NCBI RefSeq assembly: GCF_023746535.1
Contig: NZ_CP098747.1
Span: 1,680,364 to 1,744,363, forward strand
Source: Sneathiella marina
GTDB lineage: Bacteria; Pseudomonadota; Alphaproteobacteria; Sneathiellales; Sneathiellaceae
Length of the DNA stretch: 64,000 nucleotides
Reading direction: 5' to 3'
In this document: positions 1 to 64,000 of the stretch, in pieces
How positions within the stretch are numbered: position 1 is the stretch's first letter
Layout: the number at the start of each line of letters is the position of its first letter
The notes under the pieces: model-generated
Told to the model about the DNA's origin: nothing
Database searches by the model: none
Seen by the model: only the letters and a program-made list of their open reading frames with translations
Program-made: the position numbers and the translations under genes

Positions 1-419
1 TCTATGCCAATACGGTTTTTAACTGTAACAGGAAGCGATGTGGCGGATTTCATGGCCGCCACACAAGCAGCAACGGTTTTCGGCTCTGCCATTAGGCAGG
101 CACCGAACCGTCCGTTTTGAACGCGGTCTGACGGGCAACCAACGTTAAGGTTAATCTCCTGATAGCCGTAGGTATCAGCAATTTCGCAGCATTTCGCAAG
201 GTCATCTGGTGAACTACCACCAAGCTGTAAGGCGACAGGTTGCTCCGCCGGATCGAACCGTAAATGCCGATCTGCATCACCAAATAAAATTGCCCCGGTC
301 GTGACCATTTCCGTGTAGAGCAAGGCACGGCTCGTGATGAGGCGCAGGAAATACCGATCATGTCGATCTGTCCAGTCCATCATCGGAGCAATACTGATAG
401 TGCGATCCAGTTTAGTCAC
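1..419 (-). CDS. dusA: tRNA-dihydrouridine synthase DusA (N-terminal part, cut by window edge)
   Basis: The open frame begins at a GTG (419) preceded by the Shine-Dalgarno-like GAGGAAATT and continues without a stop to base 1, so only about 139 N-terminal codons are present. The translation shows the Dus TIM-barrel signature: a start near [10 protein letters not shown], then TEMV, then QLGG, and the [14 protein letters not shown] segment that in DusA contributes to FMN and tRNA binding. DusA reduces U20/U20a in tRNA D-loops using NADPH and FMN. The gene was found by reading the frame from a GTG; a search for ATG starts in this stretch returns only a shadow frame. A perfect inverted repeat lies just upstream of the ribosome binding site. 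Identification is firm. Full length and C-terminus cannot be seen. Confidence 0.93.
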
Positions 420-431
420 AATTTCCTCAGA

Positions 432-461
432 GCAATTTTGCCCTTGATATAGGAAAATTGC
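432..461 (-). other. Inverted repeat in the dusA leader
   Basis: GCAATTTT (432-439) and AAAATTGC (454-461) form a perfect 8-bp inverted repeat with a 14-nt spacer, ending 13 bases before the dusA GTG. In the mRNA it would form a hairpin directly upstream of the Shine-Dalgarno region. It could equally be the end of the preceding VOC transcript or a protein-binding site. No U-tract follows it. Confidence 0.4.
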
Positions 462-490
462 GATTTAATAAAAGAAAAAAGCTCATTTCT

Positions 491-901
491 CTAGTTTACA
501 AATTGATCGACATACTCACCTTTGGGGTCGATAGGGGTGATGACGTCGATAAGTAACCCATTGGGATCTCGTGTAATAAAGTGTCGTTGTCCAAAATCCT
601 CATCCTTCAAATCAAGAATAATTGGGAGCCCGGATTTTTTTGCGCGGGAATAAACTTTATCAACATCTGCCACTTCAAAGTTAATGATTACACCGGAACT
701 GATCCCGCGCCCTTCCATTGGAATGGTTTCATGAGTGCCATTGAGGATTGCGATATTTACCGATTCATTTTCTGCGGATTGTAAGTGAACATACCAGTCA
801 GCTTCGAATATGACCTGGAAATCGAAATTATCTCGAAAGAAATCAGTGGTTTCACTTACATTCAAGGTCTGAATTACCGGATAAAATTGTGTAAAATGCA
901 T
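491..901 (-). CDS. VOC-superfamily (glyoxalase/bleomycin-resistance-like) protein
   Basis: This 136-residue protein starts at the ATG complementary to 899-901, chosen over a longer upstream start because a GGAAGGA ribosome binding site precedes it and the N-terminus ([11 protein letters not shown]) matches the family. It has the vicinal-oxygen-chelate pattern: an opening beta strand, then DFFRDNFDF, a mid-segment strand around [10 protein letters not shown], and the C-terminal [14 protein letters not shown] signature common to glyoxalase-like proteins. The family covers metal-dependent isomerases, dioxygenases and antibiotic-binding proteins, so the substrate cannot be told. It is divergent from a TetR regulator with a shared 73-bp promoter region and is the likely target of that regulator. 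Confidence 0.8.
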
Positions 902-930
902 TGTCTTGTTTTTCCTTCCATTTTTAAATA

Positions 931-974
931 CAATCAGTCTGTATGTAAATATTATTAACAAACAGGCTGTATGT
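931..974. promoter_or_regulatory. Candidate TetR operator: two direct repeats in the divergent promoter
   Basis: CAGTCTGTATGT (935-946) and CAGGCTGTATGT (963-974) match at 11 of 12 positions and lie 28 bp apart, start to start. The first copy is also part of an ATACA-N7-TGTAT inverted repeat (928-944). The second copy abuts the chosen ATG of the TetR gene. Placement between a TetR-family gene and its divergent partner is typical of an autoregulated operator region. This is seen directly in sequence; binding is inferred. Confidence 0.6.
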
Positions 975-1571
975 ATGCAAGAAAAAAAGAAGCGAATGAC
1001 AAACGCGGAGAGAACGTTGGCAATGCGCGTAAACCTTTTGGATGTAGCGAGAAGGCTTTTCTCAGAAAAGGGTTATGGAGCGACTTCTACGCCTGAAATC
1101 GTTGCCGCAGCAAAAGTAACACGGGGTGCGCTGTATCATCATTTCGAAGACAAACTAGCATTATTCAGGGCTGTTGTAGAACGCGAAGCGGAGCGTGTAG
1201 CAGATGCAATTCAAGAAGAGGATTCAGCTGGCGATGATATCTTGAATACTCTCAAAATTGGTTCGGAAGCCTACTTCAAGGCCATGCAGGAACCGGGAAG
1301 GAGTCATTTGCTGCTTGTAGAAGGGCCTGCCGTTCTGGGCTTACGTGAAATGAATAATATTATGGCTGCAAGAGACGGAGAGCAATTGAGATTAGGATTG
1401 CAAGGGCTCTTGCAACATGACCCCAATTTGCCTCTAGATGCCTTGTCTGACGTTTTAGCCGCGGCTTTTGATCGGGCGGCATATGCGGTTGCAGAGGGGA
1501 GGGCTGAAGAGAAGTATCGGCAGGCGTTAGACTCTATCCTTACTGCAATTTACCGAAACGCGTCCAAATAA
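975..1571 (+). CDS. TetR/AcrR-family transcriptional regulator
   Basis: The protein is 198 residues from the ATG at 975. A second in-frame ATG at 996 (MTNAER) has a slightly better AGAAG ribosome binding site and is a realistic alternative. The N-terminal third carries the TetR DNA-binding domain: a helix ([13 protein letters not shown]), then the helix-turn-helix with [19 protein letters not shown] and the usual following DKLALFRAV. The remaining two thirds form the variable ligand-binding and dimerisation domain, so the inducer is unknown. It is divergent from the VOC-fold gene at 491-901, and two near-identical 12-bp repeats lie between them. It probably represses that neighbour and itself. 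Confidence 0.9.
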
Positions 1572-1644
1572 GGATTGAATTCGAGTTATTGCGGCGACCT
1601 GACCTAATTTGAATGAGGCACTGGAAACTGGATAAATAGATGTT

Positions 1645-2136
1645 CTAGATATTATCTACTAGCTGCAGCTCAGCTTCTATTTCCATTGCAAAGTTCATTG
1701 GAAGTCCGGCGACGCCGATCGCCGATCGGGAATGTCGTCCAACATCAGGTCCAAAAACGTCGATAATAAAGTCACTAAAGCCGTTGATTACGATATGCTG
1801 CTCATCATATCCAGGTGCCGAATTGACCATGCCGAAAACGCGGTTCCAACCTGCGACACGTGACAAGTCTCCGATTTCAGCTTTAAGGTTTGCCAGAACA
1901 GACAATCCGATGCCGCGTGCTGCAAGCTGAGCTTCTTCTGTGTTCAAGTCTGTCCCGACTTGTCCGTAAGGGCCATCGATGGCGCCCTCCATCGTTTGCT
2001 TTGGGTGGCCGGATATAAAGGCTCTGTCCCCACGAACGTTCACGAAAGTAAAGGGTAAATGCAATTTTGGTGGAAGGCTGATAGGAGCGGGGAGTATGAT
2101 CCCCAATTCGGTCAATCGCGCTTCTGGGCTTGACAT
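1645..2136 (-). CDS. RidA family (YjgF/YER057c/UK114) protein
   Basis: The 163-residue protein starts at the ATG complementary to 2134-2136, preceded by a strong GGAGG seven bases upstream; a longer start at 2184 lacks such support. It belongs to the longer RidA-like subgroup rather than the roughly 130-residue RidA proper. It shows FISGHP near the N-terminal third, a central AARGIGLSVLANL helix, and a C-terminal HSRSAIGVAGLP segment followed by MEIEAEL. The Arg in that segment aligns with the arginine that canonical RidA uses for imine deamination. It is likely an enamine/imine deaminase or related small-molecule-binding trimer. It converges with the TetR gene and stands alone. Confidence 0.85.
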   Translation of the reverse strand: MSSPEARLTELGIILPAPISLPPKLHLPFTFVNVRGDRAFISGHPKQTMEGAIDGPYGQVGTDLNTEEAQLAARGIGLSVLANLKAEIGDLSRVAGWNRVFGMVNSAPGYDEQHIVINGFSDFIIDVFGPDVGRHSRSAIGVAGLPMNFAMEIEAELQLVDNI

Positions 2137-2232
2137 GGGTGCCTCCGAATATGGTGTGAAGTTGAAATAGCCACTTGAAAACATTTTAGCAGGGCAAATG
2201 ATATTGAGTAAATTTGTAATTCGATTTTCGAG

Positions 2233-2469
2233 TTAATGCGCTGTCTTGACCCGGATTCTTCTTCCCTCAATTTTTTTCCCGTGAAGATCTTCAATTGCTT
2301 TTTCTGCTTCTTCACCATTTTTCATCTCTACAAACCCAAATCCCTTGGAGGATCCGGTTTCATCATCCATGACCAAGTTGAAAGCAGTAATTTCACCAAA
2401 AGTTTTGAAGAGATTTGCCATATCTGCTTCGCTTAGGCTGCGAGGAAGATTAAGTACGATTAGTTTCAT
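2233..2469 (-). CDS. RRM-domain RNA-binding protein
   Basis: This 78-residue protein is essentially one RNA recognition motif. RNP2 appears as LIVLNL (residues 3-8) and RNP1 as KGFGFVEM (residues 42-49), with aromatic residues on the beta strand as needed for stacking on RNA bases. The ending GRRIRVKTAH is typical of short bacterial RRM proteins. Such proteins bind single-stranded RNA and are often cold- or stress-linked. The ribosome binding site is weak. It sits between the RidA and PAS genes on the same strand, with no sign of tight coupling. Confidence 0.9.
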   Translation of the reverse strand: MKLIVLNLPRSLSEADMANLFKTFGEITAFNLVMDDETGSSKGFGFVEMKNGEEAEKAIEDLHGKKIEGRRIRVKTAH

Positions 2470-2607
2470 TTGTTATGTCCAAGAAATTGGGATGCCGCTT
2501 TCTAACACACTGACGAGGGTCTGAATATCTGAAATACTCAAAGGAAGAATATCCGTGAATTCTGTATAACCTTCGCCGCATTATAGAATGGGAATTTTAT
2601 GATTGTT

Positions 2608-2623
2608 CTCCTAAAAATAGGAG
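2608..2623 (-). other. Short hairpin after the PAS gene
   Basis: CTCCTA (2608-2613) and TAGGAG (2618-2623) make a 6-bp perfect stem with a 4-nt loop directly beyond the stop codon of the PAS-domain gene. There is no clear run of T on the minus strand after it, so it is at best a weak terminator or 3' end hairpin. Confidence 0.35.
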
Positions 2624-2624
2624 G

Positions 2625-3167
2625 TTAAGTGAGTTTATCGCATGGTTGAATGCGAAGGAACTCAACAATGATCATAATTTTATCGACATTTACGTGATCT
2701 TTTGCAAGTGGTAACGCGAGAGAGGATATTTTCTTGAAATCATGATTGGGGCCTACATAAGGGATATTCTGCGCGCAAGGCTCTTTGCTTTGGACAACGG
2801 TTTTCAGGCTGGAAAATACTGCAGAATCTGGGCCTTTACCCGGAATTTCGGACATTGATATTCCGGTATAGTTTTTTGTAAAATTCTGCATGGCTACATT
2901 ACCAATCACCCGGTATCTAAAATCCAACGGATTTTCGATAACATCCAGAAGGACTATATTGGGTAATATTGGTGCTAGAACTGCCAAATCAAAGTCACTT
3001 CTGCTTGGGAGCAGATGCTCTTTTCTCGCATTTTGCCAATGAGTTAGTGCCGACTTGTGACTCCCCATATTGCCAGATGCATCAGAATAGGACAGCTCAC
3101 TTGCTGGGATCGCAGTTGGTCGTAATTCGATTTTTTTACGATGAGGGAGAAAACGTTGAAGGATCAT
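2625..3167 (-). CDS. PAS-domain protein of the alphaproteobacterial PAS_5 type
   Basis: The 180-residue protein resembles the small PAS_5 proteins common in Alphaproteobacteria. After about 40 variable residues it shows HWQNARKEHLLPSRSDFD, then LAPILPNIVLLDV, the FRYRVIGNVAMQNF strand-helix and TGISMSEIP. These are the conserved family blocks. There is no attached kinase, GGDEF or DNA-binding domain, so it is a stand-alone sensor-like module of unknown ligand. The ribosome binding site at the chosen start is poor, and an internal start at residue 34 would still keep the domain. Its promoter region faces that of metG. Confidence 0.75.
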   Translation of the reverse strand: MILQRFLPHRKKIELRPTAIPASELSYSDASGNMGSHKSALTHWQNARKEHLLPSRSDFDLAVLAPILPNIVLLDVIENPLDFRYRVIGNVAMQNFTKNYTGISMSEIPGKGPDSAVFSSLKTVVQSKEPCAQNIPYVGPNHDFKKISSLALPLAKDHVNVDKIMIIVEFLRIQPCDKLT

Positions 3168-3385
3168 ACCGTCCCGGACTTCTTTACTGGATAAATAATA
3201 CTATTTTTAAAAGTATGGTGATTAATGGTAAAGGAATTGTGAATTAATTTCCCCGTTTCCACGGATTACAGTGATTTTCTTCAAAAATGTAGTTAAGGCA
3301 ATTGTTTGCTTTGCCCCGCCTCACATGTTCCTGTAAAACAAGCGCCAACAATAACATTTGCTGAATTTTAGGAAGTGCCGACCAA

Positions 3386-5077
3386 ATGACACGCCATTTA
3401 ATTACCTCTGCATTGCCATATATAAACGGCGTAAAACATTTGGGGAATCTGATAGGATCCATGTTGCCTTCAGATTTGCATGCTCGGTACCTGCGGGCAC
3501 GTGGAAATGACGTGCTCTTTATTTGTGCAACCGACGAACACGGGACACCGGCGGAATTGGCGGCGAGAGAAGCTGGACTGGAAGTTTCACAATTCTGCGC
3601 AGAGCAGCATAAAGTTCAAGCAGATTTAGGCGCGGCTTTTGATCTATCTTTCGACTATTTTGGCCGGTCATCATCGTCTCAAAACAAAGAATTGACCCAG
3701 CATTTCGGAAAAAAGCTACTTGAAAACGGTTTCATTGATGAACGGGTTACACGCCAAGTATATTCGATTGATGATGACCGGTTTTTGCCCGATCGCTATG
3801 TTGAAGGTACTTGCCCGCATTGTGACTATGATAAAGCGCGCGGTGACCAATGCGAGAACTGTACGCGTCTCCTGGATCCGACAGACTTACTAAATCCACG
3901 TTCTGCAGTATCAGGAAGCACCAATCTGGAGGTACGCGAAAGCCGGCATTTATTCTTATTGCAGTCAAAACTAGCGGATGAGATTAGGGCATGGGTGAAC
4001 AAGCACCCTGATTGGCCCATATTGGTTTCCTCTATTGCATTGAAATGGCTGGATGAAGGCCTTCACGATCGCGGTATTACGCGGGATTTGAAATGGGGTG
4101 TCCCCGTTGATATGCCAGGTATGGAAGACAAGGTCTATTATGTTTGGTTTGACGCGCCGATTGAGTATATCGCCGCCACAAAGGAATGGGCGGATGAGGA
4201 TCCGGCCAATCGTGACTGGAAGTCCTGGTGGTATGAAGCGGATGATGTACGATATGTACAGGTGATGGCGAAAGATAACGTTCCGTTCCATACAGTGACG
4301 TTTCCGGGCACCCAACTGGCCAGCAGAGAACCCTGGAAGATGGTTGATTATATCAAGGGTTTCAATTGGTTAAACTATTACGGAGGTAAATTTTCGACGA
4401 GCCAGAAGCGCGGTATTTTCATGTCAGATGCTGTCGAAATTATGCCGTCAGACTATTGGCGTTATTATTTGCTTGCAAACGCGCCAGAAACGTCGGACGC
4501 CAGTTTTACGTGGGATGGATTTGCAGGAACGGTCAACAAGGACCTAGCGGATACTCTTGGAAATTTCGTTAACCGGACTTTGAAATTCTGCAGCTCGAAA
4601 TTTGGCGACGCACTTCCAAAAGGTGGTGAAAACGGAGAACGCGAGCAATTACTGGCGAAAGCGCTGAATGAGCGTCTGGAAAACTACAACGCGCATATGG
4701 ACGACCTTCAAGTCAGAAAGGCAATGCAGGAACTTCGAGCCATTTGGGTAATGGGAAACGAGTATTTGACGGAAGCGGCACCGTGGACCGCATTTAAGAC
4801 TGATCCTGAAGCGGCGGCGGTAAGCTTGAGAATTGCTATCAATTTAATTCGAATTTTTGCAATTTTAAGTGCTCCGGTGATTCCAGCGACCTCGGCAAAG
4901 CTATCTACGGCACTTGGCCTGGGATTGACGTCGAACGAATGGATTGAGGGTGATTGCGCTGATGCACTGAATTTTTTACAGGCTGGCCATTCCTTTGAAA
5001 TCCCAGATGTTCTTTTTCGCAAGATTTCAGACGATGAAGTTGCTGAATGGGAACTTCGTTTCGGCGGTAATGAATAA
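3386..5077 (+). CDS. metG: Methionyl-tRNA synthetase
   Basis: The 563-residue class I aminoacyl-tRNA synthetase charges tRNA-Met with methionine. The HIGH-type signature is HLGN (residues 18-21) and the KMSKS-type signature is KFSTS (335-339). A zinc-knuckle insertion has cysteines at 143, 146, 156 and 159, arranged CPHC and CENC. This is the MetG form with the knuckle; it lacks the C-terminal tRNA-binding EMAP-type extension found in the 677-residue E. coli enzyme. The C-terminal helical anticodon domain is present. The gene is separated by 218 bp from the divergent PAS gene and is followed 108 bp later by the first tad gene, so it appears monocistronic. Confidence 0.96.
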
Positions 5078-5126
5078 TAATTAGCGCGGCCAATACCTAA
5101 CATTTTAGCAAATTTCACGGCGGCTA

Positions 5127-5141
5127 TTAACCGGGAATTAA
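5127..5141. promoter_or_regulatory. CtrA-type box (TTAA-N7-TTAA) before tadE
   Basis: TTAA (5127-5130), seven bases, TTAA (5138-5141) is a perfect match to the CtrA full-site consensus of Alphaproteobacteria. It ends 44 bp before the tadE ATG, where a promoter element would be. Two more perfect copies occur at other tad promoters in this window. Confidence 0.65.
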
Positions 5142-5185
5142 GGGCTTTCAGGTATGTTTTCACGTAATTAGTGGAAGGATATCCC

Positions 5186-5803
5186 ATGAAAAGACACGGT
5201 ATTATAAAACGCCAGGTCCTAAAAGCTTTTGCCCAGGAGACAAAAGGGGCAACTGCCGTCGAATTGGCTATGGTCTTACCGGTGCTGATCCTCGTTTTGA
5301 TCGGAATTATAGAGCTAAGCATAGGGATGTTTATCAATACCGTGGTTGAAGGTAGCCTGCGCGATGCGTCACGTCTCGGACTAACGGGGCAAATTCAGGA
5401 CGGTATCAGTAACGATCAAGCCATTGTAGATATGATCAACGAAGCCTCTTTGGGGTTGCTGGGTTTGACAACTGCCGATGTGACTACACTTGTTTACGAG
5501 AACTTTGCGTATGTCGGTCAAGGAGAAGATTTTACGGATTTGGATGGGGATGGCGTTTGGGATCCGGGCCCGTTTACCGCCCCTGATAGTACTGTTTATC
5601 CGGCAGGGGAGCCATGGGTTGAAGTAAATGGTAATGGCACCTACGACGCGGATTTCGGTACTGCAGGCCTCGGTGTTCAAGGGGATATTGTTCTCTATAC
5701 AGTTTCCTATAACTGGAATTTTCTAAGTGGCCAGGTTCTTCCCATTTTTGATGGCACTATCCCGATGGCTGCTTCTATTGTGGTGCAAAATGAACCTTAC
5801 TAA
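5186..5803 (+). CDS. tadE: TadE-like pseudopilin of the Tad pilus
   Basis: The start at 5186 follows a GGAAGGA ribosome binding site with 6-base spacing; an upstream GTG in frame has none. The 205-residue product has the TadE/TadG N-terminal signature: a short basic segment, G21 followed by ATAVELAMVLP, then one hydrophobic helix (about residues 27-50). TadE proteins are processed by the prepilin peptidase and act as minor pilins in Flp pilus assembly at the envelope. Residues 118-126 (DLDGDGVWD) and 146-156 (a VNGNGTYD motif) look like calcium-binding EF-hand/dockerin-type loops. Another TadE-like gene follows on the same strand, and a CtrA-type box precedes this one. Confidence 0.88.
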   Translation: MKRHGIIKRQVLKAFAQETKGATAVELAMVLPVLILVLIGIIELSIGMFINTVVEGSLRDASRLGLTGQIQDGISNDQAIVDMINEASLGLLGLTTADVTTLVYENFAYVGQGEDFTDLDGDGVWDPGPFTAPDSTVYPAGEPWVEVNGNGTYDADFGTAGLGVQGDIVLYTVSYNWNFLSGQVLPIFDGTIPMAASIVVQNEPY

Positions 5804-5862
5804 TAACAGTTGCTGGACGGGACGACGCATTCCTAGCACCCAAACTAAAAGTTGAGGTCAGT

Positions 5863-6492
5863 ATGAAAACCCTGCTCAGAAATCTCAAAGACCGGTCGGT
5901 AGACGGTATTTATTCTTTTATCCGCAACCGTCGTGGTGTCGCCATGGTGGAATTTGCCATGTTGCTTCCGCTTTTGATGCTTTTGGCCGCTGGGAGCTTC
6001 GAGGTGGCGCGTTATGCCTTGATAATGCAGAAACTGGACAGAATTGTCGCAACTCTATCTGACCTTGTAGCCCGGTCGGGCAACGAAACGATGACGGAAA
6101 CCGAAGTCTCAAATATCATGGATTCTGCGTTTTATATGGCGCAACCATTCGATATTACGGGCGATGCGATGATGATCCTCACGTCAGTCGAGGGGAGGGC
6201 CGGACAGGCGCCACAGATTTTAAGTCAACGTTCTTCGGGAACCGTTGCTGGCGCGGCCAGTACTATCGGCACAACAATTAATGGCAACGCAACACTGCCT
6301 TCTGCTTTTCCGGACGCAGGGTCTGGCGAGACATTGAACGACGGCGAGACACTTATCGTGGCTGAGCTCGTATACAACTATAGCCCATATCTTATAGGAA
6401 ACATTGGTTTTTTTGGGGATCAAGTATTCTATCGTAACGCTTTTTTCCGTCCACGATTTACCGACAAAATCGAGTTTCCGGTTTCTCCCTAA
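5863..6492 (+). CDS. Second TadE/TadG-like pseudopilin
   Basis: The 209-residue protein has the same architecture as its upstream neighbour. A basic N-terminus ends at RNRRGVAMVEFAMLLPL, the prepilin-like cleavage and hydrophobic helix signature with the conserved Glu, followed by a periplasmic domain. The start is supported by TGAGGTC upstream. The 59-bp gap to the preceding gene suggests co-transcription. It is likely a minor pseudopilin needed for Flp pilus biogenesis; TadF is the closest positional counterpart in other tad loci, but I cannot assign it firmly. No calcium-loop motif is seen in this copy. Confidence 0.85.
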   Translation: MKTLLRNLKDRSVDGIYSFIRNRRGVAMVEFAMLLPLLMLLAAGSFEVARYALIMQKLDRIVATLSDLVARSGNETMTETEVSNIMDSAFYMAQPFDITGDAMMILTSVEGRAGQAPQILSQRSSGTVAGAASTIGTTINGNATLPSAFPDAGSGETLNDGETLIVAELVYNYSPYLIGNIGFFGDQVFYRNAFFRPRFTDKIEFPVSP

Positions 6493-6741
6493 CCGGTCAA
6501 AATTCGTACACAAAATCTTCCAAATCATCGCGCTTTCCGCATGGTGGCTGCTTTACGCAAATGTTACCCGTGCTATGTCACTGAGAGGGTTGGGCGTATG
6601 TCCTTTTCAATGAGAAAGACCAAGTAGTTTTACTATAAGTACTACTGATGTGACGTCTGTTCACCAGATCGCTGGCCGAATAGACGATATGGTCCTAGCG
6701 ACAAGCCAGATGACCTTATTCTTTGACCTGTTAGTAATAAA
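6493..6741. other. Intergenic region between pseudopilin gene and tadG terminator
   Basis: About 250 bases between two convergent genes. A short ORF (6404-6613) overlaps the end of the pseudopilin gene in another frame and has no protein-like features. I see no RNA gene here and no intrinsic terminator for the plus-strand operon until the bidirectional hairpin at 6742-6768. Confidence 0.5.
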
Positions 6742-6768
6742 AAAAGCGACGGCAAAACCGTCGCTTTT
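6742..6768 (-). terminator. Intrinsic terminator after tadG (probably bidirectional)
   Basis: GCGACGG (6746-6752) pairs with CCGTCGC (6758-6764) around a 5-nt loop, and flanking A/T bases extend the stem. On the minus strand the stem is followed by seven T, an excellent intrinsic terminator 27 bp after the tadG stop. The plus-strand side has four T and could also stop transcription from the pseudopilin genes. Confidence 0.9.
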
Positions 6769-6795
6769 ATGACTATCCTGGATAGCCGTGAAGGG

Positions 6796-8448
6796 TTATT
6801 TCGAGATACGCAGGTTACTGAGCTCTTCACCGATCGTGTTAAAATCATCCAATAGATCCGCCGCTGTTGTTGCAACAAAGGCGTGTTTGGTAGAAGTTGC
6901 ACAGCCTGCAAGGTTACCGCTAACAAACTCAACCGTGTAAATTATTATGCCGGCACTTTTCATGGCAGTACATGTTGCCAGCATTTTCTGATCAATTTTA
7001 TCAGGGTAGCTGTCGCCATCGCTGGGCAAACTCGTATTCAGGAAACCCCTGTAATCATAATAGCTATGTGTTGGAGTTGTATCAAACCTTTCAGACCGGG
7101 CATATGCGTGATATCGGTCGTAGCTGCCCAGGGTGTTGATACCATCTGTCATTAGGATAACAACTTTATCCATATATGTTTCGAAATAGTTTAATGGCAA
7201 ACTAGTATATGGGACCTGTGGGGTGACCTTGGTGTTTGTAGGTAAATTTATCGTTGAACTACCATACCATTCACCATTCCATCTAGGGGAAAGAGCGCGC
7301 CAACCCCAGACGAGGCCAATATTAACAGCGGTTGCGCCGTCGGCAACCATGTCGTCTATTTTATCAGTTATGGTCGTTTTCTCAGCCGTGAGCGGTAATA
7401 TCACGGGCGGGCAATCCTCGTTGGGACCGCGGCTGGTGGTAATGGAGAAGTAATCCCCCCCTCTGCTTGACCGATATCTTTTCCAGTTATTTTTCATAAC
7501 ATTGTCATCGACATACTCACTAGACTCGTCTGGATCGTCGTAAAAAACATTATCCAGGTCTTTATGGTAGTCGTCCCAGAAATAGGGCACAAAGTCATTG
7601 TTAGGCGGATCATCTGACATATCAACGGTTCCGTTAATCAGATGGTCGCGCATTTCAATACAACCTTCCCAGCCATAGACGGTGTCATTGACACTGTCGC
7701 CAGTAACATCCCGGCCTAAGGCAGTATTCGAAGAATCTTGGGTAAATATACTATTGGTATTACTTGTCAGATTTGCGGGATAGCTGGACTTCAGCCAACC
7801 AATATTTTGTGGGCCAATGTTCACTGTTGTCGTATAGGGTACAATACTGACCCAAAGTTTATCATTGGTCTCGTTTCCACCATAAAGAATATCAATCAGA
7901 TTAGTTGACGCCTCTTTCAGCACGGAAAGACGTGTGCCCGTTCCTGATGAAGATGTCATTGATCCAGTGTTATCCAGCACTAAAACCAGTTCCATACCTC
8001 TGTTGTCTCGTTTAATTTCCGTATTGGCGCCCACAGTTAGTTCTGGTTGCTTGAGCACGTTCATAAAGGTTGTTGCCATGTCAGCGCGAACACTGAGTGT
8101 AATATTCTCTTTATCTGTATCCCAACTAATAGTTGACGAATCCATGGTGATTGCAGCCGTTCCCATATAGCCAGGCGGGAAGTTTGCATCGAAGTACTTT
8201 TGCGCATCTGCATATATTTCCGCATCTGGTGAAAATATGTTGCGTCCTGCCGCCAGGCCTGCAGCGTCAAGTGCTGTGGATAGCTTGGATTTCAATACAT
8301 AGGCGCGGCCAAGATCAACAGAGAGGCCGACAAAGCCGAATAAGGGAATAGCAAGAAACGCAATAATAACGGCGGACACGCCGTTGGTATTGCTACCAAA
8401 TTCCTTTAAAGATTGGCGAAACGAAGTGAAGCTAAATCTCTTGTTCAT
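6796..8448 (-). CDS. tadG: TadG-like pilus-assembly protein with von Willebrand factor A domain
   Basis: The 550-residue protein begins with the TadG N-terminus: a cytoplasmic segment, G23 followed by a hydrophobic stretch (about 24-45) and GLSVDLGRAYVLKSKL. From about residue 150 a von Willebrand A domain starts with the metal-ion-dependent adhesion motif DNTGSM (159-164). Its second MIDAS block is around the later ILMTDGINT. The region between contains a long insertion rich in Asp, Asn and Tyr. TadG proteins are anchored in the inner membrane with the rest in the periplasm, and the vWA form is thought to contact other Tad components. It is transcribed away from the flp operon. A 7/8 match to a CtrA box lies 56 bp upstream. 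Confidence 0.9.
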   Translation of the reverse strand: MNKRFSFTSFRQSLKEFGSNTNGVSAVIIAFLAIPLFGFVGLSVDLGRAYVLKSKLSTALDAAGLAAGRNIFSPDAEIYADAQKYFDANFPPGYMGTAAITMDSSTISWDTDKENITLSVRADMATTFMNVLKQPELTVGANTEIKRDNRGMELVLVLDNTGSMTSSSGTGTRLSVLKEASTNLIDILYGGNETNDKLWVSIVPYTTTVNIGPQNIGWLKSSYPANLTSNTNSIFTQDSSNTALGRDVTGDSVNDTVYGWEGCIEMRDHLINGTVDMSDDPPNNDFVPYFWDDYHKDLDNVFYDDPDESSEYVDDNVMKNNWKRYRSSRGGDYFSITTSRGPNEDCPPVILPLTAEKTTITDKIDDMVADGATAVNIGLVWGWRALSPRWNGEWYGSSTINLPTNTKVTPQVPYTSLPLNYFETYMDKVVILMTDGINTLGSYDRYHAYARSERFDTTPTHSYYDYRGFLNTSLPSDGDSYPDKIDQKMLATCTAMKSAGIIIYTVEFVSGNLAGCATSTKHAFVATTAADLLDDFNTIGEELSNLRISK

Positions 8449-8504
8449 GTTGACACCATATTCAAGATGACGAAATTAATTGCCAATAATATGTGCCTAA
8501 AACA

Positions 8505-8519
8505 TTAACGTTGCCTAAA
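8505..8519. promoter_or_regulatory. Imperfect CtrA-like site before tadG
   Basis: TTAA-N7-TAAA matches the TTAA-N7-TTAA consensus at 7 of 8 fixed bases. It is 56 bp from the tadG start, close to the 44 and 51 bp seen for two perfect sites at the tadE and cpaB promoters. A single-mismatch site is common by chance, so this is weak alone. Confidence 0.35.
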
Positions 8520-8725
8520 GAACTCTCTTAAATTTCTACAAAATTTTATCTTTACAATAAGTAGTAAAATACACATTCTATAATAAATACTCTTCTTTAT
8601 TATGTATATATAAGGATAAAATTATAATATTTGAATAATTTTAAATATAAGAATAATAAATAAAAAAACATGTAAAATTTTACGATATTTTTACTTCGAT
8701 AACCACTATAAAAATCCATTTCCTT

Positions 8726-8740
8726 TTAACTATTGATTAA
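8726..8740. promoter_or_regulatory. CtrA-type box (TTAA-N7-TTAA) upstream of flp
   Basis: TTAA (8726-8729), seven bases, TTAA (8737-8740) is a perfect consensus match. It ends 197 bp before the pilin ATG, so the transcript would have a long leader. In Caulobacter the equivalent pilA pilin gene is CtrA-activated, which makes this placement meaningful. Confidence 0.65.
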
Positions 8741-8903
8741 TCAATTCAGGTTTAAATGCTCAGCAAGGCGCGAGGCAAGACGAACTTGGAAAGCGCTTTA
8801 TATGTTAAGGGGCTTTGCAGGTTGCGCTTTGTTGCAGGCTGAAAAGTCTAGGTGCCGACAGGTTATTTACCTTGAGGGGCTGAAAACCAAGTTTTGTTTA
8901 GTG

Positions 8904-8920
8904 TCAGGAATCTTTCCTGA
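8904..8920 (+). other. Perfect hairpin adjoining the flp ribosome binding site
   Basis: TCAGGAA (8904-8910) and TTCCTGA (8914-8920) form a 7-bp stem with a 3-nt loop. It ends four bases before the TAGGAG Shine-Dalgarno of the first pilin gene. It may stabilise the pilin mRNA 5' region or be a translational control element. Confidence 0.5.
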
Positions 8921-8937
8921 GTATTAGGAGACTGAAA

Positions 8938-9156
8938 ATGATTAAAGTTATTCGTTCTTTCGTAAATGACGAGTCGGGTGCGACAGCCATTGAATATGGT
9001 CTTATTGCTGCGCTTGTTGCATTGGTTGGTGTTGTTGCCTTTACTGCTCTTGGCGATACAGTGACCAAAGCATTCAGTGATATTGCTGAAGCTCTGTGTA
9101 ATGGTACAGGTGGTAACTTCACACTGTCTAATACAGGTTCAAACAGCTGCTCATAA
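8938..9156 (+). CDS. flp: Flp/Fap-type major pilin, copy 1
   Basis: The 72-residue preprotein has a 14-residue leader ending in Gly14, followed by ATAIEYGLIAALVAL, the class IVb Flp pilin signature with Glu19 and Tyr20. Cleavage would fall after Gly14. The hydrophobic helix spans about residues 21-42, and a short Gly/Asn/Ser-rich tail ends with two cysteines (residues 53 and 71) that could form a disulfide. TAGGAG precedes the ATG by 7 bases. Flp is the structural subunit of the tight-adherence pilus. A strong hairpin follows this gene and separates it from the second pilin, suggesting that copy 1 is made in excess. Confidence 0.96.
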   Translation: MIKVIRSFVNDESGATAIEYGLIAALVALVGVVAFTALGDTVTKAFSDIAEALCNGTGGNFTLSNTGSNSCS

Positions 9157-9177
9157 GATTAGTTCTGTGAGAAATTC

Positions 9178-9207
9178 GGGAGGAGCGCTTTTTGTGGCGC
9201 TCCTCTC
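9178..9207 (+). other. Hairpin between the two flp pilin genes
   Basis: AGGAGCGC (9181-9188) and GCGCTCCT (9197-9204) pair perfectly, and the stem extends with mostly paired flanks to 9178 and 9207. No T-run follows, so it is more likely a 3' stabilising or partial termination structure than a full terminator. Such structures after the first gene usually raise its mRNA level above the rest of the operon. Confidence 0.65.
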
Positions 9208-9268
9208 ACTCTACAAATTCCATTCAAGTTATTGAAGTCAATGCTGTAGAAGAAATTTGGAGGTCGTT

Positions 9269-9487
9269 ATGTTTGAATTTACTCAGTTTTTTAAAGACGA
9301 TGCCGGAGCCACAGCAATAGAATACGGATTAATTGCGGCGCTCGTCGCTGTCGCCGGAGTAATAGCCTTTACCGCGACCGGAGATACGATCCTGACTTCA
9401 TTCACGAATATAACAGATGATTTCTGCACAGCGGTTGGCGGTAATTTCGCTATTACGAATACTGGAGAAAATAGCTGCGTTTTCTAG
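9269..9487 (+). CDS. Flp/Fap-type pilin, copy 2
   Basis: The start at 9269 is preceded by TGGAGG; a TTG 12 bases upstream lies inside that ribosome binding site and is not credible. The 72-residue product is a clear paralogue of the first pilin: leader ending at Gly13, then ATAIEYGLIAALVAV, and the same Gly/Asn-rich tail with two cysteines (FCTAVGGNFAITNTGENSC). The leader is more acidic and aromatic than in copy 1. It may be an alternative or minor subunit. It lies between flp copy 1 and the prepilin peptidase gene, presumably in the same operon. Confidence 0.94.
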   Translation: MFEFTQFFKDDAGATAIEYGLIAALVAVAGVIAFTATGDTILTSFTNITDDFCTAVGGNFAITNTGENSCVF

Positions 9488-9566
9488 ACCCCTGCCGGTT
9501 ACTGCTGGATCGGGTTCCTACGTAACCCTTTCAATATGAAAGAATTTCTTTTGAAATAGATTCCGA

Positions 9567-10076
9567 ATGATCCTTGTATATCACTTGATATTATTACTGC
9601 TGTTCACGCTAATCACATACGCAGCTCTATCAGATCTTCGAGATTTTACGATTCCCAATTTTGTAAGTATCACTATCGTAATACTTTACCCTCTGATGAT
9701 TATGACCAGCCCAGATAACATAGACTGGGTAGGCAGCTTGATTGTCGCTTTAAGTGTTCTGGTCATTGGATTTATCTTCTTCTCACTAAGATTGTTTGGC
9801 GCAGGCGATATTAAAATGATTGCCGCACTTTCTTTGTGGGCGGGGCCATCACTTGTCACAAATTTTTTGTTTGTAACTGTTATAGCAGGCGGGTTGTTGG
9901 TGCTTTTAATTATTTCTCGGGAGGGTTTGCGTCAAGCCTTCGAAGGAACGGGATTTGCTCGCGGCATCAGGTTTGCATTTCAATCAAAAACCCAAGTCCC
10001 CTACGGTGTTGCAGTCGCATTTGGGGGCATGAGCATCCTTATGTCATATGAAAAAATTATCGGCATAAGCACATGA
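9567..10076 (+). CDS. cpaA: Prepilin peptidase TadV/CpaA (A24 family)
   Basis: The 169-residue polytopic membrane protein is the short, methyltransferase-free form of type IV prepilin peptidase. The aspartyl protease residues are visible as Asp23 in SDLRDFTIPN and Asp81 in FGAGDIKM. Hydrophobic stretches account for about five membrane spans. It cleaves the leaders of Flp pilins and of the TadE-like pseudopilins at the cytoplasmic face. It follows the second pilin by 79 bp. A CtrA-type box and probable promoter lie between it and cpaB. Confidence 0.94.
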   Translation: MILVYHLILLLLFTLITYAALSDLRDFTIPNFVSITIVILYPLMIMTSPDNIDWVGSLIVALSVLVIGFIFFSLRLFGAGDIKMIAALSLWAGPSLVTNFLFVTVIAGGLLVLLIISREGLRQAFEGTGFARGIRFAFQSKTQVPYGVAVAFGGMSILMSYEKIIGIST

Positions 10077-10089
10077 AAAACTCCTAAAT

Positions 10090-10104
10090 TTAACCTGAAA
10101 TTAA
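10090..10104. promoter_or_regulatory. CtrA-type box (TTAA-N7-TTAA) before cpaB
   Basis: TTAA (10090-10093), seven bases, TTAA (10101-10104) is the third perfect consensus match at a tad promoter. It ends 51 bp before the cpaB ATG and falls in the only sizable gap of the cpa gene run, which suggests an internal promoter for the assembly-machine genes. Confidence 0.65.
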
Positions 10105-10155
10105 TGTCTTAGGGCGTAACGTAGTATTTAATTGCAACATAATGGATTTAGAACC

Positions 10156-11043
10156 ATGGCGCGAAAAATTTTATTAATCGTTTTTGCACTATTAATCACC
10201 GGATCAACCATTTTCTTTGTTCGTAGCTGGGTTGGTCAGCAGAAACAGCCCGTCGTAGAGACTGTGGAGACTGCTCCCGTAAAAGCGGATTATCAAATCC
10301 TCGTCGTTTCTACGGATCTTCCTGCAGGGACACTGGTTCAAGAGAAGCACCTTAAGTGGCAACCTTGGCCGGAATCAGATGATATTGAAGAAATATATGT
10401 AGTTGAAGAAGTGCGGACTTTGGAGGAGTTTGTCGGAACAGTTGTGCGTCAGGGGATCGGCAATGGTGAGCCAGTCACTGATTCGAGATTTATTAAGCCC
10501 GGTGAGCAGGGCTTTTTGGCCGCTGTATTGAATCCAGGTAAGCGCGCTATATCGATACCGATAAATGCAACGTCCGGTATCGCAGGGTTCGTGTTTCCGG
10601 GTGATCGGGTCGATGTAATCTTGACACATGGCCGGGTAACGGAATCTGAATCAGAAGAAGACGGAACAGCGACACGCCGGGCAAGTGAAACTATTCTCAC
10701 AAATGCCCGGGTAATTGCGATGGATCAGTCGACAAATGATCAGGAACAGCAAGCATCTGTACGCGGACTCGCAACGCTTGAAGTGACACCCAAACAGGTA
10801 GAAATTCTTACGGTTGCCAAGGAAATGGGACGATTGAGCTTATCGTTGCGGAGTTTGGCTCAGGTTACTGACGAGAGAAAAAGTAAAGATGGCAAACCGG
10901 TTTTCAAAAGGGAACGGGGCCGTGGTCATACATGGGATAGTGAAGCAAGTTCAATTGTTACGGGTCCCAGACGTACAGGAATTCCCACAACAGTCATCAA
11001 TGTCGTAAGAGCTGGCGATGCCAAGCAGAAGTTGTTCGACTAA
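10156..11043 (+). CDS. cpaB: CpaB/RcpC pilus-assembly protein (SAF domain)
   Basis: The start is placed at ATG 10156 (MARKILL), followed by one hydrophobic signal/anchor helix (about residues 4-22); an upstream in-frame TTG would add eight unlikely residues. The 295-residue product has a SAF-type domain beginning near VSTDLPAGTLV and continuing through AAVLNPGKRAISIPI, with GFVFPGDRVDVILT after it, which is the CpaB/RcpC signature. CpaB is a periplasmic partner of the outer-membrane secretin. A charged linker and basic tail close the protein. It begins a tightly packed run cpaB-cpaC-cpaD-cpaE-cpaF-tadB-tadC. Confidence 0.93.
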   Translation: MARKILLIVFALLITGSTIFFVRSWVGQQKQPVVETVETAPVKADYQILVVSTDLPAGTLVQEKHLKWQPWPESDDIEEIYVVEEVRTLEEFVGTVVRQGIGNGEPVTDSRFIKPGEQGFLAAVLNPGKRAISIPINATSGIAGFVFPGDRVDVILTHGRVTESESEEDGTATRRASETILTNARVIAMDQSTNDQEQQASVRGLATLEVTPKQVEILTVAKEMGRLSLSLRSLAQVTDERKSKDGKPVFKRERGRGHTWDSEASSIVTGPRRTGIPTTVINVVRAGDAKQKLFD

Positions 11044-11055
11044 GGAGTAGTTTCA

Positions 11056-12468
11056 ATGCTGACGAAATTAGTAAAACCAATAGCAGCGTTTGGGTTGGCC
11101 TTGTGTCTGGCTGTGATAACTCCGTCGATGTCTAATGCAGCGCAAGTTATTAATTCAAAAGGTGATATTCTTGCCTTAACGCTGAATTCAGGAAAACTGG
11201 TTCAACTGGATAAACCGGCAACATCCGTTTTTATCGGAAATCCGGAATTGGCAGATGTACAGGTTCAGTCACCAACCATCATTTATGTCTTTGGTAAGGG
11301 TACCGGAAGCACGAACTTATTTGCGTTGGATGCAAAGGGAAGAGTTCTTCTAAATTCTCCTGTAACGATTACCCATGATGTAACATCACTCAATGAGAGC
11401 TTGGAAAGGATTTCTGCTTACGGTGGTCTTCAAGCACGATCTACACCGACTGGAATTATGCTGACTGGTCGGGTAAGGACAGCTGCTGAAGCCGAAGATG
11501 CAAATCGCATGGCGGCTCTCTATCTTGGTGGGGGTACAATTTTCAATCGCATCTCGGTTGAGGGCGCATTGCAAGTAAATCTACGTGTTCGAGTCGCTGA
11601 AGTTGCGCGATCTGTTACAAAACGGTTCGGAGTAAACTGGGAAGTATTGGGAAATGTTGGTGATGCTGTATTGGGTTTCGCAAGAGGGCCTGATATTTTG
11701 GATGCTACGAATACAATTATACGACCGACTACTGGAACGCAAGGATATGCGGGATATCAGGATAGCAATGTAAACGTAAATGCTTTGGTTGATGCTCTGG
11801 ACGAGGAAGGGTTGCTTACCGTTCTGGCTGAGCCCAATCTGACCGCACTTTCTGGCGAATCAGCAGAATTCCTGGCAGGTGGTGAATTTCCAGTTCCTGT
11901 ACCCCAGGAAGATGGCGCGGTTACTGTTCAATACAAACCATTTGGTGTTTCGCTCGAATTTACGCCAACAGTTGTAGCGGATGATCGGATTAATTTAGTG
12001 GTGAAACCTGAAGTCAGTCAGCTTTCTTCAACTTCGGCTATCAATGTCGGTGGTTCTTTTATTCAGTCATTGTTGACGCGAAGGGCAGAAACAACAGTTG
12101 AACTTGCCAGCGGGCAAAGTTTTGCAATCGGCGGGCTGTTGAACAATGATGGCGATAACAATGTTTCCAAAACCCCATTTTTAGGCGAGATTCCTATTCT
12201 AGGTGCGTTATTCCGATCAGCTTCGTTCCAGCGAAATGAAACGGAATTGATTATTATTGTTACGCCATATCTGGTTAAGCCTTCTAACTCTCGTATTGCT
12301 GTTCCAACGGACGGATACATCCCTCCTAACGATAGCAATCTGTATGTGGAAGGTAAGAGCTTCCGGCCTACGCTGGGTAAAGATGCGCCTACAGCTCAGC
12401 CTTCCCCAACAACTGCTGCGAACAATGAAGTTAAACTCGTTGGTCCTGCTGGCTTTATTCTGGAGTAA
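11056..12468 (+). CDS. cpaC: CpaC/RcpA outer-membrane secretin of the Tad pilus
   Basis: The 470-residue protein starts with a Sec signal peptide (about residues 1-28, ending SNA) and an N-terminal domain typical of RcpA/CpaC (QLDKPATSVFIGNPELADV, then the VFGKGTGSTNLFALD block). A BON-like segment follows around residues 115-165. The C-terminal secretin domain contains VLAEPNLTALSGESAEFLAGG and later ELIIIVTPYLV, both diagnostic. It forms the outer-membrane ring through which the Flp pilus passes. A GGAG motif precedes the ATG, 12 bp after cpaB. Confidence 0.95.
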   Translation: MLTKLVKPIAAFGLALCLAVITPSMSNAAQVINSKGDILALTLNSGKLVQLDKPATSVFIGNPELADVQVQSPTIIYVFGKGTGSTNLFALDAKGRVLLNSPVTITHDVTSLNESLERISAYGGLQARSTPTGIMLTGRVRTAAEAEDANRMAALYLGGGTIFNRISVEGALQVNLRVRVAEVARSVTKRFGVNWEVLGNVGDAVLGFARGPDILDATNTIIRPTTGTQGYAGYQDSNVNVNALVDALDEEGLLTVLAEPNLTALSGESAEFLAGGEFPVPVPQEDGAVTVQYKPFGVSLEFTPTVVADDRINLVVKPEVSQLSSTSAINVGGSFIQSLLTRRAETTVELASGQSFAIGGLLNNDGDNNVSKTPFLGEIPILGALFRSASFQRNETELIIIVTPYLVKPSNSRIAVPTDGYIPPNDSNLYVEGKSFRPTLGKDAPTAQPSPTTAANNEVKLVGPAGFILE

Positions 12469-12473
12469 CCCAA

Positions 12474-13154
12474 ATGTATCGGAAATATCCAATGAAACGA
12501 TTAAATTTGATTAGTCTGGTTGCACTGTCTGCAGTCACAGTTGCTTGCTCACCAGTCGCTTTTGATCCAAGTTTTACTGAAACGGCAACGCCTCAAAATG
12601 CCCAACTGGAGAAGCAGATTAGCGTTGATAAGCTCACCCCGACAGTAATCGTTGAATTTGCTCCGGGCCGAGCTGGCATGAGTGATTTGTCGAAGGGGAA
12701 AATACTCGGGTTTCTAGAAGCTCAGGGAATTGGCTTTGGAGATGATGTCGAAGTCGAATTGCCGACTTTCGTCGGTAATGGTGGCCTTAATGAACAACGT
12801 TTTGGAGAAGTAAGCGAATTTCTACAGGATCGCGGATTTAAAGTGTTACCTGTCATCACAAAAGAGAATAGCCGTAACACATTGCGTGTCTATTTTACGA
12901 AATATGTGGCTACCGTAGACCCGGATTGTGAAAACGGTTGGTACCGACCAAAAGGCCTGGGGTATGAGAACCTGCCGTTGCCGAACATGGGATGTACAAC
13001 TGCAAATGCATTGGCAGGAATGATAGAAAACCCCAAAGATCTTGTTGATCCAAATGACTCGAGCCCGACCATTGGCGAGCGAGCAGCAAAGTCTGTTCAG
13101 AAATATCGTGGTGGTGCCGCAGGCGGCGGTTCAAGCAGCTCGGAAAGTAATTAA
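12474..13154 (+). CDS. cpaD: CpaD pilus-assembly lipoprotein
   Basis: The 226-residue protein begins five bases after the cpaC stop, with GGAG inside the end of cpaC as ribosome binding site. An in-frame ATG at 12492 would also give a proper signal peptide. The N-terminus ends in a lipobox (VTVAC, Cys25), so it should be an outer-membrane lipoprotein. The body matches CpaD: TVIVEFAPGRAGMS, then the NPKDLVDP segment and the Gly/Ser-rich tail. CpaD is thought to help localise or stabilise the secretin. Low-complexity GGAAGGGSSSS at the C-terminus is usual for the family. Confidence 0.9.
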   Translation: MYRKYPMKRLNLISLVALSAVTVACSPVAFDPSFTETATPQNAQLEKQISVDKLTPTVIVEFAPGRAGMSDLSKGKILGFLEAQGIGFGDDVEVELPTFVGNGGLNEQRFGEVSEFLQDRGFKVLPVITKENSRNTLRVYFTKYVATVDPDCENGWYRPKGLGYENLPLPNMGCTTANALAGMIENPKDLVDPNDSSPTIGERAAKSVQKYRGGAAGGGSSSSESN

Positions 13155-13168
13155 GGGAGACTAAACGC

Positions 13169-14413
13169 ATGGGCAACGCAGCATCAAATTTGAGCACATT
13201 ATTTGGAACACAAGTGTGCGAAGACTATATGGCCTTTGTAGATGACGAACATTCTTTGGGCGTGAGCCGTGAAGTATGTTCTGCTCTGGATTGGTCGGCC
13301 GACGCTAGTCAGGATGGTGGCATTACTGCTGCACTTGAGCGAATTGAGCCCGGAAACTCACCTAAAGTTGTACTGGCAGATATTAGCAAAAGTATCGATC
13401 CTGATGGCGATATTACACGCCTAATTCGGAAAGTTGGCCCCAATAACACATTGATAATTCTCGGGACATCAAATGACGTTAGCGTCTTTCGAAAGATGAT
13501 CGCGCTGGGGGCAAAGGATTACCTTGTAAAGCCGCTGACGATGGAAGTTCTAAAAGATGCTGTCGAAAATGTTGATAGACAGGCACAGGCATTTCAGGCG
13601 GCACAAAGCGGCCGCTTGACAGTTGTTGTAGGTGTGCGCGGCGGTGTCGGCGCAACGACTATTGCAACGAACATGGCTTGGATTATGGCAAATGAGGAGA
13701 AGTTGGGAACGGCATTGCTGGATCTTGATTTGCATTTCGGCACATCGACATTATCCCTTGATATTGAAACCGGTGGCGGTTTTCGGGAAGCCCTGGAAAA
13801 CCCGCATCGGTTGGACAAATTGTTCCTGGACAGCGCAATCGTGAAAGATGGCGACAAACTTGCAGTTCTGGGTACGGAAGAACCAATCGATGAAGTTATC
13901 GATTTAAGTGAAGAATCGATTGATACACTGATAGGCGAAATCAGCCAGGATTATAACCAGGTGATTGTTGATCTACCGCGCCACCTTCTTCCAACTCAAG
14001 GTGCGTTGCTGGCGTCTGCTGATACGGTGATTTTGATCTCAGACCAGTCACTGGCAGGAATTCGTGATATCAATCGAATTACTCAGGCAATGACATCTTT
14101 GCAAACGAAAGGTCGCATTCTTAAAATAGTTAGCCGTGTAGGTTCTGAGCGAGCCGCGCAGGTTTCCAAAGCGGATTTTGAGCGTGGATTGAATGAGAAA
14201 GTTGATTATTCAGTTCCGGAAGAGCCAAAAACGCTAACAATTTGCGCAAATGCGGGTAAAGCAATCGGAGAGGTTGCTGCCAAATCTTCAATCGCTAAAG
14301 TTCTACGCGAACTCTCAGCGGATGTTTCCGATTATACTGAGCCGCAAAAGAAGGGGCTTTTCAAGATGGTCCCTGGTGGCAAGAAGAAAAAAGAAGTGGG
14401 GCCTAAAGAGTGA
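13169..14413 (+). CDS. cpaE: CpaE/TadZ pilus-localising ATPase
   Basis: The 414-residue protein has two parts. Residues 1-140 form a receiver-like domain, with ALGAKDYLVKPL at 112-123 matching the receiver beta5-alpha5 region, but the acidic phosphorylation pocket is not clearly preserved. From about 150 a ParA/MinD-type ATPase domain starts with the atypical P-loop GVRGGVGATT (155-164), in which the usual signature lysine of the Mrp/MinD deviant Walker motif is replaced by Arg. TadZ/CpaE places the pilus machine at the pole. The tail is basic (GGKKKKEVG). Its stop overlaps the GTG start of cpaF. Confidence 0.94.
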   Translation: MGNAASNLSTLFGTQVCEDYMAFVDDEHSLGVSREVCSALDWSADASQDGGITAALERIEPGNSPKVVLADISKSIDPDGDITRLIRKVGPNNTLIILGTSNDVSVFRKMIALGAKDYLVKPLTMEVLKDAVENVDRQAQAFQAAQSGRLTVVVGVRGGVGATTIATNMAWIMANEEKLGTALLDLDLHFGTSTLSLDIETGGGFREALENPHRLDKLFLDSAIVKDGDKLAVLGTEEPIDEVIDLSEESIDTLIGEISQDYNQVIVDLPRHLLPTQGALLASADTVILISDQSLAGIRDINRITQAMTSLQTKGRILKIVSRVGSERAAQVSKADFERGLNEKVDYSVPEEPKTLTICANAGKAIGEVAAKSSIAKVLRELSADVSDYTEPQKKGLFKMVPGGKKKKEVGPKE

Positions 14414-16311
14414 GCTTGTGGCGATCATCTTCCTCTGACAGTAAAGTCAAACCTGTTCCCACCTTACCTAGTGCTGCGGGACCACAGGCGGCTGACCTTT
14501 TGGCAAAATACATGCCGGAAGTTCGGGAAACGCTTCTGCCAAACCTGTCGGCAGACGAAAACCGTTCTGTTGTAGCCCAACAGGTGAAAACGTTTGTTCG
14601 TGACGCAATGTCGCGGGAAAAAATTCAACTGAATGTGCTCGAGCAACGTACTTTGGTCAATGACTTGACGGTGGGCTTGTGGTCAGAAATAGAGAAAAAG
14701 CAGACTACGAACGGTACAACCCCACCAAGACCGGCTGAGCCTTCCAATGAATTGGATCAATCAAATTTTTCTGGCGCTGCAGAAGAAGCCAATGCACTGG
14801 ATAACACCAAAATTGTTGAAGAAGGCGTCACTGTTTTTGGCGCGGACCCTGTTGCTCCAGCAGAGGTTACTGCTGAGTTCGAGCAACCACAGACTCTAGA
14901 CTCGTTCCAGGATACTGCTTCCGGTGACGACGAAGAGTTCAGCGAACCGGTTGTTCCTTTGGCTAAAAGTGTGGAAGATAAAGAAGAAGAGGATGATAAT
15001 TCCTCAGAAGTTTTCAATTTATCTATGGCACCTGAAACGACGGGCGTTAAAATTAATGCTCATCTAGAAGGCATAAAATCAATTGTCCAGCCGTTATTGA
15101 TGGAAAGAATTGATATCAGTGCCGCTGTTACAATGGATAGGCTGGATCTCGCCCGCGATATATCTGATATTATTACGGATATTTTGATCGAGGAACGCAT
15201 TCAGTTAAATCAGCGTGAGCAACGTGAATTAACTGAAAGTTTGATGCATGACATGCTCGGTTTGGGGCCGCTCGAACCATTGCTAGCTGACGATGGCATA
15301 ACGGATATTATGGTCAATGGCCCAAAACAGGTGTTTATCGAAAAAGAAGGCAAGCTTGTACTATCCGATTGCCAGTTCCGGGATAACGCGCATGTTCTGA
15401 GTGTTGCAAGTCGTATTGTTAGTCACGTTGGGCGCCGTGTCGATGAAACCAGTCCACTGGTTGATGCTCGTCTGGCAGACGGCAGTCGTGTCAATATCAT
15501 CATTCCGCCATTGGCCATCGATGGGCCATCCATTTCTATACGTAAGTTTGCGAAGCAGAAGATTACGCTGGATGTAATGGAGAGGACGAAGAATTTGTCG
15601 CCTGCGTCGGCAACCGTTTTGCGTGTCGCCGGTAGATGTCGACTAAATATTTTAATTTCGGGTGGTACGGGCTCTGGTAAAACCACGATGCTTAACGCCA
15701 TATCTCAGCTAATCGATCCTGGTGAACGTATTGTCACTATTGAAGACGCAGCGGAACTCCAATTACAGCAACCTCATGTAGTAAGGTTGGAAACACGATC
15801 TGCAAATCTTGAAGGTGGCGGGGAAATCTCCATGCGAGATCTTCTAAAGAACGCCCTGCGTATGCGTCCAGATAGGATTATTCTTGGCGAGATTCGTGGC
15901 AGTGAAGCGATTGACATGCTGCAGGCAATGAATACCGGCCATGATGGGTCGTTATCGACAATTCATGCCAACCGTCCGAGAGAGGCCTTAACGCGGCTGG
16001 AAAATATGGTTGGTATGTCGAGCGTGAATTTGCCGGCGAAGGCAGTAAGAACTCAGATAGCCTCTGCGATTGATCTAATCGTTCAGATTAGCCGGATGCG
16101 AGACGGTGTACGTCGTGTGACCTATATCTCTGAAGTTGTAGGTATGGAAGAAGATGTCATCACTATGCAAGACCTCTTCTGGTATGAGTTCCACGGGGAA
16201 GATAAAGGTGGCCGGTTGCTTGGTGATTTCAAATCTACGGGGCTACGTCCTCATTTTGCGCCGCGCGCCGCCTATTTCGGACTAGAGAAAATGCTGTTGG
16301 GAGCCGTATGA
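14410..16311 (+). CDS. cpaF: CpaF/TadA assembly ATPase with duplicated N-terminal segment
   Basis: The GTG start overlaps the cpaE stop (GTGA). At 633 residues it is well above the 430-500 usual for CpaF/TadA. The C-terminal two thirds are a standard secretion ATPase: the N-domain with [11 protein letters not shown] (284-293), Walker [10 protein letters not shown] (418-426), the Asp box region, Walker B around RIILGEIRG, and [11 protein letters not shown]. The extra length is N-terminal. Residues 34-91 resemble residues 222-283, with the core [11 protein letters not shown] (70-80) matching [11 protein letters not shown] (262-272) at 8 of 11 positions. An acidic Glu/Asp/Ser/Pro-rich linker (about 92-215) joins them. 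It powers Flp pilus polymerisation at the inner membrane. Confidence 0.95.
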
Positions 16312-17318
16312 TGTTGGGAACTTCCGGACCTATCGATCAATTGACCGTCATGCTCGTTGTCGGCGGTGCGACATTGTTAATTTCGCTTCTATTAGTATTT
16401 GCGTTTGCGGGCGGATCCGATCATTCCTCGAGCTCACGTAGAAGATTAACAGAAATCAGTCAGGGCCAGAAAACAACCGGCAAAACCAAAGCGCGTGAAA
16501 CGGCCCGGCGCTCACAGGAAACCAGCGGCATCAAAATTATCGATTTGCTGCTCAAAAAACTGATTCCCAATCCAGATCTACTGCGAAGCAGACTGGAAAA
16601 AACAGGGCGCAAGATTTCAATCGCACAATATTCTTCTATTGCTGTGGTATTAGCGCTGATTGTAACAGTCTTGACTCACCTGCTTTATGACGTGTCGTTA
16701 TTTCTAGCCATTCCAACGGGCCTATTTTGCGGATTGTTTTTCCCGCATGTAATCGTCGGCTTTCTTGGCAAACGCCGTATCAATAAATTCATGAAAACCT
16801 TTCCGGAGGCAATTGAGCTTTTGTGCCGTGGCCTGCGGGCAGGTCTACCGATAAGTGAAGCAATTGTAACCGTTGGAAATGATGCCCCAGATCCAGTTGG
16901 TAAGGAATTTCGAGGCGTTGCTGACGCGATGCGTGTTGGCCAGAGCATCGAGCAAGGGCTTTGGGATGTCGCCAGCCGAATTGATTTACCGGATTTCAAA
17001 TTCTTGATCATCGCTATTTCCATTCAACGGGAAACAGGGGGTAACCTGGCAGAAACACTCGCTGGTCTTGCCAATACATTGCGTAAACGCCGGCAAATCA
17101 AACTCAAGATTAAAGCGATGTCCTCTGAAGCACGTGCTAGTGCCTGGATTATAGGATCACTGCCTTTTATCATGTTTGTTTTACTTTGGTTTGCCAATGA
17201 TGCCTATGTCGGTACGTTGATCGAAGATCCGAGGGGCGCATATATGATCGGCGCCGGTCTAACAATGATCGGAACCGGGTGCGCTGTTATGGCTAAAATG
17301 GTCAGGTTTGAAATTTAG
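16308..17318 (+). CDS. tadB: TadB inner-membrane platform protein
   Basis: The ATG overlaps the cpaF stop (ATGA). The 336-residue product has an N-terminal membrane helix (about 10-30), a basic cytoplasmic segment, two further helices near residues 105-150, and a T2SSF domain (KTFPEAIELLCRGLRAGLPISEAI to RETGGNLAETLAGLANTLRKR), followed by two C-terminal helices. TadB pairs with TadC as the GspF/PilC-like platform that CpaF drives. The gene order cpaF-tadB-tadC is the usual one. Confidence 0.94.
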   Translation: MMLGTSGPIDQLTVMLVVGGATLLISLLLVFAFAGGSDHSSSSRRRLTEISQGQKTTGKTKARETARRSQETSGIKIIDLLLKKLIPNPDLLRSRLEKTGRKISIAQYSSIAVVLALIVTVLTHLLYDVSLFLAIPTGLFCGLFFPHVIVGFLGKRRINKFMKTFPEAIELLCRGLRAGLPISEAIVTVGNDAPDPVGKEFRGVADAMRVGQSIEQGLWDVASRIDLPDFKFLIIAISIQRETGGNLAETLAGLANTLRKRRQIKLKIKAMSSEARASAWIIGSLPFIMFVLLWFANDAYVGTLIEDPRGAYMIGAGLTMIGTGCAVMAKMVRFEI

Positions 17319-17326
17319 GAGGCAAC

Positions 17327-18301
17327 ATGGTTGATCTAGTTAGCCTATTACCAGATTTTCTAAGGTCTGAGGACATGTTGGCGCTTATTGCTGGCGGTGC
17401 GTCGCTGGCTGTTGTCCTGATGATGTGGAGGGCATTTCTTGTCAAAGATGCTTTGCCCGGGAGGATTAAAAGCCTTGAAAAGAGGCGGACAGCTCTTAAA
17501 GAGAACATAGCCAACGAGACTAAACAGCGAAGCAAGTTGATTGTGCGCGAAAACCTCATGCATCGCGTCGTGCAAAAAATGCAGTTGATGCGGGGGGAAC
17601 GTGCCCGCGTCATGGCAGCGAAACTTGCTCAAGGCGGCTGGCGCTCAAAAGATGCGCTGGTCACATATCTCTTTGCAAAAATATCCTTGCCATTGTTGTT
17701 CACAAGTCTTGCTTTGATGTATTTATTGGGCACCAATCCTTGGGATTGGGATGTTCTTGTTTGTATTCTTGCGTCAATTGGCGCCGGCTTTATTGGATAT
17801 CTCCTTCCGGATACGCTTGTCAAAAACAAGGTATCGAAAAGATATGAAGCAATTCGCAAAACGCTGCCGGATGCGCTCGATCTTTTGGTTATTTGTACGG
17901 AAGCTGGATTGAACCTTGATAGTGGCCTTGACAGAGTGTGTCGTGAAGTTGCGAATTCAGCACCAGAGCTGGCCGACGAATTTGGATTAACCTCGATTGA
18001 ACTGGGTTTTCTACCAGATCGAAAGCAGGCACTTGGAAACCTTGCAAGCCGGGTTGATTTTCAGGCTATGACAACACTTGTCAATACTCTGCTCCAAACA
18101 GAAAAATATGGTACCCCTTTGGCTGTTGCCTTGCGTGTACTAGCGGCAGAAATGCGTGAAGAGCGTCTGATGAAAGCAGAGGAAAAAGCTGCTCGTCTAC
18201 CGGCCATTATGACGGTTCCAATGATCGTCTTTATTTTGCCCGCTTTGTTTATTGTTCTTATCGGACCAGCCGTCTTGCGCGCTATCGACGCCTTCAACTA
18301 A
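17327..18301 (+). CDS. tadC: TadC inner-membrane platform protein
   Basis: The 324-residue protein starts after an excellent AGGAGG ribosome binding site, 8 bases past the tadB stop. It has an N-terminal helix (about 19-38), a cytoplasmic part, helices at about 120-160, and the T2SSF domain from RKTLPDALDLLVICTEAGLNLDSGLDRV to TLLQTEKYGTPLAVALRVLA, then a C-terminal helix. It is the second platform protein of the Tad system and the last gene of this operon. A 437-bp gap without recognisable genes follows, before a terminator shared with the convergent tadD. Confidence 0.94.
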   Translation: MVDLVSLLPDFLRSEDMLALIAGGASLAVVLMMWRAFLVKDALPGRIKSLEKRRTALKENIANETKQRSKLIVRENLMHRVVQKMQLMRGERARVMAAKLAQGGWRSKDALVTYLFAKISLPLLFTSLALMYLLGTNPWDWDVLVCILASIGAGFIGYLLPDTLVKNKVSKRYEAIRKTLPDALDLLVICTEAGLNLDSGLDRVCREVANSAPELADEFGLTSIELGFLPDRKQALGNLASRVDFQAMTTLVNTLLQTEKYGTPLAVALRVLAAEMREERLMKAEEKAARLPAIMTVPMIVFILPALFIVLIGPAVLRAIDAFN

Positions 18302-18738
18302 TGTTGAGCAATATGCGTTTCTCTCTCTTACATAATTGCTCTTAGGGGCGCGGCCAGGGTATCGTCTAAGGCCAGCCTGCTCTGGTAGGCAAGGGGGAGA
18401 TAGCTGTTTCTAACACTATCGAACTATGAGGGTCTTGTTGAGTTCAGGTAGGTGTTCAAGTAACCCCACAGTCACTTCAATTCTCCGTAAATATATTGTT
18501 TCGTTATCCTGCACCTGCAGGAATTAGCTTGAGCAAGAGTACTTGCAAGGCCTAGTCGCTAAGAACCTGCACTGCCTGCCACTCCTTTGTGACTGGGAAA
18601 TTTAGTCTTCTACGTTTTATTTGACTTATAAGTGATCAGAAGAGGACAGAAGGATAGAAGGAGCCAGAGGGAGATGCGGCCTGTCGGGTTTTGCAGGATT
18701 GCCCACTTCAGTGACTACTCACTTCAGGAGAAACAAAA
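18302..18738. other. Non-coding interval between tadC and the tadD terminator
   Basis: This 437-bp interval has no ORF of protein-like character on either strand. It contains a perfect 7-bp palindrome (18507-18522) and a purine-rich run near 18640-18675. Because the only good intrinsic terminator lies at its far end, the tadC transcript would have a long 3' untranslated region, or a separate small RNA could be encoded here. Confidence 0.45.
18507..18522. repeat. Perfect palindrome in the tadC-tadD interval
   Basis: TCCTGCA (18507-18513) and TGCAGGA (18516-18522) are inverted around CC. The 2-nt spacer is too short for a stable RNA loop without opening some pairs, so a dimeric DNA-binding site is as likely as a hairpin. 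Confidence 0.4.
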
Positions 18739-18766
18739 AAAACGGGCCCTTTTAGGGGCCCGTTTT
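18739..18766 (-). terminator. Intrinsic terminator after tadD (bidirectional)
   Basis: AAAACGGGCCC pairs with GGGCCCGTTTT (11-bp stem, 6-nt loop). On the minus strand the stem runs into eight T, a strong intrinsic terminator 16 bp after the tadD stop. On the plus strand four T follow, so it can also end transcription from tadC. Confidence 0.93.
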
Positions 18767-18782
18767 ATTGTAACGTTCATAC

Positions 18783-20693
18783 TTATAGTGCGCCGATATC
18801 TTTAGTGAAATCCGCTACCTGATTTTCATCAGTTTTTGCTTTGTTGTCCTGGGCAATAGATTTTGTGGCATCTTCCTTCGATTTATTTTCAACCATAATC
18901 TGGTCAGGCGCCAGGGCTTTTGGCTTGGCGATATTCGCGCCCATGGGCATAAAGCAATCATGGCTTCTATCCCGCAAGGTTCCACAAAGCGTCATTGTTT
19001 GTGTTTTGTTGGAGAAGCCACCGATTTGAACCCGATAGAAAACTCCACCATTCTCGTTCCCGAGATCTGCTTGCGCAATGATCGGATCAATTCCCTCTAG
19101 AATGTCTTTATTCTGATCGTGCAGGATTTTCCATCCCTTTTCGGCGTGAGCGCGTTCCTTGTAGGAGCCCAATTGCAGGTAATATTTCCCGCCATCCGGT
19201 TTGTAGGAGTTAATGCTGCCAGCAGAACCAGCGGCAAAGGCTATATTTTCTTTAGCCGGCAAGTCGTTATCAGCAACCGATTTTTCAGCTTTCGGCGCTG
19301 GCATCGGAGTCATCTTCTCTTCAATTCTCCACTCACTATATTTAGGTGTTTCCGATTTCGGTTCCACGTTAAACATCTCGCTTGCAGATTTTTTGGTCGG
19401 ACTTTTCTTGGCGAATGTCGTTGGTTTTGGGTCTGAATTTGTTTGTGCATCCGCAACGTTACTTGATTTAGGCTTTTCTACCTTTGCCAGCTTTTTCGGT
19501 GCGGCCGGTTTAGGGGTTGTGGCAGGTTTTTCTGCCTGAGCAACCATTTTCGGTGCGACTGGCGTTGGAACAGTTGATTTTACAGTTGGCGCCGGTTTAG
19601 CCGGTTTAGCCGGTTTTTCCACCCTGGCTATGGTAATCGGTGCCTTTGGCGCCGGTACAAGTGCTTTTGGCGCTGTTGCTTTTTTCTTTGTGCTGGACCC
19701 TAAATTGTTGTTGAGCGTTTCACTTTCATGCCGTGCAACGATCATATCCGGGTTGGCAGGCTCTCGTGGTTTCGATTTTACCGCTTCAATTTCCGGAACG
19801 GCTTTATCTTGTGAAGCCTTCATCAGCTTGACTTGTTCACCAATTGAAGCTGTTTGAACATCCGTAGTGCCATTCAATGCCTCAAAATACAACGCGTTAT
19901 TTCTGGCGTCTTTCTCAGAAAGATCCATCCGCGAATATTTCATTGCCTCTTTAGACTTACCAGCCATGCCATATGCCAAAGCCAGTGTCTGACGGTGCTT
20001 TGGTGTAGCGGCGGGATCTTCTGTAACTACTTTCAGTATTGCTATTGCTTTTTCAGTTTGACCGGATAGAGCCAAAGATAATGCAAGGTTACTTTTATAG
20101 TTCAGATTGATGGGATCAGCTTTGATTGCTCGCTTGTAGTAATCTTGTGCTTTCTCATGATCACCTGCCTTATCATACGCAATCCCCATTCCACCAAGGG
20201 AGGAGGCGTTGTTTCCATCAATTGTCAGAGCTGAGGCAAATGCCTTAGTTGCTTGAAGCGGCTTCTCTTGCTGAAGATTGGTATAACCAACACCATGATA
20301 GGCGGCGATATTATATGGATCAAATTCGAAAATACGTTCATAGACATTAATCGCGTCATCTGTGCGACCGGTCTTTCGAAGGATATTAGCTATTTTTAAG
20401 AGTGGCTCCGGGTTTTTAGGCTGCTCTTTCGCGGCAGTGGCATAAAGCCGGATTGCGGTCGATGCATCATTATTTGCCCAGGCTTTATCAGCAATTTTTA
20501 CAAGTTGCTTCCAGGAAAGTGCTTCTTCTGGGTTATTTGCCTTTGTGGTGCTGGCAATGGGTTTTTGTTCAACAACTGCCGGGTCTGCCATGGCTGACTC
20601 GTCTGAGATAGTATTACATCCAGCGACAACTAATCCAGTTGTGGCAAGAAGAATAGTCCGAAAACGGGCTGTAAACTTTAATTGATGCGGCAC
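18783..20693 (-). CDS. tadD: TadD-like TPR lipoprotein with C-terminal SPOR domain
   Basis: The 636-residue protein opens with a signal peptide and lipobox (VVAGC, Cys26), so it is probably an outer-membrane lipoprotein. Residues about 60-290 are tetratricopeptide repeats (for example GGMGIAYDKAGDHEKAQDYY), the hallmark of TadD. Residues about 300-500 are low-complexity Ala/Pro/Lys-rich sequence with repeated KPAKPA and PKAP units. Residues 504-584 form a SPOR-like domain, beginning YYLQLGSYKERAHAEKGW and containing a later YRVQIGGF. SPOR domains bind denuded peptidoglycan at division sites. Convergent to tadC, it belongs to the Tad locus but is a separate unit. Most TadD proteins are shorter and lack SPOR. 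Confidence 0.85.
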   Translation of the reverse strand: MPHQLKFTARFRTILLATTGLVVAGCNTISDESAMADPAVVEQKPIASTTKANNPEEALSWKQLVKIADKAWANNDASTAIRLYATAAKEQPKNPEPLLKIANILRKTGRTDDAINVYERIFEFDPYNIAAYHGVGYTNLQQEKPLQATKAFASALTIDGNNASSLGGMGIAYDKAGDHEKAQDYYKRAIKADPINLNYKSNLALSLALSGQTEKAIAILKVVTEDPAATPKHRQTLALAYGMAGKSKEAMKYSRMDLSEKDARNNALYFEALNGTTDVQTASIGEQVKLMKASQDKAVPEIEAVKSKPREPANPDMIVARHESETLNNNLGSSTKKKATAPKALVPAPKAPITIARVEKPAKPAKPAPTVKSTVPTPVAPKMVAQAEKPATTPKPAAPKKLAKVEKPKSSNVADAQTNSDPKPTTFAKKSPTKKSASEMFNVEPKSETPKYSEWRIEEKMTPMPAPKAEKSVADNDLPAKENIAFAAGSAGSINSYKPDGGKYYLQLGSYKERAHAEKGWKILHDQNKDILEGIDPIIAQADLGNENGGVFYRVQIGGFSNKTQTMTLCGTLRDRSHDCFMPMGANIAKPKALAPDQIMVENKSKEDATKSIAQDNKAKTDENQVADFTKDIGAL

Positions 20694-20906
20694 AGCTAAA
20701 GGCCTCTCTTTTAATATAAGACAAATCTACGCCTTAAATTAGAGGTATCTTCCTTATAAACGGTTAATGTTAGACCGCAATTATGCTAAAAATTTAGTAA
20801 TTATGAAAAATCTATGTTTTATAGTGGTTTACGAGCCCTAATGATCGTTTCAGAAATACTGAATTAATAATTAAATTTCACATCCCTTTGTAAGCTGCCT
20901 CAAATG

Positions 20907-21305
20907 TTACAACCGCCTTCTTTTAGTGGGTAAGGGTTGCTGGTCGATTGAAGCTGGTGTTGAAGGTTCCATATTGCGAGTGGCGCTGGGTGGCATGTAC
21001 TGGGGATTATAAGGCTTGAATGGGGGAGGTGTATTTGAAGCAGCGGAATTCGCGGCATATGGCGCATTGGGTTGCGGAAGGTTTGGATCAATAAAACGGT
21101 CAAATATTCCTGATTGAATTTGCTCTGGAAGAACACTGAATAAGGAGGATGTATTCTCCATTCCAATTCCATTGATAAAATTCGCAATTGTTATGGTTAA
21201 CAATCCAGTCCGAACTGTTCCGGGATCTACTCCCTGTTGCTTACATTTTGCAAGCGCTTCAGATAATTCTTTTGCAACAATTGTGTTCATATTATTATGT
21301 TCCAT
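20907..21305 (-). CDS. Unrecognised small Pro-rich protein
   Basis: I do not recognise this 132-residue protein. GGAG seven bases before the ATG supports the start. The N-terminal half (about 1-72) looks folded and helical, with AKELSEALAKCKQQGVDPG and a hydrophobic VRTGLLTITIANFINGIGM. The C-terminal half is rich in Pro, Asn, Ala and Gln and ends KRRRL, suggesting a disordered, basic tail. There is no signal peptide or clear membrane helix. It lies upstream of tadD on the same strand with a 213-bp gap, so a link with the pilus is possible but not shown. Confidence 0.6.
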   Translation of the reverse strand: MEHNNMNTIVAKELSEALAKCKQQGVDPGTVRTGLLTITIANFINGIGMENTSSLFSVLPEQIQSGIFDRFIDPNLPQPNAPYAANSAASNTPPPFKPYNPQYMPPSATRNMEPSTPASIDQQPLPTKRRRL

Positions 21306-21493
21306 GTTATTGCTCCATAGCCTGCCTGGAAGAGTAATCCAGCCCTGTCTGTACAGATAACGCTGTTATCGAAGATATGTGAACTTATGGTGATAGTTTG
21401 ACGTTCACGTAAGGCCTGGCTGCAATCACGCGTGCGGCTTATGATATGGTCACTTAATTGCATATATTGGTGCCGCTATCGGGAAGATACTAG

Positions 21494-22240
21494 ATGGAAA
21501 AAAAGTTAGTGGAGTTGAAAGAGCTTATTGGACGCAGCGATAGAATTGTTGCGTTTACCGGAGCTGGGATAAGTACTGAAAGCGGTATTCCGGATTTTCG
21601 TAGTCCCGGCGGGCTGTGGGAGAAAAACAGACCCATAGATTTTTCAGAATTCATGTCTTCTGAGGAAGCAAGGCGAGAGAGCTGGCGGCGCAAATTTGCA
21701 ATGGACTCAGTTTTATCGAATGCCAAGCCAAATTCGGGGCACTTAGCCTTGTCGTCCCTTTATCGCGCTGGAAAAATGAAGACTGTTATTACTCAGAATA
21801 TTGACGGCTTGCATCAGGATTCCGGCATTGCTGACAGTGATGTTGTTGAAGTGCATGGCAACACTACTTATGCCAAATGCCTTGATTGCCAGGACCGTGT
21901 AACGTTGGATTCTGTCCGTCAAGTATTTGAAAATAATGAAAATCTGCCCGAATGCAAATTATGCGGCGGCATCATTAAAACCGCAACAATATCATTCGGC
22001 CAAGCCATGCCTGTTGAAGAAATGAGGCGTGCCGAAGCGGCCGCACTTAATGCTGATTTATTTATGGCCATAGGATCGTCATTGGTTGTCTATCCGGCTG
22101 CAGACATCCCGCTTATTGCAAAACAAAATGGTGCTATTTTGATAATTGTAAATAGGGAGCCGACACCTTTGGATACCTATGCAGATTTCGTGTTAAGAGG
22201 TGAAATTGGTGATACCCTTGATGCTGTCACAAAAATGTAA
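21494..22240 (+). CDS. cobB: NAD-dependent protein deacylase (sirtuin)
   Basis: The 248-residue protein is a complete Sir2-family enzyme. It has the NAD-binding GAGISTESGIPDFRSPGGLW (23-42), TQNIDGLH (100-107) with Asn102 and Asp104, the catalytic His121 in VEVHG, and a zinc ribbon with cysteines at 129, 132, 154 and 157. It removes acyl groups from lysines using NAD+, giving nicotinamide and O-acyl-ADP-ribose. Which acyl group it prefers cannot be told. It stands just upstream of phoR on the same strand with a 66-bp gap, so co-transcription is possible but a separate promoter is equally likely. Confidence 0.93.
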   Translation: MEKKLVELKELIGRSDRIVAFTGAGISTESGIPDFRSPGGLWEKNRPIDFSEFMSSEEARRESWRRKFAMDSVLSNAKPNSGHLALSSLYRAGKMKTVITQNIDGLHQDSGIADSDVVEVHGNTTYAKCLDCQDRVTLDSVRQVFENNENLPECKLCGGIIKTATISFGQAMPVEEMRRAEAAALNADLFMAIGSSLVVYPAADIPLIAKQNGAILIIVNREPTPLDTYADFVLRGEIGDTLDAVTKM

Positions 22241-22306
22241 GAAAAGCCCACCATATTGACAAGATTGTAGTATTGAGTGTCTCGCGTTGAAATTTTGAGA
22301 TAAAGA

Positions 22307-23686
22307 ATGAGTGATAACAACGGTTATTTCAGGAAAATGATACTGTTCATTTTCATTGTTGCCGCTCCGGTCGCAGCATTTTCAGTATGGCTTGTAAACG
22401 AAGGTACTTTAAATTATCAGAATTTTTTCATTTTGATATTATTGGTAATTTTTCCCTCCCTTGCTTTGTACATAAAGCTCTCACAGGATTTAAAGGCAAT
22501 TACAAAGCGGATAGAAACGGTCACGAATACAGGTTTGCAGGCCGAGCGTCTGGGCGTCGCAGAGGTACCTTATTTGTTGCCGGCAGATAACCTGCTATTG
22601 ATTTTGCAGCAATATCACCGGATTTTACGGAGAATGCTGGAGGAATCCCGTGCTGCACAACAGAATACAGCATTTCTATTCGATAAATTACCGGATCCTG
22701 TTTTAGTTCTCGATAGTAAAAGACAAATTGTGCAGTCAAATGCGGCGGCGGCCAGATTTTTCAATACTGAAAATATTTCCGGCGATTTAACAGGATTTCT
22801 TCGTCAGCCAGCGTTATTGAAGGCTATAGAAAAAGCCTACAAGGGCGAAACTTCTGACCAGAATGTGGAAATTACCCTATCTGATACTGTGGTTCGGTAT
22901 GTGGCGGCTTATGTTGTGAATTTGCGCTCTGAAGATGCGGCGGAATTGCAATTGATCGTGACACTTCATGACTTAACGGCCTCTCGTAAGCTGGAGCAGA
23001 TGCGGGTAGATTTTGTTGCAAATGCCAGTCATGAATTGAGGACACCTCTTGCTATTTTGATTGGCGCTTTAGAGACGCTGATGGGGCCGGCACGAGACGA
23101 TTTGCAGGCCCATCAGCGGTTTTTCGACATGATGCAGAAGCAATCGGCTCGCATGTCGCAACTAACAGACGATCTTCTATCCTTGTCACAGATAGAAATA
23201 AATGAACATTCCCGCCCTTCAGAAGCTGTGGATATTGGACAGATCATCTGTAGTGTGAAGAATATGATCCAGATGAAAGCAGAAGGCTTGAGGAAGAATA
23301 TCAGCCTGGAGCTGCCGGAGCAGAACATGACGGTTGCCGGGGACGCGGATCAGCTTTCGCAAGTGTTTATCAACCTTGTGGATAATGCTTTAAAATACAG
23401 TAGCGAAGAAGCCGAGGTTAAGGTCCGTGTTTCAACTGGAGAGAAAAGCGTCAAGGTAAGTGTAATTGACACAGGTGAGGGGATAGATCCTGAACATTTA
23501 CCGCGGCTCACCGAGCGTTTCTATCGTGTAAACAGTGACCGCAGTCGGGAGCTTGGTGGAACCGGACTCGGGTTAGCTATTGTTAAGCATATCGTGAGTC
23601 GTCATCGCGGTAACCTGGAAATCGAATCTGTGCTCGGTAAAGGATCTGTATTCACCATTATTCTTCCTCTCTTGCCTTCTAAATAG
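22307..23686 (+). CDS. phoR: PhoR phosphate-regulon sensor histidine kinase
   Basis: The 459-residue kinase has two N-terminal membrane helices (about 11-30 and 38-56), a PAS domain (about 120-220, starting FDKLPDPVLVLD), the dimerisation/phosphoacceptor helix with His242 in NASHELRTPLA, and an ATPase domain with the N box (VFINLVDNALKYS) and G boxes (DTGEGI, GTGLGLAIVK). It phosphorylates PhoB when phosphate is low and is held off by the Pst transporter with PhoU. Its position just ahead of pstS, with phoB at the far end, is typical of Alphaproteobacteria. A small hairpin overlaps its stop. Confidence 0.95.
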   Translation: MSDNNGYFRKMILFIFIVAAPVAAFSVWLVNEGTLNYQNFFILILLVIFPSLALYIKLSQDLKAITKRIETVTNTGLQAERLGVAEVPYLLPADNLLLILQQYHRILRRMLEESRAAQQNTAFLFDKLPDPVLVLDSKRQIVQSNAAAARFFNTENISGDLTGFLRQPALLKAIEKAYKGETSDQNVEITLSDTVVRYVAAYVVNLRSEDAAELQLIVTLHDLTASRKLEQMRVDFVANASHELRTPLAILIGALETLMGPARDDLQAHQRFFDMMQKQSARMSQLTDDLLSLSQIEINEHSRPSEAVDIGQIICSVKNMIQMKAEGLRKNISLELPEQNMTVAGDADQLSQVFINLVDNALKYSSEEAEVKVRVSTGEKSVKVSVIDTGEGIDPEHLPRLTERFYRVNSDRSRELGGTGLGLAIVKHIVSRHRGNLEIESVLGKGSVFTIILPLLPSK

Positions 23687-23689
23687 GCA
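23673..23689 (+). other. Small hairpin overlapping the phoR stop codon
   Basis: TGCCT (23673-23677) and AGGCA (23685-23689) pair around a 7-nt loop; the TAG stop (23684-23686) straddles loop and stem. The stem is short and no T-run follows. Similar, stronger structures occur at other gene ends in this window. Confidence 0.3.
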
Positions 23690-23709
23690 GTATTCTGCGT
23701 TTATTTTGG

Positions 23710-23738
23710 CTGTAACAATACTGTCATAAAACTGAAGT
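23710..23738 (+). promoter_or_regulatory. Pho box (PhoB-binding direct repeats) before pstS
   Basis: Three 7-bp direct repeats, CTGTAAC (23710), CTGTCAT (23721) and CTGAAGT (23732), start exactly 11 bp apart. The stretch CTGTCATAAAACTG matches the first 14 bases of the classical Pho box. The array ends 75 bp before the pstS GTG. PhoB, encoded at the end of the same cluster, is the expected binder. Confidence 0.88.
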
Positions 23739-23813
23739 ACATCCGTCATCATCCATTGGCAATGTTCCGGCATCGGCAGATTTGCTGTCGACATAAATTA
23801 CGGAGAATTACTC

Positions 23814-24845
23814 GTGCTAAAGAAAACACTCGGCCTGGCAATCATCGCATCTGTTGCGTTTGCTGGACAGGCATACGCCCGCGACCAAATCCAGATCGTT
23901 GGCTCTTCAACAGTATTTCCATTCGCAACAACAGTCGCCGAAGAATTTGGCAGCAAAGGCCAGTTTAAAACACCAGTAGTCGAAAGCACTGGTTCAGGCG
24001 GCGGTTTAAAACTTTTCTGTGCCGGTCTTGGTGAACAGACACCAGATATTACGAATGCGTCACGTCGTATTAAGAAATCTGAAGTCGAGAAATGCGCAGC
24101 CGCGGGTGTCACGGATATCACTGAAGTCAAAGTCGGATTTGACGGTATCGTTCTTGCCAATTCTAAAGCCGCAGCTCCAGTTGAGCTGAGCAAAAAACAG
24201 GTTTTCATGGCGCTTGCGAAGCAGGTTCCTGTAAATGGCGAGCTTGTCGACAACCCTTACAAAACTTGGAAAGATATCGACCCGTCCTTGCCCGATACAA
24301 GAATTGAGGTCTTGGGCCCTCCACCAACCAGTGGAACTCGGGACGCTTTTGTTGAGCTCGCCATGGAAGGCGGCGCGAAGAAATTTGACATGCTAAAAGC
24401 GCTCCGCAAATCAGATAAAAAAGCGTTTAAAGCTATTGCTCATACGGTTCGTGAAGACGGTGCATTTATAGAAGCTGGTGAAAATGACAATCTGATCGTC
24501 AATAAACTGGTTGCTAATCCAGCAGCTCTTGGAATATTCGGATTTAGCTTTCTTGATCAGAATGCTGACCGTATTCAGGGGGGTGTCATCGGGGGTGTGG
24601 CTCCCACTTTCGAAAATATCTCAAGTGGTGACTATGGAATTTCCCGTTCGCTTTATTTCTACGTTAAAAATGCGCATGTGGGGAAAACGCCTGGCCTTCA
24701 AGAATTCATTGTAGAATTTACCAGTGAAGATGCTTTCGGTGAGTATGGTTATCTAACGGACAAGGGTTTGATCCCGCTGTCTGCAGAAGATCGTGAAAAA
24801 ATCCGGAATGATGCGACATCTTTAACGAACCTAAAAATGATGTAA
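23814..24845 (+). CDS. pstS: PstS periplasmic phosphate-binding protein
   Basis: A GTG start follows CGGAG at 9-base spacing. The 343-residue product has a signal peptide (about 1-22, ending AYA) and the PstS fold signature: QIVGSSTVFPFAT near the mature N-terminus, ESTGSGGGLKLF, and the later PPPTSGTRDAFVEL phosphate-contacting loops. It is closer to the longer alphaproteobacterial PstS family than to E. coli PstS. It captures phosphate for the PstCAB importer. A triple Pho box lies upstream and a strong hairpin downstream, consistent with high, phosphate-regulated expression. Confidence 0.95.
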   Translation: MLKKTLGLAIIASVAFAGQAYARDQIQIVGSSTVFPFATTVAEEFGSKGQFKTPVVESTGSGGGLKLFCAGLGEQTPDITNASRRIKKSEVEKCAAAGVTDITEVKVGFDGIVLANSKAAAPVELSKKQVFMALAKQVPVNGELVDNPYKTWKDIDPSLPDTRIEVLGPPPTSGTRDAFVELAMEGGAKKFDMLKALRKSDKKAFKAIAHTVREDGAFIEAGENDNLIVNKLVANPAALGIFGFSFLDQNADRIQGGVIGGVAPTFENISSGDYGISRSLYFYVKNAHVGKTPGLQEFIVEFTSEDAFGEYGYLTDKGLIPLSAEDREKIRNDATSLTNLKMM

Positions 24846-24853
24846 AACCGATT

Positions 24854-24882
24854 TGCTGGCGGATATTTAATATTCGCCAGCA
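24854..24882 (+). other. Strong hairpin between pstS and pstC
   Basis: TGCTGGCG (24854-24861) and CGCCAGCA (24875-24882) form a perfect 8-bp stem around a 13-nt AT loop, 8 bases after the pstS stop. The following CTTTATTCC is a poor T-tract. It most likely causes partial termination or protects the pstS mRNA 3' end, so that binding protein exceeds membrane components. Confidence 0.7.
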
Positions 24883-24920
24883 CTTTATTCCTTTTACCCA
24901 CTTTTCCTGAGACCGCCAAA

Positions 24921-26162
24921 ATGAGCCTGTTTCCTCTTCTGATCGTTCTGCTGCTGATGTGTTCAGTCGGATACTGGTACGGATCAAAAAAAGCTCTTAG
25001 CGGTGTTAAGGGAAGTTCAAAATTTATCACATCCCGTCCACAGCAATTCGGAATTTATGTGGTCGTTTGGGGCCTATTGCCACCAGTTCTTCTCGGTGTA
25101 ATTTGGACCGTCGTTCATACCGCAGGGCTTGACAGATCTTCCCCCTTAGTTGAAGCGGTGGACCAGACCGTGTTTCCAGTCGCCATCATGATTGCTGCAG
25201 CAGCTAGTCTGTATCTGGCGGTTGCTCGGATTAATCCAGATCTCCGGGTCAGGAAGACACTGGAATATGTTGTTTATGCCGTCCTTATTCTCGCATCCCT
25301 GTTATCAATCCTGACAACTGTTGGCATTATTGTCTCCTTACTTTTTGAGACAATTCAGTTTTTTGGTAAAGTGCCATTGTCTGAGTTTTTTTTCGGGCTT
25401 AACTGGAGCCCGCAAACCGCATTACGTGATGATCAAGTTGGATCGTCAGGCGCGTTCGGGTCCATTCCCCTGTTTGCCGGCACCATGCTGATTACCTTTA
25501 TCGCCATGTGTGTCGCTGTTCCTTTAGGGTTGCTAAGTGCCGTTTACATGACGGAATATGCCTCAAATCGTTTCCGGGCTGTCGTCAAACCTATCCTTGA
25601 GATTCTCGCTGGCATACCAACTGTTGTTTATGGATTTTTCGCGGCATTAACCGTTGGTGTTTTCTTTCGCGATGTGGGTGAGTCCATTGGATTGCAAGTT
25701 GCATCTGAAAGCGCGCTGGCGGCCGGTGTCGTCATGGGAATGATGATAATACCGTTCGTTTCTTCTCTGAGCGATGACATCATAATGGCCGTCCCTCAAA
25801 GTTTGCGAGATGGGTCATACGGCTTAGGTGCCACCAAATCCGAAACAGTTCGAAACGTAATATTGCCGGCGGCCCTTCCGGGGATTGTCGGTGCGGTCTT
25901 ACTGGCCGTCAGTCGGGCGATTGGCGAAACAATGATTGTTGTTATGGCAGCAGGCTTTGCCGCAAATTTAACGGCAAATCCGCTGGAATCCGTAACTACG
26001 GTAACTGTCCAGATCGTTGGTCTCTTAGTTGGCGATCAGGAATTCGATAGCGCAAAAACGCTTGCTGCGTTCGCGCTGGCGCTAACGCTATTTATTGTCA
26101 CTTTATGCTTAAACGTGATCGCCTTGATGGTGGTGCGAAAATATCGAGAGAAATATGACTGA
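24921..26162 (+). CDS. pstC: PstC phosphate ABC transporter permease
   Basis: The 413-residue polytopic protein is a binding-protein-dependent permease with an N-terminal extension of about 150 residues holding extra membrane helices, as is usual for alphaproteobacterial PstC. The conserved permease core contains TEYASNRFRAVVKP, IPTVVYGFFA and the EAA loop near GLGATKSETVRNVILPAALPG. It forms the membrane channel with PstA. It overlaps pstA by 8 bases, showing translational coupling. Confidence 0.94.
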   Translation: MSLFPLLIVLLLMCSVGYWYGSKKALSGVKGSSKFITSRPQQFGIYVVVWGLLPPVLLGVIWTVVHTAGLDRSSPLVEAVDQTVFPVAIMIAAAASLYLAVARINPDLRVRKTLEYVVYAVLILASLLSILTTVGIIVSLLFETIQFFGKVPLSEFFFGLNWSPQTALRDDQVGSSGAFGSIPLFAGTMLITFIAMCVAVPLGLLSAVYMTEYASNRFRAVVKPILEILAGIPTVVYGFFAALTVGVFFRDVGESIGLQVASESALAAGVVMGMMIIPFVSSLSDDIIMAVPQSLRDGSYGLGATKSETVRNVILPAALPGIVGAVLLAVSRAIGETMIVVMAAGFAANLTANPLESVTTVTVQIVGLLVGDQEFDSAKTLAAFALALTLFIVTLCLNVIALMVVRKYREKYD

Positions 26163-27462
26163 CATGTCACCATCGGAAAGGCCTAAAGGCTGGGCTTCAG
26201 AAGAGTTTGTGAACAATCTCGCGAAACGGCAGAGATCTGAAAAGCGATTCCGTCGGATGGGCTTGGGTGCGATTGTAATCGCGCTGGCGCTTCTTGCCAC
26301 TCTGCTGGTCAGTATAATAGGCAGGGGATACACTGCTTTTATTCAAACTTACATTACACTTGATATTACTTTTTCAGAGGAAATTATCGACAAAAAGGGA
26401 ACGCGTGATCCTGTTGATTTGCGAGCGGCAAGCTATGGAAATCTTGTTCGCGAAGCATTGCGAAAAGAATTTCCCGATGTAACTCAACGAAGAGAGTTAA
26501 GGCAATTATTTGGCCTTGTCAGTAAGGACGCGGCGCGTCAGCTTCGGATAATGGTCGAAAAGGATCCGGAAATTATCGGCAAAACAGTCCCTGTTACTGT
26601 TCTCGCCAGTGATGATGTCGATATGTTCAATAAAGGATATATCCCTCGTGATGTTGTGCAAGATGACCGCCGGGTTAAAGATAACGAGATAAAATGGATA
26701 GATAGCTTAGAAGCCGCGGGAGATATCTCAACTCAGTTTAACTCTCGTTTCTTTACGGGCGGAGATAGCCGGGAGCCGGAGATGGCGGGCATAGCCGGGG
26801 CGATGGTTGGTTCTTTGTATACACTTTTGGTAACCTTTATCATTTCATTTCCCATAGGTGTCATGTCTGCAATCTATCTTGAAGAATTTGCGCCAAGGAA
26901 CAAACTGACGGATCTTATCGAAGTGAACATCAACAATCTTGCTGCGGTTCCCTCGATTGTATTTGGGCTCTTAGGATTGGCAATTTTCCTCAATGTCGCC
27001 CATCTGCCAAGATCGGCGCCGATAGTCGGCGGATTGACACTCGCACTCATGACCTTACCAACAATTATTATCGCTGCCAGAGCCTCTATACGGGCGGTAC
27101 CCGATAGTATTCGAAATGCTGCGTTAGGGCTCGGGGCATCACGGCAACAAACTGCCTTTCACCATGTACTGCCCTTGTCTATGCCTGGTATATTGACGGG
27201 GACTATTATTGGCCTTTCCCAGGCGCTTGGGGAAACCGCCCCGTTGCTGATGATTGGAATGGTTGCTTTTATCGCGGATATACCGGGAGGGGCCTTTGAT
27301 CCGGCAACAGTCCTACCGGTTCAGATTTTCCTGTGGGCTGACAGCCCGGAGCGTGCCTTTGTGGAAAAAACGTCCGGGGCAATTATGGTTCTTCTCGCTT
27401 TTCTTGTTTTTATGAATGCTTTGGCAGTATTGCTTCGCAAGAAGTTTGAACGCCGCTGGTAA
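26155..27462 (+). CDS. pstA: PstA phosphate ABC transporter permease
   Basis: The 435-residue protein begins within the end of pstC. A cytoplasmic N-terminus and one membrane helix (about 40-62) are followed by a large soluble domain (about 65-210) of the type found before the permease core in alphaproteobacterial PstA (DUF3333-like). The permease core follows, with LEEFAPRNKLTDLIEVNINNL split across the usual helix boundary, PSIVFGLLGL, and the EAA loop NAALGLGASRQQTAFHHVLPLSMPG. It makes up the phosphate channel with PstC. Confidence 0.94.
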   Translation: MTDMSPSERPKGWASEEFVNNLAKRQRSEKRFRRMGLGAIVIALALLATLLVSIIGRGYTAFIQTYITLDITFSEEIIDKKGTRDPVDLRAASYGNLVREALRKEFPDVTQRRELRQLFGLVSKDAARQLRIMVEKDPEIIGKTVPVTVLASDDVDMFNKGYIPRDVVQDDRRVKDNEIKWIDSLEAAGDISTQFNSRFFTGGDSREPEMAGIAGAMVGSLYTLLVTFIISFPIGVMSAIYLEEFAPRNKLTDLIEVNINNLAAVPSIVFGLLGLAIFLNVAHLPRSAPIVGGLTLALMTLPTIIIAARASIRAVPDSIRNAALGLGASRQQTAFHHVLPLSMPGILTGTIIGLSQALGETAPLLMIGMVAFIADIPGGAFDPATVLPVQIFLWADSPERAFVEKTSGAIMVLLAFLVFMNALAVLLRKKFERRW

Positions 27463-27474
27463 AGGAATAAATTA

Positions 27475-28275
27475 TTGCAAACTCAAACACAGCTAATTGA
27501 AAATACTGTACATGATCTGAAGTCGATTATTACGACTAAAAATGTGAATGTGTTTTATGGTCAGACACAGGCGTTAAAAAACGTAAATCTCAATGTGCCT
27601 GAAAATCGTATTACAGCGCTAATCGGGCCTTCCGGTTGCGGCAAATCCACCTTTTTGAGATGCCTTAACCGGATGAATGATACGGTTGAGGGCTGCCGTG
27701 TCACAGGTGAAATACTATTGGACGGTGTCGATATATATGATCGTAATATCGACGAGGTTCTCCTTAGAGCGCGGGTGGGAATGGTTTTTCAAAAACCCAA
27801 TCCTTTTCCCAAATCAATCTACGATAATGTCGCATATGGCCCGCGTATTCACGGCTTGGCAGCCAACAAGGATGCTCTTGATGAAATCGTTCTGACCAGC
27901 CTGGAAAAGGCGGGTTTGCTAAAAGAGGTACAGGACCGGCTCCATTCTTCTGGAACTGGTCTGTCTGGCGGTCAGCAGCAAAGACTGTGCATAGCGCGGG
28001 CGATGGCGGTTCAACCGGATATTATTTTGATGGATGAACCCTGTTCTGCGCTAGATCCAATTGCAACGGCTAAAGTCGAAGAATTGCTGGATGAACTAAA
28101 ACAGAACTATTCCATTGTGATCGTGACGCATTCCATGCAGCAGGCCGCCCGCGTCTCGCAAAAGACTGCCTTTTTTCATTTGGGGGAAATTGTTGAAATA
28201 GGGGACACGGAAAGCTTGTTTACCAGCCCTGCAGACGAACGAACACAGGGTTATATTACCGGTCGGTTTGGATGA
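27475..28275 (+). CDS. pstB: PstB phosphate ABC transporter ATPase
   Basis: The 266-residue ATPase appears to use a TTG start with AAGGA eight bases upstream; no ATG near the N-terminus fits. Walker A is GPSGCGKST (51-59), the ABC signature is LSGGQQQRL, Walker B is [13 protein letters not shown], and the switch His is in [12 protein letters not shown]. It energises phosphate import through PstCA and takes part in signalling to PhoR. It is 12 bp after pstA and 34 bp before phoU. Confidence 0.95.
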
Positions 28276-28309
28276 TGAATATTCTGATAAATTTGAGGAG
28301 ACCTCTTAA

Positions 28310-29044
28310 ATGAGTGGTTCAGGACATATTGTAACATCTTTTGATGAAGAGCTTGAAGTTATGCGTAACACCATAATAGAAATGGGTGGCATAGCAGAAT
28401 CTCAACTTGAATCCGCTGTTCGTGCCTTGATTGACAGAGATAGCGAACTCGCTCAAAAAACCATTGCTGGAGACGCCGCAGTGGATGAGTTGGAACAGGC
28501 CATAGACAACATGGCTATACGTGTTCTGGCCCTGCGCAATCCGGTTGCAGATGATCTTCGGCTGGTGATTTCCGCCCTTAAGATTGCCTCAGTTCTTGAG
28601 CGTGTGGCGGATTACGCTGCAAATATCGCCAAGCGCGTCATTGCCTTAAACCAGGCTCCGGTTATCCGGGCTGTTTCAACAATCCCGAGAATGAGTGAAC
28701 TGGTGCGGCGAATGATAGACGATACGCTCAAATCCTATGCTCAAGGAGATACCGAATTGGCAATTGACGTTTGGGCACGGGACAAGGAGGTCGATCAGCT
28801 TTACAACAGTTTATTTCGAGAATTGCTGACATATATGATGGAAGACCCGCGGAGTATCACAAGTTGCACTCATCTTATTTTCATGGCCAAGAATATTGAG
28901 CGTATTGGCGATCACATGACAAATATTGCAGAAATTGTTGTGTATCAGGTTACCGGATCGCCGCTCACGGATGAGCGCCCAAAAGGAGATAAGACAAGTA
29001 TGACAATGATGGAATCAATCATTCCAAAAGAAGGCGAAAACTAA
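28310..29044 (+). CDS. phoU: PhoU phosphate-signalling regulator
   Basis: The 244-residue protein is all-helical with two PhoU repeats, each with the metal-binding E(D)xxxD-type segments seen in RVADYAANIAKR and IERIGDHMTNIAE. GAGGA precedes the ATG. PhoU links the state of the PstSCAB transporter to PhoR and limits phosphate uptake. It ends two bases before phoB, so the two are surely co-transcribed. Confidence 0.95.
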   Translation: MSGSGHIVTSFDEELEVMRNTIIEMGGIAESQLESAVRALIDRDSELAQKTIAGDAAVDELEQAIDNMAIRVLALRNPVADDLRLVISALKIASVLERVADYAANIAKRVIALNQAPVIRAVSTIPRMSELVRRMIDDTLKSYAQGDTELAIDVWARDKEVDQLYNSLFRELLTYMMEDPRSITSCTHLIFMAKNIERIGDHMTNIAEIVVYQVTGSPLTDERPKGDKTSMTMMESIIPKEGEN

Positions 29045-29046
29045 AA

Positions 29047-29727
29047 ATGAAGATAATGGTTGTCGAAGATGAGCCTGCCATGGTTGAGCTCCTTCAGTAT
29101 AATCTGGAAAGCGAAGGTTTCGACGTTGTTTCTGCCACAGATGGCGAAGAAGCATTGCTGGTTTTGGAAGAGGAAAAACCGGAGATGCTGCTGTTGGACT
29201 GGATGATCCCGAAAATCTCAGGTATCGAGATTTGCCGGCGGCTACGACGAGATCCCGTTCACAGAAATCTGCCGGTGATTATCATTACCGCCAGGGGAGA
29301 GGAAACGGACCGTATTCGTGGCCTCGATGTTGGGGCAGACGACTATGTGTCAAAGCCGTTTTCACCGGCCGAGCTGATGGCTCGAGTTCGCGCGGTCCTT
29401 CGGCGTAATAATCCGAATGCTGAAAGTGATACCCTGACTATCGCCGACATAATATTGGACTTGGTTGCGTATAAAGTCAGCCGGGCGGGGCGGGAACTGC
29501 ATTTGGGACCAACAGAGTTCAAATTATTGCGGTTCTTTATGGAACGTCCGGGCCGTGTTCTTTCTCGGGAGCAGCTTCTTGACGGTGTTTGGGGGCAAAA
29601 TGTGTATGTCGAGGACCGTACTGTGGATGTCCATATTCGCCGATTGAGAAAAGCACTCAATGGTGCAGGAGAGGTGGATTTAATAAGAACAGTAAGAGCG
29701 GTGGGCTATTGCCTTGAACGAAGCTGA
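29047..29727 (+). CDS. phoB: PhoB phosphate-regulon response regulator
   Basis: The 226-residue OmpR-class regulator has a receiver domain with the acidic pair in VVEDEP (7-9), the phosphoacceptor Asp51 in LLLDWMIP and Lys in VSKPFSP. A winged-helix DNA-binding domain follows (about 128-226) with LGPTEFKLLRFFMERPGRVLSREQLLD and VDVHIRRLRKAL. Phospho-PhoB should bind the Pho box at 23710-23738 and drive the pst operon. The end of the gene lies inside a perfect hairpin shared with the convergent mlaC end. Confidence 0.96.
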   Translation: MKIMVVEDEPAMVELLQYNLESEGFDVVSATDGEEALLVLEEEKPEMLLLDWMIPKISGIEICRRLRRDPVHRNLPVIIITARGEETDRIRGLDVGADDYVSKPFSPAELMARVRAVLRRNNPNAESDTLTIADIILDLVAYKVSRAGRELHLGPTEFKLLRFFMERPGRVLSREQLLDGVWGQNVYVEDRTVDVHIRRLRKALNGAGEVDLIRTVRAVGYCLERS

Positions 29728-29742
29728 TACGTCGTTCAAGGC
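29711..29742. other. 11-bp hairpin with the phoB stop codon in its loop
   Basis: GCCTTGAACGA (29711-29721) and TCGTTCAAGGC (29732-29742) pair perfectly around a 10-nt loop that contains the phoB TGA (29725-29727). It lies between convergent phoB and mlaC and has no U-tract on either side. It probably marks the 3' ends of both transcripts, as a terminator or as an RNA-processing barrier. Confidence 0.6.
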
Positions 29743-29759
29743 AGAATAACGGGGGCTGA

Positions 29760-30392
29760 TTAACTTCCTTCAGCTTTTACCTGTTCCTGGAGCTTTTTGA
29801 TCAAACCATCAACACCAACGCCCGGTTTGTTTACAACGGCGGAAAACTCGGATCTCTGGGTTACCGCCAAGCTTACTCCCTCAACGATAACATCAACAAT
29901 CTGCTGTTTGCCATCATTAGCCTTCCGGACACGCCAATCCAGTTTAATCGGCGGACCATTTGGCTGTTCTATTACGCTGTAGACAAGTGATTCCTTGTCA
30001 TTGATAGGTTTTGCATCCTTGATCTTTAGGCTTTCACCAGAATAGGAACCGATTTTCTGGCCATAACTGACAACCATATAATCGCGGAAAACGCTTAGGA
30101 ATTCCTTCCGCTGCTCGTCGGTGGCCGTTCGCCAATTATTGCCAAGAACAAACCGTCCGATAAGCTTCATATTAAAACTTTCGTCCAGGTATTTTTCGAA
30201 TTGATGTTCTTTCTGACTTTCAGACAAGGATTTGTTGGAAAGCGTTTTGATTGCGTCATCACCCATGGATTTAATAAGGGCCGTCGCTGCTTGAGCGTTA
30301 GAGTTCTCTGCCGCCGAGATGGGCAGGAAAGAGAATGTACACATCACCGCGGCGGATAAAAGCGAAATAAGAAAAGTACGTTTCTTTAGCAT
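29760..30392 (-). CDS. mlaC: MlaC-family periplasmic phospholipid-binding protein
   Basis: The start at the ATG complementary to 30390-30392 has TAGGAG seven bases upstream and opens a signal peptide (MLKKRTFLISLLSAA to about residue 28). The 210-residue protein matches MlaC/Ttg2D: FNMKLIGRFVLGNNWRTA, then EFLSVFRDYMVVSYGQKI, and the WRVRKANDGKQQIVDVIVEGVS block. MlaC ferries phospholipids across the periplasm between the outer-membrane MlaA and the inner-membrane MlaFEDB complex. It lies 58 bp downstream of mlaA. No mlaFEDB genes are seen in this window. Confidence 0.93.
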   Translation of the reverse strand: MLKKRTFLISLLSAAVMCTFSFLPISAAENSNAQAATALIKSMGDDAIKTLSNKSLSESQKEHQFEKYLDESFNMKLIGRFVLGNNWRTATDEQRKEFLSVFRDYMVVSYGQKIGSYSGESLKIKDAKPINDKESLVYSVIEQPNGPPIKLDWRVRKANDGKQQIVDVIVEGVSLAVTQRSEFSAVVNKPGVGVDGLIKKLQEQVKAEGS

Positions 30393-30450
30393 TACGTGGC
30401 TCCTATGAATGAGCAAATCAGGCAATCGATAAAATCAATTACGGTAAATT

Positions 30451-31260
30451 CTAATTTGTTGTGCTGGTTTTTGTGATTTCATCATCCTCGCCGAATGACA
30501 TGCTTGGCAATTGCGACGGATCAGTCGCGCCTTTGAGAATTTTGCTCTTTCGGCTCTGCCTGTACAGGCTGCGGATCGTTGCATAGAAATCAATTGAATT
30601 CTTTTCTATTTCGTCGAGGGTTTCAATAGCCCGCGATCTTTTATCCAGGCCGTCAACCGCCCACCGCCAGACACCAACATAGGTTTCATCATGTTCACGG
30701 GCTATTATATTAACCGGGTCGATATACCAATCGACTATCCCACCAACACCTTCACGCATGGTATATGGGCCGAGTAGCGGCGCAACTAGATAAGGGCCTT
30801 CTGCAATTCCCCAAATGGCGAATGTTTGTCCCATATCATTTTCAGGTGTATTGAGCTGTGCTACATCAAAAAGACCGCCCAGGCCTAAAAACGTATTGGT
30901 GAAAAATGCGCCCATATTGTCCCCGGCGGCATTTATATCACCTTGCAGGACGTTATTTATCAAATAAATGGGTTGAGATAGATTGGTTAAGAAATTGCGG
31001 ACACTGTCCCGGACCGGAAGCGGCAATACACCCCGGTATATTTCGGAAACCGGTTTTAGAAACAGGGCATCCAGTGCGTAGTTCACGTCAAAGAAATAAC
31101 GGTTCATGGGTTCGAATGGATCATATACTTCTTCGTACATCACAGTAGACGCTGCTGATTTGTCATCCGCAGGTGCTGTGGCGCAACCGCTCAATAGTGT
31201 GAAGAGGGCCACAACTATTAAACCCCCTTTTAATGACGGCCACAAATTTCCCAAACTCAT
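30451..31260 (-). CDS. mlaA: MlaA (VacJ) outer-membrane lipoprotein
   Basis: The start is placed at the ATG complementary to 31258-31260, where GGAAG precedes by 8 bases and a lipoprotein signal with lipobox LLSGC (Cys26) follows directly; a longer start would bury that signal. The 269-residue product has the VacJ signature: YDPFEPMNRYFFDVNYALD, then NVLQGDINAAG, FFTNTFLGLGGLFDVA and GPYLVAPLLGPYTMREGVG. MlaA removes mislocated phospholipids from the outer leaflet and passes them to MlaC. The two genes form a short operon ending against phoB. Confidence 0.94.
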   Translation of the reverse strand: MSLGNLWPSLKGGLIVVALFTLLSGCATAPADDKSAASTVMYEEVYDPFEPMNRYFFDVNYALDALFLKPVSEIYRGVLPLPVRDSVRNFLTNLSQPIYLINNVLQGDINAAGDNMGAFFTNTFLGLGGLFDVAQLNTPENDMGQTFAIWGIAEGPYLVAPLLGPYTMREGVGGIVDWYIDPVNIIAREHDETYVGVWRWAVDGLDKRSRAIETLDEIEKNSIDFYATIRSLYRQSRKSKILKGATDPSQLPSMSFGEDDEITKTSTTN

Positions 31261-31582
31261 TCCATTTACTTCCAGTTTTTTTGATGAACCCCTCAATCGA
31301 GAAGACACCCTATATCGCAACTGTTACTGAATTCTTTACTTTTTAACCATTGCACATTTTAGCGAGCAGTTAAAGTTCGATAAAACATACTTCTCGCTAT
31401 TTGCCCCAGATTACATTTTTCGTATCACAGGCAAATATTCAACGCGAGTCACGGCCTTGTCAATTTCCCATAATCCTGAAGGTGTGTTGCGAAAAAGTCG
31501 CTGTAAGATCCGGTTTTTACTGTACAAAGATATAAAGATATGTTTATATCATTAAAATTGTTGAAAACGACTGGAATGATAC
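31261..31582. other. Divergent promoter region between mlaA and the metF operon
   Basis: This 322-bp gap serves two divergent operons. It contains an 8-bp perfect inverted repeat at 31529-31550, close to the ArsR-methyltransferase start, and a one-mismatch CtrA-like match at 31370-31384 that is at background level. No small ORF, riboswitch fold or RNA gene could be recognised. Confidence 0.5.
31529..31550. promoter_or_regulatory. Candidate ArsR-type operator before the methionine-cycle operon
   Basis: GATATAAA (31529-31536) and TTTATATC (31543-31550) are perfectly inverted around a 6-nt spacer. The element lies 32 bp before the ATG of the ArsR-methyltransferase gene. Long AT-rich dyads at this place are typical of ArsR-family operators, so it is probably the autoregulatory site that also controls metF and metH. 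Confidence 0.65.
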
Positions 31583-32539
31583 ATGGATGATTTGCTTCAG
31601 GGGTTAAGGGCCGCTGCCGAAGAGACGCGGTTGCGTTTATTAGTTCTGTGCGGACATTCGGAACTAACGGTAAGCGAGCTCACCCAAATATTGGGTCAAA
31701 GCCAGCCGCGTGTTTCAAGGCATTTGAAGCTCTTATGTGATGCCGGATTGTTAAATCGATATCAGGAAGGCAGCTGGGTATTTTATCGTCTTTCTAGTAA
31801 AAACAATACCTCTCTGTTGGCAAGAACATTAGTTGATTTGGTGCCAGAAGATGACTCGGTTGTCTCTCGAGATTTGGAAAGGCTTCAATCCGTAAAAAAA
31901 ACCCGGGTCGTCGCCGCAGAGCAATATTTCAAGGAGAATGCGGCGGACTGGCAGCGTATTCGATCGCTGCATGTGCCTGAAAAGCAGGTTGAGAAAAGCC
32001 TTGAGAGAATCTTTAACGGCCGCGACATAAGGGATTTCCTGGATATCGGCACAGGGACGGGTCGGATGCTGGAATTGATTGGCCCGAAGGTCGAACATGC
32101 AATCGGCGTCGATTCCAGTCGCGAAATGCTTTCATATGCGCGCGCAGCGATCGAGGGGGAGGGGCTTAGAAATTGCCAGGTAAGGTTGGCTGATATGTAT
32201 AATCTGCCATTCGCCAATCAATCACAAGATGGCATAATAATACATCAAGTCCTGCATTACGCCGAAAATCCACTACGCGCCATTAAAGAGGCTGCGCGGC
32301 TCCTGCGCCCCAACGGTATCTTTGCCATTGCCGATTTCGCTCCACATGAAATCGATAGTTTGCGAACTGACTACGCTCACCGTCAACTCGGGTTTGATAC
32401 GGATGAAATCTGGCGCTTTTGCGAACAAGCGGGGCTGGAGCAACTGGAATTAGAGGTTCTTGAGGGGGATCCGCTAACGGTTAATATTTGGACAGCAACC
32501 CTCGCGTCAGAAGTTATTGAGAAAGGTGTTGCGTCATGA
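31583..32539 (+). CDS. ArsR-family regulator fused to a SAM-dependent methyltransferase
   Basis: The 318-residue protein joins an N-terminal winged helix of the ArsR/SmtB type (about 5-75, with TVSELTQILGQSQPRVSRHLKLLCDAGLL split over the recognition helix) to a class I methyltransferase domain (about 140-260). That domain has motif I DIGTGTGRM (154-162), the acidic GVDSSREML and IHQVLHYAENP. The metal-binding CxC motif of classical ArsR is absent, so it is not an obvious metal sensor. The SAM site suggests it senses SAM or SAH, or methylates something. Its stop overlaps the metF ATG (ATGA), and metH follows, so it likely regulates the methionine cycle. Confidence 0.9.
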   Translation: MDDLLQGLRAAAEETRLRLLVLCGHSELTVSELTQILGQSQPRVSRHLKLLCDAGLLNRYQEGSWVFYRLSSKNNTSLLARTLVDLVPEDDSVVSRDLERLQSVKKTRVVAAEQYFKENAADWQRIRSLHVPEKQVEKSLERIFNGRDIRDFLDIGTGTGRMLELIGPKVEHAIGVDSSREMLSYARAAIEGEGLRNCQVRLADMYNLPFANQSQDGIIIHQVLHYAENPLRAIKEAARLLRPNGIFAIADFAPHEIDSLRTDYAHRQLGFDTDEIWRFCEQAGLEQLELEVLEGDPLTVNIWTATLASEVIEKGVAS

Positions 32540-33465
32540 TTATGTCAGGTATTTCTCCGGGACGAAGTGCCGAACAAGGGCTTGTCGTGAATGGGATCGC
32601 GAACAGGGTGGAGGTTTCGTTTGAGTTTTTCCCTCCCAGCTCTGAAGCCCTTGCATCGAAGCATTGGCAGTCTCTCAATCGTCTTGCACCGCTTGGGCCG
32701 AAATTCGTCTCCGTTACGTATGGCGCCGGTGGGTCGACACGGGAGCGCACACATCAGCTTGTCAGTAGAATCCGGCGCGAAACTTCCCTGGAGCCGGCTG
32801 CGCATTTAACCTGTGTCGGTGCAACTGTAGAAGAAATAGAAGCAGTTGCCGAGAGTTACTGGGAAAGCGGAATAAATCATATTGTGGCATTGCGGGGTGA
32901 TCCGCAAGAAGGCCAGGAACGGTTTGAGCCGCATCCTGGCGGCTTTTCCGGTTCGGTGGAACTCATCAAACATCTAAAGAAGATGCATGATTTTGAGATT
33001 ACTGTTGGGTGCTATCCCGAAATTCATCCCGATGCGGCGTCCAGTTTGGCGGATATTGATTATCTGAAACGAAAAATGGATGCGGGCGCGACGCGGGCCA
33101 TCACACAGTTTTTCTTTGATCCTGAGGTTTATCTGCGATTTGTCGAGCGGGCCCAGGCCCATGGCATTACCATTCCCATCGTACCGGGCATTCTGCCCGT
33201 GACCAGCTATTCCAAAATCCGCCAGTTCAGCGAACAATGTGGCACGCAAATTCCAGCCTGGCTCACCCATTTGTTTGAAACACTGGATGAGGATCCGGCA
33301 ACCCGCAATTTGGTGGCGGCGATGGTCGCTTCCGAACAATGTCTTCAGTTGCAACAGGCGGGTGTTACGGATTTCCATTTCTACACGTTGAATCGCGCAG
33401 ATCTTGTGTACTCGGTTTGCCATACACTTGGATTACGGCCCAATCAACTTGCCTGTAATCCCTGA
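32536..33465 (+). CDS. metF: Methylenetetrahydrofolate reductase
   Basis: The 309-residue flavoprotein reduces 5,10-methylene-THF to 5-methyl-THF, the methyl donor for MetH encoded next door. It has the MetF TIM-barrel blocks: VSFEFFPPSSEA near the N-terminus with the catalytic Glu, FVSVTYGAGGSTRERT, LTCVGA, IVALRGDPQEG, and GVTDFHFYTLNRADL at the C-terminus. The first ATG at 32536 overlaps the stop of the regulator; an ATG six bases later is possible. It is the second gene of the arsR-MT/metF/metH operon. Confidence 0.95.
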   Translation: MIMSGISPGRSAEQGLVVNGIANRVEVSFEFFPPSSEALASKHWQSLNRLAPLGPKFVSVTYGAGGSTRERTHQLVSRIRRETSLEPAAHLTCVGATVEEIEAVAESYWESGINHIVALRGDPQEGQERFEPHPGGFSGSVELIKHLKKMHDFEITVGCYPEIHPDAASSLADIDYLKRKMDAGATRAITQFFFDPEVYLRFVERAQAHGITIPIVPGILPVTSYSKIRQFSEQCGTQIPAWLTHLFETLDEDPATRNLVAAMVASEQCLQLQQAGVTDFHFYTLNRADLVYSVCHTLGLRPNQLACNP

Positions 33466-33495
33466 CGGACCTCGATTTATCCGGAAAGAAATTTT

Positions 33496-36400
33496 ATGAA
33501 AAAGTCAAAACCGTATTTCGAACTTGAAGCTATTCTTGGCAGTCGCATCATGGTCCTGGATGGCGCTATGGGAACCATGATCCAGAGCTATAATCTGCAA
33601 GAGGCGGATTATCGAGGGACGGCGTATCTCGATCATGGAATTGACCTGAAAGGGAACAACGACCTGCTCAGCTTGTCCAAACCCGGCGTGATAGAGGAGA
33701 TCCATGACCAGTTTCTAAGCGCCGGTGCAGATATACTGGAAACCAATACATTCAATTCAACATCGATCGCGCAAGCTGATTACGGTCTCGAAAGTGAAGT
33801 ATATGAGCTTAATCGTCAATCGGCCAGGCTGGCGCGCCGTGCTGCGGATAAATGGTCATCCTTGACGCCTGAAAAACAAAGATTTGTTGCCGGCGTTTTG
33901 GGGCCGACTAATCGTACTGCGTCAATTTCACCGGATGTCAATGATCCGGGTTTTCGAAATGTAACCTTTGACGAACTGGTTGCGTCCTACGATGAAGCTC
34001 TGCGCGGATTGATCGATGGCGGCGCCCAGATTATTCTGATTGAAACCGTATTCGATAGCTTGAATTGTAAAGCGGCCATTTACGCCGTTTTACGATATTT
34101 TGATGAAACCGGTATCCGCCATCCGGTGATGGTATCCGGAACAATCACGGACGCATCCGGCCGGACATTGTCCGGTCAAACGGCGGAAGCTTTTTGGGCC
34201 TCGATGGCCCATGTCGACCCTATAAGCATCGGGTTTAACTGTGCACTTGGGGCCAAGGATCTTCGGCCCCATGTCCAGGCAGTTTCTTCAATCGCTCCCA
34301 CAAATGTCAGCGTCCATCCCAATGCGGGATTGCCAAATGAACTCGGTGACTATGATGACACACCGGAATATATGGCCTCGCAGCTTCGGGAATTTGCCGA
34401 AAGCGGCCTGGTCAACATCGTTGGTGGATGTTGCGGTACCCGACCCGAACATATTGCGGCCATTTCGGAGGCAATGTCGGACCTACAGCCTCGAGAATGT
34501 CCGGAATATGTGCCGGTTTGCCGGTTAAGTGGTCTGGAGCCGCTCTATATGGATGATGTCGCGGGCTTCATTAATGTCGGCGAGCGGACGAATGTTGCGG
34601 GGTCTGCAAAGTTCAAAAAACTGATTATGGACGGCGATTTCGACACGGCTCTTGATATTGCGCGAGACCAGGTTGCGAATGGGGCGCAAATCGTTGACGT
34701 CAACATGGACGATGCCATGTTGGAAGCCGTCACTGCCATGCCAAAATTTCTCAATCTCATAGCGTCCGAACCGGACATCAGCCGGGTTCCCTTGATGATT
34801 GACAGCTCCAAATGGGAGGTATTGGAAGCCGGGCTTAAAACGGTTCAGGGCAAAGGGGTCGTGAATTCCATTTCCTTGAAGGAAGGGGAAGAGGAGTTTT
34901 TGCGCCATGCGCGTGAAATTCGCCGCTATGGCGCCGCGACGGTGGTGATGGCCTTTGACGAAGACGGGCAGGCGGATACCAAGCAGCGGATGATTGAAAT
35001 TTGCACCCGCTGTTATAAACTCCTGACAGAAAAGGTCGGATTTCCACCAGAAGATATCATTTTCGATCCGAATATCTTTCCTATTGCCACGGGTATCGAA
35101 GAGCATAGTAATTTTTCCAAAGACTACATTGAAGCGACAGCTGAGCTTAAAGAGACGCTGCCGCATATCCAGATCAGTGGCGGCGTGAGCAATATGTCCT
35201 TTTCCCTGCGTGGCAATAACCCCATGCGCGAAGCCATGCATTCCGTATTCCTTTATCATGCGGTCAAGGCCGGCATGGATATGGGGATCGTCAATGCCGG
35301 CCAACTCGCCGTTTATTCAGACATTCCGGACAATATCCGGGATCGAATTGAAGATGTCGTCTTCAACAAACGGGACGACGGGACAGAGCGGCTGCTGGAA
35401 GTGGCGGAAGAAGCCATCGGTCAGAAACGGAGCAATGTTGTCGACCTCAGCTGGAGAGAAAAGCCTGTCAATGAACGGCTTAGCCATGCCCTGGTCAAAG
35501 GAATTTCTGATTATATCGTTGAGGACACGGAGGAGGCACGCCTGCAATTTCCGCGGCCAATCCAGGTCATTGAAGGGCCCTTGATGGACGGTATGAATGT
35601 GGTGGGGGATTTGTTCGGGTCCGGCAAAATGTTTCTGCCGCAAGTGGTAAAAAGTGCGCGGGTCATGAAGCAGGCAGTCGCTCACCTTTTGCCTTACATC
35701 GAGGCTGAGAAGGAATCCAGCGGTCTGGCGTCAACCAAGGGTAAAGTCCTTATGGCGACTGTGAAGGGTGATGTGCATGATATCGGCAAGAATATTGTGG
35801 GCGTCGTTTTGCAATGTAATAATTTCGAGGTTATTGATCTGGGCGTGATGGTGCCTTATTCAAAAATACTTGAGACAGCGCAGCAAGAGAAAGTTGATAT
35901 CATCGGCTTATCGGGTCTGATAACGCCGTCCCTTGAAGAGATGGCTACCGTGGCATCCGAGATGCAGCGACAGGGGTTTGAGCTGCCGTTGCTGATCGGC
36001 GGGGCGACAACGTCGAAAGTCCATACGGCCCTGAAAATCGCACCACAATATGAAGGCACGACCATATATGTTACCGACGCGTCGCGGGCGGTTGGAATAG
36101 CCACTCAATTGACCAGTGACGAAAATAATCAGGCACTGGCGGAGACCGTGCGGGAAGAATATGTTCAGGTTCGGGAAAATTATCTTAAAAAAGCCCGCCC
36201 TGATGCGCAGTTTTCCCTGAATGAAGCCCGCGCAAACGGCGCTAAAATTGACTGGACGGGGTACCGTCCGAAAAAACCGAGCTTTCTCGGCCTCAGGCAA
36301 TTTGATGATATCGATCTTGCGGAATTGACACACTATATTGACTGGTCGCCTTTCTTCCGAACCTGGGAATTGGCCGGACATTTTCCGAAAATCCTGGATG

Positions 36401-37206
36401 ACGCGGTGGTCGGGGAGACGGCGCGGGAACTCTATGACGATGCACAGACCATGTTGAAGCAGATTATTTCTGAAAAATGGCTGACGGCAAAAGCTGTCGT
36501 CGGGTTTTTTCCGGCCGCCCGGGACGGTGACGATGTGGTGATTTATACGGATGACAGCCGTCGGACAGAAAAGCACCGCTTCGCCTTTTTGCGTCAGCAG
36601 ATGAACAGGTCCAAAAACCGCGCTAATCAGTGCCTTGCTGATTTTATCGCCCCCAAATCAAGTGGCATACCGGATTACCTTGGCGGGTTCGCCGTCACCG
36701 CGGGATTGGGTATTGAGAAAAAGCTTGAGGAGTTCGAGCGAACCCATGATGATTACAGCAGTATTCTTCTGAAAGCCCTTGCAGACCGGCTGGCGGAGGC
36801 GACGGCGGAATATATGCATGAACAGACCCGGAAAACCCTCTGGGGCTATGCGGTAGAGGAACAATTTTCCAATGCGGAACTGGTTAAGGAAGCGTATCAG
36901 GGCATCCGCCCGGCACCGGGTTATCCGGCCTGCCCGGAGCATTCGGAGAAAACCGGCCTGTTTGAGCAGCTGGAAGCGGCCGAGCGCATCGGGATAAACC
37001 TGACGGATGGATTTGCCATGACACCGGCATCTTCCGTATCCGGATATTATTTCTCACATCCCGACGCACGATATTTCGGGGTTGGAAATGTTGGCCGTGA
37101 TCAGGTGGAAGACTACGCAAAACGCAAGGGGATTTCGGTTGAAAAAGCCGAGAGACTGCTGGCGTCCAATCTGACCTATGAGCGGGTGAGGCCGGCAGGG
37201 GCATAG
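33496..37206 (+). CDS. metH: Cobalamin-dependent methionine synthase
   Basis: The 1236-residue protein is full length with all four modules in order. The homocysteine domain (about 1-330) carries the zinc cysteines in GFNCALG and GGCCGT. The pterin-binding domain (about 350-620) begins [11 protein letters not shown]. The cobalamin module (about 645-880) has the [10 protein letters not shown] loop with His761 as lower ligand. The SAM-dependent reactivation domain (about 890-1230) includes [12 protein letters not shown]. It moves a methyl group from 5-methyl-THF to homocysteine. AAAGAAATTTT precedes the ATG, 30 bp after metF. No cobalamin riboswitch is seen upstream. Confidence 0.97.
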
Positions 37207-37284
37207 GGTGAGTTGACAATAATTTGATTTTCAAACCGGCGGGAAGGCCGTCAGGATAGGCGGGAATTTCAACGGAGATTTTGC

Positions 37285-37743
37285 ATGTTTCGACGTTTCT
37301 TTGCCGCTATCCTTGTTTCCCTGCTCTCCCTGAGCGCGGGGTCCGCCTGGGCCTTTGACGAGATAAACAAATCCTATCTGGGTGATTTGGCGGTGGATGG
37401 CTATGACAGTGTCGCCTATTTCAATACGCAAAAGCCGGCAGAAGGACAGGAAAGCCACACGGCCGAATGGAAAGGCGCGACATGGCGGTTTGCCAATGCG
37501 CAAAGCCGGGATCTGTTTATGGCCTCGCCCGAAAGCTATGCGCCGCAATATGGCGGTTATTGCTCCAACCAGATGAGCCTGGGGAACCTGAGCGATATTG
37601 ATCCGGGGGTCTGGTTGATTTTTGAAGGGAAACTCTATCTGTTTGGCCATGATATCGGTAAGCACCGCTGGGAGGAAACGGGCATCGCCGCCCGTATTCA
37701 GGATGCCGACAGGAACTGGCAGCAATATCTGGCCAAAAATTAG
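37285..37743 (+). CDS. Exported YHS-domain protein
   Basis: The 152-residue protein has a signal peptide (about 1-23, ending AWA) and a YHS domain from LAVDGYDSVAYF to the FMASPESYAPQYGGYCSNQMS block, where Tyr/Ser/Gln/Cys replace the eponymous Tyr-His-Ser pattern in the usual way for this periplasmic subgroup. YHS domains are linked to metal handling and occur near heavy-metal and copper enzymes. A Tat-exported multicopper oxidase gene follows by about 100 bp on the same strand, which supports a shared role in metal homeostasis. Confidence 0.85.
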   Translation: MFRRFFAAILVSLLSLSAGSAWAFDEINKSYLGDLAVDGYDSVAYFNTQKPAEGQESHTAEWKGATWRFANAQSRDLFMASPESYAPQYGGYCSNQMSLGNLSDIDPGVWLIFEGKLYLFGHDIGKHRWEETGIAARIQDADRNWQQYLAKN

Positions 37744-37845
37744 AATTAGGTAGATAATCACCCCACGGTTACCCGGCGGAGGTGAGCGGATGTGCCCTTT
37801 CCTATTTAAAAAGCCGGTAATTTGGCGCAGGTAAAGGAAAATAGC

Positions 37846-39261
37846 ATGGACGTATCACGCAGGTTTTTTTTGGCAGCGTCGGCAGGACTGGCAGCTGGGG
37901 CGTCGGTGGCAAAGATTCCGGATGTCCAGGCGGCTTCAAAGACAGTATTGCGGGTAAAAACCCGGCAGATCGAAGTCGAGGGCAAGGCTGTTACACGATA
38001 CGGTATCGAACAGAATGACGGCACTTTCGGCCTTTTCCTCAACGACGGCGAGCCCTTCAATGTTCAACTTGTAAATGAGCTGAATGTCGACACCTTGGTG
38101 CATTGGCACGGAATGGAGGAGCCCTGGCGGCAGGATGGCGTTCCCTATCTTTCGGCACCACCCATAAAATCGGGCGGTAGCATGGAGTATCAATTTGCAG
38201 CACTTCCAACCGGTACGCGTTGGATGCATTCGCATTTCGGGCTTCAGGAACAGAACCTGCTGGCCGCACCCTTGATTATCCGTGATAAGGCGGAACAAGC
38301 GGAGGATGCACAAGAAGTTGTGCTGTTTTTGGAAGATTTTGCCTGGCGGAGCCCTGAGGAAATATTTGCGGAACTGCGTAAACCGAAACCAGCCATGAGC
38401 ATGTCAAAAAGCAGTAGTGACACGGGAAAGAGTGACGGCCCTGATCTCAATGATGTTGACTTTGATGCCTATCTTGCCAATGACCGCACTCTCGATGATC
38501 CAGAGATTATTGCGGTTGAAAAGGGCGGGCGTATCAGGCTCCGCGTGATCAATGCGTCGGCCTCTTCCGAATTCACGGTGGATCTGGGAGCGGTACAAGG
38601 ATCGTTGGTGGCGGTTGACGGCAATCCCGTGCAGCCAGTGTCCGCGCAGCGCTTTCCGCTGGCCATTGCGCAGCGGGCGGACATCATGCTCACCATGCCT
38701 GCTGACGGATCGGCGGTGCCGGTGCTGGCGCTTGGTGAGGGACGAAAGCTGCAGTCCGGGATTATTTTGCGCCCGAAAGGGGCAGCTGTCGCCATGATAT
38801 CGGCAAAGACAGAAACGGAAGGTCCGCGTGTGGAACTGGAGCAGGAAGCGTTGCTGCGCGCCGTGACGCCGCTCAAAAAGCGGCAGGTCCAGCAGATTAT
38901 TCCGGTGGATTTGACGGGCTTCATGTCCAGCTATATCTGGAATATGCCCATCCATGGGCAAGCTGGCATGCCGGCGGTTGTTGAGGAGAGCCAGCGTGTT
39001 GAACTTGTTTTAACCAACAAGACGTCAATGTCACATCCGATGCATCTGCACGGACATAGTTTTCAGGTCGTCGAAATTAACGGCACGCGTTTTAACGGGG
39101 CGATGCGCGACACAATCATGGTACCGCCCAGGATGACCGTGACGGTAGCGCTGGAGACGAAAAATCCCGGACTTTGGGCCTTTCACTGTCACAACCTCTA
39201 TCATCTGGCGGCGGGAATGTTCTCTACAATGGCCTATCGAGAGATACCCGATAGCAATTGA
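37846..39261 (+). CDS. Tat-exported multicopper oxidase
   Basis: The start at 37846 has AAGGAAA eight bases upstream and immediately gives a twin-arginine signal (SRRFFLA, residues 4-10). The 471-residue enzyme has the copper-ligand blocks of a three-domain laccase/CueO-like protein: HWHG (86-89), WMHSHFG, HPMHLHGHSF and AFHCHNLYHLAAGM, the last with the type 1 copper Cys-His. A Met/Ser/Lys-rich stretch around residues 185-200 (AMSMSKSSS) resembles a short metal-binding loop. It likely oxidises Cu(I) or phenolics in the periplasm. It pairs with the upstream YHS gene. Confidence 0.92.
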   Translation: MDVSRRFFLAASAGLAAGASVAKIPDVQAASKTVLRVKTRQIEVEGKAVTRYGIEQNDGTFGLFLNDGEPFNVQLVNELNVDTLVHWHGMEEPWRQDGVPYLSAPPIKSGGSMEYQFAALPTGTRWMHSHFGLQEQNLLAAPLIIRDKAEQAEDAQEVVLFLEDFAWRSPEEIFAELRKPKPAMSMSKSSSDTGKSDGPDLNDVDFDAYLANDRTLDDPEIIAVEKGGRIRLRVINASASSEFTVDLGAVQGSLVAVDGNPVQPVSAQRFPLAIAQRADIMLTMPADGSAVPVLALGEGRKLQSGIILRPKGAAVAMISAKTETEGPRVELEQEALLRAVTPLKKRQVQQIIPVDLTGFMSSYIWNMPIHGQAGMPAVVEESQRVELVLTNKTSMSHPMHLHGHSFQVVEINGTRFNGAMRDTIMVPPRMTVTVALETKNPGLWAFHCHNLYHLAAGMFSTMAYREIPDSN

Positions 39262-39276
39262 TTGATGGGCAATTGC
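39254..39276. other. Hairpin overlapping the multicopper oxidase stop codon
   Basis: GCAATTG (39254-39260) and CAATTGC (39270-39276) form a perfect 7-bp stem with a 9-nt loop. The TGA stop (39259-39261) sits at the stem-loop border. It lies two bases from the convergent alkyltransferase-like gene and has no T-run. Confidence 0.45.
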
Positions 39277-39278
39277 GC

Positions 39279-39653
39279 TCAGAAATCTCCGGGATCATAG
39301 CCATTTTGTTCAAGCCAGAGCCATCCCGGGCCTTGCCATCTGAATTCGCTCAGGTCAATTCGCCCCTTGAGGTCGAAACGGACACCTTCTTCAAAAAGCA
39401 GGCTGCGCTGGCGCGAATGACTGTCGCCGGATGATCGCAAGCTGATCTCACCGCGGGCATTTACGACACGATGCCAGCAAAGCGGCCGGCTGATGGGCAG
39501 GCTAGCCAGGGCATAGCCAACAACGCGCGCCCCACAACCGACAATTTTTGCAATCTGGCCATAAGTTGCAACCCGCCCAGCAGGGACCTGGTCGACAACC
39601 TCATAAATGCGCGAATGCAGGGATTTCCGGTCGGTTATATTTTCAGAATTCAT
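39279..39653 (-). CDS. Alkyltransferase-like protein (ATL, MGMT family without active Cys)
   Basis: The 124-residue protein (start at ATG complementary to 39651-39653) is the DNA-binding C-terminal domain of O6-alkylguanine-DNA alkyltransferases: VPAGRVATYGQIAKIVG, then GARVVGYALAS and HRVVNARGEIS. The active-site Cys of the PCHRV motif is replaced by Trp60 (WHRV, 60-63), which defines ATL proteins; Cys59 lies just before it. ATLs bind O6-alkylguanine lesions and hand them to nucleotide excision repair rather than reversing the damage. It may be translated with the downstream end of the 5-oxoprolinase gene, from which it is separated by 30 bp. Confidence 0.88.
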   Translation of the reverse strand: MNSENITDRKSLHSRIYEVVDQVPAGRVATYGQIAKIVGCGARVVGYALASLPISRPLCWHRVVNARGEISLRSSGDSHSRQRSLLFEEGVRFDLKGRIDLSEFRWQGPGWLWLEQNGYDPGDF

Positions 39654-39683
39654 ATCCCCAACCGGCAATAATGAGGGAGGGCA

Positions 39684-42600
39684 TTAGGCGCCATAGGCGC
39701 CGCCCGTCGGGGTCTGGATGACAAAAATATCGCCCGCCTGCATTTCCGTTTTGTCCCGACCTTCAAGATACTCGGTTTCGCCATTGGTGCGGACAACCCA
39801 CTGTTTGCCGACTTGACCCGGATCGCCACCTTCCAGCCCGAAGGGCGGGACAACCCGGTGACTTGCCAGGATCGCGGCTGTCATCGGTTCATGGAAGCGA
39901 ATTTTACGCAACGTGCCATTGCCGCCGGGATGGGCCCCTCTGCCACCGGATTGAGGGCGGATTTCAAAACTGTCCAGGGTAACCGGAAACCGCCATTCAA
40001 GAACTTCCGGATCGGTCAGCCGGGCATTGGTCATATGCGTATGAACCGCGCTGGTGCCATCATAAGTCGGGCCCGCACCGGCACCGCCGCAGATGGTTTC
40101 ATAATATTGATAGACATCATTGCCGAAGGTAAAGTTATTCATGGTGCCCTGCGCCGCCGCCATGACGTTGAGAGCCCCAAACAGGCAATCGGTAATGCAT
40201 TGAGAAGTCTCCACGTTCCCGGCAACCACCGCCGCCGGATAAACCGGGGACAACATGGAGTTATCAGGCACGATAATGTCCAGCGGTTTCAGGCAGCCGG
40301 CATTGAGCGGAATATCTGAATCGACCAGACAGCGGAAGACATACAGAACCGCCGCCGTTGTCACTGCCCGCGGGGCATTGTAATTGGTCGGATGCTCCCC
40401 GCTGGTGCCCGTGAAATCAATGGTTGCGGTCCGCGCTTCCTTGTTGATCGAGATCTTGACCTTGATCTCGAAACCGTCATCCATGGGATAGGTGAAACTC
40501 CCGTCTTTAAGGACATCCAGGACACGCCGGACGGATTCTTCCGCATTGTCCTGCACATGTCCCATATAGGCATGAACAACATCAATGCCAAACTGGTCGA
40601 CCATCTTGCGCAGTTCCTGAATTCCTTTTTCGCACGCGGCGATCTGGGCTTTCAAGTCGGCCATATTCTGGTCCGCGTTCCGGGTCGGATAGGCGCCCGA
40701 GTTCAGGATATCGGTAATTTCCTGTTCCAGGATTTCCCCGCCATCGACCAGCAGAATATTATCCAGAATAACGCCTTCTTCCTCGACGGTTTTGCTGTCA
40801 GGCGGCATGGATCCCGGCGTCAGGCCGCCTATATCCGCATGATGGCCGCGACTGGCCACATAAAACAGAACATCCTTTTCCGCCAAATCGAAAACCGGTG
40901 TAATCACCGTAACATCCGGCAAATGCGTCCCGCCGTTATAAGGCGCGTTCAGCACAAATACATCCCCGGCTTTCATGCTTGAACGATGTTTGCGGATGAC
41001 CGATTTTATGCTTTCCGACATGGAGCCCAGATGCACTGGCATATGCGGTGCATTGGCGATCAGGTCGCCATTCAGGTCAAAGACGGCGCAGGAGAAATCC
41101 AGCCGTTCCTTGATATTCACCGAATAAGCTGTTTTCTCCAGAACCGTCCCCATTTGCTCGGCCACATTCATAAACAGGTTATTGAAGATTTCCAGCATGA
41201 CCGGATCCACATTGGTGCCGATGGCCATCACCCGCTTGATCTCTTCCACACGCTCGAGGATAAGATGGCCGCGATTATTCATTTCTGCCTGCCAGCCGGG
41301 CTCGACCACTGTTGTGCCCGTGCTCTCGACGATAACCGCGGGGCCGGTGACCTTTTCACCGACAGCAAGTGCATCGCGATCAAAGAAGGGGCAGTCTTTT
41401 CGTTTATCCCCCATGAAAATGCTTTGCTGGGCAATCGGAACGGTGGTTTCGGCCGTTTCCGGTTTTGTGAGGACGGGATCGTCAACCTTGTCACCGGAGC
41501 CAATGACCTCTACGGCGATAGCCTCAACAATCATGGTTTTTTCCGGTGTATTAAAGCCAAACCGTTGCCGGTGAGCGGCTTCAAAGGCGGGGATGATTTC
41601 CTTCAATGTGCCGAAATCCACGATCATGGAGGTATCGGAGCCATGATATTTGATATGCAGCTTGCGCTCCACGGTAATGCGGTCTTCAGGCGCGCCCTGT
41701 GCCAGCATTTCCTGGAACCCTGTCTTTGCCAATTCGTCGAGCGCACTGGAAATCGCGGGAAGTTCGGCGGCGGAAAGTTCGACTTCGACAGCCCGTTCTT
41801 TCATCACCCGCAAATCAGCGAGGCCCATACCGAAAGCAGACAAGACACCCGCATAGGGATGGAGCATGATTTTCTTGATGCCGAGACTGTCCGCGACCAT
41901 ACAGGCATGCTGGCCACCGGCGCCGCCGAAGGAGGTCAGCACATATTCGGTAACATCATATCCACGCTGAACGGAGATTTTCTTGATGGCATTTGCCATA
42001 TTTTCAACTGCGATAAACAGGAAGCCTTCGGCAACTTCTTCCGGGGTGCGGTTGGTGCCCGTGGCCGCATTAATCCGGTCTGCAAGCTCCGTAAATTTCT
42101 CTTTTACAATATCCGCATCCAGTGCCTCGTTGGCATTGGGACCAAAAACCTTCGGGAAGAAATCCGGGGAGAGTTTACCGAGCATGACATTGCAATCGGT
42201 AACTGTCAGCGGGCCGCCCTTCCGATAACAGGCTGGTCCCGGATTTGCACCTGCACTGTCCGGCCCGACCTTGTACCGGGCCCCATCGAAATCAAGTATG
42301 GAGCCGCCGCCTGCGGCAACCGTATTGATCAGCATCATGGGGGCCCGCATCCTCACACCGGCGACTTCGGTTTCGAACGCGCGCTCATATTCGCCGCCAA
42401 AATGAGAGACATCCGTTGAGGTGCCACCCATATCAAAGCCGATAACCCGGTCAAATCCGGCCATGGCAGATGTCTGCACCATACCGACCACCCCGCCAGC
42501 CGGGCCGGAGAGAATGGCATCTTTTCCTTGAAAAAAATGGGCATCCGTCAATCCGCCATTGGATTGCATGAACATGAGACGGGTATCCCCAAGCTCGGAC

Positions 42601-43304
42601 GCAACGCGATCCACATACCGGCGCAGGATCGGCGACAAATAGGCATCCACAACCGTGGTATCGCCGCGGCTGACCATTTTCATCAGGGGGCTGGCGCCAT
42701 GGCTGGTGGAAATCTGGGTAAACCCGATGTCGGCGGCAAGCTGCGCAACCTGCTGTTCATGATCGTGATAGCGATAGCCATGCATGAAGACAATGGCACA
42801 GGCACGAATGCCCGTATCGAAAACAGCTTGCAGATCTGTTCGGGCTTTTTCCAGGTTCAACGGTGTTATCAACTGGCCGGTCGCGCCAACGCGTTCCTCC
42901 ACCTCGACAACCGTCTCGTAGAGCATTTCGGGGAGCTTGATATTGAGGTCAAACAGCTTTGGCCGGGTTTGATATCCAATTCTGAGGCTGTCCCTAAATC
43001 CCGTTGTCGTAATCAACGCCAGTCTTTCGCCTTTGCGTTCAAGCAGGGCATTTGTGGCAACGGTTGTGCCCATTTTGACCGTGCCGATAACGTCGGAGGG
43101 AATGGGGGCCGATTTCTCGATACCCAGTATATCCCGAATACCCTGCAACGCTGCATCAGCATAATGTTCCGGATTTTCGCTCAGCAGTTTGTGGGTTACA
43201 ACACTGCCATCGGGTTTGCGCGCCACAAGATCCGTGAAGGTGCCGCCACGATCGACCCAAAATTGCCAATCGTCCTGTGAGGTTACTGCCGCAGATTTTC
43301 CCAT
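39684..43304 (-). CDS. 5-oxoprolinase/hydantoinase, fused HyuA-HyuB type
   Basis: The 1206-residue protein joins the two subunits that are separate in many hydantoin utilisation systems. The N-terminal HyuA-like half (about 1-690) has the ATP-binding [12 protein letters not shown] and [13 protein letters not shown] phosphate loops. The C-terminal HyuB-like half (about 700-1206) has [17 protein letters not shown] and a Gly-rich HPGGNG tail region. This fusion is the layout of ATP-dependent 5-oxoprolinase, which opens 5-oxo-L-proline to glutamate, but hydantoinases and acetone carboxylase relatives share it, so the substrate is uncertain. It is flanked by the alkyltransferase-like gene downstream. 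Confidence 0.9.
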
Positions 43305-43509
43305 AATGCAATGTCCGGATTTTGGTTTGAGTGAGTGTTCGATAACACAAGTAGACTAGTTAAAAAATATTACAATCCTCATTGTTTGATTTCCGTGTTT
43401 CACGGGGATCAAGCCAGTATCGTTCTATATCAATATATCCGCCCTAATTGGGGAAAAACAACACCGGGCTGCGGTCAACTCTCCACAGAAGCAAAAGGTA
43501 TGAAGATCG

Positions 43510-44970
43510 ATGTTGCACCAACAACAGGAAGATTTTGTTCCGGCATCGCAATCGCCAATCTGGCATTTGGTTCGAACCTATTACAGGCAAATGGGAATAA
43601 AGGCCTGGCATGATTCCGCGGTGCCCAATTACATTACGACCAATCCCTTTATCGCCAGCCGCTATGCCAAAATAGTCCAAGGTTTTTTTGCGGATTTTTC
43701 CAGATCCGGAAAATCCTATCCCTCGGAAGATCCCTTTTACATTATTGAACTTGGGGCGGGTGCCGGCAGGTTTGGGTATGGTTTCTTGAAGCATTTCTTC
43801 TCGGACCTTGAAATGTCCATCAGGGACAATCGAAAATTTGTCTATGTGATGACCGATATCTGCAAGGCCAACATAGATTTCTGGAAACATCATCCACAAC
43901 TACAGGCTTTCATCCGGCAAGGTGTGCTGGATTTCGCCTATCTGGATGTCATGAGCCCGGAGACAATCGAGCTTTTAATCTCTGGCAGGACACTGGTTGC
44001 CGGTGCAATCAAGACGCCCCTGGCTGTTATCGCAAACTATATTCTCGATAGCCTTCCCCATGATCTGTTTGAAATCCGAAATGGCACCTTGCGGGCGCGA
44101 CTCATCAAATGCAGGATGGATCCTGATGCGGACCATATTGCAGACTTGGTGCATCGGACGAAAATCGACTATCGGGTTGGAGACTGCGCGAAGGACTATT
44201 ATCAAAACAGGAACTGGAACGCGGTTCTCAATGAGTATCAAAAGAGCGAGAATACCCTGAATTTTGCGATTCCCGTTGGCGGTTTGACGGCGATTGAGAA
44301 ATTGTCGTCCTTGACGACCGGGCCGATGTTTATGCTTGCCAGCGACTTCGGGGACAGCGATCTGACATCCATCCGTTCTTTGCCAAAGAGGAAAATTGCG
44401 CGCAATGGCTGTTATACGGCGCGGGTGAATTTTCATGCAATCTCGAGATATCTGGATCGGGTAGGGGGACGCTTTTTCTCTCCGGGCCATTTGAAATCAT
44501 CGCTGGAAACCGTTGGATTGGTGATGAATATACGGCGAAAAAAGCTAAAACATCTGTCCCATGCCTTTCAAACACATATCAGGGATTTCGGGCCGGACGA
44601 ATTTTTCATGATGAAAAAAATAATCGGGCGGAATATTGATGGTCTTGAATTTGAACAAATGATTGGCGCCCTGCGCATGAGCTGTTGGGATGCAAAAATT
44701 TTCAGCGGCTTCGCATGGGCCTTGAAAGCAAATCTCGATACACTGGACCCGTGGCAAAAAAAGACCGCCGTTCAGACCCTGCGCAATGTGGATGACATGT
44801 ATTTCAGGTGTGACAATACGGCAGACCCGGCAATTGTCATTATTGACCTTCTGCTGACCATGGGGGACGCGACTGCTGCGCGGGCATTGCTTCGCAAGAA
44901 TAGTGTTTTTCTTCGGCAATCGGAGGGTGGGAGAAGGATCGTCAATCGCGTTAGAGCGCTCGCAAATTAA
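43510..44970 (+). CDS. Putative SAM-dependent methyltransferase, MidA-like
   Basis: The 486-residue protein has a class I methyltransferase core near the N-terminus: motif I IIELGAGAGRFGYGFL (78-93) and a later VIANYILDSLPHDLF that resembles the NEFFDALP region of MidA-type (SAM-MT_28/PF02636) enzymes, which methylate a complex I subunit in mitochondria. The C-terminal 200 residues (about 290-486) are unlike MidA and look helical, with repeats of alternating aliphatic and charged residues that might be TPR-like. I cannot name the substrate. The gene precedes the orphan rfbA by 94 bp, with no visible functional link. Confidence 0.6.
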   Translation: MLHQQQEDFVPASQSPIWHLVRTYYRQMGIKAWHDSAVPNYITTNPFIASRYAKIVQGFFADFSRSGKSYPSEDPFYIIELGAGAGRFGYGFLKHFFSDLEMSIRDNRKFVYVMTDICKANIDFWKHHPQLQAFIRQGVLDFAYLDVMSPETIELLISGRTLVAGAIKTPLAVIANYILDSLPHDLFEIRNGTLRARLIKCRMDPDADHIADLVHRTKIDYRVGDCAKDYYQNRNWNAVLNEYQKSENTLNFAIPVGGLTAIEKLSSLTTGPMFMLASDFGDSDLTSIRSLPKRKIARNGCYTARVNFHAISRYLDRVGGRFFSPGHLKSSLETVGLVMNIRRKKLKHLSHAFQTHIRDFGPDEFFMMKKIIGRNIDGLEFEQMIGALRMSCWDAKIFSGFAWALKANLDTLDPWQKKTAVQTLRNVDDMYFRCDNTADPAIVIIDLLLTMGDATAARALLRKNSVFLRQSEGGRRIVNRVRALAN

Positions 44971-45064
44971 AATATTTTGAATTACGGCGGTAACAGAATA
45001 TAAACTGATTACTGGTATCCCTAAGAAATTATCAACGATCTTTCCAAACGAGAAACGGGGCTCT

Positions 45065-45934
45065 ATGGCACATAAAGGTATTATTCTGGCCGGTGGGACA
45101 GGCAGCCGCTTGCATCCGTTGACGATCAGCGTGAGTAAGCAATTGATGCCGGTGTATGACAAACCGATGATCTATTACCCGCTGACTTCTTTGATGCTGG
45201 CGGGTATTCGGGATATCCTGATTATCACCACACCGCAAGAGCAAGCCGTCTTTCAACATCTTTTGGCCGATGGCAGCAAATGGGGACTTAACCTTACCTA
45301 TGCCCAGCAGCCGTCGCCGGATGGCTTGGCGCAGGCTTTTATTATCGGTGAAAAACATATTGGCGACGACCCTTCGGCGCTTATTCTTGGCGACAATATT
45401 TTCTATGCGAATATGTTCGAAACCCTGTTGCAAAATGCTCAAAACCGGGAACAGGGCGCGACTATATTTGGCTATCACGTGTCGGATCCGGCGGCTTATG
45501 GTGTCGCGGAATTTGATGCCGATGGAAAAGTAACGGGGGTTGAGGAAAAACCCGAACATCCAAAATCCAATATCGCCATTACCGGTTTGTATTTTTATGA
45601 TAACCAGGTCATCGATTTCGCCCGTCATTTGAAACCCAGCGCCCGCGGCGAGCTGGAAATTACCGACTTAAACAGATTATATCTCGATCGCGATGAATTG
45701 AGCATGGAAGTTCTGGGTCGCGGCAGCGCCTGGCTCGATACGGGGACTTATGACAATCTTCTGGAAGCCTCGCATTTTGTCCAGACAATCGAAAAACGTC
45801 AGGGCCTCAAAGTGGCCTGTCCGGAAGAAATCGCTTTTCAAAAAGGCTATATATCGGCGGCGGAACTGGCCGGTCTTGCGGAACCCTTAAGAAAGAGCGG
45901 ATATGGGGAATATCTGCTCTCTCTTCTGGATTAA
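45065..45934 (+). CDS. rfbA: Glucose-1-phosphate thymidylyltransferase
   Basis: The 289-residue enzyme makes dTDP-glucose from dTTP and glucose-1-phosphate. It has the nucleotidyltransferase signature [16 protein letters not shown] at the N-terminus, [23 protein letters not shown] and [13 protein letters not shown]. These blocks are nearly invariant in RfbA/RmlA. The partners RfbB, RfbC and RfbD are not in this window, so it is an orphan copy here; it may feed surface polysaccharide synthesis encoded elsewhere. It converges with cysNC over 38 bp without a clear terminator. Confidence 0.95.
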
Positions 45935-45972
45935 TAGGGAATTCATATTAATAGGCCGAATTCATAGAAAAA

Positions 45973-47871
45973 TCATATCAATCCGCGTTTCTGCAGGAAT
46001 TCCACGATAAAGGCCGCGGCATCCTCCGCGCTCATTTTCGCCCCGTCGATGACAAGTTCCGCATTCTCCGGGCGCTCATAGGCTGAATCTATGCCGGTGA
46101 AATTCTTGATTTCGCCGGCGCGGGCCTTTTTATACAGGCCCTTGATATCCCGTTCTTCACAGATTTCCAGGGGCGTATCGACAAATACCTCCAGAAATTC
46201 ACCTTCTTCGAGAAGGCCGCGTGCCATTTGACGTTCGCTTCTGAACGGGGAAATAAACGACACCAGAGTTATCAATCCCGCATCAACCAACAACTTGGAT
46301 GTTTCGCCAACCCGGCGGATATTTTCGACCCGGTCCGCATCGGTAAAGCCCAGATCCTTGTTCAATCCATGACGGACATTATCCCCGTCCAGCAAATAGG
46401 TGTGCTTGTCGAGAGAATGCAGTTTCTTTTCGACCAGATTGGCAATGGTTGATTTTCCCGATCCGGACAAGCCGGTAAACCACAGGACAGAGGCTTTCTG
46501 GTCTTTCTGGGACGACCGGGCTTCTTTATGAATATCCACCGATTGCCAATGAATATTGTCCGCCCGGCGCAAGGCAAAATCGATGGTGCCGGCGCCCACG
46601 GTGGCGTTTGAAAAACGGTCGATCAGAATGAAGGAGCCGGTCTGCCGGTTATCCGCATATGGATCAAAGGACACAGCCTTATCAAGGGTAATATTGCAGA
46701 TACCGATTTCGTTCAGAGCCAGTGTTTTTGTCGCCACATGTTCCAGAGTATTGACATTGACTTTATACTTCAAGTCACTGATCTTGCTGGAAATTAAAGA
46801 GGTACCGATTTTGATCAGATAGTTTCGGCCGGGCAGCATGGGCGTATCATGCATCCAGACCACGCGGGCGCTGAACTGATCGGCGGTGGCCGGACGATCC
46901 GACGTCTGGCACAGCACATCACCGCGGCTGATGTCAATTTCATCTGCGAGGGTGAGCGTGACCGCCTGGCCGGCTTCGGCCGATTCCAGGTCTCCGTCAA
47001 AGGTGACGATCCGCGACACCGTGCTCGCCTGCCCGGATACCGGTTCAACCACCGCATCGCCGACACGAACAGTTCCGCTGGCGATGGTGCCGGAAAATCC
47101 GCGAAAATCGAGGTTGGGACGGTTTACCCATTGCACCGGCAAGCGAAAGGGCGCCTCGCTCACATCTTTGCCAAAATCCACGGTTTCTAGATATTCAAGG
47201 ATCGTCGGCCCCTGATACCAGGGCATGGCCGGGCTCAATTCGATCATATTATCGCCGTTCAGGGCGGAGACGGCGATGGTCTGGATCGTATCGAAATTCA
47301 GTTGCCGGGCGAAGGCCTCATAATCGGCCTTGATCTTGGTGTAAATGGCTTCGTCATATCCAACCAGGTCCATTTTATTGATGGCGAGGACAATTTTCTT
47401 GATCCCCAGAAGCGACACAAGGTAACTGTGACGCATGGTTTGGGTCAGCATGCCTTTTCGGGCATCCACCAGAATTACGGCCAGATCTGCTGTTGACGCG
47501 CCGGTCACCATATTTCGCGTATATTGTTCATGTCCCGGCGTATCGGCGACAATAAACTTGCGCTTGTCCGTCGTGAAGAAACGGTAGGCCACATCAATGG
47601 TAATCCCTTGCTCCCGCTCCGCCTGAAGGCCGTCGAGAAGGAGGGCGTAATCTATGCTGCCGCCCTGGGTGCCGATGCGTTTGCTTTCAGCCGTCAGGGT
47701 TGCCAGCTGGTCTTCAAACAGAAGCTTGGTATCCCATAACAACCGGCCGATAAAGGTGCTTTTTCCGTCATCGACACTGCCGCAGGTTATAAACCGCAAC
47801 AGGTCTTTTTGTTCCTGGGTTTCCAGATAGGCGTCAATTTCCGTTTTGGCTGTTTCCGGTAAAGATGTCAT
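45973..47871 (-). CDS. cysNC: Sulfate adenylyltransferase large subunit fused to APS kinase (CysNC)
   Basis: The 632-residue bifunctional protein has a GTPase of the CysN type at the N-terminus (P-loop GSVDDGKST, 31-39; [17 protein letters not shown]) and an APS kinase domain from about residue 455 ([12 protein letters not shown], then [15 protein letters not shown]). With CysD it forms ATP sulfurylase, whose GTPase drives APS formation; the kinase domain then makes PAPS for sulfate assimilation or sulfation. The start codon shares one base with the cysD stop (TAATG), after GGAGGG, showing tight coupling. Confidence 0.95.
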
Positions 47872-48776
47872 TAGAAATAGCCCTCCTGTTTTTTCTTCTC
47901 CATGGATCCGGCCTGGTCTTTATCTATCAACCGGCCTTGCCGTTCGGACGTGCGGGCGACGAGCATTTCCTGAATAATTTCCGGAAGCGACGTTGCACTG
48001 GATTCAATGGCGCCGGTCAGCGGATAACAACCAAGGGTCCGGAACCGAATGGATTTCATCTGCGGTTCTTCGCCCGGCTCCAACGGCAGGCGGTCATCAT
48101 CAACCATGAGAAGCATGCCATCCCGTTCGACCACGGGCCGTTCCGCCGCAAAATACAGGGGCACAATGGGAATGTTTTCCCGGTAGATATATTGCCAGAT
48201 ATCCAGTTCGGTCCAGTTGGATAAAGGAAAGGCGCGGATGCTTTCACCCGCGCGTACGCGGCCATTATATAAAGACCATAATTCCGGCCGCTGGTTTTTC
48301 GGATCCCACCGGTGATTTTCACTGCGAAAGGAAAAGACACGCTCCTTCGCCCGGGAGGCTTCCTCGTCACGCCGGGCGCCCCCGAATGCGGCATCGAATT
48401 TATATTTATCCAAAGCCTGCTTAAGCGCCTCGGTTTTCATAATATCCGTATGAAGCGCCGATCCATGGGTGAAGGGGCCAATGCCCTGGGCGACACCGTC
48501 GGTGTTAATATGGACAAGCAGATCGAGATCATATTCCTTTACCATTTGCTCCCGAAAGGCGATCATCTCCTTGAATTTCCATGTGGTATCCACATGCAAC
48601 AGTGGAAAGGGAACAGGTGAGGGATAGAAGGCCTTGCGGGCCAGATGCAGAAGAACGGCTGAATCCTTGCCAATGGAATACATCATCACCGGGTTTTCGA
48701 ATTCCGAGACAACTTCCCGAAATATCTGAATACTCTCTGCTTCCAGTTGCTGAAGATGGGTCAGATGTAACGTCAT
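47871..48776 (-). CDS. cysD: Sulfate adenylyltransferase small subunit
   Basis: The start at the ATG complementary to 48774-48776 ([15 protein letters not shown]) matches the family N-terminus; longer in-frame starts would add up to 36 atypical residues. The 301-residue protein is a PAPS-reductase-fold adenylyltransferase with the PP-loop [14 protein letters not shown], the [11 protein letters not shown] block, [14 protein letters not shown] and the [15 protein letters not shown] signature. It makes APS from ATP and sulfate with CysN. A long gap of about 350 bp separates it from the divergent pqi operon. Confidence 0.95.
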
Positions 48777-49127
48777 GGTAAGAACTCGTTTCCTTCTTCT
48801 CATATTTGGCCTGAAGTGGGCCGCAACGCAAGGGAGTACCGAAAAATCAGCTCGATAACAAGGGCTAACTACGTAATAATACAAAATAAATTGTGATTAT
48901 ATGTAATTGGTATGTTATTTTGTTAAATAATAGATATGCAACTGTAATTTAAATACAATACCCCTCCGGATTGGATGCCGAAATTATCATGGCAACCGGT
49001 ATTACAGGCAGCTGTATAACAGGATAAGCGGAAAACCATTGAACGCGACCGTTTCGCCCCGTATTATGCGAGGCACAACATCGATGAGACGCAAGATGAC
49101 ATCTATTTCTCTGCTTTGTAACATTTG
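48777..49127. other. Divergent promoter region between cysD and pqiA
   Basis: This 351-bp AT-rich gap carries the promoters of two operons. A 9-bp inverted repeat (48881-48889 and 48915-48923) is the only structured element I see; it is about 105 bp from the cysD start. No CysB-type site could be recognised with confidence, and short frames in the region lack protein-like composition. Confidence 0.45.
48881..48923. repeat. Inverted repeat upstream of cysD
   Basis: ACAAAATAA (48881-48889) and TTATTTTGT (48915-48923) are perfectly inverted with a 25-nt spacer. The arms are very AT-rich, so chance is a real possibility, but spacing of about three helical turns centre to centre fits a regulator bound to two half-sites. 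Confidence 0.35.
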
Positions 49128-49772
49128 ATGCGGGAGGATATTTTTATCGAGAGTGATTTTGCCTATACGGATACCAGGCTTGCGTGTCCGGAATGCGATC
49201 TTGTGCATGCTATCGCGGATATTAATGAGGGAGAACAGGGGCGGTGTACCCGCTGCGGTGCGCTGTTATTTGTCCGGCATCGAAACAGCCTTGATAGATC
49301 ATTGGCTTTTGCGCTGACCGGATTTCTTTTCTTTATACTGGCCAATATGTTTCCGCTTCTGACTTTTGAGTTGGACGGCCGTTCGCAATCCAACAGGTTG
49401 ATTGACGGGGCAATTGCCTTTTTGAACGAAGGCTATTGGGAACTGGGGATTGTTGTTTTTGTCTCGAGTGTGCTTGCGCCCATGATGGTCCTTATTGTGC
49501 TGATCTCATTGTTGCTGCCACTGCGGCTGAACCGATTACCCTTCAATCCTCAATTCCAGATCAGAATGCTCATGCATCTTCGCCCTTGGGCAATGTCGGA
49601 GATTTTTATTCTGGGGATCATCGTCGCGTTTGTGAAGTTAAGCGATTTTGCCGAAGTGAGTGTCGGATTGTCCCTCTTTGCCTTTGTCTTGATGGTGGCG
49701 GCAACGGTAATGGCCTATCTGACCCTGGATGACGAAGCCCTGTGGTCGCGGCTGGATGAAGTGAAATCATGA
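49128..49772 (+). CDS. pqiA: PqiA-family membrane protein, first half (split PqiA)
   Basis: The 214-residue protein has an N-terminal zinc-ribbon-like motif with cysteines 20, 23, 40 and 43, then four membrane helices (about 58-75, 97-125, 145-165 and 172-192) as in one half of PqiA. The ATG at 49128 has no ribosome binding site; a perfect GGGAGGA lies inside the first codons (49133-49139), so a downstream non-ATG start is possible. PqiA (LetA-like) feeds lipids to the MCE protein PqiB. Its stop overlaps the ATG of the second half gene. Confidence 0.82.
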   Translation: MREDIFIESDFAYTDTRLACPECDLVHAIADINEGEQGRCTRCGALLFVRHRNSLDRSLAFALTGFLFFILANMFPLLTFELDGRSQSNRLIDGAIAFLNEGYWELGIVVFVSSVLAPMMVLIVLISLLLPLRLNRLPFNPQFQIRMLMHLRPWAMSEIFILGIIVAFVKLSDFAEVSVGLSLFAFVLMVAATVMAYLTLDDEALWSRLDEVKS

Positions 49773-50401
49773 CCGGGCATTATGTAACAGCGCGGTCGAT
49801 GGACGCCGTTTCCTGTCCAACCTGCGGCTTGCTGATTTCAAATTCCTATCGGCGTTCGACTTCCAATCGCTGCCCAAGATGTGACAGCGAGCTCAGCTCC
49901 CGAAAAAGGAACAGTCTTAAGCGGACCTGGGCGTTGTTGATTGCTGCTGCAATTCTGTATGTTCCGGCCAATGTCTACCCCATTCTCACCCTTGTATCTT
50001 TCGGCAAATCGACAACCAACACCATTATGGGCGGGGTCATAGAACTCGTGCATTCCGGTCAATGGACCATCGCCGCAATCGTTTTTATTGCAAGCGTAAT
50101 AGTCCCGATATTCAAAATTGTAGCTTTGTTCTTTTTAGTCATAACCGTGCAGTTCAATGTGACCTGGCACCCCCGCAATCGCGCATTGCTATATCGCTTT
50201 ACGGAATTTATCGGGCGTTGGTCGATGATTGATATATTTATGATTTCTATCCTTATTGCACTTGTTAAATTACAAGCCATAGCTACGGTGGAGGCTGGCG
50301 CTGGCGCAATTGCCTTTGCTGCCGTGGTTATCATTACGATGTTCGCTGCCATGACGTTTGACCCGCGTTTGATTTGGGACAAGTTGGGGGAAAAAGTATG
50401 A
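49769..50401 (+). CDS. PqiA-family membrane protein, second half (split PqiA)
   Basis: The 210-residue protein mirrors the upstream gene: a CPTC...CPRC motif (cysteines 16, 19, 35, 38) followed by four membrane helices. The Pro-containing FVPANVYPILT-like segment (YVPANVYPILTLV) is a family hallmark. In E. coli PqiA both halves are one protein of about 417 residues; here the combined length of the two genes is nearly the same. ATGA overlaps at both ends couple it to the first half and to pqiB. Together they should form the inner-membrane part of the system. Confidence 0.87.
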   Translation: MTGHYVTARSMDAVSCPTCGLLISNSYRRSTSNRCPRCDSELSSRKRNSLKRTWALLIAAAILYVPANVYPILTLVSFGKSTTNTIMGGVIELVHSGQWTIAAIVFIASVIVPIFKIVALFFLVITVQFNVTWHPRNRALLYRFTEFIGRWSMIDIFMISILIALVKLQAIATVEAGAGAIAFAAVVIITMFAAMTFDPRLIWDKLGEKV

Positions 50402-52107
50402 CCGAAGAGAGTAACCTGGACGTACCACAGGCTAAAATTCGCCGCGGTTATGGGAGTCTGCTCAGTATTTGGCTGGTCCCGATTATCGCGCTGGGGGTCG
50501 CGGCTTTTTTAATTGTCAAAACCGTCGTCGAGAAGGGCACCGAGATTTCCGTGATTTTTGAAAATGCGGAAGGAATGACCCCGGGGAAAACCCAACTCAA
50601 ATTCAAGGATGTGAACATCGGTTTGTTGACGCGGATCGATATTCTTGATGATGAAAAGGGCGTGAGCGTGGTGATTGATGTCAATCGGGAAGCCGATAAG
50701 TATCTGACGGATACTGCGCGGTTCTGGGTTGTCTCCCCGTCGATTGGATTGCAGGGCATTACCGGCCTGGAAACAATATTGTCAGGATCCTTTATCGAGA
50801 TTGACCCCGGAACAGGAGGCGAGCGTAAAGAGGCGTTTGAGGGACTGGCGACGCCGCCGGTGATTACGTCGACGGACAAGGGGACAGAATTTGTCCTGTC
50901 GACCAAGAGTTTAGGCAATATTTCGCGCGGAACGCCGGTTGTCTATAAAGGGCTGAGGGTCGGTACTGTCCTCGGGTACCGCCTCGCCAAGAGCAACGAA
51001 TCAATAGATGTTTATACATTTGTGAAGGCCCCTTTTGATGCCCTTGTGTTGGAAGGAACCAATTTCTGGAATGCGGGGGGTGTTAATATTAACGTATCGA
51101 CATCCGGTATCGAGGTTGGCGCTGAATCGCTTCAGGCTCTCATCACGGGGGCCGTCGAGTTTGATACCCAGTCTATCTATAAAAACACCTGGAAGGCCGA
51201 GAGTGGCCATAAATTCAAACTCTATAGGAACTTTAAAGCCAAGGAAGACGCCAAATACACGGAAAAAGCTGATTACGTGCTGTATTTTGCCGGATCTGTC
51301 AGTGGACTTGCCGTTGGTGCTTCCGTGGAATTTCGCGGGATCAGAATAGGGACCGTGAAGGAAATCACCCTTGAGATTGATGAGGAAAAGAAAAAATACC
51401 ATATTCCCGTATTGATCGAGATTGAACCTCAGCGGATTACAATCACGGATGCGGGGAAGAAATTGCTGTCGGTTGTTGAAGCGGGCAACTTGCGTAAGAA
51501 GATTATTGAAAATCTGATCATGCGGGGTTTGAAGGGGAAATTGAAATCGGCCAATTTCCTGACGGGTCAATTGATTGTTGATCTCGTTCTGGCGCCGGAT
51601 ACGAAAGCTGTCTTCCTGGCAACGAGTGATCGGTATCCTGAGATTCCAACCATGCCGGCAGATATCGAGAAAATCACCACTTCCGTCGCCCAGCTGGTTG
51701 AAAAATTCAGCAAATTACCCATCGAGGAACTGGGCAAGAATTTGACGGAAACTGTTGGTGGCATTGATAAATTCATTAATTCCGGAGAATTGCAATCGAC
51801 CATTGCCGAATATCGCAAGCTTGCGGTAACCGTTCGTAAAGTCGCGGAAAGTTTCGATGAGAAAACCCTGCCGCAAATCGGCATGACGCTTGACGAAACC
51901 CGGGATGCCATCAAGAAGATTGATGCGACCCTTGCCACGGCGGAAAAAATGTTCAGTTCGGCAAATAGTCTGATTGCCGATGGATCCCCGTTCAAATATG
52001 ATTTGACAGTGATGCTTCAGGAATTGTCTGCTGCAAGCAGGGCGGTCCGTGGTTTGGCTGAATTTCTGGAACGCAATCCCAGTGCGTTGATTAGCGGGAA
52101 AAGGTAA
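50398..52107 (+). CDS. pqiB: PqiB/MCE-domain lipid-transport protein
   Basis: The start at 50398 overlaps the preceding stop (ATGA) and follows GGGGGA; a longer upstream start is not needed. The 569-residue protein has one N-terminal membrane helix (about 21-40) and three MCE (MlaD-like) repeats, seen as VIFENAEGMTPGKTQLKF, STKSLGNISRGTPVVYKG and LYFAGSVSGLAVGASVEF, each followed by G-x-V strands. A C-terminal coiled region (about 430-560) completes the tunnel-forming architecture known for PqiB. It bridges the periplasm for lipid movement. Confidence 0.92.
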   Translation: MTEESNLDVPQAKIRRGYGSLLSIWLVPIIALGVAAFLIVKTVVEKGTEISVIFENAEGMTPGKTQLKFKDVNIGLLTRIDILDDEKGVSVVIDVNREADKYLTDTARFWVVSPSIGLQGITGLETILSGSFIEIDPGTGGERKEAFEGLATPPVITSTDKGTEFVLSTKSLGNISRGTPVVYKGLRVGTVLGYRLAKSNESIDVYTFVKAPFDALVLEGTNFWNAGGVNINVSTSGIEVGAESLQALITGAVEFDTQSIYKNTWKAESGHKFKLYRNFKAKEDAKYTEKADYVLYFAGSVSGLAVGASVEFRGIRIGTVKEITLEIDEEKKKYHIPVLIEIEPQRITITDAGKKLLSVVEAGNLRKKIIENLIMRGLKGKLKSANFLTGQLIVDLVLAPDTKAVFLATSDRYPEIPTMPADIEKITTSVAQLVEKFSKLPIEELGKNLTETVGGIDKFINSGELQSTIAEYRKLAVTVRKVAESFDEKTLPQIGMTLDETRDAIKKIDATLATAEKMFSSANSLIADGSPFKYDLTVMLQELSAASRAVRGLAEFLERNPSALISGKR

Positions 52108-52112
52108 GGGTC

Positions 52113-52760
52113 ATGACGAAAATCTGGAGGGGCGGTATCTTGAGAAAACTACTGGCTGTTATTGGACTGGTTGCGATGACGAGCGCATGCGCCGGATTGC
52201 CCGGATCGGCTCCGACAAATTTTTACGTCATTAAACCGGCTGCCGGACTTGGCCCCGATGCCGCTGCAAATACCCTGCCGCAAGGTATAAGCGTTGGCAT
52301 CGGACCCATCCAAATTCCGGGCTACGCGGATCGTTCCCAGATCATCACCTTTGATGGTGGGGCCCGGGTAACTGTTGCTGATTTTGACCATTGGGCGGCA
52401 CCGCTTGGCGATACAATCAAGCGTATTTCAAGCGCCAATGTTGCGGCGCTGATCGGCGAAGAGAAAGTCTTTCCCTATCCCGCTGATTTCCGCCCCGACC
52501 GGCGATCCCTCCAGATCGCTCTTGAAATCGTTGATATCGGGCAGCGTGCAGATGGCCAGGCCTGGGTCAGGGCCCGCTGGCATGTCAAGCGCCTGTATGA
52601 CAATCAGGTGGCGATGCGCGGCTCTGGAAATTATGAAGAGCCGACGACGGCAGGGGATTATGATACCTATGCCGAAGGGCTGAGTGTCATCTTCGGCCGT
52701 CTCGCAAAGGATTTGGTGGCGTCCCTTGACAAGGTTCAGTTTGAACCGGCCACAAACTAG
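52113..52760 (+). CDS. pqiC: PqiC outer-membrane lipoprotein
   Basis: The 215-residue protein has a signal with lipobox TSAC (Cys26) and the ABC-type transport auxiliary lipoprotein fold of PqiC: NFYVIKP, then GPIQIPGYADRSQIIT, WAAPLGDTIKR and later RARWHVKRLYDNQV. PqiC anchors PqiB at the outer membrane. It starts 5 bp after pqiB with a weak ribosome binding site, and a TTG with GGAGG at 52140 would still preserve the lipobox. A 7-bp hairpin follows the stop. Confidence 0.88.
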   Translation: MTKIWRGGILRKLLAVIGLVAMTSACAGLPGSAPTNFYVIKPAAGLGPDAAANTLPQGISVGIGPIQIPGYADRSQIITFDGGARVTVADFDHWAAPLGDTIKRISSANVAALIGEEKVFPYPADFRPDRRSLQIALEIVDIGQRADGQAWVRARWHVKRLYDNQVAMRGSGNYEEPTTAGDYDTYAEGLSVIFGRLAKDLVASLDKVQFEPATN

Positions 52761-52762
52761 CT

Positions 52763-52779
52763 GCGTAGATCTTCTACGC
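52763..52779 (+). other. Hairpin after pqiC
   Basis: GCGTAGA (52763-52769) and TCTACGC (52773-52779) form a 7-bp perfect stem with a 3-nt loop, starting two bases past the pqiC stop. No T-run follows, so it is more likely a 3' end or processing structure than a full terminator. The next gene starts 34 bp later. Confidence 0.5.
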
Positions 52780-52813
52780 GTAACCCTGAATTTCTTGATA
52801 ACGGAATAAATGG

Positions 52814-54370
52814 ATGTCGAAACCAAACGTCCTTTTCATCACCATCGATCAGTGGCGCGCCGACAGCTTGGGCGCAACTGGCGATCCCGTGATACAAACG
52901 CCGGTTCTGGATAGCTTATGCGGTGATGGTGTCGTGTTTTTGAACCATTACAGCTGTTCTGCGCCTTGCGGTCCGTCCCGGGCGACCTTGCATACAGGAA
53001 TGTATCCCAGTAACCACCGGTCCATTCTCAATGGCACGCCGTTAAGCGGCGGTCTGACGAATATTGCCTTTGAAGCCAGAAAATCAGGCTATGACCCTAT
53101 TTTGTTCGGCTATACCGATACGACGCCGGACCCACGGGACCTGGGAGCCTCGGATCCGGCCTTTCGGACCTATGAAGGGGTTTTGCCGGGATTTACAGTT
53201 GGAATGAATATAACGTCAGACTGTGAACCCTGGCTGACTTATCTCCGGGATAAGGGCTACTCGGTACCCGGGACAGGATATGATGTTTATTACCCTGATC
53301 CTGACTTCAGCCTTCCGGCGGATCGGCACTCGACTTATGCGCCCGCCCGCTTCAAAGGAGAGGATAGCGAAACCGCCTGGTTGACGGACTATGTCCTGAA
53401 GGAGTTGAAGACTGACGGGGACGATCCCTTCTTCTTTCATGTTTCCTATTTGCGGCCACATCCGCCTTTTATCGCGACACCGGAATTGCATGACCTCTAT
53501 CAGCCCGGGCAGATGAAAGACCCCATCCGGACCCGCAGCCTGCCGGAAATGGCGGAACAGCATCCGTTCCTTAACTTCGCCTATCAGAAAGTCCGGCAAG
53601 AAGACTATTTCATGCAAGGGGACGGGGCGGTGGCTGATCTGACCGTTGACGAGGTCTTGCAGATTCGCGCAACCTATAAGGCACTGGTGACAGAGGCGGA
53701 TCAGAATATTGGCCGCATTATTTCGGCGCTGAAGGAAAGCGGCGACTATGACGATACCCTGATCGTGGTGACAACGGATCACGGGGAGCAGCTGGGCGAT
53801 CATTATCTGTTTGGCAAGCTGGGCTTCTATGACCAGAGCTTTCATATTCCGCTCATCATCAAGCCACCGCTAAGTTGGGGGTTCAATACCGGAGAAACGG
53901 TGTCCGCCTTCACGGAATCCGTTGATATCATGCCGACGATACTCGATGGGATCAACCAGGCCATTCCGCGTCAATGTAACGGCGAAACGCTCTTGCCGCT
54001 GCTCAAAGGCGAAACGCCGGAGGGCTGGCGGGACGCTGTTCACTGGCTCTTTGATTTTCGCGATCCGTTGCAGGGACGATCGGAAGCCTTTTTCGATATG
54101 CCCTCATCTGACTGCAATGTCCTTGTCCATCGGGATGAAGACTTTAAATATGTGCATTTCGCCAATTTGCCGCCTTTGCTGTTTGATATGCGAAATGATC
54201 CGCAAGAAGAGCATAATCTGGCGGAAGAACCGGACTATCAAGCCGTCGTGCTTCACTATGTCCAGAAATTGCTGTCCTGGCGCATGCGTCATGAAAATTC
54301 GGAATTGGCTGACCTGATTACATCAGATGACGGGCTGACGGAAAAAGGGGCGGTGATTACGGAGCTTTAA
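52814..54370 (+). CDS. Sulfatase-superfamily hydrolase, phosphonate-monoester-hydrolase-like
   Basis: The 518-residue enzyme has the formylglycine motif CGPSR (Cys52-Arg56) that must be converted by a formylglycine-generating enzyme. Asp12 in LFITIDQWRAD and the TTDHGEQLGDH block supply metal ligands. The overall pattern (GYTDTTPDPRDLGA, LRPHPPF, SESVDIMPTIL-like ESVDIMPTILDG, and the EDFKYVHFANLPPLLFD tail) resembles phosphonate monoester hydrolases, which also cleave phosphodiesters and sulfate esters. So it is a promiscuous ester hydrolase rather than a proven arylsulfatase. It has no signal peptide. Its last 14 bases overlap the convergent dehydrogenase gene. Confidence 0.85.
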   Translation: MSKPNVLFITIDQWRADSLGATGDPVIQTPVLDSLCGDGVVFLNHYSCSAPCGPSRATLHTGMYPSNHRSILNGTPLSGGLTNIAFEARKSGYDPILFGYTDTTPDPRDLGASDPAFRTYEGVLPGFTVGMNITSDCEPWLTYLRDKGYSVPGTGYDVYYPDPDFSLPADRHSTYAPARFKGEDSETAWLTDYVLKELKTDGDDPFFFHVSYLRPHPPFIATPELHDLYQPGQMKDPIRTRSLPEMAEQHPFLNFAYQKVRQEDYFMQGDGAVADLTVDEVLQIRATYKALVTEADQNIGRIISALKESGDYDDTLIVVTTDHGEQLGDHYLFGKLGFYDQSFHIPLIIKPPLSWGFNTGETVSAFTESVDIMPTILDGINQAIPRQCNGETLLPLLKGETPEGWRDAVHWLFDFRDPLQGRSEAFFDMPSSDCNVLVHRDEDFKYVHFANLPPLLFDMRNDPQEEHNLAEEPDYQAVVLHYVQKLLSWRMRHENSELADLITSDDGLTEKGAVITEL

Positions 54371-55328
54371 CCTCGTTTGGCAGGTCCCTGCCGGCAAAGA
54401 AAGCATCCAGGTTGTCCAGGCACATGAACCCCATGGCATTGCGGGTCTCAACGGTGGCGCTGCCGATATGGGGCAACACAAACAGATTGCCCAGTTCCAG
54501 ATAGTCCGGATTAAGGGCAGGCTCGTTCTCAAACACATCCAGCCCCGCCGCAGCGACTTTACCTGATTTCAAGGCACGGATAAGCGCCGCGTCTTCGACA
54601 ACCGCGCCGCGCGCGGTATTTACGATAACCGTCCGGTCCGGCATTTTGGAAATACTGTCATCATTGACAAAATATTTTGTTTCCGCCGAAAGCGGACAGT
54701 TGATGGACAGAAAGTCACAAACAGGTAGAAAACTTTCCCTTGTTTCGTGAAAAACAGCATTTTCCAGTCCCGGCGCTTCCACTTTTCGCCGGTTATGATA
54801 GTGAATTTGCATATCGAACCCTTGCGCCCGCCGGGCCACAGCCTGGCCAATACGCCCCATGCCCAGAATACCAAGGCGTTTGCCTGTGACATGGACGCCG
54901 AGGAACTGATTGGGTTCCCATCTCGTCCATCCGCCCGCCCGCAATGTTTGTGCGGACATATGAGCCATCCGGGCTGCACCGAGCAAGCATAACAATGCAA
55001 TATCCGCTGTTGCGTCGGTCAGGACATCCGGCGTGTTGCTCAACCGGATGCCACGGGAGAGGACAGCCGGAACATCAATATGATCATAGCCAACGGAAAA
55101 GGTTGCGATCATCTTCACCCGGTCCGGCAGTCCGGAAATCAATTCCGCGTTTATGGCCTCGGTTGCTGCGCAGAGAATAGCATCCGCATCTTGCGATAGC
55201 CGTAATATTTCGGCCATGTCCATGGGATGATCGTCTTCGTTGGTAATGGCATCATAGGAATGCTTTATCCGGGTCATGACGTCGGGTGGAAAATTTCGGG
55301 TGACGAGCAAACGTGGTTTGGTAATCAT
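54357..55328 (-). CDS. D-2-hydroxyacid dehydrogenase (glyoxylate/hydroxypyruvate reductase-like)
   Basis: The start at the ATG complementary to 55326-55328 has GCAGGA upstream and gives the expected N-terminus (MITKPRLLVTRNFP); an open frame continues 116 codons further upstream but crosses the divergent gene and is not real. The 323-residue protein has the NAD(P)-binding LGILGMGRIGQAVA, the catalytic Arg in NTARGAVVED, Glu in the following ENEP, and His in LPHIGSATVETR. The family reduces glyoxylate or hydroxypyruvate. It is divergent from a class II aldolase gene with a 108-bp gap, suggesting a shared small-carbon pathway. Confidence 0.92.
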   Translation of the reverse strand: MITKPRLLVTRNFPPDVMTRIKHSYDAITNEDDHPMDMAEILRLSQDADAILCAATEAINAELISGLPDRVKMIATFSVGYDHIDVPAVLSRGIRLSNTPDVLTDATADIALLCLLGAARMAHMSAQTLRAGGWTRWEPNQFLGVHVTGKRLGILGMGRIGQAVARRAQGFDMQIHYHNRRKVEAPGLENAVFHETRESFLPVCDFLSINCPLSAETKYFVNDDSISKMPDRTVIVNTARGAVVEDAALIRALKSGKVAAAGLDVFENEPALNPDYLELGNLFVLPHIGSATVETRNAMGFMCLDNLDAFFAGRDLPNEVKAP

Positions 55329-55436
55329 GACAGGTCCTGCAATAGCGTGTACAATTTGGTCCGTATGTTTAGCATTAATCTCAGGACCGAGAAAGCGTGT
55401 AAAAAGACGTTGGGAAAAAGGGGCAAGGGAAGACAG

Positions 55437-56090
55437 ATGGATTGGAAATCCGAACGCAATGAATTGATCGAAACGGTTTGCACAATGAATAAATTGGGCA
55501 TCAATCACGGAACGTCCGGTAACGCGTCTGTCCGGGTTGACAACGGGTATCTGATGACACCTTCTGGCGTTGCCTATGAAGAAATGCGCGAAGAGGATAT
55601 CGTCCTGATGTCCTTCGACGGTTCCTATGAGAGCATTGAGGACCGCCGGAAACCCTCGAGTGAATGGCGGTTTCATCAGGACTTACTGTCGGCGCGCGCC
55701 GATTTTGGCGCAATCCTTCATACACATGGTACTGCAGCAACGACTCTTGCCTGTCACCGCCGGGAAATTCCGCCCTTTCACTATATGATTGCCCTGGCCG
55801 GAGGGCATACAATTCGCTGCGCCGAATATGCGACTTTTGGCACGCAGGCCCTGTCCGACAACGTTTTAACAGCAATGGAAGGGCGTAAAGCCTGTTTGAT
55901 GGCCAATCACGGCCTGCTGGTCGGAGAGGCAAGCCTGCGCAATGCATTGTCCTTGGCCGTTGAAGTGGAATACTTGTGCGACGCCTATTGGCGGGCCCTT
56001 CAACTTGGTGATCCGGTGCTGTTGACGACGGAACAAATGGACGCCGCGCAGGAAAATTTTCGAAAAGGCTATGGTATTGCTTCACCGTAG
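55437..56090 (+). CDS. Class II aldolase/L-fuculose-phosphate aldolase-like protein
   Basis: The ATG at 55437 with AAGGGAAG upstream gives a 217-residue protein matching the FucA/AraD family; the frame is open further upstream but that part overlaps the divergent dehydrogenase. Signatures include HGTSGNASVR, LMTPSGV, ILHTHGTAATTLACH with the two zinc histidines, and LMANHGLLV with the third. It would cleave or form a carbon-carbon bond to a dihydroxyacetone-phosphate or similar unit. Its partner is probably the divergent D-2-hydroxyacid dehydrogenase. The MaoC and SDR genes follow on the same strand. Confidence 0.9.
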   Translation: MDWKSERNELIETVCTMNKLGINHGTSGNASVRVDNGYLMTPSGVAYEEMREEDIVLMSFDGSYESIEDRRKPSSEWRFHQDLLSARADFGAILHTHGTAATTLACHRREIPPFHYMIALAGGHTIRCAEYATFGTQALSDNVLTAMEGRKACLMANHGLLVGEASLRNALSLAVEVEYLCDAYWRALQLGDPVLLTTEQMDAAQENFRKGYGIASP

Positions 56091-56180
56091 TTGAAGAGTA
56101 AGTGGAACCTCTAAAAAGCTCTATCGCCCGGTTAAAAAAACCAGTAAAACATCTATTCGAATAATGTCGAGGAGATAAGA

Positions 56181-56645
56181 ATGACAATAACAATATCCAA
56201 AGCAGAATTTTTGAACTCAGTTGGAACAGAATATGGCCCGGGCGAATGGTTCAAGGTTGATCAGGAACGTATCAACCAGTTTGCCAGTGCCACTGACGAT
56301 TATCAATTTATACATGTCGATCCGGAAGCCGCGAAGGATACACCTTTCGGGACCACAATTGCCCACGGGTTTTTAAGCTTGTCGCTGTTGGCTGCATTGG
56401 TGCCCAAAATTCAGCCAAAGCCTGATAACGTTAAAATGGGAATAAATTACGGTATCGACAAATTGCGGTTTCTACAGCCGGTCAAGGTTGATAGTGAAAT
56501 TCGTGCCAAGAGCAAAATTTTAAGTATCGATGAGAAACGCCCAGGACAGTATTTGACGAAATCTGAAGTTACGATTGAAATCAAGGATGAAGCCAAGCCG
56601 GCGTTAATAATTGAATGGTTGGGCATGACCATTCTGGACGAATAG
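56181..56645 (+). CDS. MaoC-like (R)-specific enoyl-CoA hydratase
   Basis: The 154-residue hotdog-fold protein has the hydratase catalytic pair Asp40 and His45 in ATDDYQFIHVDP, followed by FGTTIAHGFLSLSLLA, the family hallmark. It resembles the NodN/MaoC group of single-domain hydratases. It would hydrate trans-2-enoyl-CoA to (R)-3-hydroxyacyl-CoA. The next gene is an SDR that resembles (R)-3-hydroxyacyl-CoA dehydrogenases, so the pair could run one step of an (R)-type beta-oxidation. GGAG precedes the ATG. Confidence 0.9.
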   Translation: MTITISKAEFLNSVGTEYGPGEWFKVDQERINQFASATDDYQFIHVDPEAAKDTPFGTTIAHGFLSLSLLAALVPKIQPKPDNVKMGINYGIDKLRFLQPVKVDSEIRAKSKILSIDEKRPGQYLTKSEVTIEIKDEAKPALIIEWLGMTILDE

Positions 56646-56684
56646 AAGCAACATAAAAACATACGTAAAATAAAAGGAGACGTT

Positions 56685-57602
56685 ATGAGCATTCGGTTTG
56701 ACGGCAGGGTGGCTATTGTCACGGGTGCCGGGAACGGCCTTGGACGGTGTCACGCCATTAGCCTGGCTGAGCGTGGCGCGAAAGTCGTCGTAAATGATCT
56801 GGGCGGTGCCCGGGACGGGAGCGGCGGCTCGTCAGATGCGGCAAAAGCCGTGGTGGCTGAAATTGAAGCTGCCGGCGGTGAAGCAATTGCCAACGGCGCC
56901 AATGTCGCAGACATGGAGCAGGTTCAGGCAATGGTTGATGAAGCCAGGGAAAAGTGGGGACGTGTTGATATTCTGGTGAATAATGCCGGGGTTCTTCGCG
57001 ATAAATCCTTTTCCAAAGTGGAAATAGATGATTTTGATTTTGTCCTCGATGTACATCTGATGGGATCGGTTAATTGTTCCAAGGCTGTGTGGCCACTTAT
57101 GCGCGAACAAGGTTATGGCCGGATTGCCATGACCACCTCTTCCAGCGGCATGTACGGAAATTTTGGTCAAACCAACTATGGCGCCGCAAAAATGGGCGTA
57201 ATAGGCCTGATGAATACCCTGGTGCTGGAAGGCGCCAAATATGGCATTAAGGTCAATGCGTTATCACCTTGCGCGGCAACCAGGATGACTGAAGACATCA
57301 TCCCTGAGAATCTATTGGGTCTGTTGACCCCGGAATCAGTGACCCCCGCCTTGCTGTTCATTGTCTCCGATGATGCGCCGAACCGCACAATTATTACGGC
57401 TGGAGCAGGAACATTTGCCCGGACAATTGTCTATGAAACGGGTGGTAAATGGTTGCCTGAGGAAGATCAGACACCTGAAAAGATCGCCGAGAACTGGGCG
57501 GAAATTTCTGATGCAGCCTCGCAGATGGAATATACAAGCGGCAATGATCAAACACAAAATATGCTGACCAAGGCGGCGACAGGACTTGGCATCAAGCTTT
57601 AG
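56685..57602 (+). CDS. Short-chain dehydrogenase of the (R)-3-hydroxyacyl-CoA type
   Basis: The 305-residue SDR has the cofactor motif TGAGNGLG (13-20), NNAG in ILVNNAGVLRD, and the catalytic Ser, Tyr and Lys in SSSGMYGNFGQTNYGAAK. The N-terminal VVNDLGGARDGSGGSSDAA is typical of the dehydrogenase module of peroxisomal multifunctional enzyme type 2, as is the C-terminal extension of about 60 residues. It pairs with the MaoC-like hydratase 39 bp upstream. AAGGAGA precedes the ATG. A strong terminator follows. Confidence 0.92.
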   Translation: MSIRFDGRVAIVTGAGNGLGRCHAISLAERGAKVVVNDLGGARDGSGGSSDAAKAVVAEIEAAGGEAIANGANVADMEQVQAMVDEAREKWGRVDILVNNAGVLRDKSFSKVEIDDFDFVLDVHLMGSVNCSKAVWPLMREQGYGRIAMTTSSSGMYGNFGQTNYGAAKMGVIGLMNTLVLEGAKYGIKVNALSPCAATRMTEDIIPENLLGLLTPESVTPALLFIVSDDAPNRTIITAGAGTFARTIVYETGGKWLPEEDQTPEKIAENWAEISDAASQMEYTSGNDQTQNMLTKAATGLGIKL

Positions 57603-57624
57603 GTTGAATGCCGGAAAATTATCG

Positions 57625-57654
57625 GGCAGGCTCCAGTTGAGCCTGCCTTTTTTT
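57625..57654 (+). terminator. Intrinsic terminator after the SDR gene
   Basis: GGCAGGCTC (57625-57633) and GAGCCTGCC (57639-57647) form a 9-bp GC-rich stem with a 5-nt loop, followed by seven T. It lies 22 bp past the stop and ends the aldolase-MaoC-SDR run. Confidence 0.95.
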
Positions 57655-57706
57655 GTTGCCGTAATGTAAGCTTACCTGAATTAACTAGCAGCTCCATAGG
57701 ACGACT

Positions 57707-58726
57707 ATGTTTGAGACGGCAATAAATAGGTTTTTGCAAAGTTTTTCAACGCCCTGGCTGGACCAGTTCATGCTGGGTGTAACATGGACGGGGGATGAAA
57801 CATTTATTGTCGGTATCCTTTGCGTTATCGGCCTTGGCGTTGATTTTCGCCGGGGGTTTATCCTTCTTCAGCTCCTGTTAATTGCTTTTATTTCAGTCGA
57901 TTTTTTAAAGACGGTTATCGCACTTCCGCAGCCTTTTTTTCTCGATGCCTCGCTTCTTGACTTTGGATCGTTGCCGGACGGCATTGTAGCCCTTAAAAAT
58001 GCGGCAGCGACATCTTTTTTTGGCGCGATCCCGGAAAGCTCCCTGGCGGCGCATCGAACCTACGCACAAGGGGTAGATGATTATGGATTCCCCTCCGGCC
58101 ACACTGTTGGTGCCGTTGTTCTTTGGGGCGGATTAGCCTTGGTTTTTCGAAACAAGGCGGCACTGCTATGGGCTGGGATCATGGTAGTATTGATGATGCT
58201 ATCCCGGATGTTTCTGGCCCGCCATTTTTTGGCGGATGTTTTAGGCGGGGCAACAGTTGGTATTCTTCTGCTGCTTTTGGCGCGGTATCTTCTTGATCAT
58301 CTTGACGCCAATGCGCTATTTTATAAATCAGCATTTGATCTTACGGCGAACACGAAATCGGCTTTTCTTTTGTTGGGAATGGCGTTCGGTATCCCACTGA
58401 TAATCATGGGAACTGGCCATGGATTTATTGGGCGTCAATCCGCATATTTAGGCATCAATGCGGCATTTCTAGCCCTGCTTTTTTTCAACGTATCGTTGGA
58501 AAGGGGGGGTTGGTGGCAGAGAATGATCCGGATTGTAATCGGATTTGGCCTGTTCTTTGGTACAAATAGCTTGATCAAACTCCTGCCCATCGCCCATGAC
58601 GGTGCTGGGTATATGTTCCTGAAAGGGTTCTTGCCGCCCTTTATATTATTCCTGTTTGCCTACACTATTGTTTCATTTTTAATGACAGCAGAACAGAAGC
58701 AAATGTCGCCTCTCAAGCGGATATAA
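57707..58726 (+). CDS. PAP2-family membrane phosphatase
   Basis: The 339-residue polytopic protein (about eight hydrophobic segments) has the phosphatidic acid phosphatase type 2 motifs in order: a K-x6-QP variant in LKTVIALPQPFF, PSGHT, and SRMFLARHFLAD, the last being the SR-x5-H-x3-D motif. The PSG His and last His act in phosphoryl transfer. It likely dephosphorylates an undecaprenyl, phosphatidyl or sphingolipid phosphate at the membrane. It is a single gene between the SDR terminator and the convergent hut operon. Confidence 0.88.
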   Translation: MFETAINRFLQSFSTPWLDQFMLGVTWTGDETFIVGILCVIGLGVDFRRGFILLQLLLIAFISVDFLKTVIALPQPFFLDASLLDFGSLPDGIVALKNAAATSFFGAIPESSLAAHRTYAQGVDDYGFPSGHTVGAVVLWGGLALVFRNKAALLWAGIMVVLMMLSRMFLARHFLADVLGGATVGILLLLLARYLLDHLDANALFYKSAFDLTANTKSAFLLLGMAFGIPLIIMGTGHGFIGRQSAYLGINAAFLALLFFNVSLERGGWWQRMIRIVIGFGLFFGTNSLIKLLPIAHDGAGYMFLKGFLPPFILFLFAYTIVSFLMTAEQKQMSPLKRI

Positions 58727-58734
58727 CCGCTTGA
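58713..58734. other. Hairpin with the PAP2 stop codon in its loop
   Basis: TCAAGCGG (58713-58720) and CCGCTTGA (58727-58734) form a perfect 8-bp stem around ATATAA, which contains the TAA stop (58724-58726). It lies between convergent PAP2 and hutU genes and has no U-tract. Confidence 0.6.
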
Positions 58735-58753
58735 AAGACGTTGTTAGTTTTGA

Positions 58754-60421
58754 CTAATCCAGAAAGGGTAGATTGAGATTGTTTTCGCGGGCACAGTCTT
58801 GTGCAATCTCGTAACCGGCATCGGCATGTCGCATGACACCCGTTGCCGGATCATTAAACAATACCCGTTCAATGCGCCTGTCCGCCTCTTCAGTGCCGTC
58901 ACAGACGATGACCATCCCTGCATGTTGGGAAAATCCCATGCCGACACCACCCCCATGATGTAAACTCACCCATGTGGCGCCGCTGGCCGTGTTGAGAAGG
59001 GCATTCAATAATGGCCAGTCGGATACAGCATCGGAGCCATCCTTCATTGATTCAGTCTCCCGGTTCGGGCTGGCGACCGAGCCGCTATCCAGATGATCCC
59101 GGCCAATGACCACAGGCGCTTTCAATTCACCCGTGCGAACCATTTCGTTAAAGGCGAGGCCAAGACGATGGCGCTGACCTAATCCTACCCAGCAAATGCG
59201 GGAAGGAAGCCCTTGAAATTGTATACGCTTTTTCGCCATATCAAGCCAATTATGAAGATGCGGATCGTCTGGTATAAGCTCTTTTACTTTCGCATCTGTC
59301 TTGTAGATATCTTCCGGATCACCGGAAAGCGCTGCCCAACGGAAAGGGCCAATACCCCGACAAAACAATGGGCGGATATAAGCGGGAACAAATCCGGGAA
59401 AATTGAAGGCATCGGTTACGCCTTCTTCCAGGGCAACCTGGCGAATGTTATTGCCATAATCGACGGTGGGGATCCCTTTTTCCTTGAACCCCAGCATGGA
59501 TTGAACTTGAATTGCCATGGACTTTCGGGCCGCAATTTCAACGGCTTTCGGGTCTCTTTCTCGTTTGTCTTCCCATTCGGCAAGGGTCCAGCCTTGGGGC
59601 AGGTATCCATTGATTGGGTCATGGGCTGATGTCTGGTCCGTAACCAGGTCCGGTAGATAATCTCCGGCTAGGATTTGCGGGAAAATGTCTGCCGCATTTC
59701 CAAGAAGACCGACCGACACCGGCTCGTTACTCTCGGTTGCTGCACGAATAAGGTCCAATGCTTCATCCAGTGTTTCAGCTTTTTTATCCAAATACCCGGA
59801 CCGTAGCCGAAAATCGATGCTACTAGGGCGACATTCGACAGCCAGCATGGACGCGCCAGCCATGGTTGCGGCAAGTGGCTGGGCGCCGCCCATGCCGCCT
59901 AGTCCGCCGGTCAGAAACCATTTTCCGCCTAAATCGCCATCGAAATGCTGACGGCCGGCTTCTACGAAGGTTTCATACGTGCCCTGGACAATGCCCTGAC
60001 TGCCGATATAGATCCAGGAACCTGCCGTCATCTGGCCGTACATCATCAGGCCCTTTTTATCGAGTTCATTGAAATGTTCCCATGTTGCCCAGTGGGGAAC
60101 GAGATTTGAATTCGCGATAAGAACGCGCGGGGCGTTTTCATGGGTTTTAAAAACACCAACGGGTTTTCCCGATTGCACAAGCAGGGTTTCGTCAGTATTC
60201 AGATCCTGGAGCGATTTCTGGATTTGATCAAAGCATTGCCAATTGCGCGCCGCGCGCCCGATGCCACCATAAACAACCAGCTCGTGAGGATGTTCTGCCA
60301 CATCGGGATCGAGGTTATTCATCAGCATGCGCAAAGGGGCTTCAGTTTGCCAGCTCTTGCAAGAAAGTTCAGGGCCCGTCGGGGCTTTGATGGTCCGTGT
60401 ATTGTCCAGTCTATCGTTCAT
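58754..60421 (-). CDS. hutU: Urocanate hydratase (urocanase)
   Basis: The 555-residue enzyme converts urocanate to 4-imidazolone-5-propionate using tightly bound NAD+. Clear signatures are [12 protein letters not shown], the NAD-binding [26 protein letters not shown] and [14 protein letters not shown], the last with the conserved urocanase Gly/Arg pattern, plus [17 protein letters not shown] with the catalytic Cys/His neighbourhood. It is the last gene of the hut operon in this window and overlaps hutG by four bases. Confidence 0.97.
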
Positions 60422-61242
60422 TTGGATGTTCCCTCATTCCGGCCGTAAGTTTTACCGGCCCAGTCAAGCATGGCTTGGAGTAATTTTTTTAATGTTGGTT
60501 GAAGCTGTTGGGCCTTTTCCTGGCGATAGGAAAAGGGTGGAATTTCGTCCATGTAGTCTTCCTGTGCCAATTCAAGTTGTACGGCATGGATGTTGTTGCC
60601 CGGATCACCATAGTGGCGTGTAATATATCCGCCCTTGAACCGGCCATTAAGGGCATGGCTATACGGGGAGGCCACTGCAATCTGTTCCAGGTGATTTTCA
60701 AGCTCGGGAACGGTTGCCGCGCCATTTCCGGTGCCAAGGTTGAGTGTAGGAAGGCGGCCTTCAAAAAACCGGGGAAGGACGGACCGGATCGAATGACAGT
60801 CGAAAAGAAGCGTAAATCCATGGATTTCCCTGATCCGCTTGATCTCTGATTCCAGAGCGTCATGATAGGGTTGCCAATATGTTGTACGGCGGTTTTCAAT
60901 CTCTGCGTCATCCGGGGTTTTGTTGTCCTTGTAAAGCGGAGCGTCATTGAACAGTGACGTGGGACAGAGTTCCGTAACGCTTTGTCCGGGATATAGCGAT
61001 GCGCCGCTTGGATCTCTGTTCAAATCAATGACGTAGCGTGAATGAGTGGCAGTTAGAACCGTCGCGTCGAGTGTGTTTGCAATATCTTCATACAGGCGGT
61101 CAATATGCCAGTCGGTGTCAGCTTTTAATTTCCCCTCATCTGTCAGACGAGATAAAATCTCCGGCGGTATATCCAAGCCCACATGAGGCTGGCTGAGAAT
61201 TAAGGGTGAAGACCGTTGTGTTAAAGCATATGTTTCAGACAC
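60418..61242 (-). CDS. hutG: N-formylglutamate deformylase/amidohydrolase
   Basis: The 274-residue protein belongs to the N-formylglutamate amidohydrolase family: [37 protein letters not shown] and [18 protein letters not shown], which supply the metal ligands. This indicates the five-step histidine pathway through formiminoglutamate deiminase (HutF) and N-formylglutamate rather than the formiminoglutamase route; hutF is not in this window. The stop overlaps the hutU ATG. It follows hutH by four bases. Confidence 0.94.
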
Positions 61243-61246
61243 TGGA

Positions 61247-62788
61247 TTACACTCCGGAAATCGACGGTAAATATTCTGAGAAATCCCGGCTTAATTGACC
61301 ACCGGCAACCATTTTTTTTGCCGCTTCCAAATCAGGGGCGAAAAATCGATCTTCATCATATGCAGGCACTTGTTGACGGATTTCCGTAAACAGTTTTTGC
61401 AGCGGCGGAGAGGACATAAGAGGGCGTCTAAACTCAAGCCCTTGCGCTGCAGCAAGCAACTCAATACCAACAATGGCTGCAGTATTTTCTGCCATTCGAA
61501 GCAGGCGGCGCGCACCGTGAGTGGCCATGCTGACATGATCTTCCTGGTTTGCGGATGTTGGAATACTGTCCACCGAGGCAGGATGGGATTGCTGCTTATT
61601 TTCACTGGCCAGCGCAGCTGCCGTAACATGGGCAATCATAAAGCCGGAATTGACACCCGGATTTTTTACCAGGAAAGGCGGGAGGCCGCTGATACTAGTA
61701 TCAATCAGCATGGCAACCCGTCTTTCGGACATGGCTCCAATTTCGGCGATGGCAATTGCCAGGTTATCGGCGACGAGCGCGATCGGCTCTGCATGGAAAT
61801 TACCGCCGGAGATCACATCGCCGGTTTCAACAAAGACAAGGGGATTGTCTGATACCGCGTTCGCTTCAATAACGAGAACCTTCGCCGCATGCCTGATCTG
61901 GTCGAGACACGCTCCCATAACCTGAGGCTGACAGCGCAGGCAGTAGGGGTCCTGCACTTTCTCACATTCTTCATGAGATTTCCGAATTTCGCTGTCTTTT
62001 GTAAGATGGCGATAGCTTTTTGCCATATCCATCTGGCCAATCTGTCCGCGGGCGGCATGTATGCGGGCATCGAACGGCGCATCTGTCCCTTTCGCCGCGT
62101 CCAGGGAGAGGCTGCCGGCGAGGGTTGCCGCATCCAGCAATTTTTCCGCTTCGAACAGGCCGGCAAGAGCAAGAGCTGTCGAAACCTGAGTGCCGTTGAG
62201 AAGTGCCAATCCCTCTTTCGGTCCAAGTTCGATAGGGGATAAGCCAGCTTTTTCAAGCGCTTCTGTTGCAGCTGTCGGAGTACCATCCACACTAATGTCC
62301 CCATATCCAAGGAGAGCCGCACTCATATGGGCGAGGGGGGCTAGGTCGCCGGACGCGCCTACAGATCCTTTTGCAGGAATGCAAGGATACATGTCCTTAT
62401 TTAAGACGGCGAGCAGGGTATCAATAATTTCCCTTCTAACGCCGGAAAAGCCACGTGCAAGGCTTGTTGCTTTCATGGCCAGAATAAGCCTAACAATACG
62501 GTCCGGCAGATTTGGGCCAACCCCAGTAGAGTGAGACAGCACAAGGTTTCGCTGCAGGTCTTTAAGGTTTTCTGTCGGGATAACTTCCTGAGCCAAGCGG
62601 CCAAAGCCGGTGTTGATGCCATAAACCGTTTTATCTTCATCTATGATGCTTTGGATCGTTTCCGCACTCTTGGCAACTCCCGCCCAACAGCCGGGATCAA
62701 GTTCCAGAAAGACCGGTCCTTCATAGATGATCCGTAAATGGTCCAGACTTAAATGGCCCGCCTTGATGCTTAACTTAGTTATTGACAT
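61247..62788 (-). CDS. hutH: Histidine ammonia-lyase
   Basis: The start is placed at the ATG complementary to 62786-62788 (MSITKLS), which overlaps the end of hutI by 14 bases; an in-frame TTG four codons earlier is less likely. The 513-residue enzyme deaminates histidine to trans-urocanate. The self-forming MIO cofactor tripeptide Ala-Ser-Gly is in [15 protein letters not shown]. Other signatures are [42 protein letters not shown]-like [15 protein letters not shown], and SGGNFHAEP. Confidence 0.97.
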
Positions 62789-64000
62789 GATCTTGTCCAA
62801 AATATCTTAAAAACAATGGGTTAGTTCCGATTCCTTGTGTCAGTTCTGAAGGGTGCTCGATGTTCCAGATGGCAAGGTCGGCCTGCTTTCCAATTTCAAG
62901 CGTACCAATTTCTGACTCCATGCCGAGAGCTGCTGCCGCATGCCGGGTAAAACCAGCCAGAGCCTCTTCCGGCGTTAATCGAAATAAAATGGCGGCCATA
63001 TTCATCATCAATAATGGCGAAGTAGTTGGAGAGGAACCGGGGTTGCAATCGGTGGCGAGGGCCATGGGAACGCCATATTGGCGTAGGAGGTCTATCGGAG
63101 GCTTTTGTGTTTCGCGTAGAAAGTAAAAGGCGCCGGGCAAAATGACGGCCACTGTACCGGCTTTTGCCATAGCCTTAACGCCCTGTTCATCCAGATATTC
63201 AAGATGATCGGCAGAAAGGGCTTTAAAATGCGCTGCCAGCTCAGCTCCTTTTAAATTGCTAAGCTGTTCAGCATGCAGCTTAACGGGTATTTCCAATCTT
63301 GACGCTACTTTGAACAGTTGGCGCACTTGATGTTCTGAAAAAGCTATTTTTTCACAAAAGGCATCTACAGCGTCGACAAGACCAAGCGTGTGGGCGGTTG
63401 GCAACATTTCATGGCAAACCTTGGCCATATATCCATCAGAATCGCCAGCAAACTCTGGCGGTAGGGCATGGGCGCCCAGAAAGGTTTTTTTGACACGGAC
63501 GGCATTGATTTCACCCAGTTGCTTGGCGACTTCAAGCATTTTAATCTCGTTCTCCGTATCCAGACCGTATCCAGATTTTATTTCAACCGTTGTCACACCA
63601 CAGGCCATCATTGCCTCAAGCCGGGGCTGGCTTGACGCGGCGAGTTCTGCCTCGCTTGCAGATCGGGTTTGCGCCACGGTCGACAGGATACCGCCACCTT
63701 TTTTGGCAATTTCCTCGTAAGAAGCGCCCTTCAAGGTCATTTCAAATTCCTGAGAACGATTTCCCGCGTAAACAAGATGTGTATGACAGTCAATTAGGCC
63801 TGGAGTGATCCAGCGGCCTTCCAAATCCGTTACAACGACATTCTTGGCAAGTGCAGTCGATTCTAAATCGTCAAGGTGGCCCATCCAGGAGATTTCCCCC
63901 GCCGTTACCCCTAAGGCAGTGGCGTCATTCATGCCGTATGGAGCTGAACTTGGTGCCATCGTTGCAATCTGAGCATTTGTGAAAAGCTGATCGATTTTAG
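62775..64000 (-). CDS. hutI: Imidazolonepropionase (N-terminus beyond the window)
   Basis: The frame stays open past an internal ATG (63957-63959) to base 64000. The upstream residues ([13 protein letters not shown]) match the expected HutI N-terminus, so the true start lies outside the window. About 408 codons are visible. Amidohydrolase signatures include [15 protein letters not shown] with the zinc histidines, [25 protein letters not shown], and [13 protein letters not shown]. It hydrolyses imidazolone-5-propionate to N-formimino-L-glutamate. The order hutI-hutH-hutG-hutU on one strand with overlaps shows an operon whose promoter is outside the window. Confidence 0.95.

Follow-up and report, generated by a model that had tools for sequence, protein, structure and literature searches.

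Candidate CtrA boxes at each transcription unit of a Tad pilus locus in the genus Sneathiella

The Tad pilus genes of Sneathiella marina that lie in the stretch of DNA analysed here (the window, 64 kb) are probably activated by CtrA as four separate units, tadE1-tadE2, tadG, flp1-flp2 (probably with cpaA) and cpaB-tadC, each through a box-bearing sigma-70-type promoter of its own; from sequence comparison we assign this reading a probability of roughly 0.88. The mechanism itself is already known, and Sneathiella offers a clean, genus-wide case of it, with candidate CtrA boxes at every Tad unit. The identity of the locus as a Tad (Flp type IVb) system follows from Pfam matches to a Flp pilin, a prepilin peptidase, CpaB/RcpC, a secretin, the TadA ATPase, TadC and TadE/G. 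Within the cpaB-tadC unit, cpaB, cpaC, cpaE, tadA and tadC were assigned by Pfam, and cpaD and tadB by gene order together with tblastn similarity to a second Tad locus of the same genome. The genes are as follows.

5186..5803, + strand: tadE1, TadE-like pseudopilin (Pfam PF07811)
5863..6492, + strand: tadE2, TadE-like, shortly 3' of tadE1 and co-directional (Pfam PF07811)
6796..8448, - strand: tadG-like gene (Pfam PF13400, Tad)
8938..9156, + strand: flp1 pilin (Pfam PF04964, Flp_Fap)
9260..9487, + strand: flp2 pilin, by tblastn similarity to flp1, with an inferred start
9567..10076, + strand: cpaA prepilin peptidase (Pfam PF01478)
10156..18301, + strand: cpaB, cpaC, cpaD, cpaE, tadA, tadB and tadC, co-directional and nearly contiguous gene calls

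Four candidate CtrA boxes of the form TTAA-N7-TTAA accompany these genes, one of them with a mismatch.

5127..5141, + strand: box TTAACCGGGAATTAA, tadE1-tadE2 promoter; exact in 16 of 16 genomes with tadE1 upstream sequence
8505..8519, - strand: box TTTAGGCAACGTTAA with one mismatch, at the tadG promoter; not noted in the preliminary description
8726..8740, + strand: box TTAACTATTGATTAA, flp promoter; all 15 bases invariant in 21 of 21 genomes
10090..10104, + strand: box TTAACCTGAAATTAA, cpaB-tadC promoter; exact in 21 of 21 genomes

The preliminary description of this DNA had reported the three forward-strand boxes. All three are exact where it placed them, and a motif scan finds no other exact site in the 64-kb window. 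The distances it gave to the start codons, 44 bp at tadE1 (5186) and 51 bp at cpaB (10156), are correct by sequence, and the corresponding gap at flp1 (8938) is 197 bp. Its argument that three such sites exceed chance needs correction. The raw count is weak evidence and not above chance, with 1.46 sites expected from shuffles of the window and at least three found in 19 of 100 of them, and the AT-rich flp gap could yield one box by chance. These are the grounds on which the boxes might be taken for chance matches in AT-rich DNA. Stronger evidence is their clustering: the genome, a single contig of 4.07 Mb, contains 58 sites, a density that predicts 0.07 for the 5-kb stretch containing all three, and the Poisson probability of at least three is 6e-5, a value calculated post hoc.

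The decisive evidence for the boxes is their conservation across 16-21 related genomes per promoter. Upstream regions were compared for cpaB orthologues from 21 Sneathiella genomes, that of S. marina included, with start codons estimated in some relatives, including some of those for tadE1. The tadE1 box lies at about -42 to -68 across genomes, the flp1 box at -190 to -218 and the cpaB box at -63 to -66, the last two in 21 of 21. Identity is 100% in the half-site columns, save that at tadG 7 of the 8 positions are invariant, and the 60 flanking columns average 57-65%; at tadE1, invariant half-sites stand among flanks with a mean identity of 60%. Because the species are related and not independent, such genome counts overstate the number of independent observations. 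Nevertheless, exact conservation amid flanks only about 60% identical already refutes the chance explanation, which is further opposed by the fixed offset between each box and its -10-like element (see below) and retains practically no probability. The cpaB box is kept even in relatives without a detectable cpaA between flp2 and cpaB, an interval in which tblastn gave no cpaA match in many of the relatives.

The fourth box belongs to the divergent tadG gene, and with it no apparent transcription unit of the locus is without one. In S. marina its first base is 71 bp before the tadG start codon, and it is found at -68 to -74 in 20 of 20 genomes, as an exact TTAA-N7-TTAA in 8 relatives and as TTTA-N7-TTAA in 12 genomes. 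The flp box is distinct in another respect, since its 7-base spacer is invariant in 21 of 21 genomes, unlike those of the other three boxes, so some further constraint must act there. A palindrome spanning this box, ATTGATTAATCAAT, was considered and rejected, being absent as a conserved feature in the relatives. Directly after the box, a further one-mismatch site begins at 8741.

Downstream of the boxes, -10-like elements occur at nearly constant distances.

5153..5158, + strand: -10-like TATGTT, 11 bp past the tadE box; TANNNT at offset 11 in 16 of 16 genomes
8752..8757, + strand: -10-like TTAAAT, 11 bp past the flp box, read from the sequence
10117..10122, + strand: -10-like TAACGT, 12 bp past the cpaB box; TANNNT at offset 12 in 15 of 21 genomes

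At tadE, the other offsets tested give TANNNT in none or one of the genomes, and at cpaB few or none have it at offsets other than 12. The flp element at offset 11 reads TTAAAT in one clade and CAAATT in the other, and at tadG the looser NANNNT is found at offset 11 in 14 of 20 genomes. Both match TANNNT poorly, and support for them is weaker than at tadE and cpaB. Allowing for a hexamer so placed and a gap of 6-7 bp after it, transcription is predicted to begin about 39 nt from the box, counted from its first base. In Caulobacter, activated promoters carry full CtrA motifs near -35, one of which activates at -39 and represses at -14 (PMC4287350). Judged by the predicted starts, the geometry of the Sneathiella boxes would be that of activation, with the site over the -35 region. 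Phosphorylated CtrA would thus bind TTAA-N7-TTAA across -35 and activate transcription, and the -10 element 11-12 bp after the box would direct initiation at the predicted distance of about 39 nt, as at a Caulobacter promoter described as CtrA-activated. As the boxes are shared by all units, one regulator would switch on the pilin, the minor pilins and the machine together, and with them flagellar genes, ctrA itself, mipZ and popZ.

Some of the boxes might instead repress or delay transcription, as upstream sites do at Caulobacter pilA, where extra CtrA sites have both effects (PMC11264516); the additional one-mismatch site adjoining the flp box would fit this. However, the right half of each conserved box is 11-12 bp from the -10-like element, which is the activating position (PMC4287350), and repression is considered unlikely. 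An explanation of the cpaB promoter through GcrA and CcrM was rejected, as GANTC is absent from the tadE and cpaB promoters of S. marina. In one clade, GAATC, which fits the CcrM-type GANTC pattern, does lie close to where cpaB transcription is predicted to start; the S. marina promoter lacks it, and added GcrA/CcrM control of cpaB is possible in that clade.

The regulator itself is encoded in the genome. A check for ctrA, proposed in the preliminary description, returned a match to the NCBIfam equivalog NF045991 at 417.6 bits (cut-off 350). The protein is 78% identical to an approximate Caulobacter CtrA query; the NCBIfam assignment is independent of that query. CtrA was found in 23 of 25 Sneathiella genomes and in 18 of 18 of good quality, and ChpT, GcrA and SciP (DUF1153) are likewise encoded in S. 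marina. Among the matches listed, 53 of the 58 genomic N7 sites were placed relative to genes by a simple gene-calling script, without curated annotation. Of these, 38 of 53 are at most 250 bp upstream of a gene, compared to 14 of 37 sites with the control spacers N6 and N8 (Fisher P 0.0014), and restriction to TTAAC gives 18 of 24 against the same controls (P 0.005). The genome-wide scan that had been suggested thus bears out enrichment at promoters, whereas the N7 total is no higher than that of N8. A genome-wide excess of the motif was dropped as an argument: N7 sites are as numerous as N8 sites, and a reversed control pattern is more frequent than TTAA-N7-TTAA. The enriched property of the N7 sites is their position at promoters, not their number.

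The genes that carry the box elsewhere point in the same direction. TTAA-N7-TTAA occurs 41 bp before ctrA, which is divergent from a gene for a FliI-type ATPase. An exact match is found there in 14 of 23 genomes, at -54 to -58, and at popZ in 11 of about 18. Boxes also precede the genes for FliN, an FlgC-like rod protein, FlaG, MipZ, PopZ, a lytic transglycosylase and a CHASE2 protein, and the presence of one box at ctrA, at flagellar genes (FliN, FlgC-like, FlaG) and at cell-division genes (MipZ, PopZ) is the pattern of a CtrA regulon. In Caulobacter, ctrA, mipZ and flagellar genes are among the CtrA targets (PMC4287350). The sites could in principle serve a different OmpR-family regulator whose target is similar, since other OmpR-type regulators are encoded, one of them within the window (about 29047-29712, with 33% identity to CtrA and at a distance of about 19 kb). 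This is most improbable given that the motif is the exact CtrA consensus, including TTAAC, that it precedes ctrA and genes of CtrA regulons elsewhere, and that the Sneathiella CtrA is an equivalog match. Control by CtrA, including the independent cpaB-tadC promoter that had been proposed, is therefore strongly supported by the presence of ctrA and by conserved boxes in activator geometry, with further backing from the boxes before ctrA, mipZ, popZ and flagellar genes and from the enrichment of N7 sites at promoters. Three genes for DUF2336 proteins each have TTAA-N7-TTAA 56-170 bp upstream, which makes DUF2336 a candidate for an uncharacterised CtrA-linked family.

We infer that CtrA binds and activates the Tad promoters and that they follow the cell cycle, the timing being drawn from the role of CtrA elsewhere. 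A literature search on CtrA in Sneathiella returned nothing on the subject and no timing data for the genus. Alternatively, CtrA could control the units without timing them to the cell cycle, serving mainly as a switch for motility or attachment or in response to growth phase, as it does in Rhodobacterales. In Dinoroseobacter shibae, CtrA acts within quorum sensing, and sites for it are predicted at Tad as well as flagellar genes (PMC6473078); several Sneathiella sites sit before motility genes. Against such a switch, boxes also stand before ctrA itself, mipZ and popZ, and the presence of GcrA, SciP and ChpT is closer to the Caulobacter circuit, although this is a presence of genes and not a measure of timing. 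A switch is regarded as the less probable arrangement, albeit a substantial competitor to cell-cycle timing.

The extent of the regulon within Tad genes is narrower than first suggested. The preliminary description had the whole Tad apparatus under CtrA, and this applies to the window locus, with its four units and one degenerate box, but not to a second Tad locus at about 1,799,900-1,811,400 of the genome. The latter contains co-directional homologues of cpaA, cpaB, cpaC, cpaE, tadA, tadB, tadC and tadG; the genome scan found no exact TTAA-N7-TTAA there, and the only nearby intergenic one-mismatch site precedes its last gene. Linkage to CtrA would thus belong to the window locus and not to Tad genes generally, and the second locus provides a built-in control for the effect of that linkage. 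Outside the genus, no box was found at cpaB in two sets of 8 and 10 loci, and three of these loci have boxes 58-68 bp before flp. From this small sample, the flp box may be ancestral, with the tadE, tadG and cpaB boxes added on the Sneathiella line.

That CtrA controls pilin genes is already established for Caulobacter (PMC11264516) and Sinorhizobium (PMC4433202). In Caulobacter crescentus, the regulator and the motif at -35 are the same as proposed here, and the pilin promoter is CtrA-activated; the differences are that pilA there has four CtrA sites and that GcrA is described as the inducer of the machine genes (PMC11264516), whereas Sneathiella has one conserved box at each of four units and tadE and cpaB promoters that lack GANTC. 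CtrA ChIP signal is nevertheless reported at Caulobacter cpaA and cpaB too (PMC6169604), and cpaB of Brevundimonas is not GcrA-regulated (PMC7987155). In Hyphomonas neptunium, ChIP-seq gave the motif TTAA-N7-TTAAC, and 14 genes of pili-mediated adhesion belong to the direct CtrA regulon (PMC7200025). Dinoroseobacter shibae likewise has a predicted CtrA site at the Tad gene Dshi_1127, although this is the single Tad site named and CtrA is tied there to quorum sensing (PMC6473078). In Sinorhizobium meliloti, CtrA binds the pilA1 pilin promoter by ChIP, and pilA1 is the only pilus gene named in the portion of that report drawn on here (PMC4433202). With the Sneathiella locus, one more genus, which has cultured species, would join those whose Tad pili are under CtrA. 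A single regulator would govern the pilin, the minor pilins and the machine, a task that in Caulobacter is described as shared by GcrA and CtrA.

The flp box is about 200 bp from flp in Sneathiella, and the sequence that follows the predicted start is conserved.

8764..8937, + strand: predicted structured 5' leader RNA of flp1, about 175 nt, its 5' end a prediction

This leader is likely structured. All 21 genomes conserve it, a hairpin lies directly 5' of the ribosome-binding site, and its fold has a z-score of -2.9. RNAalifold over all 21 leaders gives little structure, owing to the poor alignment between the two clades, and the helices were assessed on separate clade alignments. In the six-genome clade there are four helices, with 93% of cells paired and five pairs changed on both sides; only 4 of 500 shuffles reached the covariation score, and slid controls were 33-52% paired. 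The larger clade mostly keeps the helices and displays little covariation. No Rfam family matches the leader at gathering score, and one weak hit below the cut-off lies outside it. By DNA search of 61 genomes, which diverged copies would escape, it was found only in Sneathiella. Any regulatory role is a guess. That this is a new, hairpin-ended leader controlling pilin translation or stability, coupled to an invariant CtrA promoter, is a tentative proposal, to which we give slightly less than an even chance. The leader gives RNA studies a concrete target. If the proposal is true, pilin output would be set at two levels.
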